Below, piece after piece: positions 1-64,000 of a stretch of DNA of 64,000 nt. The position numbers and the translations under genes are program-made. The notes beneath the pieces were generated by a model, which was given only the letters and a program-made list of their open reading frames with translations, ran no database searches and was not told where the DNA came from. The stretch is from contig NZ_JAGKSQ010000006.1 of NCBI RefSeq assembly GCF_017939705.1, forward strand, positions 124,001 to 188,000. Direction: 5' to 3'. The stretch comes from Halalkalibacter suaedae (GTDB lineage: Bacteria > Bacillota > Bacilli > Bacillales > Bacillaceae_D). Each line of letters starts with the position of its first letter. The first letter of the stretch is position 1.

Positions 1-22
1 GGCCTCCCATCCCGTCCGCTTT
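1..22 (-). repeat. R2 dispersed repeat, end fragment at window edge
   Basis: The first 22 bases match the terminal segment (cctcccatcccgtccgctt) of the R2 family that recurs near 41.0, 44.1, 48.7 and 51.0 kb. The rest of this copy lies outside the window. Confidence 0.7.
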
Positions 23-26
23 GAAA

Positions 27-467
27 GAGGTCGATTGGGAATATACGTCCTTTTAGATTTTATACCAAAATGTCTAACTGAAATACGAATAAAGCAATCA
101 CGTAGCGGATGAAATATACGTAGACTCCTGCGGGATCTAAAGCGAAGCCACTGAAAAAGTCCCTTTGAGCAGGTTCGAGGAAGCAGCAATGGCTCCACTC
201 GTTGCACGCCTGCTATGATAAACCCACTCATAGCAACGCTTAAGACAATGCAACGGTTTCGCTCATTGCTTTAAGGCCACTAAAAAAGGTGAAAATCACA
301 CCTTTTTCAGTGGCCTCATCTAAAGCCAAGGGTGAGACCCCACAGGCGAAGCCGAGGAGGCTCACCGGCTTCCCGCGGAAAGCGAAGTATATTTCAGGAG
401 CGGTTCACATCCGCCAATGATCATTGTTCGGATTTTCTATTAGTTAAATCACTTTCATCCCAGCCTC
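27..467 (+). repeat. R1 dispersed repeat, copy 1, interrupted by a smaller element
   Basis: From about 63 to 467 this matches the repeat at 44439-44680: shared blocks are ctaactgaaata, gcggatgaaatatacg, tagactcctgcggga, ggtgagaccccaca, gaggaggctcaccggcttcc, cgcggaaagcgaagtatat and ctattagttaaatcac. The right end carries cccagcctc; the left end is divergent, so its start is approximate. A segment of about 180 bp, absent from the 44.4-kb copy, splits it (see 135-326). I know blocks like these from the intergenic regions of many Bacillaceae genomes. No coding function is seen in this 535-bp gene-free stretch. Confidence 0.8.
135..326. mobile_element. MITE-like insertion with inverted ends and 9-bp target duplication
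   Basis: The 9-mer atctaaagc occurs at 135-143 and again at 318-326, flanking an insertion absent from the other R1 copy, which reads cctaaagccaa without a break. The inserted segment has inverted ends GCCACTGAAAAAG (147-159) and CTTTTTCAGTGGC (302-314). Its right third (275-315) can fold into a hairpin with arms based on ggccac and gtggcc. It has no room for a transposase, so it would be non-autonomous. Insertion with target duplication is inferred by comparing the two R1 copies. Confidence 0.6.
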
Positions 468-495
468 TTCCAGTTATTTTATAGTAAAAAGGAGG

Positions 496-528
496 TATGA
501 GCTCAATGTTACCGTATGTTCGCTCATA
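496..528 (-). terminator. Probable rho-independent terminator of gltBD
   Basis: On the minus strand a 7-bp stem (TATGAGC/GCTCATA) with a 19-nt loop is followed by CCTCCTTTTTACT, 8 bases after the gltD stop. The stem is short and the loop large, so the call is moderate. Confidence 0.45.
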
Positions 529-535
529 AATTCAC

Positions 536-2020
536 TTAAGGCAAACTCGTATGCCCCATCAAATAACGATCACATTCTCTGGCTGCTTCTCTTCCTTCAT
601 TAATCGCCCAGACGATTAAACTTTGTCCACGCCTCATATCACCAGCAGCGAATACTCCTTCAACGCTCGTTTTATATTTGCCATATTCCGCTTTCACATT
701 AGATCGCTCATCAGTTTCAATATTTGTTTTTTCTAAGAAATTCGTTTCCGGTCCACTAAAACCAATCGCGAGTAAAACAAGCTGTGCTGGCCACTCTTTT
801 TCTGTGCCTGGAATCTCATTTCTAACTTTCTTGCCATTCTCATCAATCTTTGTCTCTACATTAATTGTTTCTACCGCTTTGATATGACCATTATCATCAC
901 CGATAAATCTCTTTGTCATTACAGTATAAGCACGCGGGTCCTCACCAAGTACAGCCGCTGCTTCCTTGTGGCCATATTCTACTCGATGGATAACAGGCCA
1001 CTGTGGCCACGGATTATCTGGCTCACGCTCATCTCCCTTTTTAGGATAAATATCGAACTGAGTCAGACTCTTACAGCCATGTCTTATTGACGTTGCCAAG
1101 CAATCCGTTCCTGTGTCGCCACCACCAATAACAATGACGTCCTTTCCCTCTGCAGATAAATACTTACCGTCTTGATGATTTGAATCAAGCAGGCTTTTCG
1201 TATTTGAATGGAGAAAGTCCATTGCAAAATGGATTCCTTGTAAATTTCGCCCTTCCACTTCAAGATCGCGATGCTTAGCCGCACCACCACAAAGCACGAC
1301 TGCATCATGATCCGCCTGCAATGCTTCCATTGAATAGTCTTTGCCGATTTCGGTATTTGTTTTGAATTCAATTTCTTCTTCTCTTAGTAGATTTACACGA
1401 CGTTCAACAATCGCATATGGTAGCTTCATTTCTGGTATCCCATATGTCAGTAAGCCACCGACACGATCACTCTTTTCAAAAACAGTGACATGGTGACCTG
1501 CTTTATTTAACTGAGCCGCAGCAGCAAGGCCAGCCGGACCTGAACCAACAACCGCTACCTTCTTACCTGTTCTATTAGAAGGGGGAGCTGCCTTAACCCA
1601 GCCTTCTTTAAAGCCCTTTTCGATAATTTCAAGCTCAATTGAGCGAATGGCGACAGGTGGTTCACTTATCCCTAGAACACAAGCTCCTTCACAAGGGGCG
1701 GGACAAGCCATCCCAGTGAATTCAGGGAAATTATTCATCTTATGTTCACGTTCTAGAGCAGCCTTCCATTGCCCTTGATAGACGAGGTCATTCCACTCAG
1801 GAATAAGGTGATGAACCGGACAGCCTGATGTCATTCCGTTGATCATTGTTCCTGTATGACAGGTTGGAACCCCGCAATCCATACAGCGAGCTCCCTGCTG
1901 CTGTAATTCTTCGTCCTCTAATCTTAATGTGTAATCATTCCAGTCTTTTGTTCTTTCAACTGGGTCACGTTCTGGTCTTGTTTGACGCTGATAGTCGATA
2001 AAGCCCGTTGGTTTACCCAT
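536..2020 (-). CDS. gltD: Glutamate synthase (NADPH) small subunit
   Basis: This is the electron-input subunit of glutamate synthase. It oxidises NADPH through FAD and Fe-S clusters and passes electrons to the large subunit, which makes two glutamates from glutamine and 2-oxoglutarate. The N-terminal cysteines (C46, C49, C54, C67 and C106, C110, C114) are placed as in the Fe-S binding domain. A dinucleotide fold GSGPAG lies at 159-164 and a second nucleotide site GGGDTGTD near 300. The length of 494 residues is normal. It starts 3 bp after the gltB stop, so the two form one transcription unit. Bacillus subtilis calls this gene gltB, and E. coli calls it gltD. No defect is seen. Confidence 0.96.
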   Translation of the reverse strand: MGKPTGFIDYQRQTRPERDPVERTKDWNDYTLRLEDEELQQQGARCMDCGVPTCHTGTMINGMTSGCPVHHLIPEWNDLVYQGQWKAALEREHKMNNFPEFTGMACPAPCEGACVLGISEPPVAIRSIELEIIEKGFKEGWVKAAPPSNRTGKKVAVVGSGPAGLAAAAQLNKAGHHVTVFEKSDRVGGLLTYGIPEMKLPYAIVERRVNLLREEEIEFKTNTEIGKDYSMEALQADHDAVVLCGGAAKHRDLEVEGRNLQGIHFAMDFLHSNTKSLLDSNHQDGKYLSAEGKDVIVIGGGDTGTDCLATSIRHGCKSLTQFDIYPKKGDEREPDNPWPQWPVIHRVEYGHKEAAAVLGEDPRAYTVMTKRFIGDDNGHIKAVETINVETKIDENGKKVRNEIPGTEKEWPAQLVLLAIGFSGPETNFLEKTNIETDERSNVKAEYGKYKTSVEGVFAAGDMRRGQSLIVWAINEGREAARECDRYLMGHTSLP

Positions 2021-2023
2021 CGT

Positions 2024-5000
2024 TTACCCCCTATCCTTATGTGAATTGACGACTATTTTACTTTCTTCAAAGGCAGCGAGTGCCGCTTTGTGTTTGTCTA
2101 AGCCTGATTGTTCAAACCGAGAAATTCTCTGCTGCATCTCCAAATAATCCTTTGGAATTACCTTAATTATCATCCGACCCTTACTCTTCCAATGATCAAG
2201 AATCCTCTGTCCTTTTCCACTATTTGTGTACGCAACATGCTTCTCAATCATTTGACGCACTTGTTCAAGTTCATCTGCATCAATCTGCTGATCAAGTAAA
2301 ACAAGCTCCATATTGCATTTTTGTTCAAAATCCTTTGCTTCATCGAGCACGTATGCTACCCCACCTGACATTCCAGCGGCGAAATTCTTCCCTGTTGAAC
2401 CGAGAACAACAACCTTACCACCGGTCATGTATTCACAGCCGTGGTCACCAACACCTTCGACAACAACGTTTGCCCCACTATTACGGACGCAAAACCGTTC
2501 ACCAGCAATCCCGTTTACATAAGCTTCCCCAGAAGTCGCCCCATAAAAGGCAACATTCCCGACAATAATGCTTTCCTCTGCAATAAATGTTCCTTTCTTC
2601 GAAGGGTGAAAAATGAGCTTTCCTCCTGATAGGCCTTTCCCTGTGAAGTCATTTGCATCACCAATTAATTTCATCGTCAAACCAGGAGGAATGAAAGCAC
2701 CAAAGCTTTGCCCAGCAGAGCCCTTAAACGTTAGCTGTATTGTATCTTCAGGTAATCCCTTCGCCCCGTATTTCTTCGTAATTTCACTTCCTAACATCGT
2801 TCCTGTTACCCGGTTAATATTACGAATTGATAACGTCGCCTCAACAGGTTCCTTTGATTCAAGTGCCTCCTTGCATAAAGGGATGAGCTCCTGCTTATCA
2901 AGGGTCTTATCTAAGGCATGTACCTGTTCAACTGTCGCATAACGAGAGACACCTTCAATATCTGGCTGATAGAGTAGTGGCGATAAATCAATTCCACTCG
3001 CTTTCCAGTGTGATAATGCTCGGTTCTGTTCAAGGACATCGGTTCTACCAACCATCTCGTTAATTGTGCGAAAACCGAGCTTGGCCATCAATTCACGAAC
3101 CTCTTCTGCAATAAATCTCATGAAATTGACAACATGCTCAGGTTCACCAATGAATTTCTTTCTTAATTCTGGATCTTGCGTTGCAACACCAACTGGACAA
3201 GTATTCAAATGGCAGACTCTTACTAAGATACAGCCCAATACAACGAGGGGTGCAGTCGAGAATCCATATTCTTCCGCTCCAAGTAATGTCGCGATCACTA
3301 CATCTCTACCAGTCATCATTTTCCCGTCAGTTTCAACGATAATCCGATCACGCAAGCGGTTTAATAACAATGTTTGATGTGTTTCCGCTAAGCCTATCTC
3401 CCATGGCAACCCGGAATGCTTCAAGCTCGTTCTCGGTGCAGCCCCAGTTCCACCGTCATATCCACTTATTAAGACAAGATCTGCTCGTCCCTTCGCTACA
3501 CCTGCTGCAATGGTTCCAACACCACCACCTGAAACAAGCTTGACACTAATTCGGGCACTTGGATTAGCATTTTTTAAGTTGTGAATGAGCTCAGCTAAGT
3601 CCTCAATTGAATAGATATCATGATGGGGCGGTGGTGAAATCAAGCCAACACCAGGGGTTGATCCCCTTACCTCAGCAATCCACGGGTATACCTTCTTACC
3701 AGGTAAATGTCCGCCTTCTCCTGGCTTCGCACCTTGAGCAACCTTAATTTGTATTTCGTCTGCATTTGTTAAGTAGTTACTATTGACTCCAAAGCGCCCT
3801 GAAGCAACTTGTTTGATTGCACTCCTTCGCAGGTCACCATTCGGATCAACGGTAAAGCGATCAGGGGATTCCCCACCCTCACCTGAATTACTTCTTCCAC
3901 CAATTCGATTCATCGCAATCGCAAGTGCTTCGTGAGCTTCCTCACTAATCGAACCATATGACATTGCCCCTGTCTTAAAACGCTTGACAATATCCTCAAC
4001 TGATTCAACTTCCTCTATCGGAATTGATTGGCGTTCTTTAAAAGCAAGAAGTCCACGAATCGACTGAAGATTACGATCCGTATCTGTTAGTAGTGCTGAA
4101 TATTGCTTGAAGAGACGATAATTATTTGTTCGACATGCTTGTTGTAGCATGTGAATTGTTTGTGGATTGTATTGATGGTCCTCCCCATCCTGACGCCACT
4201 GAAATTCATCTCCAGCCTCTAAAGTCGGCTCAAAACCTGCTGTTACTAGAAATGCTCTTTGATGCTTTAGCATCACTTCTTCTGCGATTACTTCTAAGCC
4301 AATTCCACCTATTGTCGAGGTCGTATCACTAAAGTACTGATTAATCACCTGTTGATCAATGCCAACAGCCTCAAAAATTTGTGCACCTCTATAACTCTGA
4401 ATTGTTGATATGCCCATTTTTGATAGAACTCTTACAATTCCATTTGTCACTGCCTTTAAGTATTTACTACGCGCCTGCTCAAACGAGATCTCTCGTAAAT
4501 CATCATTTTTAATAAGTGTACGAATCGAATCATAGGTTAAATAAGGGTTGATTGCTTCTGCTCCAAATCCAAGCAACGCCGCAAAATGATGCACTTCTCT
4601 CGGTTCAGCTGATTCAATCAATAGACTTACTTTCGAACGTGTCCCACTGCGAATTAGATGCTGGTGGAGACCTGAAACCGCTAAAAGGGCTGGCAGTGAA
4701 GCATGGTCAGCATCTACACCCCGATCAGATAAAAGAAGTAACGAAGCACCCTGGCTGATCGCTTGATCTGCTTCTTCAAACAGTCGTTCTATCAATTTTT
4801 TAAAATTCGGTTTCGCTTCACTCGGGAAGACAATCGATAACGTTTCAAGCTTAAATTTACATTTTTTAAGTTTAGCTAGTTCCTCATTTGTCAATACAGG
4901 AATATTCAGTTGAATCTGATCGCAGCTGTCAGGTTCTGGTTGAACCAAATTTCTTTGCGGTCCAATTGTCGTCACCACAGACGTAATAATCTGCTCACGA

Positions 5001-6613
5001 ATCGCATCAATCGGCGGGTTCGTCACTTGGGCAAATTTCTGTTTGAAATAATTATATAAAAGCGAGGGTCTTTTCGATAAAACAGCTAATGGTGAATCAT
5101 AGCCCATAGACCCATCAGGATCCTTACCATCGGTAACCATTGGCTTGATCATTTTGTTTAATTCCTCATTCGTATAGCCAAATGCAAGCTGTTGTCTCGT
5201 AAGCTCCTCCTCTTCAAATGGAGATTCTATACTCTTTTGATCTGGAAGTTCATCTAATGAAACTAAATGTTTCTTTAGCCATTTCTGGTAAGGCTCAGCC
5301 TGAGCATGTCCTTGCTTGATCTCTTCATCAGGAATCATTTTACCTTTCTCTAAATCAACTAGAAGCATTTTACCTGGGTGAAGTCGGTCCTTATATTCAA
5401 TATCCTCAGCGAAAATATCTAAGGCCCCAACCTCTGAACCTAGTACAATCATCCCATCCTTCGTCACATAATAACGTGCAGGTCGTAAGCCATTTCGATC
5501 AAGACAGGCACCGACCTGTTTGCCGTCGGTAAATACAACAGCAGCTGGTCCATCCCACGGCTCCATTAAGCAGCTATGATACTCATAAAAGGCACGTTCC
5601 TTAGGATCCATTCGAGAATCGTGAATCCATGGCTCCGGAATCATCATCATTGCAGTGTGGGTGAGTGAGCGTCCTGAACGATGAAGAAACTCAAAGGCAT
5701 TATCAAACATTGAGGAGTCACTGCCCTTTGTATCAATAACAGGAAGGATCTTTCGGTAATCCTGTTCCTGATACAACTCCGAATGACTTTCAGCTTCCCT
5801 CGCCTGCATCCACTTAACGTTCCCTCTAATCGTGTTAAATTCACCATTATGAATCGTTAAACGGTTTGGATGTGCCCGCTCCCAGGTCGGAAACGTATTT
5901 GTACTGAACCGTGAATGCACAAGAGCAAGAGCTGACTTAAAATCACGGTGATTTAAATCGATATAGAACGAATCGAGTTGTTCGGGAATAAGCATCCCTT
6001 TATAGACGATTGTTCTAGTCGACAAACTGCAAATATAAAAGCCTTCTCTATGGTCTTGATCTGCTGCTAGTAGCTCCTTCTCAAGTCGCTTACGAATGAC
6101 AAATAGCTTTCGTTCAAATGCATCCTGGTCTTTAATTGCCGGGGCAGACTCTATAAACATTTGTCGAATAAACGGCTTCGTTTTCTTTGCCATATCTCCA
6201 ACAAAGGAATCATTAGTCGGGACAGTTCTCCACCCTAAAAAAACCTGACCCTCCTCTTCAACAACAGCTTTGATCTCTTGCTGGGTCTGCTTCCGGCGAT
6301 CAGGGTCTTGAGGAAGGAAGACCATTCCAATGCCATACTTTCCTTCTTGAGGAAGTTCAATATTCTCCTTGTCACATTGCTTTTCAAAGAAACCATGTGG
6401 AATTTGAGTTAAGATTCCAGCTCCATCCCCCGTATGTATATCAGCTGATTGCCCACCTCGATGTTCTAAATTACATAGAATCGTAATGGCATTCTCAACA
6501 ATGTCATGTGACTTTTTTCCATTAATATTGGCAACCATCCCTATACCACAAGCCTCATGTTCATAATCACGATTGTATAGACCTTGTCTCTCACGATTTC
6601 TTTCTAGGTTCAT
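2024..6613 (-). CDS. gltB: Glutamate synthase large subunit
   Basis: This is the ferredoxin/NADPH-type glutamate synthase large subunit of 1529 residues (family about 1500). The chain opens with a short propeptide ending before Cys22 (HEACGIGM), the N-terminal nucleophile of the glutamine amidohydrolase domain. The central domain and the FMN-binding synthase domain follow ([27 protein letters not shown]). A C-x5-C-x4-C motif ([16 protein letters not shown]) binds the 3Fe-4S cluster, and the C-terminal third is a GXGXG beta-helix. A GAGGTG ribosome site precedes the ATG. In B. subtilis the orthologue (named gltA) is driven by the neighbouring activator GltC. No gltC lies next to it here, and I found no convincing TnrA box in its upstream region. 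Confidence 0.97.
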
Positions 6614-6727
6614 GACATCACCTCTTCACATATCATATGTACTGCTGTACTACTTTCAGAAAAAACATCTAGCACTGGCTATACTTATCCTTGACCTACT
6701 ATTTCCATTTCATACTAAAACGAAATA

Positions 6728-6768
6728 GGCTGTCTAAAAAGGTATACTCTTAACCTTTTAGGACAGCC
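6728..6768 (-). terminator. Terminator between the gene at 6.9 kb and gltB
   Basis: A near-perfect 16-bp stem (ggctgtctaaaaaggt/accttttaggacagcc, one mismatch) is followed on the minus strand by TATTTCGTTTTAG. It ends the minus-strand gene upstream and insulates gltB. Confidence 0.75.
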
Positions 6769-6896
6769 CTATAAGTAAATAGAGTAGTCTCTACATCTTT
6801 CTACAAGTCTTGAGAGAGAAACGACTTTTCCCTTTCAAGGCATAGCTCGACCTGAACCATTAGCTACTCTATTTTCGGAATTTCAAGACCTACGAA

Positions 6897-7484
6897 CTAT
6901 AATAGAAGTTCTGACAATGGATTACTTTTAATTAATCTAATCTCTTTTAGTGGAATAGTGGTCTCTGATTTGAAGCTTTTTAAATGTAACTGACCATTTT
7001 CACAGCTAGCAATCTTTCCACGAGAGGTTACACCATCTCCTTCTACAATTATTCTAGTATTCTTAAAAGAGTGTAAATTGGATTCTAATCTTTCTAAAGC
7101 AACCGTTTGACTAAATAATTCATTATCCTGATTCACATTTGTAAATTGAGTAAGGCTTTTTAAGCGATTGATCCGACTTTCCCTTAGTCTTTTTTTAGCA
7201 TCAATACCACCAGAAATTTTCTTCGGCTTCACTCCAGAAATAGTTGAATATGGAATCCACTTACGTTTACTCCCATTTACTAAACAAACAAAATCTCGTC
7301 CAACACTATCCACTTCTCCCTGATGCTTTCGAATTGAGCCAGTATATAATAGAATTTCTACCTGTAGTCCACGCTTTGATTTAAAGTATTTCCTTAGAAC
7401 AAGGTCTCGATCATTACCGTTTAAACGATCCTCAGTTAAACTATCCAACTCATCTCCTGTATCATGTTGCTTTTCCACAAGCAT
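6897..7484 (-). CDS. Conserved hypothetical protein with two internally similar beta-rich halves
   Basis: I do not recognise this 195-residue protein. It has no signal peptide or membrane segment. Two segments look alike: residues about 28-88 (FKSKRGLQVEILLYTG ... RKWIPYSTISGVKP) and about 130-192 (LHSFKNTRIIVEGDG ... TTIPLKEIRLIKS). Each pairs short beta-strand stretches with an end like 'IP(Y/L)..I..(V/I)K', which recalls Sm-like or spore-coat DUF2642-type beta barrels. That resemblance is only an impression. The ribosome site is AAGGGGGAT, upstream of the ATG. It is a single-gene unit with its own terminator (6728-6768). Confidence 0.7.
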   Translation of the reverse strand: MLVEKQHDTGDELDSLTEDRLNGNDRDLVLRKYFKSKRGLQVEILLYTGSIRKHQGEVDSVGRDFVCLVNGSKRKWIPYSTISGVKPKKISGGIDAKKRLRESRINRLKSLTQFTNVNQDNELFSQTVALERLESNLHSFKNTRIIVEGDGVTSRGKIASCENGQLHLKSFKSETTIPLKEIRLIKSNPLSELLL

Positions 7485-7750
7485 CCCCCTTAGACAAGAC
7501 TATTCATTGATTATCTATATTACATAACTCCCGGAAAAGATCTTAGCAAATGCCTAGTGAGGGTAAATTCAAACGAAGGGAGGAGGCAAATCGTACATTT
7601 TATCGTTTAAGGGACTTGCATAATAGGAGGGTGAACCCCTAAAAAAGATATTGTAGAAAATCTAATTTTACTCTTTGGCTGGTAACAGTAACTCATCTAT
7701 CTTAACTTGATTTATATTATCATTTCCTATTCCTTATTTTCTCTTTTTTA
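7485..7750. other. Intergenic stretch without a recognised gene
   Basis: This 266-bp AT-rich stretch lies between two divergently transcribed genes. GGAGG-like strings occur on the plus strand near 7580 and 7628, but no open frame of useful length follows either. The only supported signal is the operator that starts at 7751. Confidence 0.6.
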
Positions 7751-7767
7751 TGTCAGATGATCTGACA
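7751..7767. promoter_or_regulatory. GlnR/TnrA-type nitrogen-control box
   Basis: TGTCAGATGATCTGACA is a perfect 17-bp dyad. It fits the GlnR/TnrA consensus TGTNA-N7-TNACA exactly and the longer TnrA consensus TGTNANAWWWTMTNACA with one mismatch at the centre. A possible sigma-A promoter (TCGACT-N17-TAAACT, 7789-7817) lies downstream, putting the box near -65 of the kinase gene at 7856. The family match is direct; regulation is inferred. Confidence 0.6.
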
Positions 7768-7855
7768 AGTAAAATACTACTATTTACATCGACTGATTTC
7801 ATAAAATAAGGTAAACTTAAGATAGATTTATATTATTCCTTTAAGGAGCAACATC

Positions 7856-8893
7856 ATGGATCAGACAGTTACAAATGATATCAACTTTCAACAAATTGTT
7901 GAAAATAGCCTTAACGGGGTTCTCATTATCGGGAAAAATGGAAAAATTCATTATCATAATCAAACAATTTTATCATTATTAAATTGTCAATCGAGTCAAC
8001 TATTAGGTAATGATTTTTATTTGTTTTTACATAAGGATTATCATGAATTATGTCGAACACGGATCAAAGCAATTGTTAACGAAGGACAGATAGCTGAGTC
8101 GTCAGAGCAGAAATTAAATACATTTTTAGGTGAGCAGCTTGATGTTGAAGTGAAGGGGCTACCGTATACATACAAAAACCAATCAGTAGCCCTTGTTTAT
8201 TTTAGAGATATAACGAAGCAGAAAAAGGCCGAACGACTCTTAACTCATTCAGAGAAGCTATCATCGATCGGTCAAATCTCAGCTGGAATTGCCCATGAAG
8301 TTAGGAATCCGTTAACTTCAGTTAAGGGCTTTGTTCAATTACTACAGGAAGAGCATCAACACCCCTATTACCAAATTATTGAGACTGAACTACAGAAAGC
8401 TATAAATACATTAAATAATCTCTTGCAAGTTTCGAAACCAGATCTAGCTGATGAACCTTTATCTTCATTTAATATGAAGGAAGAACTAGACGCGGTTATT
8501 TTTTTGTTTCAAGAACAGTTATATGAGATTGAACTAGAAAAGCACTTTGAAGATCGCGATATTATTATTCAAGGAAAAAGAAATATTTTACTCAAAGCTT
8601 TTTTTAATTTAATTAAAAATGCAATTGAAGCAATTGAAGGTACTGGTAAAATTGTGATCGATCTTTTCTATACAAAAGACAATATTTGCCTGAAGATAGC
8701 CGACACAGGAAAAGGGATTTCTCAAGAGAACTTGAAGATGATTGGAACTCCTTTTTATTCAACTAAATCGGATGGAACAGGAATGGGCTTGACTCAAGTT
8801 TTCACAACTGTGCAAGAACATGATGGTGAAATTACCGTTGAAAGTACGGTCGGCGTCGGGACGACATTTACAATTAACCTACCAATAAAGTAG
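7856..8893 (+). CDS. PAS-domain sensor histidine kinase (sporulation-kinase-like, soluble)
   Basis: This 345-residue cytoplasmic kinase has no membrane segment. An N-terminal PAS domain (about 8-120) is followed by a HisKA dimerisation domain whose H-box AGIAHEVRNPLTSVKG carries the phospho-acceptor His147. The H-box is of the type found in KinA/KinC/KinE and NtrB-like kinases. The C-terminal ATPase domain has NLIKNAIEAI (N-box), DTGKGIS (G1) and GTGMGL (G2). The start ATG follows AAGGAG at good spacing. No response regulator is adjacent, so it is an orphan, as sporulation phosphorelay kinases usually are. The nitrogen-control box upstream suggests expression tied to nitrogen supply. Confidence 0.9.
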   Translation: MDQTVTNDINFQQIVENSLNGVLIIGKNGKIHYHNQTILSLLNCQSSQLLGNDFYLFLHKDYHELCRTRIKAIVNEGQIAESSEQKLNTFLGEQLDVEVKGLPYTYKNQSVALVYFRDITKQKKAERLLTHSEKLSSIGQISAGIAHEVRNPLTSVKGFVQLLQEEHQHPYYQIIETELQKAINTLNNLLQVSKPDLADEPLSSFNMKEELDAVIFLFQEQLYEIELEKHFEDRDIIIQGKRNILLKAFFNLIKNAIEAIEGTGKIVIDLFYTKDNICLKIADTGKGISQENLKMIGTPFYSTKSDGTGMGLTQVFTTVQEHDGEITVESTVGVGTTFTINLPIK

Positions 8894-8898
8894 AAAAA

Positions 8899-8935
8899 CG
8901 GCCTAAATCCACTAAGGAGAAGTAGATTTAGACCG
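8899..8935. terminator. Hairpin between convergent genes
   Basis: cggcctaaatccact pairs with agtagatttagaccg with two mismatches. The hairpin sits between the convergent kinase gene and the gene ending at 8952. A run of A on the left gives a T-rich tail mainly for the minus strand. Confidence 0.6.
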
Positions 8936-8951
8936 TATAGTTATACCCCTA

Positions 8952-9476
8952 TCAATAACCCTTTTCAGCTTCTAACGCATTAATTGATCGGATCATCACC
9001 TCAACAAGCTCCGGAAGATCTTCCATATGATCTTCAGTTAGCTTATGATCAAATCCAATCTCTATTTTATTCGTGAAGTTTATTTTTTCTTCTTGCTGAT
9101 AATGAAAAGATAATGTTTGAGTGATTGGTATTTCAGGATTCCAAATGTCGTTTAAGGTTTCTGCAATATCCTCACAAATTGACACTTCTGGAATCTCAAT
9201 ATAGAAACGTACCAATAAGGTGCATCCAGGCTTTTCGTCCTCCAATTCTAGCAACTCTCCGGCGAGATCTTTAAGTGAAGCCCCTAACCATAATTCCGCA
9301 ATAACTTCACTCTTTTTGTTATGAACGAACTGGAGCGAGAATTCCCTCGACATTGCTGCCATATCCAATTGATCTAAACGATTAATGACCGTTATTTCCT
9401 CGTCCAAATTATCTAAATCATATAGAGTATTTTCAAACGCGACTTTTAAATTCTCAAAGTGAGTTGGATGAAACAT
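8952..9476 (-). CDS. Conserved hypothetical protein, acidic, 174 aa
   Basis: I do not recognise this family. The protein is soluble and acidic, with no signal peptide or membrane span and no known motif. It has alternating strands and helices (FSLQFVHNKKSEVIAELWLG, then CTLLVRFYIEIPEVSICED) and ends in an amphipathic helix (LPELVEVMIRSINALEAEK). A strong AAGGAGAGG site precedes the ATG, so it is a real gene. It is transcribed alone, between the kinase terminator and the natB terminator. Confidence 0.7.
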   Translation of the reverse strand: MFHPTHFENLKVAFENTLYDLDNLDEEITVINRLDQLDMAAMSREFSLQFVHNKKSEVIAELWLGASLKDLAGELLELEDEKPGCTLLVRFYIEIPEVSICEDIAETLNDIWNPEIPITQTLSFHYQQEEKINFTNKIEIGFDHKLTEDHMEDLPELVEVMIRSINALEAEKGY

Positions 9477-9532
9477 TTAGAGACCTCTCCTTAGTAAGAT
9501 TAGTTCCTTTATCGTATCATATATCTGAAAAA

Positions 9533-9566
9533 GGCTGTGCAAAAGGAATCAACCTTTTACACAGCC
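9533..9566 (-). terminator. Terminator of natAB
   Basis: The stem ggctgtgcaaaagg/ccttttacacagcc has one mismatch and a 6-nt loop. On the minus strand it is followed by TTTTTCAG, 6 bases beyond the natB stop. Confidence 0.8.
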
Positions 9567-9571
9567 ACTAC

Positions 9572-10729
9572 TTAATTCATTACCCATTTGTCTTTCATAA
9601 ATAGAATTCGCCCAGCAATAAAGATTATGATAATGGCAAGCAGGTTACTACCTAGCATCACCATTAGATGTTGATAATCAATGATTCCAAAGCTCAATTC
9701 TTTCAAAATGCTAAATAGATTCATCACCGGAATGGCAAAATGGGTGAAAGTAAGTTCATTGACACCATAGCTTGTTAAGATCATCACTGGAAACATTGAG
9801 AGCATCATAATAGGTGAACTATAGCTCTGTGCTTCTTTTACTGTTTTTCCAATAATACTTGTTAGCATTAGAAGCGAAGACATTAACGCTGCATAGACAA
9901 TTGAAGCCAATACGGCACATCCAATAATGAGAGCAGCTTGATTGTTAAATGTGACAGCCTGCTTTAAGTTCTCGGTCAAAAAGGTAATCTCAAGTGCAAC
10001 GACGATGAGTGTGATAATCCCGGTTATCGCACCAATAGATGTAATTGTTAACCACTTAGCCACGAGCAACGTCGAACGATTAACTGGTGTCATCAGAAGG
10101 GCTTCCATCGTCTTCTTTTCCTTTTCACCAGCAAATAGATCGGAAGCAGATGGGGCCGCTCCAACTCCAATTGCAATTGCTAATACTAACGGGATTAACA
10201 TTGCGATTAAGTTGATACTTGGGTCTTCCTCAGAAACTTCTTTTTGACTAATTGAAAATGGCTGAATCAATTCAAGATTCGCTCCCTCAGCTTGCAAGCG
10301 TTCTGTAATAATTGATTGCTCATAGACTGCTAATGCATTTGTGACAACTGACATGAGATAAGAGGAATTTTGGCTAAAAGAGTCTCCGATTATGACGACA
10401 GACGTCTTCTCTCCATTCTCTATTTGCGTAATGAAATCTTCATCTGTAATGAGAGCCGCTTGTGCCTCACCGTTTTCGACCGTTGCTTGAGGATCCTGAG
10501 ACTTGATATACTCAATTGTCTCATCACTTGAAAAGATTTTTTCTTCCTCGGTACCAAACGATTCTTGAACAGCAAGAGTATACCTTTCCCCGTCACCATC
10601 TGAGAGCATGTTCTCATAAAACAAAGTGAGCCCTGTCATCATGATGATTGGTAAAAAAACTGTTAATAATAATGTACGGCGATCACGAAAGCTGTCCTTC
10701 ATTTCCTTGAAATAGATATTACGAAGCAT
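9572..10729 (-). CDS. natB: Na+-efflux ABC transporter permease NatB
   Basis: This is the membrane subunit of the NatAB sodium exporter. There is one N-terminal span (about residues 20-40), a large extracytoplasmic domain (about 45-175) and five or six C-terminal spans. It has the loop AGEKEKKTMEALLMTPVNR typical of ABC-2 permeases of the NatB/YhaP type. Translation more likely starts at the ATG at 10729 (385 residues) than at the ATG nine bases upstream, because AGAAGGG then sits 9 bases ahead. The gene overlaps the end of natA by 11 bp, indicating translational coupling. A terminator follows directly. Confidence 0.88.
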   Translation of the reverse strand: MLRNIYFKEMKDSFRDRRTLLLTVFLPIIMMTGLTLFYENMLSDGDGERYTLAVQESFGTEEEKIFSSDETIEYIKSQDPQATVENGEAQAALITDEDFITQIENGEKTSVVIIGDSFSQNSSYLMSVVTNALAVYEQSIITERLQAEGANLELIQPFSISQKEVSEEDPSINLIAMLIPLVLAIAIGVGAAPSASDLFAGEKEKKTMEALLMTPVNRSTLLVAKWLTITSIGAITGIITLIVVALEITFLTENLKQAVTFNNQAALIIGCAVLASIVYAALMSSLLMLTSIIGKTVKEAQSYSSPIMMLSMFPVMILTSYGVNELTFTHFAIPVMNLFSILKELSFGIIDYQHLMVMLGSNLLAIIIIFIAGRILFMKDKWVMN

Positions 10730-11471
10730 AGTTCTCATCCCTTCTGACGAGTTTACTCATAAAAATATAATTTAAATCACGCGTTGATTCAGATTGATAT
10801 AATTTTTCTAGATTACCATGGTGGACGAGCTCTCCTTTATGCATCATCGCAACATTGTCACACAGCAAAGCAACTTCCTCCATAATATGGCTTGAAAAAA
10901 CAATCGTTTTACCTTCACTTTTCAGCTGATGGACGAGCTGCCTGAACACATTTGATGATGTAATATCAAGTCCTGTTGTTGGTTCATCAAACAAGATAAT
11001 CTCTGGATCATGGATAAGTGTTCTTGCAATTGCTACTTTCTGTCTCATCCCTTTTGAGAACTTTCCTACTTTCCGGTCTAAATAATCCTTCATTCCAAAC
11101 ATTTTTGCTAAATCATTAATACGGACCTTCGTTTCATGCTTACTTAATCCGTATAGCATCGCGAAGTATTCTAAATTCTCGCGAGCTGTTAAACGATCGT
11201 ATAGACCTGTCTCTCCACCAAATAAAACGCCAATTCGCTTCTTAATTTCATTAGGATCTGCTATTGTGTTAAAGCCAGCTACCGTCACCGTTCCTTCAGA
11301 TGGTGCAAGAAGAGTTGCGATTGTTCGAAGCAATGTTGTTTTCCCTGCTCCATTTTCACCGAGCAAGCCAACTGTTTCTCCCTTTTTAACAGAGAACGTT
11401 ACGTGCTTAAGTGCTGTGACAAATTGTTTTTTATCTTGAAATGTTTTCGTGACTTCATTTATCATAATCAA
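10719..11471 (-). CDS. natA: Na+-efflux ABC transporter ATP-binding protein NatA
   Basis: This is the ATPase partner of NatB. It shows Walker A GENGAGKTT, a Q-loop region VLFGGE, a signature-type motif FSKGMRQKVAIA and Walker B ILFDEPTTGLD followed by SSHIMEE. Length is 250 residues. The start is a TTG (11471) seven bases after GAGGTG; an in-frame ATG two codons later is less well spaced. The divergent NatR-NatK pair and the direct repeats in the shared upstream region support the Nat assignment over a generic ABC-2 exporter. Confidence 0.88.
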   Translation of the reverse strand: MIMINEVTKTFQDKKQFVTALKHVTFSVKKGETVGLLGENGAGKTTLLRTIATLLAPSEGTVTVAGFNTIADPNEIKKRIGVLFGGETGLYDRLTARENLEYFAMLYGLSKHETKVRINDLAKMFGMKDYLDRKVGKFSKGMRQKVAIARTLIHDPEIILFDEPTTGLDITSSNVFRQLVHQLKSEGKTIVFSSHIMEEVALLCDNVAMMHKGELVHHGNLEKLYQSESTRDLNYIFMSKLVRRDENYAS

Positions 11472-11502
11472 TTTTCTTCACCTCTTCGTTTTCGTTACCA
11501 TC

Positions 11503-11579
11503 ATCATACATTCGTCATCTTGGAGAATCATTAGTTATGTCGCGAATGATCCATTTGTTGTCGTGAATTGGTTCATTTT
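11503..11579 (-). promoter_or_regulatory. natAB promoter with LytTR-type direct repeats for NatR
   Basis: Two direct repeats, TGTCGCGAATGATCCATT (from 11538) and TGTCGTGAATTGGTTCATT (from 11559), are spaced 21 bp start to start, the two-turn period preferred by LytTR regulators. On the minus strand a TATGAT -10 (11503-11508) has a poor -35 (ATGATT, 11526-11531) at 17 bp. The repeats begin 7 bp upstream of that -35, the usual layout of an activator-dependent promoter. Confidence 0.65.
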
Positions 11580-11666
11580 TTGGATTATGATGGTAAAATA
11601 CAGATAAAGTCATTTAATTGGAATGATTATTTTCAGAAGAGAGATCAATAGTGAGGCGGAATAAGC

Positions 11667-12365
11667 ATGAGGATAGGACTTGTGGACGATCGGCAGTTAG
11701 ATTTAGATAAATTAATAGGCATCGTTTCCCAACTTCCAGATATTGATATCGTCTTTTCCACATTGTCAGCGGAAGAGGCTTACGAGCATATTAAGCGAGT
11801 GGATATTGATTTATTAATCGCCGATATTGAAATGCCTAATCTGTCAGGTTATGAGCTTGCAGATATTATCCATTCCCATGCCCTTAATATCGCAGTCATT
11901 TTTGTAACAGCAACTAGTGGGTACGCCGTCCATGCATTCGAACTGAATGTACATGATTATATTATGAAACCATATACACGCGAACGGTTAATTAAATCGA
12001 TTGAACGGCTGAAAGAGAAATCACAGTCAGCTGACATTGTCGGACGTCTTTACCTAAAACAAAAAAATGACATTCATATTATTCAAAAGAAGGATATAAT
12101 TTTTATCGAGCGCTCAGGCCGTGCGACAACAATCTATACAAGGTCTGGACCAATTAAAACCTATCAAACTCTCAATCAGCTAGAAGGGGAATTAAGAGAA
12201 AGAGACTTTATCCGTTCACACAGGTCCTTTATCATTAATATTCATTTTGTCATGAACTTTTCGCTCTATGCTAAGAATTCATATATTGTGACATTTGATG
12301 GGATCGAGGAACAAGCAATGATTACAAAGGATAAGGTAACCTTCCTTCAAAATCACTATTTTTAA
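11667..12365 (+). CDS. natR: LytTR-family response regulator, NatR-like
   Basis: This 232-residue two-component regulator has a receiver domain (1-118, phospho-acceptor Asp53 in LLIADIEMP, and K101 of the MKP motif). It is followed by a LytTR DNA-binding domain (about 130-230; FIERSGRATTIYTRSG, FIRSHRSFIIN). It is transcribed divergently from natAB and followed 14 bp later by a sensor kinase, as expected for a Nat control locus; B. subtilis also pairs NatK-NatR with natAB. It probably binds the 21-bp-spaced repeats at 11538-11579. Confidence 0.85.
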   Translation: MRIGLVDDRQLDLDKLIGIVSQLPDIDIVFSTLSAEEAYEHIKRVDIDLLIADIEMPNLSGYELADIIHSHALNIAVIFVTATSGYAVHAFELNVHDYIMKPYTRERLIKSIERLKEKSQSADIVGRLYLKQKNDIHIIQKKDIIFIERSGRATTIYTRSGPIKTYQTLNQLEGELRERDFIRSHRSFIINIHFVMNFSLYAKNSYIVTFDGIEEQAMITKDKVTFLQNHYF

Positions 12366-12379
12366 AAGGAGGAAATCGA

Positions 12380-13129
12380 TTGGAGTTAGTTATTTATTTG
12401 GTTATATTCACTATATTACTACTAGCCGCTATTGGACTAACGTCATTTTTTTATTCGAAAAAACTGACCGGGATGAAAAGAGAATTACATCAACTTGCTC
12501 AACAACATGAACAAATAAATGAAACCTTTCTTGTCGTAAGAGGGGAACGTCACGATTTTCTTAAACATGTTTCCGCCATTCACTTTATGCTCGAAAATGA
12601 TGAAACACCGAAAGCAAAAGCTTATTTAGATGACCTAGTTGACGGGTATGAACGAACGAATCTAGCGATCAAAGGAGAACGCGGATCCGTTGCAGGCGTC
12701 CTACATCAAATGTATCGCCGGGCAAGCTCATCTGGTGTTAGCATCGTATACGACTTAGACGTCCCGCTATCTACTCTACCCATCTCTGATCACGATCTTG
12801 TCACATTGCTTGGAAATCTACTCTCAAACAGTATTGATGCAACAATCGAATGGCAGGACAAATACAAAGAACAAGGACTAATTACATTACAATTTTATAA
12901 GCGAAGTGGATTATATATCTTACTCGCCAAAAACCATAGTCTTGCAATTCCAACCAATATTCTAGACAAACTGTTTCATACATATGGAAGAACGACAAAA
13001 ACAGGTGAGCACCATGGAATTGGAACTAAAATGATTAACAATATTGTGGAGAAGAATAATGGGTATTTAGATTTCACCTACAAAAAAGAAGAGTTTTCCG
13101 TCAAAATTAAATTACCTGCACTTCAATAA
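12380..13129 (+). CDS. natK: Sensor histidine kinase, NatK-like
   Basis: This short membrane-anchored kinase of 249 residues has a single N-terminal span (4-24) and almost no external loop. A coiled coil (about 30-52) leads to the H-box RGERHDFLKHV (His58), of the HPK10 type that partners LytTR regulators. The ATPase domain has the N-box NLLSNSIDA and the glycine motif HHGIGTKMI. It starts with TTG, preceded by AAAGGAGG. With no sensory domain, it probably senses membrane or ionic change through the span or through NatAB itself (inference). Confidence 0.82.
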   Translation: MELVIYLVIFTILLLAAIGLTSFFYSKKLTGMKRELHQLAQQHEQINETFLVVRGERHDFLKHVSAIHFMLENDETPKAKAYLDDLVDGYERTNLAIKGERGSVAGVLHQMYRRASSSGVSIVYDLDVPLSTLPISDHDLVTLLGNLLSNSIDATIEWQDKYKEQGLITLQFYKRSGLYILLAKNHSLAIPTNILDKLFHTYGRTTKTGEHHGIGTKMINNIVEKNNGYLDFTYKKEEFSVKIKLPALQ

Positions 13130-13146
13130 ATCTCTTCCGAAAAAAA

Positions 13147-13173
13147 AATCTCAAGTGATGATCACTTGAGATT
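13147..13173. terminator. Bidirectional terminator natK / reductase
   Basis: The perfect 13-bp stem aatctcaagtgat/atcacttgagatt is flanked by an A run on the left and TCTTTTCC on the right. It serves both convergent genes. Confidence 0.85.
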
Positions 13174-13179
13174 CTTTTC

Positions 13180-14229
13180 CTATCTAATCAATTGTTTAAC
13201 TAATTCTTTATTTTTCTCTTTAAATAATTCATTATGTGACGACACCATTGCGTACCCATGGGCATTCGGCTCAATAAACTGCTTTGCTTTGTTCACGGCA
13301 TTGGCCGCATCCTGAAAGGCTCCAGCAATTAGGTTAAGTTTCCCATCATGCTTCAAGATATCTCCTGCTGCGTAAAGGCCCTCAATGGATGATTCACTAT
13401 TAACATTTCCAGCCACATAATAATCATCAATCATGTCAACAACTAGATCGCTATTCTCCAGTAATGCCGCATCTCTTTCATAACCATGATTAATAATCAC
13501 TTCATCTATTGCTACATATGTTACTTCACCAGTTTCATGGTTCGTTAGCTCAACACGTTCGATTAACTCATGGTTATCACCAGCAATCAATTTCGTAATC
13601 GACGTGTGGAAGAAGCATGTCACCGAACTATTCTTTAATTGTGTAACCTGTGCCTCATGACCATTTAATGACCCTTTGCGGTAAGTCAAATACACCTGTT
13701 TAGCGATTGGCTCAAGTTCATTAGCCCAATCGATTGCTGAATTACCTCCACCGGAAATAACAACCGTCTTATCTTTAAAACGCTTTAATGATTTGACTGT
13801 ATAATTCAAGTTTGAAATCTCGAACCTCTCAGCTCCTTCGATTTCTAGCTTCTGAGGGTTAAGAATGCCACTTCCTACTGCAATAATCACTGTTTTCGAG
13901 TAATGTGTTTGACCCGATGCAGCTTGCAATACAAAAATCCCTTCCTCATTTCGTGTTATCGACTCTACTTTTTCATCAAGAACAACCTCTGGATTAAATG
14001 TTAAGCCTTGTTTAACAAGCTGTTTGATCAGCTGCTCACCTGAAGTAGGAGTCAATCCGCCTACATCCCAAATCATCTTCTCTGGATACACATGTATTTT
14101 TCCACCTAATTGTGGTTGAAATTCGATAATCTTCGTCTTCATTTCTCTTAGTCCGCTATAAAATGCTGAGTAAAGCCCCGCTGGTCCACCGCCAATAATC
14201 GTGACATCAAATAGATCCTGATCGCCCAT
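13180..14229 (-). CDS. Ferredoxin/flavodoxin-NADP+ reductase, thioredoxin-reductase-like (YumC/YcgT type)
   Basis: This FAD enzyme moves electrons between NADPH and ferredoxin or flavodoxin. It has an FAD-binding GGGPAGLYSAF near the N-terminus, NADPH-binding SGGGNSAIDWA, and AAGDIL near the C-terminus. It lacks the CxxC redox pair of thioredoxin reductase, as this family does. The length is 349 residues if started at the ATG at 14229, which has AAGGAG eight bases upstream; a GTG nine bases earlier is less likely. A Fur box lies directly upstream, pointing to the iron-starvation paralogue (I recall YcgT of B. subtilis as a Fur target). It faces a dead siderophore ATPase gene. Confidence 0.88.
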   Translation of the reverse strand: MGDQDLFDVTIIGGGPAGLYSAFYSGLREMKTKIIEFQPQLGGKIHVYPEKMIWDVGGLTPTSGEQLIKQLVKQGLTFNPEVVLDEKVESITRNEEGIFVLQAASGQTHYSKTVIIAVGSGILNPQKLEIEGAERFEISNLNYTVKSLKRFKDKTVVISGGGNSAIDWANELEPIAKQVYLTYRKGSLNGHEAQVTQLKNSSVTCFFHTSITKLIAGDNHELIERVELTNHETGEVTYVAIDEVIINHGYERDAALLENSDLVVDMIDDYYVAGNVNSESSIEGLYAAGDILKHDGKLNLIAGAFQDAANAVNKAKQFIEPNAHGYAMVSSHNELFKEKNKELVKQLIR

Positions 14230-14259
14230 TTCGCTCACTCCTTAGTAATCAACCGTTAC

Positions 14260-14274
14260 TGATTATCATTCTCA
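14260..14274. promoter_or_regulatory. Fur box of the reductase gene
   Basis: TGAGAATGATAATCA on the minus strand matches the Bacillus Fur consensus TGATAATNATTATCA at 13 of 15 positions. It lies 31 bp ahead of the start codon, where Fur would block the promoter when iron is plentiful. Confidence 0.7.
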
Positions 14275-14362
14275 ATCAAATATACATTGAATTCGTCATC
14301 ATTACAATAGGAAACGAAGTTATTATTGGCTTTTATTCAAAACAAGACTACGATTCACTTAT

Positions 14363-14381
14363 ATAAATGATAACATTATCA
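14363..14381. promoter_or_regulatory. Second Fur-like site, in front of the siderophore ATPase remnant
   Basis: ATAAATGATAACATTATCA is built from GATAAT-type hexamers (ataaat, gataac, attatc). It sits about 46 bp upstream of the pseudogene start. It is degenerate compared with the box at 14260 but fits an iron-uptake gene. Confidence 0.45.
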
Positions 14382-14426
14382 CCTATATCTTCCGAATGAA
14401 TATAAACATAGGCAAAGAGGTAAACA

Positions 14427-14547
14427 ATGGTTCGCCTATATACAGAAGAGTTATCGGTTGGCTATATGTGAGCAGTTAATTGTAAAGGAACTCAGTTTAC
14501 ACATTCCTGATCAAAAGATCACAACAATAATTGGTCCAAATGGGTGT
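14427..14547 (+). pseudogene. Siderophore ABC transporter ATP-binding protein, frameshifted and truncated
   Basis: An ATG with AAAGAGG upstream opens MVRLYTEELSVGYM and then hits a stop. A shift of frame continues EQLIVKELSLHIPDQ and then KITTIIGPNGC, which is the N-terminus of FecE/FhuC/YusV-type siderophore ATPases up to the first half of Walker A (GPNGCGKST). Coding homology stops there and an R1 repeat copy begins within 3 bases. The gene therefore has both an internal frameshift and a loss of about 80 percent of its length. The identity is inferred from the motif and the Fur site. Confidence 0.75.
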
Positions 14548-14549
14548 AT

Positions 14550-14678
14550 GAGACTAAGACAAACGTGATTTAACTAATAGAAAATCCGAACGATGATAGA
14601 CAGCGGAGATCAACCGATTCTGAAATATACTTCGCTATGGGATTGCCTTGTTCGTTATTTCAGTGAGACATTAGTTAT
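14550..14678 (-). repeat. R1 dispersed repeat, copy 2, internally deleted
   Basis: Read on the minus strand this shares with copies 1 and 3 the blocks ctattagttaaatcac, ctgaaata and the flank ataactaa. It lacks the GC-rich core (the segment between the two gcgaag/cgcggaa boxes). It begins just after the truncated Walker A motif of the siderophore ATPase. Confidence 0.7.
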
Positions 14679-14710
14679 ATCTTAGTATCATTTGCTTGTT
14701 AACAATAAGC

Positions 14711-14851
14711 TTACTCCTCAACGTTTTTCTCAGGAGTCATTGCCAAAATTAGCCCATAAACACTTGGTGGAATACTAATAATAAGAAGCCACCAGTTACT
14801 AGTCACAAGTGATAACACAGTAAACGTAATAAGATAAACAAAGTTAGTATT
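14711..14851 (-). pseudogene. C-terminal remnant of a small membrane protein
   Basis: An open frame of 46 codons with no usable start reads NFVYLITFTVLSLVTSNWW ... LLIISIPPSVYGLI and ends AMTPEKNVEE. It holds one and a half hydrophobic spans. A stop lies directly upstream in frame. I cannot name the family; it looks like the tail of a lost gene. Confidence 0.35.
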
Positions 14852-14974
14852 CTAGATACAGCTTCATTATTTCAATAATATCCTAAACGGAAACTTATTG
14901 AATAATGGTACTTATTTACTAAACAAGAATATCAAATTCTTAACACCACTAACACCGTTCTACTATTTTTATCT

Positions 14975-15184
14975 TCAACCTTGGTTTAAATAGCTTTTTA
15001 GTATTTTCTCTGATACTAATGCTGTTAGTGGAACAACACCAATCAGGTAGAGTAAAACAGTAATAATTGAAGTAAATCCATTCGCCTTCCACGGCACCAT
15101 ATAATAATAAATTAAGCCGTAAACTTTCGAAAACAGGAATAGTAGAATAATGAACAAGACCAAAAATATTAGTTTATTTCTCAC
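14975..15184 (-). CDS. Small membrane protein, 69 aa
   Basis: The protein has two hydrophobic helices (residues 4-28, LIFLVLFIILLFLFSKVYG; and 38-58, TSIITVLLYLIGVVPLTAL) joined by a short loop WKANG, and a short basic tail. The start is GTG, ten bases after AGGGG. I do not recognise a family. It stands alone in a decayed region, so it could be a surviving gene or another leftover. Confidence 0.5.
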   Translation of the reverse strand: MRNKLIFLVLFIILLFLFSKVYGLIYYYMVPWKANGFTSIITVLLYLIGVVPLTALVSEKILKSYLNQG

Positions 15185-15270
15185 TTAACCCATCCCCTTT
15201 TCTTCTAGAAGTCTGACCCGTTAATTCGATAAGAAAAGGTATTAATCCTGCTTCAGTATCTTTCCTAAGT

Positions 15271-15477
15271 TCATGCCCCTTTCAATAGTATACAAATAAA
15301 AAAGCACCCATAAATGAGTGCTTGCACGTTGACAACCATCGCAAAAATATCATTGACCCACTTAGCATTTTCTTTCATGCCTAGCTTTTCCCATAATCTT
15401 TTATGTGTATTTAACAACTCAGGGATGGTTTGTTTAATTGCCTTAATGAGTATAAAATGTAAGTTTTCACTTGACCC
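15271..15477 (-). pseudogene. Open frame without a start, possible gene remnant
   Basis: Sixty-eight codons free of stops read ENLHFILIKAIKQTIPELL, then NTHKRLWEKLGMKENAKW and VNDIFAMVVNVQALIYG. The amphipathic, protein-like composition suggests former coding DNA. There is no start codon or ribosome site, and the frame runs through a terminator-like hairpin (15302-15323). Family not recognised. Confidence 0.25.
15302..15323 (-). terminator. Short hairpin with T tail on the minus strand
   Basis: AAGCAC/GTGCTT with a 10-nt loop is followed on the minus strand by TTTTTTATTTG. It could end transcripts from the exchanger gene upstream, about 200 bp away, or from the remnant at 15271-15477. Confidence 0.5.
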
Positions 15478-15504
15478 TCAATGCTATAGTACAGGAGAGT
15501 CAAG
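15470..15504. promoter_or_regulatory. Long dyad, MerR-operator-like
   Basis: CTTGACCCTCA and GGAGAGTCAAG form an 11-bp inverted repeat (two mismatches) around a 13-nt centre containing tatagt. The arrangement recalls operators of MerR-family regulators but is longer than usual, and no intact regulator is adjacent. Function unknown. Confidence 0.35.
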
Positions 15505-15519
15505 CATCAAATTTAACAG

Positions 15520-16479
15520 TTAATTTCTGATAATAATATAAGCAAGATACACAATATAGATGCTTGCTAACATGATCCCTTCCTTCTTAGAAATCTTGTA
15601 ATTTGTTCTAGAGATAACTAGTAATAGTAGAGTAACAAAGACCATTATCCACATATCTAGAAAGATTTTCGAATCAACCGCTAACGGATGGATGACGGCT
15701 GAAGTTCCCAAGATGAAAAAGACGTTGAATATATTACTACCTACAATATTTCCTAAAGCAATCTCACTTTGCTTCTTAAGGGCTGCCATAATGGAAGTAA
15801 CAAGTTCAGGAAGCGAAGTACCTATTGCAACAATCGTCAAACCGACAAGCGTTTCGCTCATCCCGAGTGACATTGCAATTTTTGTACTATTTTCAACTAC
15901 AAGACTTCCCCCAAATATAATAGCAGCAAGGCCTCCAATTGTTAAAACAAGGTTTTTCACCCACGAAGTATTCTTAATATCATCATTAGGAGTCACTTGT
16001 ATTTGACTGCGATCATTCCTTGCCATCTCAAATACGTAGTAAAGAAAAACAGCAAAGAATAAAAGTAGAATGAACCCTTCCGTTCTTGTAATCAAATTCA
16101 TTTCAGAATATTGAAGTTGAACATCACTAATCAGAATTAGTAAAGCAACAGCAGCTAACAAAGCAAACGGTATATCTTTTCTAATTGTCATATTTTTAAC
16201 TGCTAAAGGAAAAACAATTGCCGTCACTCCTAAAATGAAGGTCACATTAAAGATATTACTCCCAACGACATTTCCAATAGCTACGTTACTGTTTCCTTCC
16301 AAGGCAGCAATAAAACTGACTGAAGCTTCGGGTGCACTTGTACCAAAGGCAACAATGGTCAACCCAATTAACATTGGTGAAATTCTTAAGATAGTTGCTA
16401 TTTTCGAAGCACCATCAACAAAATAATCTGCCCCTTTAATTAAAAGCACAAATCCTACTAATAACAATAAATATGTCAT
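15520..16479 (-). CDS. CaCA-family cation exchanger (YrbG-like), riboswitch-controlled
   Basis: This integral membrane antiporter of the Ca2+/cation exchanger superfamily has 319 residues and about 10 spans. The two signature alpha-repeats are intact: GTSAPE with GNVVGSNIFN (N-half), and GTSLPE with GNIVGSNIFN (C-half). Family members exchange Ca2+ for Na+ or H+. The Mn2+-sensing leader upstream (16537-16693) implies that this one exports Mn2+, or Mn2+ with Ca2+, when the metal is in excess. GAGGTG precedes the ATG. Substrate is inferred from the regulation, not from the protein. Confidence 0.9.
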   Translation of the reverse strand: MTYLLLLVGFVLLIKGADYFVDGASKIATILRISPMLIGLTIVAFGTSAPEASVSFIAALEGNSNVAIGNVVGSNIFNVTFILGVTAIVFPLAVKNMTIRKDIPFALLAAVALLILISDVQLQYSEMNLITRTEGFILLLFFAVFLYYVFEMARNDRSQIQVTPNDDIKNTSWVKNLVLTIGGLAAIIFGGSLVVENSTKIAMSLGMSETLVGLTIVAIGTSLPELVTSIMAALKKQSEIALGNIVGSNIFNVFFILGTSAVIHPLAVDSKIFLDMWIMVFVTLLLLVISRTNYKISKKEGIMLASIYIVYLAYIIIRN

Positions 16480-16536
16480 GCCGTCACCTCATTTATAATT
16501 TGGCCAATTTGACTACACTAACCTGCATTAACGGCA

Positions 16537-16569
16537 TTAAAAAAACCTTTACCGATGTCGGTAAAGGTC
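16537..16569 (-). terminator. Riboswitch expression-platform terminator
   Basis: On the minus strand ACCTTTACC-gacatc-GGTAAAGGT is a 9-bp perfect stem followed directly by TTTTTTTA. It lies about 60 bp ahead of the exchanger start codon and is the intrinsic terminator of the Mn2+ leader. Confidence 0.85.
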
Positions 16570-16586
16570 ATTACAAATAAAATAAA

Positions 16587-16693
16587 GACCTTTACCTACA
16601 GGTAAGGTCTGGCTAACAACGTTAGTTGCCAATAAAGCCGAGAGCATTGCTCTGGAATGACGACTTTATTATAAAAGCTACTCCCCTTAAAAG
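16587..16693 (-). promoter_or_regulatory. yybP-ykoY (Mn2+) riboswitch
   Basis: The minus-strand leader contains the conserved yybP-ykoY elements in order: AAGGGGAGTAGC, GTCGTCATTCC, CTCGGCTTTATTGGCA, GTTAGCCAGACCTTACC. The aptamer 3' strand AGACCTTACC (16601-16610) can pair with GGTAAAGGTC (16587-16596). That segment can alternatively pair with GACCTTTACC (16560-16569), the 5' arm of the terminator. Predicted logic: Mn2+ locks the 3' strand in the aptamer, frees the antiterminator and allows read-through into the exchanger gene. The family match is strong; the switching model is inferred from complementarity. Confidence 0.9.
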
Positions 16694-16716
16694 AAGATAT
16701 TCAATTGATTAACGTA

Positions 16717-16745
16717 ATCATAAGTCACAAATAATAGTCTGTCAA
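16717..16745 (-). promoter_or_regulatory. Sigma-A promoter of the riboswitch leader
   Basis: TTGACA (16740-16745) and TATGAT (16717-16722) are separated by exactly 17 bp on the minus strand. Transcription would start near 16710, just upstream of the aptamer, giving a leader of about 230 nt. Confidence 0.8.
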
Positions 16746-16913
16746 TTGTTATTTTCCAACTCTAAACTTTCGCTATAACTTCTATTTCACAAAACAATAT
16801 TTTTCTAACCACAGATTGTTTCGATCCGAGTAATTTGTTTATTCTACAGTACCATGAATCACAATTTCACCATACCTCTTCCGTATATTGAAATAGCAAG
16901 ATTGATAAGCGTG

Positions 16914-17516
16914 TTAGCAGAGTCTATAGATCAAAAACCTTTCATTAATATTATTTCCATATATATCATTCAAGGCAATTTCCTCTTTTAACGTAAATGA
17001 AGTTTGATGCTCTAGGTAATAAATATACTCTTTAGCCGGATAATATAAGATGATATCCACTTCCCTCTTAGCATTTGTGACAGAGCGTAGAATGTTATTA
17101 ATAACTTTCATAAAGATTTGTACTGAAAATGGATTAAAGAAGTAGAACCTGTTATCAGCTGAAGTAATTTCATACTCCTCTGCTAAACAGCACTCGAATT
17201 CGATTTGATCTGTCTTTTTATTTTTCTTTTGATAACGGTCTAGATTTTTTAATGCTTCGATATATAATTTCTCATTCATTTCAATCCCTACAACATTTGC
17301 TTCAAAAAAATGGTTAATATAAAAGTTTAACCTTCCTTTTCCACATCCAAAATCAATGACTTTGTCTGTCTTTGTGATCGTATACTTGTCGAATAAGCGG
17401 TCTAAAGCAAGGTAAGGCGTTGCCTCATACCGATGATAGTGAGCTGAGTCAGGGAACCCTTTTTGGTCATTCTTCGTTTTAATATTAAATACACCATCGT
17501 AATAATTCTCTTGCAT
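16914..17516 (-). CDS. Class I SAM-dependent methyltransferase
   Basis: A cytoplasmic 200-residue Rossmann-fold methyltransferase. Motif I is DFGCGKGR at 55-62, an acidic residue follows strand 2 (GIEMNE), and FFNPF near 125 takes the place of the catalytic (D/N)PP(Y/F)-like motif IV. The start ATG follows AAGGAG. The substrate cannot be told from the sequence, and it has no operon partner. FNPF is compatible with N-methylation of a small molecule or protein, but this is only suggestive. Confidence 0.8.
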   Translation of the reverse strand: MQENYYDGVFNIKTKNDQKGFPDSAHYHRYEATPYLALDRLFDKYTITKTDKVIDFGCGKGRLNFYINHFFEANVVGIEMNEKLYIEALKNLDRYQKKNKKTDQIEFECCLAEEYEITSADNRFYFFNPFSVQIFMKVINNILRSVTNAKREVDIILYYPAKEYIYYLEHQTSFTLKEEIALNDIYGNNINERFLIYRLC

Positions 17517-17638
17517 AATGAACTCCTTAAATTAACATGTTAAGCTTTTTATTATACTGCCGTAAAACACATAAAAACCTATATTCGCAAGCATACTATT
17601 TTCAACTATGTATGTACATAAGGGAAGTGGTTTAAACG

Positions 17639-18328
17639 ATGAGTATGATTGAAATGATTATTCGAACAACTGTTGGATTTGTTGTACTGTATAGTTTATG
17701 TCGTTTTCTAAACAAAAAGCTAATTGCACAAATGACCTTTTTTGATTTTGTCGCAGGTATCACAATTGGATCCATTGTTGCCAGTTCCATGTTAATGAAG
17801 GATATCCCTGTGATGATTGGTATGGTTGGATTGATTCTATTTTGCGTTTATACTTTCCTATCAAGCATTGGAGCAATGAAAAGTATATGGGGTCGGAAAA
17901 TTTTAGAAGACGAACCCACTTATTTAATCAAAAATGGACAAGTCCTTGAAGAGGGACTTAAAGTAGTCAGGCTAACAATGGATGGACTTTTAGCTGGATT
18001 AAGAAAAAAGGGATTTTTTTATCTTGATCAAGTTGAGACTGCCTTGATGGAAACAGATGGAACAATCACAGCACTGGCTAAACCAGCTTATTTAAACGCA
18101 ACACAACAAGATGTCTTTAACGTTCATTCAAGTCGTGGTAATGCACAGGCTTTTATTGTAGATGGTCAAGTATTAACCGAGAGCTTATCATTATTAAATA
18201 AGGATATGACCTGGGTACGAGACGTTCTCCATTTAAACAACATCGCAAACATAAAAGAAGTTTTCTTTGCACAAATAGATGAACAAGGGACTATCTATAT
18301 TGATAGAAGAAAAGACTTAATCAATTAA
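17639..18328 (+). CDS. DUF421 (YetF/YcaP family) membrane protein
   Basis: The 229-residue protein has three N-terminal membrane spans (about 5-25, 33-52, 58-78) and a cytoplasmic DUF421 domain (about 90-225). The family hallmarks TFFDFVAGITIGSIVASSM and a following 'L.KNGQ...L' block are present. YetF-type proteins occur in several copies in Bacillus and often relate to spores; their biochemical role is poorly known. The gene is single, on the opposite strand to its neighbours. Confidence 0.88.
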   Translation: MSMIEMIIRTTVGFVVLYSLCRFLNKKLIAQMTFFDFVAGITIGSIVASSMLMKDIPVMIGMVGLILFCVYTFLSSIGAMKSIWGRKILEDEPTYLIKNGQVLEEGLKVVRLTMDGLLAGLRKKGFFYLDQVETALMETDGTITALAKPAYLNATQQDVFNVHSSRGNAQAFIVDGQVLTESLSLLNKDMTWVRDVLHLNNIANIKEVFFAQIDEQGTIYIDRRKDLIN

Positions 18329-18380
18329 AAATAAAAGACATCTATAAGGATGCCTTCTTCATAACAAGAATCTTACTAAT

Positions 18381-18980
18381 TCATTTAAACCAGCCTTTTT
18401 CCTTGAAGCGAGCTATTGCCTCAATTCGGTTTCCAACATCGAGCTTATCTAGTATGACTGAGATATAGTTGCGAACAGTCCCATTTGTTAAGTATAACTG
18501 ATCGGCTATCTCCTTTGTACTTTTCCCGTCAGCGATTAATTCGATTACTTGCACTTCACGTTCAGTTAATGGGTTTTCATTCTCATAAGCAAGATCAACT
18601 AGCTCTGGTGCATAGATTCGGCGTCCGTCCATAATGATTCTAATTGAATTGGCTAGCTCTTCACTAGGACTATCCTTAAGCAAATAACCACTCACTCCCG
18701 CTTTTCTAGCACGTTCAAAATAACCAGCCCTTGCAAACGTAGTTAGGATGATCACCTTACATTCTTGACCTTTTAATTCCTCTGCTGCATCCAACCCTGT
18801 TTTGACAGGCATCTCAATGTCCATAATACAAATATCAGGACTCAGCTGTTTTACTAGTTCTAATGCTTCTTGTCCGTTCCGGGCTTTACCGACAACTTCC
18901 ATGTCTTCTTCTAAATCGAGTAAAGAACCTAAAGCTCCAAGTAGCATCCGTTGATCTTCCGCAATGACTATTCGAATCAA
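18381..18980 (-). CDS. desR: Membrane-fluidity response regulator DesR
   Basis: A NarL-type regulator that activates the desaturase gene when phosphorylated by DesK at low temperature. It has a receiver domain with phospho-acceptor Asp54 (CIMDIEMP) and a C-terminal LuxR-type helix-turn-helix (NPLTEREVQVIELIADG, TVRNYISVILDKL). It ends in RFKEKGWFK like B. subtilis DesR. The start is the TTG at 18980: AGGGGGGA is 6-7 bases ahead, and this start gives 199 residues and puts the aspartate at position 54, both as in B. subtilis. A frame running 12 codons further upstream would overlap desK. It lies 13 bp after desK. Confidence 0.93.
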   Translation of the reverse strand: MIRIVIAEDQRMLLGALGSLLDLEEDMEVVGKARNGQEALELVKQLSPDICIMDIEMPVKTGLDAAEELKGQECKVIILTTFARAGYFERARKAGVSGYLLKDSPSEELANSIRIIMDGRRIYAPELVDLAYENENPLTEREVQVIELIADGKSTKEIADQLYLTNGTVRNYISVILDKLDVGNRIEAIARFKEKGWFK

Positions 18981-18993
18981 AAAAAGTCCCCCC

Positions 18994-20115
18994 CTACTTC
19001 GTTTGTTTAATGACATTAGGTACGTTTATCTCCAATGTCGTTCCCTTTGATTGGATGAAGTCTAACGTTCCGTTGACAAATTCTAGCCGTTCTTTAATTC
19101 CTTGTATGCCGTGTCCTTTTTGAAGATCATTACGATTTGAAATTCCAATCCCATCATCCTCTATGACGATTCGCAGTTCACCCGATAATTCTTGAATGCT
19201 TACTTTACACATTGTTGCCTTACTATGCTTAACAACATTAGTCACAGCTTCCTTTAAACACATACTAGCAACATTTTCAATTAATAATGGCGTTCCATTA
19301 AGCTTGGCATCTCCCTCAAAGATAAAGTCCATTTCCGCAGCTTTAAGAATTTGTTTGATATGAATGATTTCATCTTCTAGTTTGATTCCACGCATATCTG
19401 AGACCATTTCACGAACTTCTTTAAGGGCCGTTCTAGCTGTTTGGTTAATGTCCATAATCTCTGCCTTTGCCCCGTCCACATTAACATCTATTAATTTACG
19501 AGCTAAATCACTTTTCAGCCCAATTAATGATAGTTTCTGTCCAAGTGTATCGTGCAAATCTCTCGCAATTCGTTGTCGTTCCTCAATCACCATTAATTTC
19601 GAAATCGTCTTATTTGCATCCTCTAATTGATGTTCAAGCCTTTCGTGCTTGTTGCGATTATACGTATTAAATGGCATCAGAATTACTCCGATAATAGAAA
19701 GAGCGATAAAAGGAAATTGCGAGAAAAACAGTTCATTCTTAGTGAAAAAGCTAATTGTTACAGCAATGATCGTCGTAAGTAAATGAACAGTATACAAAAC
19801 AAAAAAGCCAACTCTACTTTGGATATTCCCAATAAAAAACGCTAAGAATAGCGCGAAATAAACATAGCCATAAAATAAAGTCATGCCAATACTAATCGCC
19901 ATTTCGATTCCAATCCAAAGGTAGACAAAGCGACCGTTAGAAATAAAAGATAGACGATAGGAACCAAAAAATAATAAAATCATAATTATTCCAAAGACAA
20001 TTTCTAACATAGAAGATGTTTTAAAAATAAAATAGAATGGCAATAAACAAAAGATGATCCAAACATAGATACTAAGACCTGTGTTTTTGGGAAAAATATT
20101 ATACCAGCTCTGCAT
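18994..20115 (-). CDS. desK: Membrane thermosensor histidine kinase DesK
   Basis: This 373-residue sensor kinase reads bilayer thickness or order through its membrane spans. There are five hydrophobic spans in residues 15-148, then a linker coiled coil. The HPK7 H-box RQRIARDLHDTLGQKLSLIG has phospho-acceptor His188, the same residue number as in B. subtilis DesK. A compact ATPase domain (IEDDGIGI, GHGIQGIKERL) ends the chain. The start ATG follows AGGAGGG. It is co-transcribed with desR and lies downstream of des behind a terminator. Confidence 0.93.
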   Translation of the reverse strand: MQSWYNIFPKNTGLSIYVWIIFCLLPFYFIFKTSSMLEIVFGIIMILLFFGSYRLSFISNGRFVYLWIGIEMAISIGMTLFYGYVYFALFLAFFIGNIQSRVGFFVLYTVHLLTTIIAVTISFFTKNELFFSQFPFIALSIIGVILMPFNTYNRNKHERLEHQLEDANKTISKLMVIEERQRIARDLHDTLGQKLSLIGLKSDLARKLIDVNVDGAKAEIMDINQTARTALKEVREMVSDMRGIKLEDEIIHIKQILKAAEMDFIFEGDAKLNGTPLLIENVASMCLKEAVTNVVKHSKATMCKVSIQELSGELRIVIEDDGIGISNRNDLQKGHGIQGIKERLEFVNGTLDFIQSKGTTLEINVPNVIKQTK

Positions 20116-20275
20116 AGGTCCCTCCTATTCTCTTTATTATATATGACCCACCTAAATTTTTACATAAATGAAACGAAAAACCCTTCAAAATTCAGATGTA
20201 CTAGTAAAGGTTTCTTATCGCCTTTTTATGTACATCGTAGTTGAACGGTTTTTCTGATACATCCTTATTATCTTA

Positions 20276-20310
20276 AAGGCCACTGAAAAACCGATGTTTT
20301 CAGTGGCCTT
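20276..20310 (-). terminator. Terminator of des
   Basis: aaggccactgaaaa/ttttcagtggcctt is a perfect 14-bp stem with a 7-nt loop, 30 bp after the des stop. Its arms share ggccactgaaaa with the MITE-like element at 135-326. Confidence 0.8.
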
Positions 20311-20339
20311 AAGCAATGATTATAACCGTTGATACTCCC

Positions 20340-21389
20340 TTATCTTGTTGGGTTTACTCGGTTACTTTTAAGCTTCATGCCCGCTTTAGCTTTTTCAAGT
20401 AATGGCTTCACTTCTTTAAAGCTAACAAACGTCTTCTTGTTCTCATCATATAGACGGAAGCGAATTGACTCTAAACTTGAGCTAACCGTTATTGTCGTAG
20501 CCTTTTGTAATGGTGGCGTTGATTCATGTGCCTTTTCAAGATTGTAATTTGGAACTCTTGGGCTCAAGTGATGAACATGGTGGTAGCCAATATTACCAGT
20601 CACCCATTGTAATACTTTAGGTAGCTTATAATACGAACTTCCATCAACTGCAGCCTTCACATAATCCCACTCTGATTCATCTTCAAAATAAGAATCTTCA
20701 AACTGATGTTGAACATAGAATAACCAAATGCCAAGCGAACCAGCAACAAATAGAATTGGTGCTTGAACGATTAGAAATGCCTGCCAGCCGACTAACCAGA
20801 TCATTGCTGAATAGACAGCAACAATTGATGCATTGATCAGATAAGTGTTCATTCGTTCTTTTTTTCTAGCGTCTTTTCGATTCATTCTGTTCGTTACGAA
20901 AAACAAGTAAATCGGTCCAAGTCCAAACATAACAAGTGGATTACGGTAAAGACGATAAGCTAATCTTTCCTTCAATGGTGCTTCAACGTACTCATCAACC
21001 GTCATGATCCAAACATCACCTGTTCCACGCTTATCTAGATTACTACTTGTTGCGTGGTGAATTGAATGCTCTCGCTTCCACTTTTCATAAGGGAACATCG
21101 TAATAACGCCAGTGATCGTACCTAAGATATTATTGATTTTTTTATTTTTGAAAAATGAGCCATGACAACAATCATGGAAAATGATAAAGATTCGGACAAC
21201 GAACCCTGCTGCTACAATCGATAGTGCAAGTGTCAACCAGATTGAAACAGATAAGCTCTGATAGGCTAGGAACCATAATAGAATAAACGGTGGAATTGTG
21301 TTAAATATCTGTCTAACACTTGATTTAGCATCGGAATTCTCATATGGTGCAACACTTTTTTTCAGTTGTGCTAATTTTTGTTTACTCAT
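20340..21389 (-). CDS. des: Acyl-lipid desaturase Des (delta-5 type)
   Basis: This membrane fatty-acid desaturase introduces a cis double bond into phospholipid acyl chains to restore fluidity in the cold. The three histidine boxes of the di-iron centre are present: HDCCH near 73, HSIHH near 110 and HHVHH near 275. Pairs of hydrophobic spans lie around residues 35-75 and 165-225. The length of 349 residues matches B. subtilis Des (about 350). DesKR lie directly downstream and a DesR-type operator lies upstream, so assignment and regulation support each other. Confidence 0.94.
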   Translation of the reverse strand: MSKQKLAQLKKSVAPYENSDAKSSVRQIFNTIPPFILLWFLAYQSLSVSIWLTLALSIVAAGFVVRIFIIFHDCCHGSFFKNKKINNILGTITGVITMFPYEKWKREHSIHHATSSNLDKRGTGDVWIMTVDEYVEAPLKERLAYRLYRNPLVMFGLGPIYLFFVTNRMNRKDARKKERMNTYLINASIVAVYSAMIWLVGWQAFLIVQAPILFVAGSLGIWLFYVQHQFEDSYFEDESEWDYVKAAVDGSSYYKLPKVLQWVTGNIGYHHVHHLSPRVPNYNLEKAHESTPPLQKATTITVSSSLESIRFRLYDENKKTFVSFKEVKPLLEKAKAGMKLKSNRVNPTR

Positions 21390-21445
21390 AATTGCCCCCT
21401 TGAAGGTTCTATTATTTGAATTTTATTAGAGACTTAATTAACCCT

Positions 21446-21512
21446 ATTATAAAAAAAGCAATACTAACTATGTAGTCATGAACGTCAGTAAGTTATATGA
21501 CAAGTGTCATAT
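21446..21512 (-). promoter_or_regulatory. des promoter with DesR operator
   Basis: On the minus strand TATAAT (21446-21451) has only TACATA (21469-21474) as a -35, at 17 bp, typical of a promoter that needs an activator. Directly upstream are TGACGTTCATGAC (21475-21487) and the perfect 18-bp dyad ATATGACAAGTGTCATAT (21495-21512), which share TGAC/GTCA half-sites. Two adjacent sites upstream of -35 match the known arrangement of DesR at Pdes. Confidence 0.75.
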
Positions 21513-21663
21513 GCTAACTTCGGTCACAAATAATTCCACATTCATATGATTTCTTCTATAAAACAAAATTATTCAACCAAGAATAGATATGAAGCAAGTT
21601 GAGCACGTATCCCCTAAATCCGTTATACTAGAGGCACTGAGAATGAATGACTGGAGGGATATC

Positions 21664-22536
21664 ATGAAGTCAGATCAACCCACTATGGTTGTAACAGGTG
21701 CAAATTCTGGAATGGGAAAGGCGACAGCTCTTGCTTTTGCCAGGCTAGATGCTCATGTCATTATGATTTGTAGAAATGAAGCTAAAGGAATAGAGGCACA
21801 GCAAGAAGTGATACAAGAAAGTGGTAACACTAAAGTCGATCTTCTCCTCTGCGATTTCTCCAAACTAGAAGATGTTCGTCAAACTGCAGCACATATTAAT
21901 CAGCATTATACCCGCCTAGATGTACTAGTAAACAATGCTGCTATCATTTCCACTAAGCGTCAGGAAACAGTTGATGGCTTTGAATTACAATTTGGAGTAA
22001 ATCATCTTGCTCCCTTTCTACTCACAAACCTATTACTCGATAAATTAAAGGAAAGTGCTCCTTCACGAATTATCAATGTATCATCTGGAGCTTATAAATT
22101 TGGAAAGATCTCTTTTAACGATCTCCAATCAACAAAGGGCTACCGAACGTTCAAAGCTTATGGTCAATCCAAACTAGCAAATATCCTATTCACTTATGAG
22201 CTGGCTCGTCGATTAGAAGGAAGTGAAGTAACTGCTAACACCCTTCATCCTGGTGCTGTCTCAACGAACTTAGGAATCGACCGGCAAACAGGCTTCGGAA
22301 AAACGATTGTAAAGATGCTAAAGCCCTTTTTCCAAACACCTGCTGAAGGAGCAAGCACAGCTATTTACTTAGCCACAGCCGATGAAATAGCTACGATCTC
22401 CGGAACCTACTTCATTAACAAAAAACAAGTAAAAACAAATGCACAAACACATGACGAAGCCCTGGCAAAGAGATTATGGAGTGTTAGTGAGGAGTTAGTC
22501 GGTTTGAATACCGGTAAAAAACACATATCAGAGTAA
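21664..22536 (+). CDS. Short-chain dehydrogenase/reductase (retinol-dehydrogenase-like)
   Basis: A 290-residue NAD(P)-dependent oxidoreductase. It has the cofactor motif TGANSGMGKA near the N-terminus, NNAAI, the catalytic Ser in NVSSGA and the YxxxK pair YGQSK. A C-terminal extension is typical of retinol-dehydrogenase-like SDRs. The start is the ATG at 21664 because CTGGAGGG sits 6 bases ahead; an in-frame ATG 25 codons upstream has no ribosome site and lacks the fold. The substrate is unknown. The gene is single and divergent from des. Confidence 0.88.
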   Translation: MKSDQPTMVVTGANSGMGKATALAFARLDAHVIMICRNEAKGIEAQQEVIQESGNTKVDLLLCDFSKLEDVRQTAAHINQHYTRLDVLVNNAAIISTKRQETVDGFELQFGVNHLAPFLLTNLLLDKLKESAPSRIINVSSGAYKFGKISFNDLQSTKGYRTFKAYGQSKLANILFTYELARRLEGSEVTANTLHPGAVSTNLGIDRQTGFGKTIVKMLKPFFQTPAEGASTAIYLATADEIATISGTYFINKKQVKTNAQTHDEALAKRLWSVSEELVGLNTGKKHISE

Positions 22537-22603
22537 TTAGAGGTAAGTAGTGATAGTGGCCTGCGTTACGCCTACCGGATAGAAAAAGTGCACGGTTTTT
22601 CTC

Positions 22604-22805
22604 CTAAAGATTACTTACGGACATTTGTTCCGCTAATTAAGAGAAAAAAGCGAAAAATCATATGGGAGCGGACATTTGTTCCGTTATTTAGTGTCATGAC
22701 TGTCATTATTTAGAGAATTATATGAAATAAAGGAACATATGTCCTTAACACTGATAAAAAGGGGATATTATTCGAATTTAAGGGATCAAATGTCCGTAAA
22801 GGTTC
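22604..22805. repeat. Large imperfect inverted repeat with four GGACAT-TTGTTCC cores
   Basis: The core CGGACATTTGTTCCG occurs at 22618-22632 and 22669-22683. Reversed versions occur at 22732-22744 (GGAACATATGTCC) and 22783-22796 (GGATCAAATGTCCG). Start-to-start spacing is 51 bp in each pair, and the left arm aligns with the reverse complement of the right arm over about 80 bp. The gap 22537-23097 holds no gene; after 22805 nothing is recognised up to the cydC terminator. Confidence 0.65.
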
Positions 22806-23036
22806 TACAAATCGCATTAAGAAAATCTCTGCAACATTTGAGGTCAATGTTATTCCTAAATTTACTAGGAGAGACTTTTTGGCAGTGAAAAGTTAGATAA
22901 TATCAAACTTTAAATCCTCTAGCACGATTAGGCACACTGGAGCCCCACCACCGCATGCCGAGTAAATTTTGCATTTCTATCTTTGTTCAGGTTTAAAATA
23001 GTTCAGACACTTTCGCCCCGCCTCTTTGTCAACAAG

Positions 23037-23068
23037 CAAAAGCCCAGAGACAAATCTCTGAGCTTTTG
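23037..23068 (-). terminator. Terminator of the cyd operon
   Basis: caaaagcccagaga/tctctgagcttttg pairs with one mismatched position and a 4-nt loop, 30 bp after the cydC stop. Confidence 0.75.
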
Positions 23069-23097
23069 TAGTTGATATATCAAATATCAATTTCCCA

Positions 23098-24819
23098 TTA
23101 CGATAGCACAACGCTTTTCTCAATTTGCTTCAGCTGGTAGAAATAGCCCTTTGCCTCAATTAATTCATTAAATGTCCCAACCTCAACAATTCTACCTTGG
23201 TCCATTACAACAATTTGATCCATTCGTTCTAGCCCTGCAAGTCGATGACTCACTATGACAACCGTATCTTCCTTCGCTTGCTTAAACAGAAGCTGGTAAA
23301 GCCTTTGTTCTGTCCAAGAATCTAGTGAAGAAGTCGGTTCATCCAGTAACCAAAATGAACTTTCTTTTAGCACAGCTCGAGCCATTGCTAATCTTTGCTT
23401 TTCACCGCCAGAAAGATTCTGACCTTTCTCTAACACTTGATCCTCTAGATTAAAATGAGGTAAATCTACATCGTCTAGAACTTGTTGAAGCTGTTCATCT
23501 GAGAACTGATTATTTGTTAATAGCAGGTTTTCCTTTATCGTGCCGTAGAAGAAGTGGTTTTCCTGTAGAATCACATTAATTCTCTTCCACAATTCCTCCT
23601 GGTCCATTTCCATGATCCTTTCACTATTTAAATAGATCTCACCTTCATTTGCTTCAACAATCCTTAAGAGAAGCTGGAGGAGTGTTGATTTCCCTGAACC
23701 ACTTGGCCCAACAATGGCTGTTTTTGAACCAGCTGGCAATGTCAAAGTGATGTTATTTAACGTGCTACGCTGTTCATCTGGGAAGGTGAAGCTAACATTA
23801 TCCAAATGAACAGAAGGTGCCGTTTGCCAATAGTGGAGGATTTCCTTAGACTGCGGCTCCGTTTTTTGATTCGTTTCAACTACAGAATATAGCCGCTCCG
23901 TTGCCTTTTTACTATCTTCGTAATGGACAGGAAACGCGGCCATTGGTGTTGAGTGTTCGAACACTGTCAAACTGACCATAACAAGCATCGCCAAGAATAC
24001 ACCATCTAAGCTTCCTGTCGCTACTAAATACGCACCTACAGCCAAAACCATCCACGAAATAAGCAAGGAAACGATCGTATTGATGCTTTGATTATAGATC
24101 GATTGTATCCCTTCTTGTTGTTGATCTCGAATATAGCTATCAGATGCATCTAATAGTAGCTGTTCCTTGTTCTCAAGCTTTTGATGAATTTTCAACTCTC
24201 GAAACCCTTGAAACCACTCAGCTATTTCCGTTGAAAGATGTGCTCGATCTTCACGAATCTCATTGCTGATCCTTTTTTGTTTATTCGCAAAATATGCTGG
24301 GATGATAAATCCTGTTATAACTAAACCAATTGCTAAAAGGATAACAACAGCAACTGAGTAAAAGGATAAAAATAAAATCGTACTAAGAAAAACCAAAATC
24401 ATTATAATCGGTGGATAGAGCACGCGAAGAAAAAAGTTCTGTAGGCTTTCGACATCGCCAACAATACGGGACAATAAATCTCCACCACGGTATTTTTGAA
24501 AGACACTCGCTGAAAGCCCCTCTACTTTTTCATAAAAATGAACACGCAAATCACTAAGCATTGTGAATGTCGCTCTATGTGAATAATATCTCTCTGCATA
24601 CCGGCTTCCTGCACGAAGAAAGCTACCAATCTTCACGATCGCAATCATTGTCATTAACACAGATAGCGAAGTTTCAATTGCCGCACGAGAAATCAGAAAA
24701 CCATTTGCTGCAAATAGGCCAACAGCTGTAATTCCTGCTATATAACCAAAAAGGATTGAGAGAAGAACATCCTTCTTTTTTTTCATCATTAGTTTCGTGA
24801 TATGAATGAGGTCTGTCAT
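23098..24819 (-). CDS. cydC: Heterodimeric ABC exporter subunit CydC (cytochrome bd assembly)
   Basis: Second subunit of the thiol/haem ABC exporter needed to assemble cytochrome bd. Residues 1-300 form a six-span membrane domain. The nucleotide-binding domain (about 330-570) has Walker A GPSGSGKST, signature LSGGEKQRLAMARA, Walker B FWLLDEPTSSLD and a switch His (VSHRLAG). It has 573 residues and starts 2 bp after the cydD stop. By similarity to the E. coli pair it is CydC-like; B. subtilis numbering of the two genes may be swapped. Confidence 0.9.
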   Translation of the reverse strand: MTDLIHITKLMMKKKKDVLLSILFGYIAGITAVGLFAANGFLISRAAIETSLSVLMTMIAIVKIGSFLRAGSRYAERYYSHRATFTMLSDLRVHFYEKVEGLSASVFQKYRGGDLLSRIVGDVESLQNFFLRVLYPPIIMILVFLSTILFLSFYSVAVVILLAIGLVITGFIIPAYFANKQKRISNEIREDRAHLSTEIAEWFQGFRELKIHQKLENKEQLLLDASDSYIRDQQQEGIQSIYNQSINTIVSLLISWMVLAVGAYLVATGSLDGVFLAMLVMVSLTVFEHSTPMAAFPVHYEDSKKATERLYSVVETNQKTEPQSKEILHYWQTAPSVHLDNVSFTFPDEQRSTLNNITLTLPAGSKTAIVGPSGSGKSTLLQLLLRIVEANEGEIYLNSERIMEMDQEELWKRINVILQENHFFYGTIKENLLLTNNQFSDEQLQQVLDDVDLPHFNLEDQVLEKGQNLSGGEKQRLAMARAVLKESSFWLLDEPTSSLDSWTEQRLYQLLFKQAKEDTVVIVSHRLAGLERMDQIVVMDQGRIVEVGTFNELIEAKGYFYQLKQIEKSVVLS

Positions 24820-24821
24820 CT

Positions 24822-26537
24822 CTACACCTTCTTTTCTTGTGGAGCAAAAATGTCACGATATGCAGCTACATCTTTTTGTAAGTCATCATGCTTACCTCTC
24901 GCTATAATTGAGCCTTGCTCCATAAAAAGAATCAGATCAGCCTTCTTGATCGTTTGTAGACGGTGTGCGACAGTAATCACAGTGGCTGTTTCGGCTAGTT
25001 CCTTCATTGATTGTTGAAGGATCTTCTCCGTAACTAAATCTAATCCAGTTGTCGGTTCATCAAATAGGATAATCGATGGTTTTTTCAAAAAGGCACGTGC
25101 TAATGTAACCCGTTGCTTTTCTCCACCTGATAGACCCCTTCCACCTTCACCGATTTCTGTATCATATCCATCTCGTAGCGATTCGATTAAATCTGCGATA
25201 CCAGCCTTTTTTGCGGCTAGTTCAACTTCTTCTCTTGAAGCCTTGATTCCTAGTGCAATATTTTCAGCAATGGTTCCTGAAAACAAATAAGGATGCTGTG
25301 TAATATAGCCAATCTGTCCAAACCATTCCTGTTCATGGTAATCTGACCGATCGCGACCATTTACTCGGATATTTCCGCCTGATGGTTTCACAAGACCCGC
25401 TATGAGGTTAAGCAATGTCGTCTTACCTGACCCACTTTTTCCGACAATCGCTATTTGCTGATTTGGCTTGATTGTTGCGTCAATCTGACTCAGAGCAAAG
25501 CCTTCTGCACCATATTGAAAGTGAAGATCCTGTAATTCAATTGTTTTAGGCTCAGCAGTCATTCTTTCATTTCCCCACTCAATTGAGTCTTCAATTGTCT
25601 CTAATTCCTGTTCTACTTTGGCTGCGGCTCCAGTACTACTTCTGCCGGCATGGAATGCACTTCCTAGCTCTTTAAGGGAAGTAAAGAATTCTGGGACAAG
25701 CAACAGAATTAGAAAAGCCGTGAAGAAATCCATTGATTGAAAAACGACTAATCTCAAACTTAATTCTAATGCAACAAGACCGATGCTAAGCATTGAGATA
25801 AATTCCAGCATCAACGATGACATGAAAGCCACTTTGAGTATATTCATCGTTGCATCTCGAAAGCCGAGACTACTTTTTTCGATGACATCTTTGTACTGTT
25901 TAGAGCGGCCATATAGCTTCAAACTTAGTAGCCCTTGAAGCGTATCTAAAAATCGACCTGAGAATGCAGCCAAGCTCTCAAGCTTCTCCTCTGATTTCCG
26001 TTGCGTGGCTCCACCAATAATAATCATAAATAGCGGTATAAATGGAGCTGTCACTAAAATAATTAAGCCAGAGTAGACATTCTGGCTAAAAATAACAATG
26101 AGAACAACGAGTGGCACAACTGTTGTGACGATTCGTTGCGGAATATACTGACTAAAGAAGCTATCTAGCTCGTCTACTGTGTCGAGCAGGACACTTAGTT
26201 TATGTCCTGATTGTCCGGTATAAGAAGCCGTCAATGAATTCCGTGCATATTTCTCAATTAATCTTTTACGGTAGTTGGCCTTAACTAGAGCGGCCATTTT
26301 CAAACCAATCTTCCCACTAAAATAGGATAAAGATGCCCTAACAACTAGGACACCTATTAGAACGATTAATGGGAAGATTACATGGGAAAATGTTTCTTTA
26401 TTTATAAATAAATCATTAATAATGGAAACAATTAAATAGGCTTGCAAAATGATGACAACACTTAAAGCCAGTGCGATGAAAAACAGTGAATAGTACCGTC
26501 CCTTTTGTTGCTTTGCAAGCTTTTGCAGTGTTTTCAT
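24822..26537 (-). CDS. cydD: Heterodimeric ABC exporter subunit CydD (cytochrome bd assembly)
   Basis: First subunit of the CydDC exporter, 571 residues: six membrane spans (1-310) and an ATPase domain with Walker A GKSGSGKTT, signature LSGGEKQRVTLARA and Walker B IILFDEPTTGLD. The complex exports glutathione/cysteine-type reductants or binds haem, and without it bd oxidase is not assembled. It begins 3 bp after the cydS stop, inside the cydABSDC operon. The presence of both ABC halves beside the oxidase genes makes the locus self-contained. Confidence 0.9.
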   Translation of the reverse strand: MKTLQKLAKQQKGRYYSLFFIALALSVVIILQAYLIVSIINDLFINKETFSHVIFPLIVLIGVLVVRASLSYFSGKIGLKMAALVKANYRKRLIEKYARNSLTASYTGQSGHKLSVLLDTVDELDSFFSQYIPQRIVTTVVPLVVLIVIFSQNVYSGLIILVTAPFIPLFMIIIGGATQRKSEEKLESLAAFSGRFLDTLQGLLSLKLYGRSKQYKDVIEKSSLGFRDATMNILKVAFMSSLMLEFISMLSIGLVALELSLRLVVFQSMDFFTAFLILLLVPEFFTSLKELGSAFHAGRSSTGAAAKVEQELETIEDSIEWGNERMTAEPKTIELQDLHFQYGAEGFALSQIDATIKPNQQIAIVGKSGSGKTTLLNLIAGLVKPSGGNIRVNGRDRSDYHEQEWFGQIGYITQHPYLFSGTIAENIALGIKASREEVELAAKKAGIADLIESLRDGYDTEIGEGGRGLSGGEKQRVTLARAFLKKPSIILFDEPTTGLDLVTEKILQQSMKELAETATVITVAHRLQTIKKADLILFMEQGSIIARGKHDDLQKDVAAYRDIFAPQEKKV

Positions 26538-26540
26538 CTG

Positions 26541-26642
26541 TTAATCCTCATACTTTGTGCTTTTTGCAGCTACAAATAAGGATAAGGCAACAGCGAATAC
26601 AACGACTAAAAGTGGAGCATAAAATATTAAGAAGTTATGCAT
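26541..26642 (-). CDS. cydS: CydS-type small subunit of cytochrome bd oxidase, 33 aa
   Basis: A 33-codon gene lies between cydB and cydD. AGGGGGAA sits 7 bases ahead of the ATG, and a single membrane helix fills most of the protein: MHNFLIFYAPLL, then VVVFAVALSLFVAAK, then STKYED. As I recall, the structural CydS of Geobacillus thermodenitrificans bd oxidase is also 33 residues and begins MQTFLIMYAP. The positional match FLI-YAP, the length and the operon place support CydS, which packs beside CydA near the haems. Confidence 0.85.
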   Translation of the reverse strand: MHNFLIFYAPLLVVVFAVALSLFVAAKSTKYED

Positions 26643-26655
26643 TCTAGTTTCCCCC

Positions 26656-27672
26656 TTACGCTTTGCCTTTTCGAATATAAGGCTTATTCATAATAAATAG
26701 CTTGAATACAAGATAGAGTGACGGGAGTAAAAGCATTAAACCAAAGATAAACACTGTTATTAATGCATAGGCCATCGTTTCATTTGTGAAGCCATCATAT
26801 ATCGTGATATATGGATAGAGAATATACGGGTAACGTGAAACACCGTATCCGTAGAAGGCAAAAGCAAACTGCAATACGACAAAGATGAACGATTTACCAT
26901 ATTTCCCTTTCTTTAAGAGCCATAGACTCTCAAGGAAACAGATAAAGGACAAGAGAAACACCCACCATAAAGAGATTAGTCCTTCAAAATGAGCCGGATT
27001 ATGCCAACGCATCTCAATAATTATTCCAAGGGCAGTCACCATCGTCGGAAAGCTCCAAAGCCATGTGTAACGTCTAAATAGTTTGAGTGCTTCATAATCC
27101 TGAGCGACGTTTGAATAGTATGCTAGAAAGCTAGCCGAAATAAATAACACACTAACAAGACTTAGTAATACAATTGACCAAGCAAACGGACTAGTAAATA
27201 GGGCTAGATAGTCTAATGCAATACTACCTGTCGCTGTTTCACGAATGAACCCACCTTGCGAAACAATTAAAGCCGTTGATAATGAAGCTGGAATAAGAAC
27301 ACCTGTCACACCGTACATCAGAGTGTAGCCTTTATGTCCCTTTGTACCATATGTTCCAAAAGCGTAGTAGCTTCCTCGTAATGCTAAAAGGATGATTGAG
27401 ATACTAATCGGGATCAACAGCACCGTCCCGAAATAATAGGCCGTACTTGGGAAAAAACCAATCATCCCAATAAAAAAGAATACAAGGAAAACATTCGTAA
27501 TCTCCCATACTGGAGAAAGATATCGTTGAATAACTGAGTTAACAATATGGTTCTTCTTAGTCACAATTGTTGAAGCATTGAAAAATCCTGCTCCAAAATC
27601 AATTGAAGCTACAATGACATAGCCGAATAGGAACAGCCACAATACTGATATTCCTACTATTTCAATCGTCAT
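26656..27672 (-). CDS. cydB: Cytochrome bd ubiquinol/menaquinol oxidase subunit II
   Basis: Subunit CydB, 338 residues and eight to nine membrane spans, with the N-terminal FGYVIVASIDFGAG that is characteristic of CydB. With CydA it forms the terminal oxidase that reduces O2 with menaquinol at low oxygen tension. The start codon overlaps the cydA stop by 4 bp (ATGA). The length is that of the shorter YthB/Geobacillus type. Confidence 0.94.
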   Translation of the reverse strand: MTIEIVGISVLWLFLFGYVIVASIDFGAGFFNASTIVTKKNHIVNSVIQRYLSPVWEITNVFLVFFFIGMIGFFPSTAYYFGTVLLIPISISIILLALRGSYYAFGTYGTKGHKGYTLMYGVTGVLIPASLSTALIVSQGGFIRETATGSIALDYLALFTSPFAWSIVLLSLVSVLFISASFLAYYSNVAQDYEALKLFRRYTWLWSFPTMVTALGIIIEMRWHNPAHFEGLISLWWVFLLSFICFLESLWLLKKGKYGKSFIFVVLQFAFAFYGYGVSRYPYILYPYITIYDGFTNETMAYALITVFIFGLMLLLPSLYLVFKLFIMNKPYIRKGKA

Positions 27673-29009
27673 TTCGCTTCACTCCTTTGTTCATCAGTTG
27701 CCATTTCAAGCTCTTTTTCAACAGGGTTATTTTTAAACATTCGAATCAATACGACCGCTGTTCCAACTAACAAAATCGCGTATAGAATTGCAAATGCAAT
27801 AAGCATTAAACCAACATCAGGTGAGTCAGTCGCTCCTTCTGCTGTCTTCATAAACCCTCTCATAATCCAAGGCTGTCTACCAACCTCTGTGAACCACCAT
27901 CCTGCTTCGATTGCAACCATTGCTAATGGTCCTGAGGCAACAAGTAAGATTCTGAATACCTTTGATTGAATGATTTTCCATCCTCGCCATAGTGCAACAC
28001 AATAAGCGAAGGAAAGCGTTGTTAGCCAGATTCCTATCGTAACCATCGTGTCAAACAGATAGTGAATTTCATACGGTGGATGATACTCCTCTGGAATATC
28101 ATTTAATCCCGTTACGACACCACTAAAATTACTGTGGACAAGGAAGCTTAGGGCATAAGGTATTTTAATAGCATATTTCACTTCATTTGTTTCAGTTAAG
28201 ACACCATAGAGCACAAGTGGTGCTTCTCCCTCTGTCTCAAAATGCCATTCTGCAGCAGCTAGCTTCTCTGGCTGGTATTCAGCTAAATACTTACCAGATA
28301 AATCACCTACAAGAGCTGTCGCAATCGAGAAGATCAATGCTACCTTCATTGTTAACGCTAATGCTTTACGGTGATACTCATGACGATTACCTCTTAACAT
28401 ATGAAACGCAGCAATAGATGCTAGAATAAAGGCCGTTGTCATATAAGCTGACGCGACGACATGCGCAACCTTTGTTGGCATTGCTGGATTAAACATTGCT
28501 AAGAGTGGTTGTATATTAGTTAATTGTCCATCAACTAGAGCAAATCCCTGTGGTGCATTCATAAAAGCGTTCACTGATGTAATGAACAGTGCTGACATAG
28601 CCGCACCAAGTACAACAGGAATTAATAGATAAAAATGATGCTTGGGATTTTTAAAGCGGTCAGATGTATATAAATAAATACCTAGAAAAATAGCTTCAAA
28701 GAAAAACGCAAAAGTTTCCATAAATAATGGGAGGGCAACAAGCTGACCAGCGAATTCCATAAATTTCGGCCATAATAAAGCTAATTGCAATGCAATCGCA
28801 GTTCCAGTAACGACACCCACAGCAACAGTTATCACATACCCACGGGCCCAACGCCTTGCAAGCAGTAAATACTGCTCATCATTTCTCTTTAGTCCAAGCC
28901 AATGAGCAAGAGTTATCATAATCGGTACACCAACACCAAGAGTTGCATAAATAACATGAACAGATAATGTTAGCATCGTTAAGTAGCGGCTTAATTCAAC
29001 AGACTCCAT
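27669..29009 (-). CDS. cydA: Cytochrome bd menaquinol oxidase subunit I
   Basis: CydA holds the three haems and the quinol site. Visible are the N-terminal haem-ligand His (TLSVHVIYATLG), METFAFFFEAIFLGIY with the conserved glutamates, the second haem-ligand region PTKVAHVVASAYM and GRQPWIMRG. The Q-loop is of the short type, and the sequence is closest in my memory to Geobacillus CydA and B. subtilis YthA. The ATG at 29009 is the likely start (446 residues), seven bases after AGGAGG; a TTG lies one codon upstream. The first gene of the operon, it has a Rex/Fnr-type dyad in front. Confidence 0.95.
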   Translation of the reverse strand: MESVELSRYLTMLTLSVHVIYATLGVGVPIMITLAHWLGLKRNDEQYLLLARRWARGYVITVAVGVVTGTAIALQLALLWPKFMEFAGQLVALPLFMETFAFFFEAIFLGIYLYTSDRFKNPKHHFYLLIPVVLGAAMSALFITSVNAFMNAPQGFALVDGQLTNIQPLLAMFNPAMPTKVAHVVASAYMTTAFILASIAAFHMLRGNRHEYHRKALALTMKVALIFSIATALVGDLSGKYLAEYQPEKLAAAEWHFETEGEAPLVLYGVLTETNEVKYAIKIPYALSFLVHSNFSGVVTGLNDIPEEYHPPYEIHYLFDTMVTIGIWLTTLSFAYCVALWRGWKIIQSKVFRILLVASGPLAMVAIEAGWWFTEVGRQPWIMRGFMKTAEGATDSPDVGLMLIAFAILYAILLVGTAVVLIRMFKNNPVEKELEMATDEQRSEAK

Positions 29010-29044
29010 CAATTCTCCTCCTCTTCTCTAATGAAGTTATACTC

Positions 29045-29080
29045 ATTATAAACGCAACGAGTATGTGAAATATATCACAA
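29045..29080 (-). promoter_or_regulatory. cyd promoter with Rex/Fnr-type dyad
   Basis: ATGTGAAATATATCACAA (29063-29080) fits the Rex consensus TTGTGAAWWWWTTCACAA at 16 of 18 positions. It also fits TGTGA-N6-TCACA of Fnr/CRP proteins exactly. On the minus strand a TATAAT box lies at 29045-29050, and the dyad covers its -35 region. Overlap with -35 favours repression, as Rex does to cyd genes when NADH is low, over Fnr activation. Confidence 0.65.
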
Positions 29081-29134
29081 TTTGAACGAATTAGTTACAA
29101 AAGTTTGATCATTTCATGAACAAAAGAAAAAAAA

Positions 29135-29155
29135 CAACCATGTAAACAATGGTTG
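29135..29155 (-). terminator. Terminator of the YrhK-like gene
   Basis: caaccat/atggttg with a 7-nt loop is followed on the minus strand by TTTTTTTTCTTTTG. It lies 100 bp after the stop codon. Confidence 0.7.
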
Positions 29156-29254
29156 GAATTTGACTAATTTTCTAATGACGTAATCAACGCTATAAAAATC
29201 AGAACATTAATATCAACTCATTTATACAAATTAAAAAGAAAACCGAGAATAGCT

Positions 29255-29548
29255 TCAAGCCTTATATGTCTCTTTATCCTTGATTTCTCTTCTAAGCGAA
29301 GCACTATGCATCAGCCTAAGGATCGGACGTACGACTAGGAACGCACTACCTAATAAATACAGAATGCTCCCAACAAGCTGCATATTAGTAAAAAAATTAA
29401 ATATACTCCCTAGTACGAAAAGAACCCCAATTAAGATGTCATTGAGCGTAGAGAAAACTCTATATCTTTTATCAAAATAGAGACGAAACTTCCCTGCCTT
29501 GACATCAATATACTCTTCTCCATTTCTCACTTTTGGTATTTTAGTCAT
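29255..29548 (-). CDS. YrhK-family small membrane protein
   Basis: A 97-residue protein with two membrane helices (about 36-55, DILIGVLFVLGSIFNFF; and 60-80, LVGSILYLLGSAFLVVRPI) and the YrhK-type pattern R(Y/F)..F...ND...G..F..GS. B. subtilis YrhK has about the same length. The function of the family is not known. A GGGGGG-type ribosome site precedes the ATG. Confidence 0.7.
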   Translation of the reverse strand: MTKIPKVRNGEEYIDVKAGKFRLYFDKRYRVFSTLNDILIGVLFVLGSIFNFFTNMQLVGSILYLLGSAFLVVRPILRLMHSASLRREIKDKETYKA

Positions 29549-29649
29549 ACAACCCCCCCTACTAAAGATTTTGTACTTCCTTTACCCTTATCAGCATTTC
29601 AATAAACGTCCCTCAATTGCTTGTTACATATAGAAATAGACAAAAAAAG

Positions 29650-29687
29650 GGTTGTCCAAAGGTTAATCTTTAACCTTATCGACAACC
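29650..29687 (-). terminator. Terminator of rlmCD
   Basis: ggttgtc..aaggtt/aacctt..gacaacc has a bulged stem and is followed on the minus strand by CTTTTTTTG. Confidence 0.7.
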
Positions 29688-29716
29688 TCGATTTTTGTTA
29701 AGAACGAGCTCGAACC

Positions 29717-31117
29717 TTATGAAGGGAACCCGACATAGGTTAACAATGCAACACATTCCACATGAACTGTATGAGGAAATAAGTCAACTGGCTGGACAAC
29801 ATTTAGTGTATAACCAAATGCTTCAAGCTCTTTAATATCAGTTGCGAAGGTATCTGGATTACAGGATACATAAACGATTCGCTCTGGTTTAGCACGTCCA
29901 ATTCGTCTCATTACTTTCCCACCAGCACCAGAACGTGGCGGATCAAGCAGAAGTAGTTCTGGGTTTCCAAAGCTCTCTAGCACTTGATCAATTCCATTCC
30001 TAGCATCCTTAGCAAGAAAATCTGTATTGGAAAGACCGTTGTCTTTCGCATTACGTTTGGCTGATTCAATTGAGCTTTCAACAATTTCAATTCCAACAAG
30101 CTTCCCAACCTTGCTGGCAAAAGGTAGAGAAAATGTGCCAACACCACAGAAAAGATCAATCATCTTCTCTGTTTTCATTGGTTTTCCTAGATCAATTGCG
30201 ATTTCTACCAGCTTCTCAGCTTGGGTCGGATTTGTTTGGAAAAATGTATCAAACCACAGGCGGAAGCGATAGCCTGCCATTTCATCATAAATGAAATCTC
30301 GACCAGCAAGTAAATGAGTTTTCTCAGATTGCGTACGATCGGCCCATGCTGTATTTTCTAACCATAGTACACTCTTAACTTGTGGAAACTTTTCTTCGAT
30401 ACGTTTAACTAACTCATTAGTTGCCTCTTGCAAAGGACCATCTGGTGCTTCCGTCGCAAATAGGCCTAGCATCATTTCCCCAGTAGCAAAGGATTGTCTC
30501 ACCATTAAATGTCTAAGCAAGCCTTCATGTAGATCTTTATCATAGCCCTTAAGATTGTAGTCATTTACCCACTCAGCAACTGTCATTGCCGCTTCAACCA
30601 TCTCCTTCCCTGCGATCAAACAGGTTTCAAGTGAAATGATCTTTCTGAAATTCCCTTGCTCATGTAATCCAAGTGAACCATCTGTAGCAAATGTAAACTC
30701 CATCTTATTGCGATAATGCCAGGGCTCGTCCATACCAATTGTGTCTAATACAAGACTTGAATCGAAGCCTTGTGCTTCAATTGCATGTTTGACATGGTCT
30801 GTCTTCTGTTGTAGCTGACCATTATAATGCCAGTGCTGCCACACACAGCCCCCACATTTTTCAAAATGCTGACAGGATGCTTCAGTTCTTTCCGCGTGAC
30901 TTTCAATTATTTCATCTGGCATCGCTTTTCGTCTTTTCCGCTCAGGCTGATCAACAGTGACACGAACTTTCTCTCCAGGAAGCGTCTGAGGAATGGTTAA
31001 TTTTAACTTCTTTAAATTCCCTAACTCATTTTCACGCCAGATAACTGCCCTTCCTGATCCTCTATCATCAAGATGGTTAATCTCTGCAACCATCTTTTCT
31101 CCCTTAGTCATAACCAA
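29717..31117 (-). CDS. rlmCD: 23S rRNA (uracil-C5)-methyltransferase RlmCD
   Basis: An RNA m5U methyltransferase that in B. subtilis modifies both U747 and U1939. An N-terminal TRAM domain is followed by Fe-S cysteines in CQHFEKCGGC plus a later Cys (LETCLIAG). SAM motif DLFCGVGTFS, LLLDPPRSG and the catalytic Cys in YVSCNPDTFATD come next. AAGGAGG is 8 bases ahead of a TTG at 31117, giving 466 residues. The longer frame starting at 31147 places the ribosome site inside the gene and is less likely. Confidence 0.92.
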   Translation of the reverse strand: MVMTKGEKMVAEINHLDDRGSGRAVIWRENELGNLKKLKLTIPQTLPGEKVRVTVDQPERKRRKAMPDEIIESHAERTEASCQHFEKCGGCVWQHWHYNGQLQQKTDHVKHAIEAQGFDSSLVLDTIGMDEPWHYRNKMEFTFATDGSLGLHEQGNFRKIISLETCLIAGKEMVEAAMTVAEWVNDYNLKGYDKDLHEGLLRHLMVRQSFATGEMMLGLFATEAPDGPLQEATNELVKRIEEKFPQVKSVLWLENTAWADRTQSEKTHLLAGRDFIYDEMAGYRFRLWFDTFFQTNPTQAEKLVEIAIDLGKPMKTEKMIDLFCGVGTFSLPFASKVGKLVGIEIVESSIESAKRNAKDNGLSNTDFLAKDARNGIDQVLESFGNPELLLLDPPRSGAGGKVMRRIGRAKPERIVYVSCNPDTFATDIKELEAFGYTLNVVQPVDLFPHTVHVECVALLTYVGFPS

Positions 31118-31510
31118 TTTATATTCCTCCTTGTATCTTTCACTCACTTTAGTATACCGTTATCTACTTCACTGAAATACTAGTATAAAGGACTCTTAGC
31201 TAATTTGGAATCAATTCATTTCTAGTAGATGTTAGCAATGTTGATTTCCCTTCCTAACTACTAATGTCTTGCTGTTATCTTACCATTAATTTAAGGAGGC
31301 TTCTCTTAGACATAGCTAAAAGAGCCCACGTAAATGGACTCATCTTTGATTGATTAGAGGCGTATCACATTAGACTAAAAAAGGAAGGCAGAATGGAGGA
31401 GAACTTGGGATTTACGAAGATATATGAGGGTTAAAGTGTATTTCAAATAGATTTACTAGGAGCGATCTGATTTATCTGACTAGAAAATGGAGCTATTTAT
31501 TTATTTCCGT
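31118..31510. other. Intergenic, nothing recognised
   Basis: A 393-bp AT-rich stretch between rlmCD and the SinI-like gene. No open frame with a ribosome site, no repeat copy and no strong hairpin were found. Confidence 0.5.
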
Positions 31511-31654
31511 TCAACGAGCCGCCCGCATTTCTTTCTGTGCAAGTAAATATTCACTAATCTCCTCAGGCTGAAGACCAATTTCCTTTGCTTCAATCATCAA
31601 GCAAATCCACTCAGAGTACTCCGTGTCCAAAGTAATTAGTTTGTTATCCTTCAT
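31511..31654 (-). CDS. SinI-like anti-repressor peptide 1, 47 aa
   Basis: A short gene, with ATG 8 bases after AGGAG, encodes a SinI-type dimerisation helix pair: EWICLMIEAKEIGLQPEEIS followed by EYLLAQKE. B. subtilis SinI reads EWVELMVEAKEANISPEEIR then KYLLLNK as I recall it, so W, L, M, EAKE, PEEI and YLL all align. SinI and SlrA bind SinR and release biofilm genes. No SinR is in the window. It lies 205 bp downstream of an OmpR-type regulator, behind that gene's terminator, with its own promoter region (31777-31795). The C-terminus AAR is short. Confidence 0.8.
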   Translation of the reverse strand: MKDNKLITLDTEYSEWICLMIEAKEIGLQPEEISEYLLAQKEMRAAR

Positions 31655-31776
31655 CTCCATCACTCCTAATTTATACATAGGTCCGCCAATTTCTGAAACT
31701 TATCGCTATCGTTCGATTTTCAATACTTTAGTCACGTACATTAAAAAGCCATCTGTACATTACTATAAATGACCAA

Positions 31777-31795
31777 GGTTAAAATAAGGTTAAAC
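31777..31795 (-). promoter_or_regulatory. 11-bp direct repeat upstream of SinI-like gene 1
   Basis: On the minus strand TTAACC-N5-TTAACC repeats with an 11-bp period, the spacing used by PhoP/OmpR-family regulators, and TATAGT follows 9 bp later. The adjacent regulator at 31860 is of that family. AT-rich repeats can arise by chance. Confidence 0.35.
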
Positions 31796-31830
31796 AAAAA
31801 ATAATTATTTGTTTTTTTGTAAAAAAAAAC

Positions 31831-31845
31831 CACCTTTTCAAGGTG
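31831..31845 (-). terminator. Terminator of response regulator 1
   Basis: caccttttcaaggtg (6-bp stem, 3-nt loop) is followed on the minus strand by GTTTTTTTTT, 14 bp after the regulator stop. Confidence 0.75.
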
Positions 31846-31859
31846 ATTGTTCGTTTGAT

Positions 31860-32549
31860 TTACTCTGTCGTGAATTTATAGCCGAAGCCTCTTACTGTTT
31901 GAATATACTTTGGTTTGGTAGGGTCTTGTTCAACTTTTTTTCTAAGATTACTAATGTGGACCATCACCGTCTTCAAATCCCCTGAACAGTAAACACCCCA
32001 GATTTGCTGGTATAATTGCTCTGCACTAAACACTTGGTTAGGATGTTGTAATAGAGTAATTAGTAATTGTTTTTCCTTCGCATAGAGAGAGACAAGTTCT
32101 TCACGGACATAAACATTTAATGTTCTCAAATCAACAGAAAGATCTCCAAACGATAATCGTTGTCCTTTTTCATGCTGTGCTGTCTGACTACTTCTGCGGA
32201 GGATCGCTTTCATTCTAGCCTCAAGCTCCGCCATGTCAAATGGTTTAGTAATATAGTCATCAGCCCCAGCATCAAATCCCTGTACCTTATCAACAGAGTC
32301 TCGCTTACAGCTCATAAATAGAATCGGTACAGTTGTCATCTCCCGCATATGTTTGCAGACGTCCAAACCATTAATTCCCGGTAATAAAATATCTAGCAAA
32401 ACTAAATTAGGTTTTTCTATCTGTACTAATGTAAGAGCAAGATTCCCTGTGTCAGCAGTTACCACCTCATAGCCTTTTTTCTGCAAATATAAAGTTGTTA
32501 ATTCCCTTATATCCTTATCATCCTCAACAATCAGAACTTTCTTCCTCAT
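31860..32549 (-). CDS. OmpR/PhoP-family response regulator 1
   Basis: A 229-residue regulator with a receiver domain (VEDDKD, phospho-acceptor Asp in LVLLDILLPG near 52, and YITKPF) and a winged-helix DNA-binding domain (VMVHISNLRKKVE, YIQTVRGFGYKF). It follows the hybrid kinase gene by 47 bp and surely shares its transcript. It resembles the regulator at 56553 closely: both have PILF-S-K-D-DK-G in the receiver and HISNLRKK with PKYI-TVRG-GYKF in the effector domain. The target may include the SinI-like gene directly downstream (inference). Confidence 0.9.
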   Translation of the reverse strand: MRKKVLIVEDDKDIRELTTLYLQKKGYEVVTADTGNLALTLVQIEKPNLVLLDILLPGINGLDVCKHMREMTTVPILFMSCKRDSVDKVQGFDAGADDYITKPFDMAELEARMKAILRRSSQTAQHEKGQRLSFGDLSVDLRTLNVYVREELVSLYAKEKQLLITLLQHPNQVFSAEQLYQQIWGVYCSGDLKTVMVHISNLRKKVEQDPTKPKYIQTVRGFGYKFTTE

Positions 32550-32596
32550 TCTATTTTACCCTCCTGGATTAGTTTCAGAAAATAGGTGGCAACTTC

Positions 32597-35500
32597 CTAT
32601 AGGATAATTGGTAAAGTGAAAAACACAGATGTTCCCTCGCCCTTCTTACTTTCTATCCAAATATGTCCCTTATGATATTCAATGATTTCTTTTGTGATAG
32701 CAAGCCCTAAACCCGAGCCTTTTATCTCATCGCTATTTTGATCAGAGCCTCTATAAAACCGATTAAATAGAAATGGAATCTCTTCCTCTGCTATTCCTGT
32801 GCCGTTGTCTCGCACTTCAATTTTCACTTTTGTTTCAAAACCGTTTTCATCCTCTTGATGATGTACTAGTTCTCCAAATATGAAAATTTCCCCTTCTTTC
32901 GATAGGTGCTTTAGTGCATTATAAATTATATTAGTCATTACCTGATCGATTCGGTCAACATCAATTAGTAACTCTCCATCATTGTCTAACACATTCTTGA
33001 AGACTGGCTTATGTATAAGACATCCATTACGATTAACTTCGAATTCAAACTTCTCAAACAGATGATTAAACCAGCTTGTAAATGGGATCGTTCTAATCTT
33101 TAACTGCATTTTCCCTGATTCGAATTTAATAAGGTCATATAAATCTGAAATTAGACGATCTAATAAAGTAATCTTCTCTTGAGCTAATTCAAGATACTTC
33201 GGGTTACTCGCCTCAATAAACCCTTCCTGAACGGTTTGAATATATCCTTGTAGAAAGGTCAAGGGTGTTCCTAGTTCATGAGAAATATTCGACAATAGAT
33301 CAATCCTCGATTGCTCTATTTGTCTTAGCTCCAAATTAATCTTATCTAGCTCCTGATTTTTCCACTCCAGTTGCTTTGTTCGTGAGGTAACCTTCTCTTC
33401 TAAAAGATCATTCATTTCTAGCAGTTGCTGATTGATTCGAGCTACTTCCTCAGCATGCCTTTGAACTTTAAGTGTAGATTCCTTTAGATTAATTAGTGTT
33501 TTCGTTCGTGACAATAACTCACGCTTATCAACTGGTTTCATCAAATAATCATTTGCACCCACTTCAAAGGCTGTGATTCGATCCTCTATTTGATTTTTTG
33601 CAGTCAGCATTAAAATCGGGAGTTCTGTCAAAGTGATTGTCTCTCGCAATGTCTGACATACTTCATAGCCAGACATTTTAGGCATCATTATATCTAGAAT
33701 TAATAATGAAAAGGAATCATTTTGAGAAATTTTACTCAGTACTTCCTCACCGTCTGAAGCTGTTTCAATCGTGTATCCAGCCATTGATAAGTAATTAATT
33801 AATACTTGAATATTCACCGGATCGTCATCCGCAACTAAAATTCTACTTCCACCATTTACAGCGACGTCCGTTGAAGGCATTTCCAGACTTAAGGACGTTT
33901 GCTCATGATACTCTCTCGAAACCACACTTACCGTTGATGCAATTTCAGGTTCTGCTCTTTCAGCTTCTTGATAAAGAGGTAATGTAAAATAAAAAGACGT
34001 CCCCTCACCGACAGTGGATTGCAGTGTAATTTCCCCTTGCTGGAGTTCAATCAAGCGCTTCGTTATATTTAGTCCAATTCCGCTCCCCCTACTTGTGCTA
34101 GCACTAAATTGATTTCCTCGGTTAAATGGTAAGAAGATCGATTGATGCTCCTCTTCTGGGATCCCTATACCAGTATCCTTTACCTCAATAATCACCTTAT
34201 CTTTAATCTCTCGAGCAGAAATAACCACCTCACCTTTCTCTGTGTATTTAATTCCATTTCCAATTAAATTAAAAAGAATTTGTTGGAGACGATTTTCATC
34301 TGCTAAGACAGTTAAATCCGGACTAATTCTATTTATTAATTTGATGTCTTTTTGTTTTAGTAATGTCTCACATATTGTGACAACTACATCTGACACTTCC
34401 TTCAGACGGACCTTCTTCAGATGTAATTGAATGTCATTATGCTTGAGCTTAGAAAAATCTAGTATGTCGTCAATTAAATGAGCAAGTCGGATCCCGCTAA
34501 TTTTAATCATCTTAAGATTGTCTTTAACGGTATTATTAATTTCCCCACCCGCACCATCGTACAACGAGTCGGCAAGACCAATAATTCCATTTAAGGGGGT
34601 ACGTAGCTCATGCGAGGTTATTGCCAAAAATTCATCCTTTAATTTATCATTTTGTTTCAAGCTTTCTAGCTTTTCCTTTTGACTTTTGATTGCCTCCTGC
34701 TCCGCCTGCTCCTTTTCTAATCGCAACATATTAATTTTGTCTGCAAGAGCAAAGGATATTAAGATGAGCTCAAATGCCGTTGACATTTGCCATGCATATT
34801 TTGTAAAGAAATTAAGTGGGATCATACCCGCATCAGCCAAAATAGAGATGATGACTCCAGTTAAGAATACATACCAAGAAAGTAAGAAAAACCGTGCAGG
34901 TCTGAATCCTCTTCTAAGAGAGATAAAGGCTCCTATCATAATGACAATGCTCATACAAGCAATACTCGCAACACTTATGTTCAAAGCTGCTGGATACGAG
35001 AAGAAGAGTAGAACCATTGTCGCTAGATTAAATAGCATCAGATAGTTGAAAAGTATGTTTATTCTAGGAATGTATGTATTCGCATCCAGAAAGGATTTTG
35101 CAAATAGAACTGCAACAATATTTGTTAGACACATGAAAAAGACAATCGACCGATTATTCCACCAAACACTTTCTGGCCATATAAACTGATAGGCCAATCC
35201 AGTAAAGGCCAAATGAGTAATTAAATTAACCAAAATGAATAAGACATAGAACAAATAGCTCTTATTTCGTAACGAAAAATACAAAAACAAATTATAAAAA
35301 GCCATGACAACGGCTATTCCGATAAACAGACCTAATACACCATATTCATACAATGTTTTCTCTAGAAAAGTTTTGTGATTATAGAGCGTAAGTGGAAATT
35401 GCATAGCTCCTTCTGTTTCAAAACGAAGATACATCGTTTTTGCTTCATTCGTTTGCAACTCAATTTCAAAAACATAGTTCCGATGGTTCATGTCACGCTC

Positions 35501-35905
35501 GGAAAATGGCAAAAGGTCTCCTGTTTTTTGAGCTTTAAACTCATCACCAGCTTCTGAATAGAGTGTGATATGATCTAGGGTAGAGTTTCTAATTTCTAGC
35601 AGCCAATCATGTTCGAGTGATTGATTGTCAAGCTGAAGCTTAGCCCAGTAAACAGAGCCTGCATAGCCGAAACTAGGGACCCCAGTTTGATACTGTTTAA
35701 AATGTTTATCCATTTCTGATGATTGGATGTCTTCAATCGTCCACTTACTCTCTGTATCTTCAAATATTTCGATTTTTTGATCTAAATTAAGTGTATTAAT
35801 CGATTCATCTATTACGATCCTTGCATCCTTCCCAGCAGCATCTGGTTGAAAGACTACAAATGCAATACACAAGAGCAGTACTATTCTCGCACTATACGAA
35901 AACAT
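32597..35905 (-). CDS. 7TMR-DISM hybrid kinase with two histidine-kinase cores
   Basis: A 1102-residue sensor. The order is: signal or first span (7-24), extracytoplasmic 7TMR-DISMED2 domain (about 40-170), seven spans (about 187-390), HisKA-1 with His432 (SHELRTPLNGIIG) and ATPase-1 (N-box N546-N550, DTGIGIP, GSGIGL). Next come a receiver with Asp738 (LLILDIMMP), a coiled coil (about 810-868), HisKA-2 with His876 (SNISHELGTPLT) and ATPase-2 (N992/N996, DNGTGIA, GSGLGL). Both cores look complete, though H-box 2 has Gly where Arg is usual. DISM domains usually sense carbohydrates or related ligands. The likely partner is the regulator 47 bp downstream. Confidence 0.92.
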   Translation of the reverse strand: MFSYSARIVLLLCIAFVVFQPDAAGKDARIVIDESINTLNLDQKIEIFEDTESKWTIEDIQSSEMDKHFKQYQTGVPSFGYAGSVYWAKLQLDNQSLEHDWLLEIRNSTLDHITLYSEAGDEFKAQKTGDLLPFSERDMNHRNYVFEIELQTNEAKTMYLRFETEGAMQFPLTLYNHKTFLEKTLYEYGVLGLFIGIAVVMAFYNLFLYFSLRNKSYLFYVLFILVNLITHLAFTGLAYQFIWPESVWWNNRSIVFFMCLTNIVAVLFAKSFLDANTYIPRINILFNYLMLFNLATMVLLFFSYPAALNISVASIACMSIVIMIGAFISLRRGFRPARFFLLSWYVFLTGVIISILADAGMIPLNFFTKYAWQMSTAFELILISFALADKINMLRLEKEQAEQEAIKSQKEKLESLKQNDKLKDEFLAITSHELRTPLNGIIGLADSLYDGAGGEINNTVKDNLKMIKISGIRLAHLIDDILDFSKLKHNDIQLHLKKVRLKEVSDVVVTICETLLKQKDIKLINRISPDLTVLADENRLQQILFNLIGNGIKYTEKGEVVISAREIKDKVIIEVKDTGIGIPEEEHQSIFLPFNRGNQFSASTSRGSGIGLNITKRLIELQQGEITLQSTVGEGTSFYFTLPLYQEAERAEPEIASTVSVVSREYHEQTSLSLEMPSTDVAVNGGSRILVADDDPVNIQVLINYLSMAGYTIETASDGEEVLSKISQNDSFSLLILDIMMPKMSGYEVCQTLRETITLTELPILMLTAKNQIEDRITAFEVGANDYLMKPVDKRELLSRTKTLINLKESTLKVQRHAEEVARINQQLLEMNDLLEEKVTSRTKQLEWKNQELDKINLELRQIEQSRIDLLSNISHELGTPLTFLQGYIQTVQEGFIEASNPKYLELAQEKITLLDRLISDLYDLIKFESGKMQLKIRTIPFTSWFNHLFEKFEFEVNRNGCLIHKPVFKNVLDNDGELLIDVDRIDQVMTNIIYNALKHLSKEGEIFIFGELVHHQEDENGFETKVKIEVRDNGTGIAEEEIPFLFNRFYRGSDQNSDEIKGSGLGLAITKEIIEYHKGHIWIESKKGEGTSVFFTLPIIL

Positions 35906-36043
35906 AAGACATCTTCTCCCTACATCAAATGGACTAAATTATTATAGTATTACTTATTAGTAAACACATAGAACTAATACCATTATATTACATTTTATAT
36001 ATAATTCTGTGAATTTATTTAATGATTTGTAGATTTATGGAGG

Positions 36044-36075
36044 AAAAGCCTTTGAGAAGTTTCTCAAAGGCTTTT
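36044..36075. terminator. Hairpin downstream of selO
   Basis: aaaagcctttgagaa/ttctcaaaggctttt is a perfect 15-bp stem with a 2-nt loop, 16 bp after the selO stop. The U-rich part is within the stem for the minus strand. Confidence 0.65.
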
Positions 36076-36090
36076 ATTATTTGTGCTATA

Positions 36091-37566
36091 TTATGTTCCG
36101 CAGAACGTTTGATATGGGCGTGTTGATTGTGGTGGTAATGTGGAATACTCCTCCTGAAGAGTGGAATATTCGTAAGGGTTTGCCAGAGCTTCAAGCAGTC
36201 GTTCCATTACACTATAGTCGTTATTATCGACAGCTGCTTGTAGGGCCTCTTCGACTCGATGATTTCTTGGTATAATGGCGGGATTACTTTCCTTCATTAG
36301 CCGAATTGAGGCATCTTTCGGCTCATGCTGTCCACTTACTCTCTGCTGCCATCTTTCATACCATTGCTTCCCCTCAGCGGTTTTGAATAGAGGCTGGTTC
36401 TCTCCTTGATCGATTGTCAAATCTCGAAAGGTGTTCGTATAGTCAGCCTTTTGATTATGCATAATGCTAAGCAGATCTTCAATTAATGCTTCATCTTCGT
36501 CCTCTTCATTAAATAGTCCTAATTTTGCTCTCATCCCTGTTAACCAATAGCTATGAAATAACGGTGTGTAATTTGAAATCTCCTCCTGTGCAAGTTTCAC
36601 TGCCTCATCCTGATCTTCATGCAATAGTCGTAATAGTGATTCTGCAAAACGGGCCAGATTCCAACCGCCGATAAACCGTTGATTGCCATAGGCATAACGT
36701 CCCTGTCTATCAATTGAACTAAATACCGTTGCTGGGTCATATTCATTCATGAACGCACACGGTCCATAGTCAATGGTTTCTCCACTAATCGCCATATTAT
36801 CTGTATTCATCACGCCATGGATGAAGCCAACTTGCAGCCATTTCGCAATCAGTTCTGCCTGACGCTTAATCACTTCTTGTAAAAGCGATAGATAGCAATG
36901 CTGTTCACCCTCTATTTCAGGAAAATGTCTTTTTATTGTATAGTCAGCTAAGGCTTTAAGATCTTCTACTGTTCCCCACTCAGCTGCATACTGAAAAGTA
37001 CCGACTCGAATATGACTACTAGCAACCCGTACAAGAACAGCACCAGGCAAATCAGTTTCACGGATAACCTCTTCCCCTGTCGTAACAACTGCCAGACTAA
37101 GAGTCGTCGGTATCCCCAGTCCACGCATCGCTTCACTAATAATATATTCTCTAAGCATTGGGCCAAGTGTCGCTCTACCGTCACCGCCACGAGAATAAGG
37201 TGTTCTACCAGAACCCTTGAGCTGGATATCAAAACGCTCATCTTGTGGTGTAATCTGTTCACCTAAAAGAATCGCTCTACCGTCTCCAAGCATATTAAAA
37301 TGCCCAAATTGATGCCCTGCATAAGCTTGAGCAAGCGGCCGTACACCATCCGGGATCTGATTACCAGCGAAAATCGCGATACTTTGCTCATCACGTAACT
37401 TCTCACTATTCAATCCTAACGATGATGCCAATCCTTCGTTTAAAATGACTAATTTTGGTAACGTGACAGGAGATGGCTGATGGTCCTTAAAAAATGTACC
37501 TGGTAAACGAGAGTAGCTATTATCTAAATTCCAACCTGCGTCCATTGCTTGTTTTTCGGCTGTCAT
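36091..37566 (-). CDS. selO: Protein adenylyltransferase SelO (UPF0061/YdiU)
   Basis: A pseudokinase-fold enzyme that transfers AMP to protein Ser/Thr/Tyr residues and is linked to oxidative stress in the family. Typical blocks are [58 protein letters not shown] and [20 protein letters not shown]. The C-terminus ends YQTFCGT; this Cys replaces the selenocysteine of mitochondrial SelO. The length is 491 residues. The ATG has AAGGAG seven bases ahead. Single gene. Confidence 0.93.
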
Positions 37567-37705
37567 AATATCTCCTTCAGCTTTTGGCTTTTTGTTTCTA
37601 GCTTTTTCCTTTATATTGTAGAATATCCTTTAAATTAAAGATTCGGTCAAGGGATTGAACTTATTTTCCAACCAAACTTTCCAACCAATACTATTATACA
37701 AAGTA

Positions 37706-37742
37706 AAAAGACAACCTCCTTCAAACTTGGTAGCCGTCTTTT
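37706..37742 (-). terminator. Terminator of the esterase gene
   Basis: The imperfect stem aaaagacaacctcc/ggtagccgtctttt lies directly after the stop. On the minus strand the right arm ends in TTTTTAC. Confidence 0.55.
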
Positions 37743-37748
37743 GATTCC

Positions 37749-38594
37749 TTATACTTTTAACGAGAATCGTAACAATTCATTAATAAGTGGTAGCAAAACA
37801 GAAACATGACCCTCTCCCGGGAACGTCAAATACTTAACATGTAGTCCATCATTTTGAAATTCATTAAGTCTATTTACCAACTCTTTTGAATACACTCCCA
37901 TTTCTTGATTTTTCCATCTTTCTAATTCTCCAACCCCAATTAATAATTCTTGATCTATCTTTTGTTGCTGAACACTAATCACAAAAGATTTTTCAACCTC
38001 TAAGAGCAAGGTTTTATTCCAATGTAGTGAAGGACTTCCAGAAATATACGTTTGAAATGAACTACTTCTTGAAAACATTGTATATAAAACAAAAAGGCCT
38101 CCAAGCGAATGTCCGAATAGAGTTTGTTTATTTAAATTGATCGGGTAGTTCTGCTTAATGATAGGCTTTAATTCCTGTTCAATAAAATCCAAAAATTGCT
38201 TAGCCCCTCCGTGAGCAGGGATGGATGTCTGCTCATTTTTTAATAGAATATCAATTTCAGCTGGACCTAGCGTATAGTCAAAGAAGCGTTGTTCAAAAAA
38301 TGGCTCATCTACCGGATAACCGATCCCTACGATTATCGCCGGACTAATCCCTGTTTTCTCTGGTTTTCTTGATTGAATTCGAATCGCTTCAACCACCGTA
38401 CCAAAAACCGCATTACCATCTAATAAATAGATCACTGGAAATCCTTCTGAAGGGGGTTCTATAGTAGGTACAGAGATGAAAACTCTATATTCGATATCTT
38501 TCTTCGAGACCATATTGAACTGAGATGTTCCTGCTAATTTAAATTGTTCTAAAAGTAGTTTACTATTCTCTGTATCAATTATAATTTGATTCAT
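37749..38594 (-). CDS. Alpha/beta hydrolase, siderophore esterase-like (BesA/IroE type)
   Basis: An esterase of the putative-esterase (Fes/IroE/BesA) family, which opens the trilactone of ferric bacillibactin or enterobactin to release iron. The nucleophile elbow is GHSLGGLFVLY and the C-terminal His lies in FPGEGHVSV. There is no signal peptide, so it would act in the cytoplasm. The ATG at 38594 (281 residues) has GGAGG 6 bases ahead; a frame extending 12 codons further up is less likely. A perfect Fur box lies upstream. No siderophore synthesis or intact uptake gene is nearby, so its ligand may be an imported siderophore. Confidence 0.82.
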   Translation of the reverse strand: MNQIIIDTENSKLLLEQFKLAGTSQFNMVSKKDIEYRVFISVPTIEPPSEGFPVIYLLDGNAVFGTVVEAIRIQSRKPEKTGISPAIIVGIGYPVDEPFFEQRFFDYTLGPAEIDILLKNEQTSIPAHGGAKQFLDFIEQELKPIIKQNYPINLNKQTLFGHSLGGLFVLYTMFSRSSSFQTYISGSPSLHWNKTLLLEVEKSFVISVQQQKIDQELLIGVGELERWKNQEMGVYSKELVNRLNEFQNDGLHVKYLTFPGEGHVSVLLPLINELLRFSLKV

Positions 38595-38701
38595 TCTTAT
38601 CCTCCATATCCAATAGAGAGCCTTTTTCAAAGCTTCGCTAATATGTACCTATTCGCACCTTTCATTCATATACTTGCTACTATCCTTTCTCATTCATTAA
38701 A

Positions 38702-38716
38702 TGATAATCATTATCA
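38702..38716. promoter_or_regulatory. Perfect Fur box
   Basis: TGATAATCATTATCA matches the Bacillus 7-1-7 Fur consensus at all 15 positions, 108 bp upstream of the esterase start codon. Confidence 0.85.
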
Positions 38717-38785
38717 CTAGTTTATCCTTTTTTTCATTAGAGTCAACTCCTAGTTCAAGTTATATAGTCAAAAAATAGTAAAAAA

Positions 38786-38823
38786 ACAGGAAGAGCCTTT
38801 CCGAATGGAAAGGCTCTTCCTGT
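38786..38823 (-). terminator. Terminator of the SDR-marR-NAD(P) operon
   Basis: acaggaagagcctttcc/ggaaaggctcttcctgt is a perfect 17-bp stem followed on the minus strand by TTTTTTAC. Confidence 0.9.
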
Positions 38824-38853
38824 CTATTACTTAATCTAGATCTCGTAGTACCT

Positions 38854-39516
38854 TTAGGAACCAAGCTCTTCAATCTGATCTAGCTCATAAATAGTAACAC
38901 CTTCTTGATTCATCTGTGCCGCCTTATCCATTGCTTTTGCAACTGTTTTCCCTTGAATGCCGCTGAATTTTTTTAGTGGACCGACGAACAGGAATGAAAG
39001 GGCTGTAAATAAGACTCCCGCTGTATGTTCACCTAAGCGAAATTCTTGACGCTTTCCAAGTAAAAGAGACGGACGAAAAATCGTAATCGAGTTAAAATCA
39101 ATTTTCATGACTTCATCTTCTAATTCCCCTTTTATTCTCGTGTAAAAGGTTCTTGATTTAGCGTTTGCATATGGAGAACTGACAAAAAGAAATTGTCTTG
39201 CTCCGACTTTTCTAGTGAGCTGTGCAATCTTGAGTGGATACGTTACATCTATTTTGTACATGACTTCTTGGGATTTTGCCTTTTTGATTGTCGTTCCGAG
39301 ACAGCTAAACACATCATCTACGTGAAAATTGATTAGTGCTTCATCAAGCTCATCAAAATCAGTTACTATTTCTTCTAGCTTCGGATCTGTCATCCCTAAA
39401 GGATTTCGAACAATTACAGTGATCTTTTGATAGGCGTCATTTTTAAGCAGGATCTTTAATAGCTCATTACCTATTAAACCTGTCGCTCCTATAAGTAAGG
39501 CTGTTTTCCTAGTCAT
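38854..39516 (-). CDS. NAD(P)-binding oxidoreductase, atypical SDR
   Basis: A 220-residue Rossmann protein of the NmrA/HTATIP2-like group. It has the N-terminal LLIGATGLIGNELL, FSCLGTTIKKAKS and FLFVSSPYANAKS followed by Y-x-x-x-K-type FYTRIKGELE. It overlaps the marR stop by one base (TAATG) and is the last gene of a three-gene unit. The substrate is unknown. Its pairing with MarR suggests a stress or detoxification role (inference). Confidence 0.82.
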   Translation of the reverse strand: MTRKTALLIGATGLIGNELLKILLKNDAYQKITVIVRNPLGMTDPKLEEIVTDFDELDEALINFHVDDVFSCLGTTIKKAKSQEVMYKIDVTYPLKIAQLTRKVGARQFLFVSSPYANAKSRTFYTRIKGELEDEVMKIDFNSITIFRPSLLLGKRQEFRLGEHTAGVLFTALSFLFVGPLKKFSGIQGKTVAKAMDKAAQMNQEGVTIYELDQIEELGS

Positions 39517-39959
39517 TATTCACCCTCCTTAGAAGCACCATGATTCATCTTATTGAACGCTGCTTTGAGCTGGTTTAGCTCCGTGCTAGAAAGCATTCCA
39601 AACATCTTCTTCATGATCATCATTTTTTGTTTTCTAGCATCCTCTAGTAATGCCCTTCCCTCATCCGTTATTTCTAAGGCAATCGCTCTACGGTCATCCT
39701 CCAGATGACTTCTTTTGATAAAGCCATCCCTCACAAGTTTGTTCGTTAATGCAGTAACACCACCAGTTGTGATATGAAGCTCTGCTGCTAACTTTGATGG
39801 CCGTTTCACCTTATCTAGCTCTAATAACTCAAGAATAAGGACATGGGTCGGAGAGAGACTAATTTCGTTATGAACATTCCACTCATTTGACCAATTTCTT
39901 GCAGCGAGGATAAACGCCTCATATAGCTCGAACATTTCTTCATCCTTTGATGAAACCAT
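39516..39959 (-). CDS. MarR-family transcriptional regulator
   Basis: A 147-residue winged-helix regulator with the recognition region RPSKLAAELHITTGGVTALT, then NKLVRDGFIKRSHLEDDRRA and the MarR wing RAIALEITDEGRALLEDARK. MarR proteins repress neighbouring genes until a phenolic or oxidant ligand releases them, so it probably controls this operon. It lies 12 bp after the SDR gene and overlaps the next gene by one base. Confidence 0.9.
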   Translation of the reverse strand: MVSSKDEEMFELYEAFILAARNWSNEWNVHNEISLSPTHVLILELLELDKVKRPSKLAAELHITTGGVTALTNKLVRDGFIKRSHLEDDRRAIALEITDEGRALLEDARKQKMMIMKKMFGMLSSTELNQLKAAFNKMNHGASKEGE

Positions 39960-39971
39960 TACATCTCCCCC

Positions 39972-40742
39972 TTAGTGATTGACTCTTCCAATCAGGGATT
40001 GTAACCATTTTCTTGGCAGTAATTGCATCGAGCGTGCGGCCACCTTAAATGTAAATCCAGGGACAACGACCGGCTCCCCTTTAAGCATTGCTTTATATCC
40101 GCTTAAAGCGACGTCTTTTGCTGTCATACCAGAACGATTAAATTGCTCGACAGACTTCACTTTTGCAACCTCAGCAAAATTGGTCTTTGTCGGTCCTGGG
40201 CAAAGAGCCGTTACTTTAATATCTCCTTTATGCTTTAATTCAGTATTTAGGGACTCTGAAAAAGAAAGAACAAATGCCTTACTTGCTCCATAAACACTCA
40301 TATTCGGTACAGAGAAGAATGAGGCAACTGAGCCGACATTCATAATCCGACCAAATTTGTTCTTCACCATATCCTGAACAAAAAGATGGGTAAGCGTTGT
40401 TAGAGAAATCATATTTAACTGCATCATATTAAGCTGATCATCAAGTGCTAAATCTACAAACTGGCCAGACATCCCATACCCGGCATTATTAATTAATATA
40501 TCAACCTTTGTTCCACGCTCTTTTAATTCCTCATATACCTCAAAGGGCGTCTCTGATATGGAAAGATCCTTAACGATCGTGATTATCTCAATTCCCGGCT
40601 TACTGAGCTCTACTTTTATCTGTTCCAGCTTTTCCTGACTTCTCGCGACAAGAATCAGATCATACCGATTTTCAGCAAAAATCTTCGCAAGCTCATAACC
40701 AATACCACTACTTGCTCCAGTAAGTAATACCGTTTGATTCAT
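39972..40742 (-). CDS. Short-chain dehydrogenase (DltE/YqjQ type)
   Basis: An NAD(P)-dependent SDR of 256 residues: TGASSGIGYE cofactor motif, NNAGYG, the catalytic Ser in NVGSVAS and YGASK. The second of two adjacent ATGs (40742) has AGGTGG 6 bases ahead; the frame extends five codons further. It is the first gene of an operon with marR and an atypical SDR. The reaction cannot be told from the sequence. Confidence 0.88.
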   Translation of the reverse strand: MNQTVLLTGASSGIGYELAKIFAENRYDLILVARSQEKLEQIKVELSKPGIEIITIVKDLSISETPFEVYEELKERGTKVDILINNAGYGMSGQFVDLALDDQLNMMQLNMISLTTLTHLFVQDMVKNKFGRIMNVGSVASFFSVPNMSVYGASKAFVLSFSESLNTELKHKGDIKVTALCPGPTKTNFAEVAKVKSVEQFNRSGMTAKDVALSGYKAMLKGEPVVVPGFTFKVAARSMQLLPRKWLQSLIGRVNH

Positions 40743-40842
40743 CATTCCCCACCTCAATCTATTTAGTTAACAAATAAGTATCTTACTACTAAGTTAATTA
40801 AGTATACCGCTTACTAAACTTAAATACAAATAACAACAAAAA

Positions 40843-40867
40843 AATACAGCGTAAACAACACTGTATT
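40843..40867 (-). terminator. Hairpin with T tail, now 340 bp past the peptidase gene
   Basis: aatacag/ctgtatt with an 11-nt loop is followed on the minus strand by TTTTTTGTTG. The closest upstream minus-strand gene ends at 41211; an R2 repeat lies between. Confidence 0.55.
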
Positions 40868-41029
40868 CCAAATTAGCTTATTCAATATACTTTGGGGTTT
40901 TAAGCCTAAAATGATCACGAATATTTGATTTCATTCTAAAGATTTAATAAGAACCCAGCACTTTTGACACACCGCTGAAATAAAGAGGTCTATACGAAAA
41001 GAAAGTAAAATCTCCTCTTCCCTCTAACA

Positions 41030-41160
41030 AAGCGGACGGGATGGGAGGGCCGACTCCTGCAGGATGGAAAGGGCAGGTTGAAATCCACCGGCACAGCCGG
41101 TTAGTTCAACGCCCTCCTGCGGAAAGCGCGCCCCCCATCCCGGTAGCGGAGCCGAAGCAT
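41030..41160 (+). repeat. R2 dispersed repeat, copy B
   Basis: A 131-bp GC-rich unit: aagcggacgggatgggaggg, cgactcctgcagga, gggcaggttgaaatccaccg, a central ccggcacagccgg, gttcaacgccctcctgcgga, aagcg, then ccccccatcccggtagcg. The whole unit folds on itself through cgggatggg/cccatcccg, gggc-gttgaa/ttcaac-gccc and ccggc/gccgg. It almost matches copy E (50960-51090) base for base. Confidence 0.85.
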
Positions 41161-41210
41161 CGCACTAGGTCATAGTTATTATACTCTAACTAATCGTTCC
41201 AAAAATCCAC

Positions 41211-41942
41211 CTAAACTGTCATTTTCCAACTAGACGATGCTAACCATTGTTCCATTTCCTTATAATTAGGCATTATCTTACCAACAAGCCGCCAAAATGA
41301 ACGATCATGATTAAGATGAACCATATGACACATTTCATGAACGACGACATAATCAATAACATGCAAAGGAGCCATAGCCAGCCTCCAATTAAATGTTAGC
41401 TGCATCTTTGAATCACAGGTTCCCCACGTCGTTTTGCTATCTGATATCGTAATGGAACGCGGCTTCATTTTGAAATAATCTTGATAGAACCTGACTCTCT
41501 TCTCAACCAACGTCTTACACTGCCTATAATAAAATCGTTTTAACGCCTGTTGTACCTTCGTATCATCTAGTTCTCTAACATATATATGTAAGATATCCTC
41601 TTCAAATAATACACGGTCTTTTTCAACGCTAGGATCCTGAGAAATGTTGATCGGATACTCCATTCCTAAGTAAAGAAAGCCCTCACCAGGTTGATACATC
41701 TTCTCCTTTGGCCCTGACATCCGATCCTTCATTTCATTTAATTTTTGCTGAAGCATCACCCAGTTCTGTTCGATTATACGAATAATCTGTTCGTCAGATG
41801 TCCCTTTAGGAACACTAACTTCAATATTCCCGTAACCATCAATCGAGATCCCTATTGCTTTTGACTTTTTATATACGATGGAGAAGTTTATTGTTATACC
41901 TAAATAGGTGTGGATCATGTGATTAGCTGATATTCGGTTCAT
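41211..41942 (-). CDS. YgjP-type zinc metallopeptidase (DUF45)
   Basis: A soluble 243-residue protein of the YgjP/WLM metallopeptidase group. Zinc ligands lie in VVHEMCHMVHLNHDRSFW (HExxH plus a third His), and DSKTTWGTCDSKMQLTFNWR is the other family hallmark. The ATG at 41942 has GAGGAG 6 bases ahead; a longer frame starts 13 codons earlier. The biological substrate of the family is not known. Alone on its transcript, it lies 62 bp downstream of an ABC exporter pair. Confidence 0.87.
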   Translation of the reverse strand: MNRISANHMIHTYLGITINFSIVYKKSKAIGISIDGYGNIEVSVPKGTSDEQIIRIIEQNWVMLQQKLNEMKDRMSGPKEKMYQPGEGFLYLGMEYPINISQDPSVEKDRVLFEEDILHIYVRELDDTKVQQALKRFYYRQCKTLVEKRVRFYQDYFKMKPRSITISDSKTTWGTCDSKMQLTFNWRLAMAPLHVIDYVVVHEMCHMVHLNHDRSFWRLVGKIMPNYKEMEQWLASSSWKMTV

Positions 41943-42004
41943 GTGTTTCTCCTCTATAAATAGTGCTAATAGATCTAGCACCGATGAAATTGTTAGCCCC
42001 GCTA

Positions 42005-42880
42005 TTAAATGTTTTGCCTTTTAAAGATGAAAATAGATATGAGTGTAAAAGCAAGAGTCGTTATCACAATCATCCACAGACTAAATGTTGTACTAATTAA
42101 GTTGCCATTCAACTCAAAGATAACCCCGTAATTTAATTGATATTCTTGAATATGCTCTGCTGGAACCCCTTCAAATACAGCTTCAAGAGAATCTGCCATA
42201 AATGTCTGTCTTAACAGTACAGCAATATGGCTAATAGGGAAATACATAATGATATATTGCACAAAAGCAGGGACCGCACCAAGTGGCACATACACCCCAC
42301 ACAAAAAGCCAATGACTGTTCCAATAATCGTGCTAAGCGTTGAAAAGGCAGTTTGAGTGTTAATAAAAAGGACTAAAAAAAGATTAATCGAACTGGCTAG
42401 AGCAACTGAAAGAATCATAATTCCTATCACTTCAAGAAGCTCAGTACCGCTTAGTATTTCACTGCCTGTTAAGACAAGAAAAGCTTCGCAAGCTATAAAT
42501 GCAAGTAACGAGAATAACAGACCAATAATAAATGAATTCAAAACATAACTTAATTGTATCGTTGCCCGCGATAATGGAGCCGTTAAAAAATCATTTGTTT
42601 TGTGACTCTCTTTGTCTTTAACCATAATACCAAATGCACCTAATGTCGTCGTCATTCCAGTAATCGTTAGTAACCCTGCAACCATCCATTCATTGACCAT
42701 TACTTTGGCACCCTCAGTCACGCCCATGAATTGTTCAATAGCATCAAGCTGTGTTTGCTGTAGAAATATACCGTATAATAAAATAACGATAAAAACAGAC
42801 AATAGAGATAGTAGCACTAAGGTACGATCACGGAAAAAAATTCTCGTATTTCGGCTAATCAAACTAAATAAAGGGTTCAT
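42005..42880 (-). CDS. ABC-2 type exporter permease
   Basis: A 291-residue membrane subunit with six spans (first about 20-40, then five from about 65 to the C-terminus) and the ABC-2 consensus loop MVKDKESHKTNDFLTAPLS. It overlaps the end of the ATPase gene by 4 bp (ATGA). It belongs to the drug/antibiotic or polysaccharide exporter group (DrrB/YhaP-like). No substrate clue is present apart from the partner. Confidence 0.87.
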   Translation of the reverse strand: MNPLFSLISRNTRIFFRDRTLVLLSLLSVFIVILLYGIFLQQTQLDAIEQFMGVTEGAKVMVNEWMVAGLLTITGMTTTLGAFGIMVKDKESHKTNDFLTAPLSRATIQLSYVLNSFIIGLLFSLLAFIACEAFLVLTGSEILSGTELLEVIGIMILSVALASSINLFLVLFINTQTAFSTLSTIIGTVIGFLCGVYVPLGAVPAFVQYIIMYFPISHIAVLLRQTFMADSLEAVFEGVPAEHIQEYQLNYGVIFELNGNLISTTFSLWMIVITTLAFTLISIFIFKRQNI

Positions 42881-43812
42881 GATGTTATCTTCTTCCCTTC
42901 TTCATTAATATTAATGAACACATCATCCATACTCCCTTTGATGACTTCAAAAGATTCTATTTGCCCCTCTAGCTTTTTCAAGGTTTCAATTGCATCAAGA
43001 GTTGAATGTAAACGAAGGGAATACATTGAGTTTTTTAGTGTGAAGGATAGCTCTTCCTTCTCAAACCACTCCTCTGGATCAAAGGTCTCACTAAATACTA
43101 AGTGTAAGCTATCAAAAGCATAACGTTCCTTAAGTTGATTAGGTGTACCTGAGGCTATCAACTGTCCTTCCTTGATGACAACCACTTGGTTAGCTACCGC
43201 AGCCTCCTCCATATAATGCGTCGTTAGAAAGATCGTCATATTCGTTTCTTCTTGCAATCTCTTAATTGCACTCCAAACAAATACCCTAGTTTGCGGGTCA
43301 AGACCTGTTGTTGGTTCATCTAAAAAAAGAATTGTTGGTTTATGGATAAGTGCTCGAGCAATATCCGCTCTTCTTCTCTGACCACCAGACAGAGCATCGT
43401 ATTTCTTATTTTTAATATCGTCCAATTTTAAATACTCTGAGACAAAGTTATAGTTTTCTTGAAGTGTTGTCTTACCTAATCGATAATATTGCCCTCTGTT
43501 CATGATGTTCTCATACACTGTCAAACGCTCATCTAGAATGCTATCTTGAAAGACGACTCCAATTTTCTTGCGGATTTGATCATTCTCTTTTCCTTCTCCG
43601 AGCTTGAACCCATCAATCACTACATCACCCGACGTCTTTTTGATTAATGTACATAGAATGTCAATCGTTGTAGACTTACCAGCACCGTTTGTACCAAGAA
43701 ATGCAAAAAGCTCTCCTTTTTTTACAGCAAAGGATATCCCTTTAACAGCCTCAACTTGACCATAGGCCTTCCGCAAATTTTTGACAGTAATAATATCTTG
43801 TTCTTCGCTCAT
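42877..43812 (-). CDS. ABC exporter ATP-binding protein (DrrA-like)
   Basis: An ATPase of 311 residues with Walker A GTNGAGKST, signature LSGGQRRRADIARA, Walker B ILFLDEPTTGLDP and switch His LTTHYMEE. A C-terminal domain of about 80 residues is typical of DrrA-type multidrug exporters. The ATG at 43812 has GGGGTG 7-8 bases ahead; a GTG three codons earlier is an alternative. Operon with the permease. Confidence 0.9.
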   Translation of the reverse strand: MSEEQDIITVKNLRKAYGQVEAVKGISFAVKKGELFAFLGTNGAGKSTTIDILCTLIKKTSGDVVIDGFKLGEGKENDQIRKKIGVVFQDSILDERLTVYENIMNRGQYYRLGKTTLQENYNFVSEYLKLDDIKNKKYDALSGGQRRRADIARALIHKPTILFLDEPTTGLDPQTRVFVWSAIKRLQEETNMTIFLTTHYMEEAAVANQVVVIKEGQLIASGTPNQLKERYAFDSLHLVFSETFDPEEWFEKEELSFTLKNSMYSLRLHSTLDAIETLKKLEGQIESFEVIKGSMDDVFININEEGKKITS

Positions 43813-43980
43813 CTCACTCACCCCAAAATTGATTTGTACGGTATCCCTGAATCTTCGTTTATCATCTATGTTGTTTTACTAAATAGTATTATATGAGTTT
43901 AGTATACCTTCCATTTACAAAATATGTAACATCACTCGATTCACTATATGCTCTGCTTTGGTTCTTGGACACACAAAAAA

Positions 43981-44010
43981 GAGACATGTTTGCTTTTACA
44001 AACATGTCTC
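43981..44010 (-). terminator. Strong terminator, stranded beyond repeats
   Basis: gagacatgtttg/caaacatgtctc is a perfect 12-bp stem with a 6-nt loop, followed on the minus strand by TTTTTTGTG. Its nearest upstream gene is the arabinofuranosidase ending at 44734; repeat R2, a transposase remnant and repeat R1 lie in between. Confidence 0.75.
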
Positions 44011-44030
44011 AGCTTAAGTACCATGAAAAA

Positions 44031-44159
44031 ATGCTTCGGCTCCGCTACCGGGATGGGGGACACGCACCCGCCGGCGGGCGTGGAACTAACCGGCTTTGCC
44101 GGTGGATTTCAACCTGCCCTTTCCTCCTGCTGGAGTCGGCCCTCCCATCCCGTCCGCTT
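44031..44159 (-). repeat. R2 dispersed repeat, copy C
   Basis: A 129-bp copy in the opposite orientation to B and E. The segment gcacccgccggcgggcg replaces the usual gctttccgcaggagggcg, and the rest (aaccggctttgccggtgg, cctcccatcccgtccgct) is conserved. It ends next to a transposase remnant. Confidence 0.85.
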
Positions 44160-44195
44160 TTTCTAGTGAAAAAAGGAAATTTGCTTCTCCTCAAA

Positions 44196-44374
44196 CCAGA
44201 GACAGATGTCTACTTTTTATCAAAGAGATTTACGCAAAACGTAAAGAAACGATTGCACGTGTCTTTGCAGATCTGAAACAAAAGCATGGTTTGCGTTGGA
44301 CCAACCTGAAATAGTTGGAAAAAAATTTAATACGACGATGCTTTTTTGGGTGCCATGAACCTAAAAAGCCAACT
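44196..44374 (+). pseudogene. Transposase C-terminal remnant (IS1182-like)
   Basis: The frame at 44219-44314 reads IKEIYAKRKETIARVFADLK then QKHGLRWTNLK and stops. After a frame change GAMNLKS follows near 44350. The pattern YAKRKET-ERVFAD-K-KHG-RWT ... AAMNLKKLA is the C-terminus of IS1182-type DDE transposases. There is no N-terminal part; R2 copy C abuts the left side. It is a dead fragment. Confidence 0.75.
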
Positions 44375-44406
44375 GCCACTGGATAAACACGCATCCTCCA
44401 GTGGCA
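44374..44406. repeat. Hairpin at the end of the transposase remnant
   Basis: TGCCACTGGA/TCCAGTGGCA is a perfect 10-bp inverted repeat with a 13-nt loop, between the transposase remnant and R1 copy 3. It may be part of the old element end. Confidence 0.5.
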
Positions 44407-44438
44407 CCAACAAAAAAACAGACGGAATAACGTAGAAA

Positions 44439-44680
44439 CGAGGTTGGGACATAACTAAAGTGCCTAACTGAAATACCGAATAATGCAATCACGAAGCGGA
44501 TGAAATATACGTAGACTCCTGCGGGACCTAAAGCCAAAGGTGAGACCCCACAGTGCAAAGCACGAGGAGGCTCACCGGCTTCCCGCGGAAAGCGAAGTAT
44601 ATTTCAGGAGCGGTTTACGTCCGCCAACCACCATTGTTTTCGGAATTTCTATTAGTTAAATCACTTTTGTCCCAGCCTCG
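44439..44680 (+). repeat. R1 dispersed repeat, copy 3 (complete)
   Basis: A 242-bp unit bounded by imperfect inverted ends CGAGGTTGGGAC/GTCCCAGCCTCG. The core has tagactcctgcgggacc, ggtgagaccccac, gaggaggctcaccggcttcc and cgcggaaagcgaagtata, which pair to form nested hairpins. It is the best copy for defining the family. Confidence 0.85.
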
Positions 44681-44733
44681 TTTTGACTCAGCGTAAGTGC
44701 CGTGAAAAAATGTTGCGGCTCTATTTCCCCCAT

Positions 44734-47700
44734 TTACTTTCTATCTAAAACGAGAATATTCACTGAGTTTGCTGGTAATGTGATGGTTGCAGAATTGCCG
44801 GCTAGCTTGATTTCCGTTTCGGATGGGACAATCTGTTCAGCGTCTTTCTTGTTAACATTTGGCGTGTGAACAAGGGAGGCATCCCCGGTTACAGTCACCC
44901 ATTTTGCCTTATCGGCTATATTCAGATCCTTTAATGAAATTTGTGTTGTTTTCTCAAAAGGATCGGCATTAACAAGTTTAGCATAGACATGCTGCTCATC
45001 CTTCGTAACCGAGTGGAACAAGTCATGATTATACGCTTCTAACTTGTAATCTAACACCTTACTTGTGAACGTACCATCTGTGTACGAGCAAATCAGTCGA
45101 TCTCCTGTACCTCCACCGTAATTCACCGAAATCGTATACGGAGTGTGGTTTGCTAGCTCTTCATAGCAGCTCGAGCGTAGATTACCAGCTGCCGTACTTG
45201 ATGAATAATCACCTAGTGTATATCCTTGAATGCCTTGCTTGTAAACTTTCACACCAGTGGCATTTCCGTTATATCCAACAGCGTATTCAAGCACATCCTT
45301 TTTCTCAGGTGAAATATCCGTTAGGCCTACACCGACATAAAAACCATCGCTGCCCTCGCCTTTTGTTGCATTTACCTCAACCTTATAGTTAGACCAGCTT
45401 TCATTGAGATAGATCCCATTCAATCCACCATTTTGCGCTTGCAACACAAGACCCTTTTCCGAGTCAATTGTATAGCCCTTTGCACCAGGGATCAGATTCC
45501 ATCTCGAATCTAGTTCCTTCGTGAAGTCCTGTTCTAATAGTACAGTGCCATCGATATTATCAGTGACCTTTACATGCTTCACATGAATCTCTGCATTACC
45601 CGTAGCTATTTCAATTCCACCCACTGGTGCGAGCTCTGTTAGCTGTCCGTTGCGATAGGTCGAGAAGGAAGTTCCTAACAATTTCGTGCCAAGGTATTTA
45701 GCAAATAAATGCTGTACATAGTAATTTGGCGTGAACCAGACCGTTTCATCGTCAAACCAAATTAAATCAGGTGTCCAGCGGTACGTTCCATCAGTCAATA
45801 CTTTATTAAATAACGGTGCATATGCGGCTAATCTGACAACATCCGAATTCTTCTCATAGCTTGTCATGATCGCAGCTTCAGCAATAGAACCAGCGAGTGT
45901 ATTCTTATCGGTTGAAGCAAACTCACCAACAAATACCTTCGACGTCTCTGCCTCATTTTGGCTACCGTCCTCTTGATATGCTCTGTAATAATAGTTATAC
46001 CTGTCAGCATTATTCAACAAATACTCGTTTGAGCGGTAATAATGCTCATCAGCAATTGTATCCATATAGTTCGGTTGCTTCTCATACCAAGTGACCGTTT
46101 CTTCGGTGACAGTCTTACCGTCTGTGAAATGAACAGTGGCTGATCCTGTGAGATTACCACTTAAGAATTTCCACCCCTCCTGATACGCATCATCATCTGC
46201 TTGGGCACCGACCGTTGAGAGAATATGCAATTCATAACCAGGATACTGATTTTCCATGTATTCATCGATGGCTGCCTTAAAGTACTCAAAGTTCGCAAAA
46301 AACTCTGTGCCCCAATTTTCGTTACCAACACCTAAATAACGAAGATCAAATGGAGCTTCATGTCCCATCGCTTTTCGTAAAATAGCCCACTCATTCGTCT
46401 CAAAATCCGTGCTGATTGCAAAATCAATTAAATCTGTAAAGCTCTTAACGAAACGTTCTCTAAGCTCTCCACCTGCTGGATTGACATAATCAGATCGAGC
46501 TTGGCAGAGTACCCCGCAAGCCATAACTGGGAGTGGAGTGGCATTTAAGTCCTCGGCTAGTTGAAAATATTCCATATAACCTAACCCCATTGTCATCATA
46601 TATCCCCATACATTAAAGTTTTCTTTACGGAGCTCGATCGCACCTACAGAGTCTTTCCATTCATAGACGTTCTCCCAAATATATGAACCTTCTGAAATAC
46701 ATCCCCCAGGGAAGCGCAGGAAAGTCGGATGTAAATCAACCAATGCATTCACCAAATCTTTTCTCAAGCGGTAGTTTGGATTCCCTTTATAATTGACATG
46801 TGCAGTTTCTGATTGCTCTTCTTCTGAAGCACCCCAGACATCACGAGGCATTAAGGAAACCATATCAATTGATAGCTCACCATCAAAGGTTAACGCAAGC
46901 TGACCAAGTACCGATTTCGTACCAGTTAATTCAATCTTAGAATCAACACCGTATTTTTTCCATGTGTTGCCTTCCTCTACTTGAACTGTGACTTGATCAC
47001 TGATCGGTTCACCATTCTCATCTTGTAGTTGCAATGTAATACTCCCTGCAGATTCAGCTTTCGCCCAGATCGTGAAATCATATTGATCGCCTTCTTTAAT
47101 AAACATCGCACATCCACTGTTAGAATCCGTAAAGCCTTTGTTTATAATCGTGCTCCCTGATGTAACAGTAATATAATGAGAATTAACCTCTTTATCTGTT
47201 ATTCCAAAATACTCGTCCAATCCTCCGGTACTCTTGACTGTTACTTGATCAACATCTCCGTACCAAGCATGCAGTGGTTCATGGTTTCTCCCTGTCGAGC
47301 AACCACACTCACCTGATGTATGTGAGTACGTATCGAATGTGAATGATTCGAACGAACGGTTCTGAACAAGCTCTGCATAAATACCACCGTCTGCTGCATT
47401 ATTGATATCTTCATAGAACAAACCATATAATGTCTCACTAATATCTAAAACATCTTGGCTACCATCAATTGTTACATGATGCGAAGGGATTCCTTGAGGC
47501 AGAACCGAGACTGTAAATTCCTTTTCAGCACGATCATTCCCTTTGCTCAAGATCGCAGTAAGAGTAATGCCCTTCGGTGAATCATTCTCTCGTACTACAC
47601 CTTCATTCGATAACGCTACTTGATCACTAGATTTCCAAGAAACATTAACCTTTCCACCCATTAATGACGAAGGTAACGAAAGATCCTTCGTGACAATTGT

Positions 47701-48486
47701 TACCGGAAACGATAAATATTTATCTTTAGCAAGTGTAACGATCTCTCCATCTGTAAGAGATTCACACATCACCTCAATGACCTCATCCTGTGTCAAACCA
47801 GCCTTGTAGACACGAAAATCCGATAAGGAACCGTTAAAGTCTGGATCTACATCATGCTGAGATCTACCGATATAGTTATGTCTATAGTTGGTTGAGTCAG
47901 CAAACGTGTCAAACCAACTACGCAACTTTTTATAAGTACCACTTGAGGTCTGGCTGATCGAACCGTCTGCCACTACCTCTCCATTAACATAAATAATAGG
48001 ACCCGCACTGCTTAGCGTTCCACCTTCCGTTCCCTGTACTGACATCGCTATATGAATCCATTCTCCTGAAGAATACGTTCTCCCGGCATCAGCAACTAAA
48101 TCTGAATCCGAAAAACAAACTCCACGAAGATTTCTTGATAAGAAAAAGTAAGGTCCTGTTGCATCCTTACCGAAATCGAATAGTCGCTCCCATACATTCA
48201 GGCCTTTTCTTAAATAAACCCATGTACTAACCGTAATTCCAGTAAGATCACTGATATCGCTAAGAAAACCAGAGGGCAGCTGCAAATAAGAATTCGCACT
48301 ATTGCCACCCGCAAGTGTAACTGCCGGTCGACCGTCGACGATTTCTACGATAGGCTTTTTCACACCCTCTGCAGTTGCATCATTACCATGCCCTGAGCTG
48401 TCTTTTCCGACATTGTCATTATCGTCAAAATAATAATGAGCAATGATGCGATCACTAAATGAAATATTCTCTTTGTTTCGTTTCAT
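44734..48486 (-). CDS. Multidomain alpha-L-arabinofuranosidase, GH51
   Basis: A 1250-residue glycosidase. The order is: LamG/concanavalin-like domain (about 10-235), Ig-like domain (about 245-330) and GH51 catalytic region (about 335-960). The GH51 part opens YGLFYEDINNAADGGIYAEL and contains an inserted CBM4-like sandwich (about 405-550), the acid/base Glu in VGNENWG and the nucleophile Glu in VGEFAS. C-terminal beta domains follow, with a second concanavalin-like part (about 990-1150). There is no signal peptide: the first 40 residues are polar and AAAGGGGAG fixes the start. It should release arabinose from arabinan or arabinoxylan pieces. It stands alone, flanked by R1 and R2 repeats, so it may have been acquired. 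Confidence 0.9.
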   Translation of the reverse strand: MKRNKENISFSDRIIAHYYFDDNDNVGKDSSGHGNDATAEGVKKPIVEIVDGRPAVTLAGGNSANSYLQLPSGFLSDISDLTGITVSTWVYLRKGLNVWERLFDFGKDATGPYFFLSRNLRGVCFSDSDLVADAGRTYSSGEWIHIAMSVQGTEGGTLSSAGPIIYVNGEVVADGSISQTSSGTYKKLRSWFDTFADSTNYRHNYIGRSQHDVDPDFNGSLSDFRVYKAGLTQDEVIEVMCESLTDGEIVTLAKDKYLSFPVTIVTKDLSLPSSLMGGKVNVSWKSSDQVALSNEGVVRENDSPKGITLTAILSKGNDRAEKEFTVSVLPQGIPSHHVTIDGSQDVLDISETLYGLFYEDINNAADGGIYAELVQNRSFESFTFDTYSHTSGECGCSTGRNHEPLHAWYGDVDQVTVKSTGGLDEYFGITDKEVNSHYITVTSGSTIINKGFTDSNSGCAMFIKEGDQYDFTIWAKAESAGSITLQLQDENGEPISDQVTVQVEEGNTWKKYGVDSKIELTGTKSVLGQLALTFDGELSIDMVSLMPRDVWGASEEEQSETAHVNYKGNPNYRLRKDLVNALVDLHPTFLRFPGGCISEGSYIWENVYEWKDSVGAIELRKENFNVWGYMMTMGLGYMEYFQLAEDLNATPLPVMACGVLCQARSDYVNPAGGELRERFVKSFTDLIDFAISTDFETNEWAILRKAMGHEAPFDLRYLGVGNENWGTEFFANFEYFKAAIDEYMENQYPGYELHILSTVGAQADDDAYQEGWKFLSGNLTGSATVHFTDGKTVTEETVTWYEKQPNYMDTIADEHYYRSNEYLLNNADRYNYYYRAYQEDGSQNEAETSKVFVGEFASTDKNTLAGSIAEAAIMTSYEKNSDVVRLAAYAPLFNKVLTDGTYRWTPDLIWFDDETVWFTPNYYVQHLFAKYLGTKLLGTSFSTYRNGQLTELAPVGGIEIATGNAEIHVKHVKVTDNIDGTVLLEQDFTKELDSRWNLIPGAKGYTIDSEKGLVLQAQNGGLNGIYLNESWSNYKVEVNATKGEGSDGFYVGVGLTDISPEKKDVLEYAVGYNGNATGVKVYKQGIQGYTLGDYSSSTAAGNLRSSCYEELANHTPYTISVNYGGGTGDRLICSYTDGTFTSKVLDYKLEAYNHDLFHSVTKDEQHVYAKLVNADPFEKTTQISLKDLNIADKAKWVTVTGDASLVHTPNVNKKDAEQIVPSETEIKLAGNSATITLPANSVNILVLDRK

Positions 48487-48568
48487 GAATACTAGCTCCC
48501 CTTTGCCGAATAGAAATAAAGTCTAACTTTCTCTTAATATTAACTAAAGTATTAAATACGTAATATAA

Positions 48569-48583
48569 ATGTAAACGTTAGTT
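48569..48583. promoter_or_regulatory. Possible cre / LacI-family operator
   Basis: ATGTAAACGTTAGTT, 83 bp upstream of the arabinofuranosidase start, matches the broad cre consensus WTGNAANCGNWNNCW at all but one defined position and fits the stricter consensus less well. It would allow carbon catabolite repression by CcpA or control by another LacI-type repressor. Confidence 0.4.
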
Positions 48584-48699
48584 CTATTATAATAGCTAAC
48601 TCGCAATTTTCCTAACAGATTTCTCGATTTTTTTTATCTTTATTTAAAAAAATTCCGTTAGTGAGACATTTTGTAGTATTACCAATTGCCGTGATAAGA

Positions 48700-48804
48700 T
48701 GTTCGCCACCGCTACCGGGATGGGGGGCACGCTTTCCGCAGGAGGGCGTGGAACTAACCGGCTCTGCCGGTGGATTTCCACCTGCCCTCCCATCCCGTCC
48801 GCTT
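48700..48804 (-). repeat. R2 dispersed repeat, copy D (shorter)
   Basis: A 105-bp copy with ccgctaccgggatggggggc, gctttccgcaggagggcgtg, aaccggctctgccggtgga and cctcccatcccgtccgctt. It lacks the tcctcctgc-ggagtcggc segment of the 130-bp copies. It lies between the arabinofuranosidase promoter and the receptor terminator. Confidence 0.85.
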
Positions 48805-48931
48805 AAATAGAGGAGTGGCGGAGTTCACTTACTTTTAACACCCTTATACTCACAAGGGTGAGATAGCAAAAAGCGAAGACCATGAAATATTCTACCTTCT
48901 TATCAAACGACAAAGGATAGATAAGAAAAAA

Positions 48932-48970
48932 CAAAGTACCTTTGAGAATGGATTTCTCAAAGGTACTTTG
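48932..48970 (-). terminator. Terminator of the chemotaxis receptor gene
   Basis: caaagtacctttgagaa/ttctcaaaggtactttg is a perfect 17-bp stem followed on the minus strand by TTTTTTCTTATC. Confidence 0.9.
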
Positions 48971-49003
48971 TCTAATAATAATTACACGATAGGACTTCTT
49001 GGA

Positions 49004-50500
49004 CTATTCTTCCTCTAACTTAAGATCAACAGCAACGGTCTTTTTTAATTGATCTGTTAATTGATCAATTTCGTTTACCTTTTCATTTAGATTAACAATT
49101 TTTTCATTTTGATCTTCTACACTAGCTAAAACCTCTTCAACGGAAGCGTTGAGTTCCTCGGATACACTTGAAACAGAATTGATTTCATCTACAACATTGG
49201 CTGATGAGTTGCTTAGTAGCTCGATTTTATCATTGATATCGCTAGAAAGCTTTTGTAGTTCGTCAACGAATGTTTCAATAGTAAGAAATGCTCCACTCGT
49301 GTCTTCTGTTAACTTCTTGCTATATTTAAACGAATTCTCACTTTCTTTCACTCTTGTCGATGCAGAGGTTACTTTATCTTGTATTAATGAAAGAATTCTT
49401 CCGATTTCATCTGTAGATTGAATCGAATGCTCTGCAAGCTTTCTCACTTCTTGTGCTACAACGGCAAACCCTTTCCCACTCTCGCCAGCACGAGCTGCTT
49501 CGATCGCTGCATTTAGTGCTAACAAATTCGTTTGATCAGCAATTTGAGTAATCGTTTGAAGGATATCACCGACTTTAGTCGTTGATTCACTTAGATCACT
49601 CATTTCCTCCACTGTTAGTTTAAGTGTTTGATCGACTTCATTTATCGTTTGCTTTAAAGATTTCACCTTATTTGATCCATTTATCACAATTTCACTTGTA
49701 TTAACTGCATTATCTCTCATCGCCTTTGCTCTCAAAGATATTTCACTAACTTCTTGATCAACAGAGTGAAGGGCTTCTCCCATTTCAGTTGCGCTATATG
49801 CCTGATTCTCAACACCACCAGCTATTTCATTGAAGGTAGCTGCTAACTCTTTCGAATATGTAGTTGTGGAATCGGAGTGATTCATTAATTGACGGTTTAA
49901 CTCTTCTAGTTTTTTGACTGTAAATCGAACCTGGTCAATCATTTTCTCCATAGATTCCTTCGACTCTACTGCTTCCACAGCAAGTATTTCTGCATTTCTT
50001 TGAATATTCTTGCCAATAATACTTTGTGAGATTAAGAAGATTGTCATTAAAATGAACAGGATATTAAAAGATCCCAAATACACTGGGCTATAGTCGACAA
50101 TTGTCTGTTCACCGTAGTTGATTACAAAATAGTTTGTAATCAGCAAGCCAAAGATCCCTGAAACTAAAACATACCGAAAATTGTGATACAGAGAGATTAT
50201 GATAATGCTGTAGTAAACTAGTAAATACGTTGTAATAGCAGGCCGATTTTCGAGCATAAAAACCGTCATCCCTGCTAGACTAATCAGTAAAACATACGGT
50301 ATCCAATGAACCTTTTTATTTAATTTATGTAATAAAAACACAATCAAAATAGTCATGATTCCAAAGCTAATTCCAATTACATTTATTAGAAAAGGCATTC
50401 CACCAGCAACTAATATAATTGCCGATAATACAACAGAAAGAATGTATAACTTAATTAATAACCAATTTCTCGCTTCGAAAGAATAATCCTTTTTTGACAT
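49004..50500 (-). CDS. Methyl-accepting chemotaxis protein with six-span sensor
   Basis: A 498-residue receptor. Residues about 15-180 form six closely spaced membrane helices with very short loops, so the sensor lies within the membrane. There is no periplasmic ligand domain and no clear HAMP. The signalling domain (about 200-490) is a long coiled coil with the hairpin tip [20 protein letters not shown] followed by [10 protein letters not shown], the CheA/CheW contact site. It would feed the flagellar chemotaxis array. A good AGGAGG precedes the ATG. Single gene. Confidence 0.92.
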
Positions 50501-50959
50501 ATAATCCTCCTAGATTCTAATGCATACGCCTACTATAATTTACATAATACAACATATTTCCTAATCAAGTACTATTTTATTTAGTAAAATTATACTAGTC
50601 GAGATGTCACTTACATCGTTTTAAAAAAACAAAAAAAGGCTAGCATAAAAATGTTTGAACTAACCTAAAACCTGAACAAAAACAGTTAGCTATACGGACC
50701 CGCTCTTGAAATAAATGCCTTGGACGAAATGTCAGTCAGACTTTATTGTTCTGTCCCCCCAGACAATAGACAAGCAACTTTGAAAAATCACTCTCAAAGA
50801 TGCCCTTAACATTTTTACTTAATTTGGTTGATACCTTAGGTAGGTTCCATATCAAAGTTTTATTGGTAGTTCAAACAAGCTCTTCGCCAATTGTTTGAGC
50901 CTTGTTACCCATATTCGTATTAAGGAAAAAGAGAATGAATTCCCTTCCACCCTCTAATC
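50501..50959. other. Intergenic, possible coding debris
   Basis: A 459-bp stretch upstream of the receptor gene. The minus strand has protein-like pieces (NMGNKAQTIGEELV then a stop, and LSKNVKGIFESDFSKLLVY) without starts. I cannot assign them. No terminator for the minus-strand gene upstream was found here. Confidence 0.3.
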
Positions 50960-51090
50960 AAGCGGACGGGATGGGAGGGCCGACTCCTGCAGGACGGAAA
51001 GGGCAGGTTGAAATCCACCGGCAAAGCCGGTTAGTTCAACGCCCTCCTGCGGAAAGCGTGCCCCCCATCCCGGTAGCGAAGTCGAAGCAT
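50960..51090 (+). repeat. R2 dispersed repeat, copy E
   Basis: A 131-bp copy in the same orientation as copy B, nearly identical to it (agcggacgggatgggagggc, cgactcctgcagga, ccggcaaagccgg, cccccatcccggtagcg). It lies 41 bp downstream of the giant kinase gene. Confidence 0.85.
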
Positions 51091-51131
51091 CTTATTATGG
51101 CAATTAAAATACCTCCACACTTACCTCCTTC

Positions 51132-54100
51132 TCAAAACAAAGCATCCACTTGAATAACAGGTAACTGAATACAGAAAGTTGACCCATCTCCAAGCTTGCT
51201 TTCAGCCCAGATCTCTCCCTCATGTAAAAGAATGATTTCCCTACAAATCGCCAAACCTAACCCATTCCCATTTCTCGATTTCGTAAAGTAGCGATCAAAG
51301 ATAGAAGGCAGCTGATCTTTTGAAATACCTTCCCCACTATCAGTAATAGAAATGATTGCATTTTCTAAAGACTTGTCAAAACGCAAAGAAACAGATATCC
51401 CCCCTGATTCCGTATGTCTAATCGCATTTGAAATAATATTGGAAAACACCTGACTTATTCGTTTCACATCCACTTGAACCATTGGATAATCCCGGCTATT
51501 AATTTCTTCAATCATTAATGTGAAGAATAATCCTTTTCTTTTCACATCATATTCTAGTTGTTCCTTTAATCTCTTAATCAAACGATCAATTGGGATGATA
51601 TCAAAGGAAAAATGGATTTGACCACTTTCTAATCGTGCTAGCTCAAACAAATCATTAATCATCGAATTCAACCCATCTACCCGGTCTATAGATTTCTTTA
51701 AGAAATCTGTCTTTTGTTCTTCTGTTTCGACTACTCCGTCCAGTATCGCTTCGATATACCCTTTAACAGAAGCGATAGGTGTACGCAAATCATGTGAAAT
51801 ATTTGATAGTAAATGGCTGCGTTGCTTCTCAGCCCGCTCTAATTCTTTGTTTGCTTGCTCTAAATGTTGATTGACTTGTTCTATCTCCTGCGTGCGCTCT
51901 TTGACTTTTTCTTCAAGCTTTCCGTAGAGCTCGGCATTTTCAATAGATATAGCTGCTTGTGTTGAGAGAATAGATAAGAATCTAATTCTATCTTGCGTAA
52001 ATGCGTTTGTTGTTTGATTATTTTCCAAATATAAAACACTATTTACCTTCCCTTTATAAATTGCCGGGAGACATAGGATCGATTTGGGTTTATATGTTAA
52101 AACATATGGATCATCAATAAATAGTCCTTCGACAGTTGCATTGTTCAGCACGGTCGCTTCCATACTCTTCACTACATAGTTTACTATCATTGTAGATAGG
52201 CCACTTGACTCCTCAAGTGGTTGAAGAGCATTCGCACCAGCAATTTCTCCATTAACACTTGTGCTTGCAGCAACCAATAATTGATCACCTCTTTTTAGAA
52301 GAAGAACTCCTCTTTCTGCCCCTGCATGCTGCATCGTAATATCCATTAGTTTCTTTACTAGATTTTCTTGAACAATTTCACCTAATATCGCTTGAGATGC
52401 CTTCACAGAAGCATCGATATCGAACTGAGCGACAGATTGAGGAAGACCATATTCATTGATGTTGGGGATATAGCCTTCATACTCTTTCATTAACATATCA
52501 GCTTTTGCATAAGCCCCCCACTTTATATAGCTTCGGTATGCTTCTGCCATATATGCACTTCCAATACCTTCAAGTCCTTTAGAAAAATAGTACCGACCGG
52601 TTGCTTCATTACAAACGGCAACATCCTTGATAAAATTATTATCTTTTGCTGATGTAATAGCTGCGTCATAATTCTCAACTGCTTTTACATGGTTTTCGTC
52701 TATTCTAGCCAGTTCAGCTTCAAGAAGTTTCCACTTATTTAAATAATTCTCTGGACAATGTTTCGACCATTCCCTTAGCTTCTTGGCACTTCTTTTAAGT
52801 CTTTTATATAGTATCTTTTGGCGAGAAGGAGAAGAGTCTTGATACAATCTCGATGCCCAAAGCCCAGCGTAGAAATAATAGTCAGAGATAATAACAAGCG
52901 TTAACCGATTACTAATAAGTCCTTCTAAATGGTCAAACAGTGCCTCAGCATACTCTTCCTTATTGAACAGATAAGACAGTTGCAGTCTTATTGTATAATG
53001 AATAATCTTGACTGAGTCATCTTCTAACACTTGTTCAAACACCCAATTTGTTGCTGTGTTTTCATTCGTTAGAATATCAATCCAATACATAAACTCATTT
53101 AAAAAGCCTTTAGAAACAGCATAACGAATTTGGTCTATAAATAAGATCTGCTTTCTAATTCCTTTTCGTACTTCCTGCAAATGATCTCCCATCATGAAAT
53201 GTGCAATAGCAATAAAGGAGCTATTAGCTCCCGCTAAGCTGATATTCCCCGCATCTATACAATATTGTTGTGACCACTTTAAGTAGTCCAAATTATATTT
53301 AATTGGATGTTTCCAATGGTTCACAAAGCTTCCATAGACAAAATAGACCCTGCCCTTTAACCCAACGTCTCCGCTTCTTTCCGCAAGATCAATCGCAAGC
53401 TTTCCAAACTCATAGCTATTTTCAAAATCACTAAACCCGGCACTTAAAATTAATGCATAGTTATTACAGACCAATGAAGTTATATCTGTAATCCCGTGCT
53501 TGAGAGTGAATCGTAACGCTCTGAGCATTAGAATCGTTGCAAGATTTTGATCAACATGAAATGAGGGTGCATTCATCGTAATCATTGTATGTAACACCAA
53601 TCTTTTTTCTTGATCCTCTAAGGGAGGCAGTGTCAACAAATGATCCGCTTTTTTTCCACGCATGGCTAACTTAACTAGAAGTAACTCTTTCGCTATTATG
53701 GCCTTTGATGGATTTCGCTGAGTATTCCAACCAACTAGTTCGAGCCCTGCAATTCCTGCTTCTACTGCCTCATCGACACGATGAACATGCGTGTAAAGTA
53801 ACACCTTCATTTTATAAATTGATAACCTCTCAACATTTGTATGGACATTTTCTAACACTTTATCAAAAGTACGTTCCGCTTCCTCAAATTGACTATTTAG
53901 ATATTGGCATTCTCCTAAGCCTGTCATTAACTGATTCGTTAATTCATAATTAGACTCCCACGCAGCACCAAGCATTTCATAGGCTATTTGAAAATAATCA
54001 AGTGATTCCTTAAAAGCGGCTGATGCCTTTGCCTGTTCACCAGCTTTCACATTCCATTCTATTAGTGGGACCCATTCACTTTCTGTTAAATAGCCTCTAC

Positions 54101-56309
54101 ATCTATTTAGATGATTGACAATATCGAATAGAAAGTCATCAACCGACTTGAGCTCGACAAGGAGTCTGCCAATGCTTAGATGTGCCTGGTCCTGCTCTTC
54201 CTTTGTCATAATGGAATAGGCTGCTTGTTGAACCCTATCATGTAAGAAACGGTAGGTTGGTGATTGATCTTCCATTAATTGTTCGGGTCCATCCGCATAG
54301 ATCCACTTATAAGTTGAATCCTCCGGGAGAACATATCCTCCTTCAAGAGCCTCCCATAAATAGGATCCAGTTCGCTCGGGATCCTCATCACAAATAACTG
54401 ATAATGTCTTCAAATCAAATTCATTTCCAATACAAGAGGCGATTTTCAACATATGTTGTGTGCGAAGTGGAAGCTGCTTCACCCTATGAACCATTAAATC
54501 TACTATATTTTCTTTTTCCAAAGTCGTACTCACCTTCGAGAAATGAATAATCCATTTTCCTAAGTCGATACGAAATAGAATGGTTCCATTTTCATAGAAT
54601 GACTGAAACAGCTGCTTCATAAAGAAAGGATTCCCCTGAGTAATCCTGAACATGAGACGTGCAAGCTTCTTAGCATCAATTCCCTCATCCATCAATGTAT
54701 CTTGAACCCAATGAAGAATCACCTTTTCATTCAACGGCGGCAACGAGATTTCTGTGATTGTCACATTGTCCTTGCGAAGACTGTGAATAGTCTCAGTAAA
54801 AGCATGTTCAACCCCAATTTCATTATCACGATAGGCCCCTATTAACAATAAATATCGACTATCTACATGCGTTAGCAAATACTCAATTAGACTAAGTGAT
54901 GCTGTATCTGCCCATTGAAGATCATCGAGAAATAGAACCAAAGGATGGTCCTTTGTTGCAAATACATTCACGAACTTTTGGAAGAGCAAATAAAACCGTA
55001 GATGTGCATCGTTAGCTGATATCTCCTCTTCTTTTGGACTATCCCCTACTATCCATTTTAATTCTGGGATCACACTAGTAATCACTGACACATTTCCTGT
55101 TAGTTCTCTTTCAATATCATCTCTATAGCGTTGAAGACACTCGTCCCCTTCAGTCATGATCTGCCTAATTAATGATTTGAATGCTTGAATAATAGGTGAG
55201 TATGGCTTTTGCCTCTGCAGCAAATCAAACTTCCCTGAAATGAAATATCCTTTCATTCCAATTAGCGGAGGTTGAATTTCATTAACCAGTGCTGTCTTAC
55301 CAATGCCAGAATGACCCTGAATTAATACAAGCTCAGAATGACCAGAGCTTACCCGCTCAAATGACGCAAGCAACTTGTCTATTTCTAATTCTCTACCATA
55401 TAGCTTTCTTTCCAACTCAAAGACGACCATGGGATCATCTTGTCCAAGTGGAAAATCCTCAACCTTGCCAAATAATCGCAGTTGATCGATACATCGCTTT
55501 AGGTCTTCCCGCAACCCATAGGCACTCCTGTATCGATCTTCAGGTATTTTAGATAGAAGCTTTACGATCATTTTCGAGAGAACTGCTGGAATCTTATCGT
55601 TACGTGCAACTGGCTCATAGGGTACTTTAGTCAAATTCGCGTGTAATAGCTTCATTGGGTCATTATCAGAAAAGGGAAGTGCCCCCGTCACCATTTCATA
55701 TAACAAAACTCCAAAAGAATATAAATCTGATCGAAAATCTACAGACCGATTCATTCTTCCCGTTTGTTCAGGAGATATATAGGCAAGCCTTCCTTCTATT
55801 TCAAAAGGGGTGACACTTTTCCGCTGACTCTCTCTTTGTAGCTTTGTTGCATGATCAAAGCCAGTTATTTTTAATTGACCAGTTGTTCGATTGAAAATGA
55901 TATTTTCTGGATTTATATTTTTGTGAATAATCTGATATTTATGGAGCTGGATCATCGCTGATGTGATCTTCATCGCAATGGAAAGAGCCTCTACTATCTC
56001 AAGCTCTTCGTTCAGCAGTAATTCACTTAAAGAAACACCTGAAAAATACTCCATAACTACATAAGGTTCATTTAGATATTTTTCAATTTGAATTGGACGA
56101 ATCACCTCATCCATATCTAAGTCTTTTGTCAGATGAAATTCATGGATGCTAGCTGCCATTTCATGAGGAGTAGGGTTTGACTTTCTGATTGCTTTCAATA
56201 AAACTAGTTTATTATCTATAGTTGAATATCCCTTGTACATAATAGACGTACTATTTTGAACCTCAATATCAACTATTTTGTAGTCTGCTAGTACAGGCAT
56301 TCTTTTCAT
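51132..56309 (-). CDS. Giant hybrid: Ser/Thr pseudokinase, AAA/STAND ATPase, TPR-like, GAF, histidine kinase
   Basis: A soluble 1725-residue signalling protein. A protein-kinase-like domain (about 10-275) keeps K39 and SDLYSFGVLLYEM. It has HKNIN (129-133) for HRDLK and GFD (150-152) for DFG, so both catalytic aspartates and the catalytic-loop Lys are lost. A STAND-type ATPase follows (Walker A GHSGIGKT 332-339; Walker B LVLFLDDLQWAD). A long helical TPR-like region comes next (about 780-1290), then a GAF domain (about 1330-1460), a coiled coil and a histidine kinase with His1506 (SNISHDLRTPIASVKG), N-box NIISNAIRH and GNGLGLAI. The order matches PknB-AAA-GAF-HisKA sensors. It lies downstream of a regulator gene of the same strand. 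Confidence 0.92.
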   Translation of the reverse strand: MKRMPVLADYKIVDIEVQNSTSIMYKGYSTIDNKLVLLKAIRKSNPTPHEMAASIHEFHLTKDLDMDEVIRPIQIEKYLNEPYVVMEYFSGVSLSELLLNEELEIVEALSIAMKITSAMIQLHKYQIIHKNINPENIIFNRTTGQLKITGFDHATKLQRESQRKSVTPFEIEGRLAYISPEQTGRMNRSVDFRSDLYSFGVLLYEMVTGALPFSDNDPMKLLHANLTKVPYEPVARNDKIPAVLSKMIVKLLSKIPEDRYRSAYGLREDLKRCIDQLRLFGKVEDFPLGQDDPMVVFELERKLYGRELEIDKLLASFERVSSGHSELVLIQGHSGIGKTALVNEIQPPLIGMKGYFISGKFDLLQRQKPYSPIIQAFKSLIRQIMTEGDECLQRYRDDIERELTGNVSVITSVIPELKWIVGDSPKEEEISANDAHLRFYLLFQKFVNVFATKDHPLVLFLDDLQWADTASLSLIEYLLTHVDSRYLLLIGAYRDNEIGVEHAFTETIHSLRKDNVTITEISLPPLNEKVILHWVQDTLMDEGIDAKKLARLMFRITQGNPFFMKQLFQSFYENGTILFRIDLGKWIIHFSKVSTTLEKENIVDLMVHRVKQLPLRTQHMLKIASCIGNEFDLKTLSVICDEDPERTGSYLWEALEGGYVLPEDSTYKWIYADGPEQLMEDQSPTYRFLHDRVQQAAYSIMTKEEQDQAHLSIGRLLVELKSVDDFLFDIVNHLNRCRGYLTESEWVPLIEWNVKAGEQAKASAAFKESLDYFQIAYEMLGAAWESNYELTNQLMTGLGECQYLNSQFEEAERTFDKVLENVHTNVERLSIYKMKVLLYTHVHRVDEAVEAGIAGLELVGWNTQRNPSKAIIAKELLLVKLAMRGKKADHLLTLPPLEDQEKRLVLHTMITMNAPSFHVDQNLATILMLRALRFTLKHGITDITSLVCNNYALILSAGFSDFENSYEFGKLAIDLAERSGDVGLKGRVYFVYGSFVNHWKHPIKYNLDYLKWSQQYCIDAGNISLAGANSSFIAIAHFMMGDHLQEVRKGIRKQILFIDQIRYAVSKGFLNEFMYWIDILTNENTATNWVFEQVLEDDSVKIIHYTIRLQLSYLFNKEEYAEALFDHLEGLISNRLTLVIISDYYFYAGLWASRLYQDSSPSRQKILYKRLKRSAKKLREWSKHCPENYLNKWKLLEAELARIDENHVKAVENYDAAITSAKDNNFIKDVAVCNEATGRYYFSKGLEGIGSAYMAEAYRSYIKWGAYAKADMLMKEYEGYIPNINEYGLPQSVAQFDIDASVKASQAILGEIVQENLVKKLMDITMQHAGAERGVLLLKRGDQLLVAASTSVNGEIAGANALQPLEESSGLSTMIVNYVVKSMEATVLNNATVEGLFIDDPYVLTYKPKSILCLPAIYKGKVNSVLYLENNQTTNAFTQDRIRFLSILSTQAAISIENAELYGKLEEKVKERTQEIEQVNQHLEQANKELERAEKQRSHLLSNISHDLRTPIASVKGYIEAILDGVVETEEQKTDFLKKSIDRVDGLNSMINDLFELARLESGQIHFSFDIIPIDRLIKRLKEQLEYDVKRKGLFFTLMIEEINSRDYPMVQVDVKRISQVFSNIISNAIRHTESGGISVSLRFDKSLENAIISITDSGEGISKDQLPSIFDRYFTKSRNGNGLGLAICREIILLHEGEIWAESKLGDGSTFCIQLPVIQVDALF

Positions 56310-56335
56310 ACATCGTCATCCTTTTATGGATTTCT

Positions 56336-56374
56336 TTAACAAAACTTTAAGTAATTTTATACGGAATTTATAGT
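56336..56374 (+). promoter_or_regulatory. 11-bp direct repeat and -10 upstream of SinI-like gene 2
   Basis: TTAACA (56336-56341) and TTAAGT (56347-56352) repeat with an 11-bp period. TATAGT (56369-56374) follows the second at 16 bp. A similar TTAACC-N5-TTAACC arrangement precedes SinI-like gene 1. The region is AT-rich, so chance is possible. Confidence 0.35.
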
Positions 56375-56416
56375 TCCTAAACTAAGATATGGATACAGGC
56401 TTATAGGAGGTAGGAA

Positions 56417-56572
56417 ATGGAACAAAACAATCTCTTACATAACACTGACACGACACCAACATTAGATAATGAGTGGGTAGGTCTTCTATTAGAAGCGAAA
56501 AGCATCGGGATCACACCCGAAGAAGTTAAAGACTTTTTCACGCAAATAAAGCTTATTCCTGAGAACCGATGA
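56417..56572 (+). CDS. SinI-like anti-repressor peptide 2, 51 aa
   Basis: A small gene with ATAGGAGG 8 bases ahead of the ATG. After a polar N-terminus it encodes LDNEWVGLLLEAKSIGITPE then EVKDFFTQIK, aligning with the SinI dimerisation motif EW--LM-EAKE--ISPEEI-KYLL. It sits in the gap between response regulator 2 and the giant kinase, on the opposite strand. Its last 20 bp overlap the tail of the regulator gene. It would antagonise SinR or a paralogue encoded elsewhere (inference). Confidence 0.78.
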   Translation: MEQNNLLHNTDTTPTLDNEWVGLLLEAKSIGITPEEVKDFFTQIKLIPENR

Positions 56573-57269
56573 ATTTGTAGCCAATCCCTCTAACAGTACT
56601 AATATACTTTGGAGTTTCCAGCCTAGGTTCAATTTTCTTCCGCAAGTTACTAATATGCACCATGACCGTGCGATGATCTCCAAGGCTTTCCTCTTCCCAT
56701 ATTAGCTCGAATAGATCCTTGACACTATATACACGGTTTGGATGTTCAGCTAATACACAAAGAAGGCGGTATTCCTTCGTCGATAAAGCAACGGTTTCTC
56801 CATTTACTTTAACGACATAACTCTCTTTATCTATAGATAGTCCCGGAAACTCGATCATCCGTTTCACCGGTTTGTGTACAACGCTTATTTGATTCTCTAT
56901 AGTTCGATGGCGACGTAAATGTGCTTGAATTTTCGCGGTTACGAGGGCTGGACTGAAGGGTTTCGTAATATAGTCATCCCCTCCGATCTTATGACCTAAA
57001 ATCTTATCGATTTCATCTTCCTTAGAGCTTAAAAAGAGAATTGGAACCATTGTCTTTTGACGAATTAACCGACATATTTCAAAACCATCCATTCCTGGTA
57101 GGACTACATCTAAGATAATGATGTCGGGCTTATACTCCTCTACAAGTCGTAATGCAGTTGGTCCATCTTCAGCTTGAATAACTGTGAAGGATTCTTTTTC
57201 TAAATATAACTGCAAAATTTCTCTAATATCACGGTCATCCTCGACAAGCATGACGGTTTCCCTCGGCAT
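56553..57269 (-). CDS. OmpR/PhoP-family response regulator 2
   Basis: A 238-residue regulator: receiver with VEDDRD, phospho-acceptor Asp in IIILDVVLPG near 54 and YITKPF; winged-helix domain with TVMVHISNLRKKIE and YISTVRGIGYKF. It is strikingly like the regulator at 31860. It precedes the giant kinase gene on the same strand with a 243-bp gap that contains the SinI-like gene in reverse. It is probably the partner of the C-terminal histidine kinase. Confidence 0.9.
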   Translation of the reverse strand: MPRETVMLVEDDRDIREILQLYLEKESFTVIQAEDGPTALRLVEEYKPDIIILDVVLPGMDGFEICRLIRQKTMVPILFLSSKEDEIDKILGHKIGGDDYITKPFSPALVTAKIQAHLRRHRTIENQISVVHKPVKRMIEFPGLSIDKESYVVKVNGETVALSTKEYRLLCVLAEHPNRVYSVKDLFELIWEEESLGDHRTVMVHISNLRKKIEPRLETPKYISTVRGIGYKFIGSQE

Positions 57270-57634
57270 CTAATTCACCTACTATTCTCATAAACTAACG
57301 ATTTTATTACACGCTCGTTTTTCTATTACTATACAGCATTTACCTATTTTATCCAACGTTAACTAAATAAATATCAGGATCCCAGTGAATTTCTATATGG
57401 AGGATTAATACTAGCTATTAATTGATCAAAAAATTGCTTCAAAAAGAGAAAGGGTTATGAATAGTTTCACTTAAAGTAACGGGTAGCGTTAGTAAAATTA
57501 AGAGTTGTAAGAGACGCAGCTATTTTTTTATACCTTCTTATTGGAAGATAATGTTAAACTAAATGACAGGATCGTAGTTTTATTCAACAAACGGACCAAG
57601 AGTAGAGAAAAAGAGTTAGAACGGAGGGCTAAAT
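57270..57634. other. Intergenic between divergent genes
   Basis: A 365-bp AT-rich stretch. The motif taaagtaacgggtagcg (near 57473) is echoed by taaagtaactggtgcaagag near 58001, a short dispersed motif. No gene is seen. Confidence 0.45.
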
Positions 57635-57952
57635 TTGAAAGAGGGTCGAAATAAGGAAATTGGGCTAGGTTCGATTTCATTATTGCTACTTATGTTTGGG
57701 ATACTGTTCTCTTTTTCATGGGGAAACACTGAGGCTTTTGGAGATACCATATTAAGGTTTTTAGGATTCAGTCCTTGGTCAAACGGTGATACGGGAACAC
57801 ATTATACGATCATTTATTCACTTATCTTCTTTATACCAGCATTAATACTAGGTCATAACTACAAAAGCAACTTTGGAGCCAAATGGGGGAGGAATTTGGC
57901 TTTAATTATGATTATCCCAGGATTAATATTAGTGTTCTATGCAATAATTTAA
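57635..57952 (+). CDS. Small membrane protein, 105 aa
   Basis: Three hydrophobic helices (about 12-30, 58-74, 86-104) and an external loop rich in polar residues (TEAFGDTILRFLGFSPWSNG). The start is TTG with ACGGAGGG 6 bases ahead. I do not recognise the family; it resembles small Bacillus membrane proteins of unknown role. A following small gene (58048) is on the same strand. Confidence 0.65.
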   Translation: MKEGRNKEIGLGSISLLLLMFGILFSFSWGNTEAFGDTILRFLGFSPWSNGDTGTHYTIIYSLIFFIPALILGHNYKSNFGAKWGRNLALIMIIPGLILVFYAII

Positions 57953-57976
57953 TACCGATTTAGGGGTGCAGTTGCA

Positions 57977-57997
57977 AAGGAAAAAGCAATTTTCCTT
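57977..57997 (+). terminator. Hairpin after the small membrane protein gene
   Basis: aaggaaaa/ttttcctt with a 5-nt loop, followed by attaaagtaac. It may stop or weaken transcription between the two small genes; the motif looks like a short dispersed Bacillus hairpin. Confidence 0.45.
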
Positions 57998-58047
57998 ATT
58001 AAAGTAACTGGTGCAAGAGTTGAAGAAAGAGTTCTTGAGGAGGATAA

Positions 58048-58392
58048 ATGAAGAGAAAATGGAGTTTGTTTTTTTGGGGGATAGTTACAGTTTTAGTAAT
58101 TAGCTTTTTACACGTCCATAATAATGGGACCCTTTTGGGAAAGAATGTAGCTATTAATCATTCGAAAGAATATGTTTCAGAAATCTACAATTTAGATCGA
58201 GACGATATTGCTTTGTATGGGACTAAGTTCTACCCTGGAAAAGGTCATTATAGTATTGTACTACAACACCAAATTAGTGATCTTTATGTTGTAGATGTTA
58301 AGTTAAAATCTTTTTCTACTGAAATATATTATATTAACGATGTAACAGGTTCATACGATAAGGAAGTTTTGCTTGATAGTCTCGATAGATAA
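58048..58392 (+). CDS. Membrane-anchored or secreted small protein, 114 aa
   Basis: An N-terminal hydrophobic segment (about 7-22, LFFWGIVTVLVISFLH) without a lipobox is followed by a compact extracytoplasmic domain rich in Tyr and Asp (IYNLDRDDIALYGTKFYPGK). GAGGAGG precedes the ATG. I do not recognise the family. It may be co-expressed with the gene at 57635. Confidence 0.65.
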   Translation: MKRKWSLFFWGIVTVLVISFLHVHNNGTLLGKNVAINHSKEYVSEIYNLDRDDIALYGTKFYPGKGHYSIVLQHQISDLYVVDVKLKSFSTEIYYINDVTGSYDKEVLLDSLDR

Positions 58393-58694
58393 GCTTGTTA
58401 GATATTATATTTTTATAGAAGGATTTTCATGTATGACGACACATTAGATGATAGAAAAATACTCACTGCTTCAAGTTTCCCATTATTAAACTAAGCGGGA
58501 GCAAGAACTGTAAAAAAAGTTGAATCTTAGAACTGAGAAATTAGCTATGGAAGTGACATAGGTTAAAACAGAATAGGAAATGACACTTCACAAAGGAGGA
58601 GTCTAATGTTAAGAGAGAATGTTTATTGACCTACACCAATTTGACATATCTATAAAGTTAAACTCTTTTAAAGGAATGTGGCTTTTAATTATAT
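58393..58694. other. Intergenic with a start-only gene leftover
   Basis: A strong AAAGGAGGAG site at about 58592-58601 is followed by ATGTTAAGAGAGAATG, but the frame stops after seven codons. This may be the head of a deleted gene. Nothing else is recognised. Confidence 0.35.
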
Positions 58695-59801
58695 TTATCG
58701 ATTGCCGTTCTCTATCTGTTTTAACCTCATAACCTCAGAAACCGCATGCTCTGCTGACCTTAGTGCTCCTTCAAGATGGCCTCCATATTCCGAAGACGAT
58801 TCCGTTCCAGCAAATATAATCTTCTGTCCCCAGATATCTGTGTTAGATGGTTGTCCATAGTTCGGAAAAGCACTAAGCGGCTTAAGGTCATCAAAAACCG
58901 CAGTTTCTGAATCAATCGACCAATCCTTGTACAGGAGTGAAAGTGGCTTTTCCGCTTCTGCTCCGAAAAGTCTTGTCAGCTGATTGACAACAAGTTCAAG
59001 AATCCTTTCCTTACCTAGTGATTGACGGACTTCTGCCGGTATACCAAAGAAACCAAAGAGTGCACCATCTCCCGATTCGGGTGATGCATCATGGATCTCC
59101 TGCAATGGACCTCGAAAGCTTGTCACCTGACCAGAAAGACCGTCTTCTCGCCAAAAAGGACGAGGATACACCGCTACTACCTTTGCCTGTCCTGCCATCC
59201 AAGTCGGCTTATCGATCAGGCTTGATTTCAAAGAATCGGGCAGATCTGGCGAAAACGTTATTCGACTCGCGACCAACCGGGGTGGCAATGCTAAAATGAC
59301 CGCTCCCGCACGCATCCTTTTCTTCTTTCCACCATTAATTTCGGCATCAAGAGTGATCACGCCCTCTTCTTCCATGTTGATTGCCATGACTCGAGTATCT
59401 AATTGAACCGTCCCTTGAGGTAATGTGGCGGCTACAGCGTCAATCAGTGACTGAACACCACCGTCAAACCGAACTGATCTCTCGATACCTGGCACCCGAT
59501 GTCGCTGCACCTCAGCATGGTCAGCTTGCTCAAATAAGATGGCTCCCTCAGTGTACTGTGTGAATGTCCGTAAACCTAGTTCTTTAACAAGGTTTGAGAT
59601 AACTGGCTCATGCTGTGGCCAGAACCATGTTGGTCCCAAATCAAACTTGGAACCATTCTTTACTGCCGCTTCACTTAACACTCTTCCACCAATTCGCCCA
59701 CGTGCTTCCACTATCTTGCACTCGATCCCTTGTGAAATAAGGATAGATGCCGTGCGAAGACCACTCAAACCAGCCCCCACTACAATAATAGGATCCTTCA
59801 T
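58695..59801 (-). CDS. Flavin-containing amine oxidase
   Basis: A 368-residue FAD enzyme of the monoamine/polyamine oxidase family: FAD motif GAGLSGLRTA, GRIGGRV, FDLGPTWFWP and the C-terminal FAGTESSSEYGGHLEGALRS. It would oxidise a primary amine or polyamine to an aldehyde with H2O2. The ATG at 59801 has GGAGG 8 bases ahead. It lies 34 bp after degV and is probably co-transcribed. No signal peptide is seen. The exact amine is unknown. Confidence 0.87.
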   Translation of the reverse strand: MKDPIIVVGAGLSGLRTASILISQGIECKIVEARGRIGGRVLSEAAVKNGSKFDLGPTWFWPQHEPVISNLVKELGLRTFTQYTEGAILFEQADHAEVQRHRVPGIERSVRFDGGVQSLIDAVAATLPQGTVQLDTRVMAINMEEEGVITLDAEINGGKKKRMRAGAVILALPPRLVASRITFSPDLPDSLKSSLIDKPTWMAGQAKVVAVYPRPFWREDGLSGQVTSFRGPLQEIHDASPESGDGALFGFFGIPAEVRQSLGKERILELVVNQLTRLFGAEAEKPLSLLYKDWSIDSETAVFDDLKPLSAFPNYGQPSNTDIWGQKIIFAGTESSSEYGGHLEGALRSAEHAVSEVMRLKQIENGNR

Positions 59802-59835
59802 AGTTACTACCTCCACTAGCTTGGTTACTCTGTGA

Positions 59836-60687
59836 TTAAAGCTCTAATCCTGCAATCCCGAAACCACCAGGTCCAGAATGGGTTGAAATCATTCCTCCAG
59901 CTTGAATCCATTTAATATGTTTAAACTCGGCTTCTTTTGCAAGGCTATCGATCTGCTGCTTGATGCTTTCTTCAAATCCAATCGAATAGATGAAATAGAT
60001 CTGATCTCTATCAATAGAATAATCAGCTAAATAATCCTTAAAAAGCTTTTCTGCCACTCGATTCATGTTCCCGCGGTATTTCTTCGTTGAAACGAGTTTT
60101 CCATCAATTAATTCAATACATGGCTTGATTTTCAACAATGTTCCTCCAAGATAGGCCGCATTACTTACGCGTCCACCAGCTCTTAAAAACTCCAGGCTTC
60201 CTGGAATGAAAGCCAGTTTTGATTTAGGAACTTTCGCTTCAATTTTTTCTATTAACTGTTTAGGCTCAATTTCAGGTTCTTTTTCTAATAAGGAAACAGC
60301 GTACATCACAATCGCAGCTAATCCACCTGTTACATTCAATGCATCAATTAGATACACGTCTTCAAATTCCTGTGCCGCAATCACTGCGTTTTGAAAGGAT
60401 GACGAGGCCTTTGATGTATAACCAATATGTACAATCATACAATCAGGAAAATCCATTTTGATTCTAGAAAAAAACTCTTGATACTCATGGGCATTTGTAG
60501 ACGTTGTTGACGGTATCTTTTTAGTGCGGCTGTAATAATTATAAATATCTGTTACTGATAAAGATCCATCCAAATAATCATTACCATCCATAACAATATG
60601 CATCGGAACGACTTGAACATCATGTTTCTCAGCTAGATCCTTTGGCAAATCCGCTCCACTTTCAGTCGACAGTACAATTCTTCTCAT
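59836..60687 (-). CDS. DegV-family fatty-acid-binding protein
   Basis: A 283-residue EDD-fold protein that presents fatty acids to the FakA kinase. Typical blocks are STESGADLP at the N-terminus, VVPMHIVMDGNDYLDG, STSTNAHEY and LEFLRAGGRVSNA, with HSGPGGFG at the C-terminus. The ATG at 60687 has GGGGGA 4 bases ahead, and a frame starting four codons upstream is less likely. First gene of a two-gene unit with the amine oxidase, an unusual pairing. Confidence 0.9.
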   Translation of the reverse strand: MRRIVLSTESGADLPKDLAEKHDVQVVPMHIVMDGNDYLDGSLSVTDIYNYYSRTKKIPSTTSTNAHEYQEFFSRIKMDFPDCMIVHIGYTSKASSSFQNAVIAAQEFEDVYLIDALNVTGGLAAIVMYAVSLLEKEPEIEPKQLIEKIEAKVPKSKLAFIPGSLEFLRAGGRVSNAAYLGGTLLKIKPCIELIDGKLVSTKKYRGNMNRVAEKLFKDYLADYSIDRDQIYFIYSIGFEESIKQQIDSLAKEAEFKHIKWIQAGGMISTHSGPGGFGIAGLEL

Positions 60688-61093
60688 CGAATCCCCCATT
60701 AATGTATCAAAGTAGTTACTGTTTATTGTAAAGAAGTTCCTCTTGGAATACCAGGTCTTTCAAAATAACATAAATGCAAAGTGCTTGATCCAGTAAAATG
60801 CCTACACGATTATAAAATCCCCTATCTCAGACTATCTTTTCTCGAATCTATTCCATCTAGTTTCCCAATATCACTCAGAGTCTATCTTCTCTCTATCGAT
60901 AAAGATTTCCTAATTACTAATCTCATTTTAGATTTCTCTAATTTTATCATTTCCTTCAACATACACTTAGATAAACCTTCTTTTTAATCTTTTATTTTCC
61001 GGAAAACCCTTGGTATAACACCTTTTTTAAAATATAAGAACTTAGTACAAATACTTTTTAAGATATTATTCTTTCTTTTTAAGGTATATTTGT
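60688..61093. other. Intergenic between degV and katG
   Basis: About 400 bp of very AT-rich sequence. An open frame at 60781-60987 has no ribosome site and a low-complexity composition and was not accepted. No terminator or other element is supported. Confidence 0.5.
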
Positions 61094-61125
61094 TTATAAT
61101 GATTACATCAGGATAATTATTATAA
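61094..61125 (+). promoter_or_regulatory. katG promoter region with tandem PerR-type boxes
   Basis: TTATAATGATTACAT (61094-61108) and GGATAATTATTATAA (61111-61125) each match the PerR consensus TTATAATNATTATAA at 13 of 15 positions and are two bases apart. TATAAT within the first may be the -10. The layout implies peroxide-inducible expression; PerR and Fur boxes are alike, so Fur is an alternative. Confidence 0.7.
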
Positions 61126-61201
61126 ACTAGATTGTGATTTTCCTAATCTAGGAACATAGTAATTATTAATTACTTAATTTAAATGAGAAAAAGGAGAATA
61201 A

Positions 61202-63418
<2,217 letters not shown>

Positions 63419-63426
63419 TATAATAG

Positions 63427-63459
63427 AAACCCCACCGTCAATTTATAACGGTGGGGTTT
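63427..63459 (+). terminator. Terminator of katG
   Basis: aaaccccaccgt/acggtggggttt is a perfect 12-bp stem followed by TTTGC, 9 bp after the stop. Confidence 0.9.
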
Positions 63460-63493
63460 TTGCATTTCGGCCAGATCTAATATATTAATGAGA

Positions 63494-64000
63494 TTTTGAT
63501 CCAATTTTCCGTAGTTATGAGCCACATTTCTCCTTTTATGAGCGGGATCGCCGTCCTTATGAGCCAGATCCTCACATTTATGAGCGGCAACCACTTGGCT
63601 GGCTTTTCATTCAATAAAAGCTCTTCTACATAGAGAAATTTAATCAAAAATCCAGCCAATGTGGAAGCTTTTTCAAAGATGAGGTGACTTTCCAGCTTAG
63701 GTTCAGCTGAGAATTGAGTGTTGGGTGAAGATTATGATCCAGTTCTCCATACTTATGAGCCGCATTTCTCCTTTTATGAGCGGGATCACCGTACTTATGA
63801 GCCAGATCCTCACTTTTATGAGCGGCAACCATTTGGCTGGCTTTTCATTCAATAAAAGCTCTTTTAAATAGAGCCGTTTAATCAAAAATCCAGCCAATGT
63901 GACAGCTTTTTCAAAGGTGAGGTGCTTCTAAGCTTAGGTTCAGCTGAGAATTGAGTGTTGGGTGAAGATTATGAGCCAATTCTCCATACTTATGAGCCGC
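63494..64000. repeat. Tandem repeat of about 237 bp, at least 2.1 copies, with internal TTATGAGC units
   Basis: Copy 1 spans 63494-63731, copy 2 63732-63968, and copy 3 begins at 63969 and leaves the window. Each unit starts with four spaced blocks: ttatgagccgcatttctcc, ttatgagcgggatcaccgt, ttatgagccagatcctcac and ttatgagcggcaacc, about 20 bp apart and alternating GCC and GCG endings. A longer part follows with the inverted repeat ttggctgg/ccagccaa. Small open frames in it (with AHK-GDPAHK-type peptides) exist only because of the repeat. Confidence 0.85.

Follow-up and report, generated by a model that had tools for sequence, protein, structure and literature searches.

Results

Gene content of the two modules

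The window, i.e. the whole stretch of 64,000 nucleotides of Halalkalibacter suaedae DNA that we analysed, carries two modules that each combine a sensor kinase, an OmpR-type response regulator and a short SinI-like peptide gene with a direct repeat upstream. The features of module 2 are:

51132-56309, minus strand: sensor kinase 2 (P0001, 1725 aa; Pkinase-like, AAA_16, weak TPR, GAF, HisKA and HATPase_c domains)
51156-51821, minus strand: HisKA and HATPase_c core of kinase 2 (SNISHDLRTP, GNGLGLAI)
54840-55406, minus strand: AAA_16 ATPase domain of kinase 2 (Pfam; Walker A and B kept)
55530-56249, minus strand: Ser/Thr-kinase-like domain of kinase 2 (Pfam, residues 21-260)
56335-56351, plus strand: TTTAACAAAACTTTAAG, direct repeat proposed as the response-regulator box of sinI 2 (pattern scan)
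56417-56572, plus strand: sinI-like peptide gene (P0002, 51 aa; ORF list, Pfam SinI)
56553-57269, minus strand: OmpR-type response regulator 2 (P0003, 238 aa; Response_reg and Trans_reg_C; own clade in the tree)

Those of module 1 are:

31511-31678, minus strand: sinI-like peptide gene (P0006, 55 aa; Pfam SinI)
31778-31794, minus strand: TTTAACCTTATTTTAAC, direct repeat proposed as the box of sinI 1 (pattern scan)
31860-32549, minus strand: OmpR-type response regulator 1 (P0005, 229 aa; Pfam, tree)
32597-35905, minus strand: hybrid sensor kinase 1 (P0004, 1102 aa; 7TMR-DISM, HK, REC, HK)

In module 2 the 51-codon peptide gene lies between regulator 2 and kinase 2, where the first-pass annotation had placed it. 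It is on the strand opposite to kinase 2 and divergent from it, and it overlaps the 3' end of regulator 2 by 20 bp, a convergent overlap found in all 16 module-2 loci. In module 1 the peptide gene is downstream of regulator 1 on the same strand. The hallmarks of two-component systems are present, i.e. the H-box, the N and G boxes, and the receiver and winged-helix domains. The two regulators, described earlier as near-twins, are 49% identical, and the C-terminal kinase cores, described as shared, are 36% identical across 283 columns. The label "giant", also given to both kinases at that stage, suits the 1725 residues of kinase 2 but not the 1102 of kinase 1, and the sensor half of kinase 1 (7TMR-DISM) differs from that of kinase 2. 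In a tree with 17 hand-picked rows as the outgroup, the regulators of the two modules formed separate clades (support 100/98 and 99/95); these group together, along with one further row, at 93/88, and their recognition helices are similar. Judged by this tree, the two clades are close relatives. Regulator 2 had no match among the viral contigs against which it was searched.

Kinase 2 has the domain order Pkinase, AAA_16, GAF, HisKA, HATPase_c, as in a hybrid Ser/Thr-His kinase, a type defined by catalytic HRD and DFG motifs. In kinase 2 the catalytic Asp of HRD and the Asp of DFG are absent (HKN and GFD). By an alignment judged by eye, both are absent from all 16 module-2 kinases, and the ATP-binding Lys is kept in all 16. 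Because of the missing Asp residues, we term the Ser/Thr-kinase domain of these proteins pseudokinase-like.

The peptides carry a SinI domain

Both peptides exceed the cut-off (31.4 bits) of the Pfam SinI model PF08671, with 43.0 bits for P0002 and 37.8 bits for P0006, and they account for two of the five matches to this model in the 4.3-Mb genome. Neither reached the 80-bit cut-off of the NCBIfam equivalog model of Bacillus SinI (27.5 and 26.9 bits), and we therefore regard them as SinI-domain proteins, not as the sinI orthologue. A B. badius record labels its copy of the module peptide "DNA-binding anti-repressor SinI" despite this model result. P0002 matched the SinI of 1b0n in phmmer (E 3.6e-4), and single-chain structure prediction gave it helices at residues 12-30 and 34-45 (mean pLDDT 73.7 overall; 93 and 91 in residues 21-40); a Foldseek search of the predicted fold against the PDB gave no significant match, the solved SinI included. 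There was a coding signal, pN being lower than pS for 14 of 15 peptide pairs, of which five had saturated dS; a dN/dS of 1.86 in one close pair counts against it.

For the search of open frames, we used a SinI HMM made from SinI- and SinR-type domains found in other genomes together with the SinR of H. suaedae (29 rows, of which two, L015 and L020, are nonsense translations). Across 3712 frames it recovered the module-2 peptides at E 3e-12 to 0.012, and the only evidently unrelated frames among the matches listed had E 0.35 and 0.44, which answers the earlier concern that the peptides might score no better than random short frames.

Conservation and distribution

In 13 genomes of the genus, a kinase-2 match at E <= 1e-100 and a kinase-1 match at E <= 1e-200 were each found in H. 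suaedae only. An order-wide search found the modules elsewhere. All 15 kinase-2 relatives with at least 37% identity have the trio of regulator, opposite-strand sinI and kinase, with sinI in the same place; 14 of them are genomes from nine families other than its own and one is a named contig, and they are not independent, as three module-2 genomes belong to one genus and two to another. PF08671 recovered the module-2 peptide in 13 of the 14 whole genomes (L090 left out), and the peptide of the exception, L102 in genome G301, matched the purpose-built HMM at E 0.012 and is 62% identical to that of L103. Nine more distant kinase-2 matches are without the trio, three of them without SinI in the fetched region. 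A SinI gene adjoins 13 of 16 kinase-1 relatives, all 13 recovered by PF08671, and the remaining three kinase and regulator pairs have none adjacent. Thus the combination is a recurring one, as the first-pass annotation had supposed, and its view that chance is unlikely also stands: we reject a chance neighbourhood on account of the conservation in relatives and the rarity of SinI domains in the genome. Since both kinases are absent from the 12 other genomes of the genus at the thresholds used, the system is dispensable.

A plasmid search with kinase 2 found it on a B. badius plasmid together with sinI and the regulator, adjoining annotated polysaccharide genes. The genes around it match those of L097 at 97-100% identity and the peptide is identical, so that this copy is not treated as independent. 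The same search with kinase 1 gave one match only, a LadS record. Among 15 hand-picked loci from H. suaedae and its genus, neither a related OmpR regulator nor a related giant kinase appeared at E <= 1e-8, the best match being a LuxR/NarL-type regulator in L044 (E 6e-8); this first test had the look of a refutation until the order-wide search overturned it. SinI genes elsewhere have other apparent inputs, including riboswitches and NarL-type regulators, and in L107 and L113 SinI is paired with a LuxR-fused sensor; the 36 extra SinI loci were hand-picked. These variants, the degenerate Ser/Thr-kinase domain, the c-di-GMP riboswitches and the patchy distribution had not been foreseen by the first-pass annotation. 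A search of one open-access library found no paper on such kinase-regulator-sinI modules.

One might propose that the peptide is a connector that binds its own kinase or regulator, the SinI domain being a generic two-helix dimerisation motif. Its position between kinase and regulator in all 15 relatives fits such a role, as does the scarcity of invariant residues across 29 module peptides (M1, W, L, A and G, with one Phe nearly invariant), the Gly and Phe being aligned with Asn and Tyr in B. subtilis SinI. Nevertheless, we find this unlikely: the peptides pass the SinI model cut-off, SinI genes of the same kind serve under other apparent inputs, and Pfam found no SinI-like domain in the kinase or regulator of the modules. 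Moreover, a box-bearing sinI is 15-18 kb away from the kinase in G317 and G124, and G326 retains a kinase 1-like gene and regulator with no SinI-domain match at all.

A shared 11-bp repeat before the sinI genes

The TTAA-type 11-bp repeat noticed earlier upstream of both peptide genes was located in both promoters, which have in common the direct repeat TTTAAC-N5-TTTAAC; TTTAACAAAACTTTAAG is part of a longer 11-bp ladder that extends to a TATA-like hexamer. With up to one mismatch, and with the window copy included in each count, this consensus, fixed after the window copies were seen, occurs in 10 of 16 module-2 sinI promoters within 160 bp, the other six having 2-3 mismatches, and in 13 of 14 module-1 promoters within 450 bp. 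An initial 220-bp scan of the latter gave just 5/14, and the 450-bp span was picked afterwards to reach upstream of riboswitches, as the 160-bp span was also picked afterwards. At the same tolerance, control regions had the box in 0/332 (160 bp) and 1/326 (450 bp) cases, the control frames being mechanical ORFs, not curated genes. Starts were set to the longest frame, and that of L120 by hand, so promoter distances are approximate. Before SinI genes outside the modules, the exact box was found in 0/45, and with up to one mismatch in 2/45 within 160 bp and 4/45 within 450 bp; both 160-bp cases come from two congeneric genomes whose module-1 kinase and regulator have no adjacent SinI. Taken together, the link from regulator to box to sinI is well supported by comparison of these sequences.

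The pattern TTTAACN5TTTAA has 17 sites in the H. suaedae genome, two of which precede the module sinI genes, against 20 for the backwards pattern, which gives no sign of a large regulon. We rejected a genome-wide regulon: 8 of the 15 other sites fall within large frames, and just one (L186) lies shortly before a frame of at least 150 aa on the same strand. Autoregulation was rejected as well, there being no sense-strand box (up to one mismatch, 160 bp) before the 332 large frames of the same loci.

TTTAAC repeats resemble the binding sites of other regulators of the OmpR type, PhoP among them, and TTAAC-type repeats with an 11-bp period are common among the sites of this family. It could therefore be argued that the peptide acts on SinR-like proteins but that another OmpR-type regulator binds the repeats, in which case the neighbouring kinase would merely share an address. 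The genome does encode a regulator, O_L139, with the helix DVRTVDVTVRRLREK, which looks PhoP-like. We think this improbable, since the box tracks the modules (absent, within 160 bp and at up to one mismatch, from the 332 other large frames, and as an exact match from the 45 other SinI genes), its genome-wide count does not exceed the backwards control, and both regulator clades combine a similar recognition helix with the box despite different promoter layouts.

Riboswitches and the putative SinR partner

A c-di-GMP-I riboswitch (RF01051 or RF03167) lies between the box and sinI in 7 of 13 module-1 relatives, and the third SinI gene of H. suaedae has one in front. No credible riboswitch was found in the window, at the gathering threshold throughout and at a loose threshold in 31400-31950 only; among relatives, the Rfam scan covered those of module 1.

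Besides the modules, the genome has a sinI-sinR pair; it encodes a SinR-like 112-aa protein with HTH and SinI domains. Open frames of SinR size (at least 110 aa) that match the SinI domain were found in 21/21 genomes that have a kinase-2 relative, 14 of which carry the module, and in 15/16 that have a kinase-1 relative, the exception being G326, or 36/37 for both sets together, where frame length is a proxy for SinR, as some short SinI genes sit in long open frames and most frames were unread. In L093 a SinR gene 68% identical to that of H. suaedae follows the kinase, and so do genes that we take by eye to be tasA/sipW-like; identities marked "by eye" are backed by no search. Some genomes have more than one SinR-size SinI-domain frame, and L093 has two sinR-like genes. 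H. suaedae has a single such frame, near what are presumably, by eye, polysaccharide genes, and we consider it very improbable that the target of the peptide is instead a paralogue of SinR (SlrR-like or another HTH protein) and its output something other than matrix, such as motility or cell separation, despite the multiple frames of other genomes and the working of B. subtilis SinI-type proteins within a SinR/SlrR switch (PMC4238804, excerpt).

Discussion

The interpretation that we favor, and consider likely, is that each module serves as a two-component input dedicated to SinR, acting via the box and a private sinI to release matrix genes. The private SinI copy probably lets each sensor inactivate the biofilm repressor SinR on its own. 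Comparison among relatives shows that the genes are linked, that the peptides have a SinI domain, that the box is present and is scarce ahead of other genes, and that the regulators are related; we infer the phosphotransfer, the binding of the box by the regulator, the activating sign, the binding of SinR and the matrix output. The signal of kinase 2 would probably be cytosolic, considering its sensor half of pseudokinase-like, AAA/TPR and GAF domains, and that of kinase 1 would be perceived at the membrane via 7TMR-DISM. Either signal would lead to autophosphorylation of the related C-terminal HK core, after which the phosphorylated OmpR-type regulator would bind the TTTAAC-N5-TTTAAC repeats ahead of the private sinI and activate it. 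The peptide would then pair with the SinI-type helices of SinR and titrate it off the DNA, and we propose that matrix genes (eps, tasA) are thereby released. In the several relatives whose box and sinI are separated by a riboswitch, the kinase signal and a permissive c-di-GMP state would both be required for output.

A broader reading, toward which we lean slightly, is that SinI is a plug-in output part, of which unrelated sensors in this order each gained a private copy, so that SinR would integrate many signals by simple titration. The sensors would be pseudokinase-AAA-GAF-HK proteins with an OmpR regulator, 7TMR-DISM hybrid kinases, LuxR-fused AAA sensors, HisKA_3 kinases paired with NarL-type regulators, and c-di-GMP riboswitches. 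The box and a c-di-GMP riboswitch on the same transcript would make promoter-plus-riboswitch AND gates in some lineages, and the convergent overlap of sinI and the regulator in module 2 may add antisense feedback. These modules bear on how the SinR switch receives input other than that of Spo0A~P: they point to specific kinases, regulators and DNA boxes that would act on SinR, and in some species to a second messenger as well. They also hint at what two large-kinase families do and turn "one repressor, many private anti-repressors" into a testable design rule for biofilm decisions, for which the LuxR-fused version (L107, L113) would offer a one-protein form suited to biochemistry.

Comparison with known systems

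The nearest precedent is SlrA/YwcC. Like the modules, SlrA is a SinI paralogue that is sited away from sinIR, has a private transcription factor and inhibits SinR (PMC10878085 and PMC4238804, excerpts); the latter excerpt gives its upstream signal as unknown. YwcC of B. subtilis is a TetR-type repressor, whereas in the modules the private input is a regulator paired with a large sensor kinase, and the two versions of it share a DNA box. With B. subtilis sinI-sinR the modules have the SinI core domain in common, and SinR antagonism is expected. The B. subtilis sinI responds to Spo0A~P (PMC4238804, excerpt); the module peptide genes, in contrast, are sited elsewhere and carry the TTTAAC box. In Bacillus methanolicus MGA3 a c-di-GMP riboswitch before sinI is listed as predicted, in an excerpt that does not mention a two-component module (PMC4342826), whereas the seven module-1 relatives described above join box, riboswitch and sinI.

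Kinase 1 is 31.6% identical, over 71% of its length, to the product of a gene annotated as ladS. LadS is part of a network for the switch between planktonic and biofilm life, in which it works with GacS/GacA (PMC4866733, excerpt). Unlike LadS, kinase 1 terminates in a second HK core and goes together with an OmpR-type regulator and SinI. Kinase 2 is 32-34% identical, over 99-100% of its length, to plasmid kinases of Leptolyngbya, Nostoc and Calothrix, which are annotated as "serine/threonine protein kinase with two-component sensor domain". Set against these cyanobacterial hybrid Ser/Thr-His kinases, the module-2 kinases are tied to sinI and are without the catalytic Asp residues, the motifs having been read in the module-2 kinases alone.

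Two kinase-regulator-SinI modules and their conservation

The combination of a large sensor kinase, an OmpR-type regulator and a SinI-like peptide, which the first-pass annotation had pointed out twice in the window, recurs as a linked gene set in other genomes of the order. The genes of the two modules are:

31511-31678, minus strand: module-1 SinI-like peptide, 37.8 bits with Pfam SinI, above the cut-off of 31.4
31860-32549, minus strand: OmpR-type regulator 1
32597-35905, minus strand: hybrid kinase 1
51132-56309, minus strand: kinase 2
56417-56572, plus strand: module-2 SinI-like peptide, 51 residues, containing LDNEWVGLLLEAKSIGITPEEVKDFF, 43.0 bits with Pfam SinI (cut-off 31.4)
56553-57269, minus strand: OmpR-type regulator 2

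Both modules lie within 26 kb (31511-57269), and the rest of the genus is without either kinase at the thresholds used. The two window peptides are among five SinI-domain matches in the 4.3 Mb genome of H. suaedae, where a SinR-like protein (112 aa, HTH plus SinI domain) and one SinI are found on contig C24, near genes that by eye resemble polysaccharide genes. In a sequence comparison with solved structures, SinI chains came closest (1b0n_B, E 3.6e-4; 5tmx_A, E 4.1e-4). The structure model built from 29 aligned peptides has two helices, at 12-30 and 34-45; a fold search of the model against the PDB returned no significant match.

Kinase 2 (1725 aa) consists of Pkinase, AAA_16, weak TPR, GAF, HisKA and HATPase_c domains, and kinase 1 (1102 aa) of 7TMR-DISM extracellular and 7TM domains followed by HK, REC and a second HK. 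Of the two HK cores of kinase 1, the second is closer to the C-terminal core of kinase 2 (36% identity, against 28% for the first). The alignment of the module-2 kinases, read by eye, showed that two residues of the Ser/Thr-kinase domain, the catalytic Asp of HRD and the Asp of DFG, are missing in 16/16 and that its ATP-binding Lys is kept in 16/16, while the Walker A/B and HK motifs are retained; judging from these residues, the Ser/Thr-kinase domain looks like a pseudokinase serving as sensor or scaffold. The regulators, 49% identical to each other, fall into two supported clades, one per module (100/98 and 99/95), which are joined with one further row of the tree at 93/88. The recognition helix resembles TVMVHISNLRKK in module 2 and is TVSVHIxNLRKK or similar in module 1.

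Searching 397 genomes of the order with kinase 2 at E <= 1e-100 gave matches in 23 genomes, own included, and all 23 non-own matches (22 genomes, one with two) were inspected with their flanking genes. The trio of regulator, opposite-strand sinI and kinase was present in 15/15 relatives, namely 14 genomes whose kinase is at least 38% identical over nearly full length, spread over nine families besides that of the window, and a contig of Bacillus sp. FJAT-50079. In all 15 the regulator (53-78% identity) is on the same strand as the kinase, and the SinI-like frame (45-69 residues) lies on the opposite strand between the two; PF08671 detects the peptide in 13 of the 14 genomes. The other nine matches (23-35% identity) are without the trio. 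A trio beside annotated polysaccharide genes was also found on the 396 kb Bacillus badius plasmid pPM400 (L193 3040-9190), annotated as response regulator, 'DNA-binding anti-repressor SinI' and 'ATP-binding sensor histidine kinase'; being close to another locus (L097), this copy was left out of the counts, and it shows that the module can reside on a plasmid.

The corresponding search with kinase 1 (397 genomes, E <= 1e-200) gave 17 matches, own included. The regulator (48-62% identity) is present in all 16 non-own relatives, and a SinI-like frame lies within ~0.5 kb in 13 of them, downstream of the regulator in 12 and upstream of the kinase in one (L123); PF08671 detects all 13 peptides. Among the relatives without an adjacent SinI, G326 has no SinI-domain match anywhere in its genome, and in G317 and G124 the SinI genes are at other places, including one at 15-18 kb from the kinase. 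Of the 397 genomes, only that of the window is in both kinase lists at these thresholds. The stretch with both modules may be an acquired region.

A shared upstream box and c-di-GMP riboswitches

Upstream of sinI, 11-bp units (TTTAAC-N5-TTTAAC) are repeated as a ladder that ends close to a TATA-like hexamer and that we propose as the response-regulator site.

Occurrence of the box at 0, <=1 and <=2 mismatches (modules: sense strand, window included; controls: frames of at least 150 aa at the same loci)
Module-2 sinI, 160 bp upstream: 5, 10 and 14 of 16
Control frames, 160 bp: 0, 0 and 8 of 332
Module-1 sinI, 450 bp upstream: 8, 13 and 14 of 14
Control frames, 450 bp: 0, 1 and 22 of 326

The 450-bp span was adopted after an earlier scan (220 bp, both strands) had found the box at <=1 mismatch in 10/16 module-2 and 5/14 module-1 loci, the wider span being used for module 1 because riboswitches part box from gene in seven of its loci. 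Among 45 SinI genes that belong to neither module, none has an exact box, and at <=1 mismatch it occurs in two within 160 bp and four within 450 bp. Both cases within 160 bp are the displaced genes, where the box, at one mismatch, is 122 bp upstream:

L166 5594-5755: displaced SinI gene of G317
L167 12814-12975: displaced SinI gene of G124

This distribution, together with the related regulator clades and their similar recognition helices, ties regulator, box and sinI together across two gene layouts, as far as sequence comparison can tell.

The intervening riboswitches, found in 7/13 module-1 relatives, are c-di-GMP-I aptamers (RF01051 or RF03167, 72-84 bits); no c-di-GMP-I riboswitch was found in the window with Rfam. 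The aptamer core is also present in 7/36 extra SinI loci. When these seven and three loci from the own genome and genus were tested with Rfam, the riboswitch was directly before SinI in 10/10, overlapping the longest frame in some. One of the 11 in the own genome belongs to its third SinI peptide:

C24:518154-518432 (L042 6155-6433): SinI peptide immediately downstream of a c-di-GMP-I riboswitch (82.7 bits)

This gene adjoins a lasso-peptide-like gene set (by eye), and several genus members have a similar SinI setting. A predicted riboswitch-sinI pair has already been reported for Bacillus methanolicus (PMC4342826).

Variants beyond the trio

SinI genes also accompany other regulatory proteins. 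At L107 and L113, two of the nine distant kinase 2 matches, a related AAA-GAF half carries a LuxR-type HTH in place of the HK, forming a one-protein regulator with SinI nearby:

L107 10783-11010: SinI, ~60 bp away
L113 10319-10486: SinI, ~200 bp away

A HisKA_3-like core was assigned by Pfam at L062 (from a family search) and L108, and by motif alignment at L063, L109 and L111, the last four loci being distant kinase 2 matches. SinI or SinR genes are ~0.1 to 3.3 kb from all five kinases, and a NarL-type regulator was recognized by eye at L062, L063, L108 and L111, the four loci inspected for one. At L093 the kinase is followed by sinR and by TasA/SipW-like genes (the latter by eye); the fetched regions of L110, L112 and L114, the remaining distant kinase 2 matches, have no SinI. 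Two loci have SinI convergent with the 3' end of a regulator identified by eye as NarL-type, a layout that resembles module 2, but with a regulator from another family:

L152 6015-6176: SinI, overlap of 6 bp
L158 5372-5497: SinI, gap of 14 bp

Proposed function and comparison with known systems

SinI inactivates SinR through heterodimer formation, and B. subtilis has a second anti-repressor of this kind, SlrA, under YwcC, whose signal is given as unknown (PMC4238804, PMC10878085). Considering the known biology of SinI/SinR and SlrA/YwcC together with the observed linkage, box and domains, the most likely function of the module is a chain in which a signal would act through the HK core to phosphorylate the regulator, the phosphorylated regulator would bind the 11-bp box and raise SinI, and SinI would bind and lower SinR, turning matrix genes on. 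Gene linkage, box and domains are the established part of this scheme. In module 2, sinI and the 3' end of the regulator share 4-28 bp in 16/16 loci, window included (56553-56572), so that an RNA covering regulator and kinase would also be antisense to sinI. Antisense or noncontiguous-operon feedback is possible, the convergent arrangement resembling noncontiguous operons as outlined in published work.

No paper on a kinase-regulator-SinI module was among the matches listed for SinI, SinR and SlrA in the open set of PubMed Central, with subscription papers outside that set. The individual parts of the modules are all of known kinds; what appears to be new is that they are regularly combined, with one DNA box and an optional c-di-GMP gate, in two related lineages.
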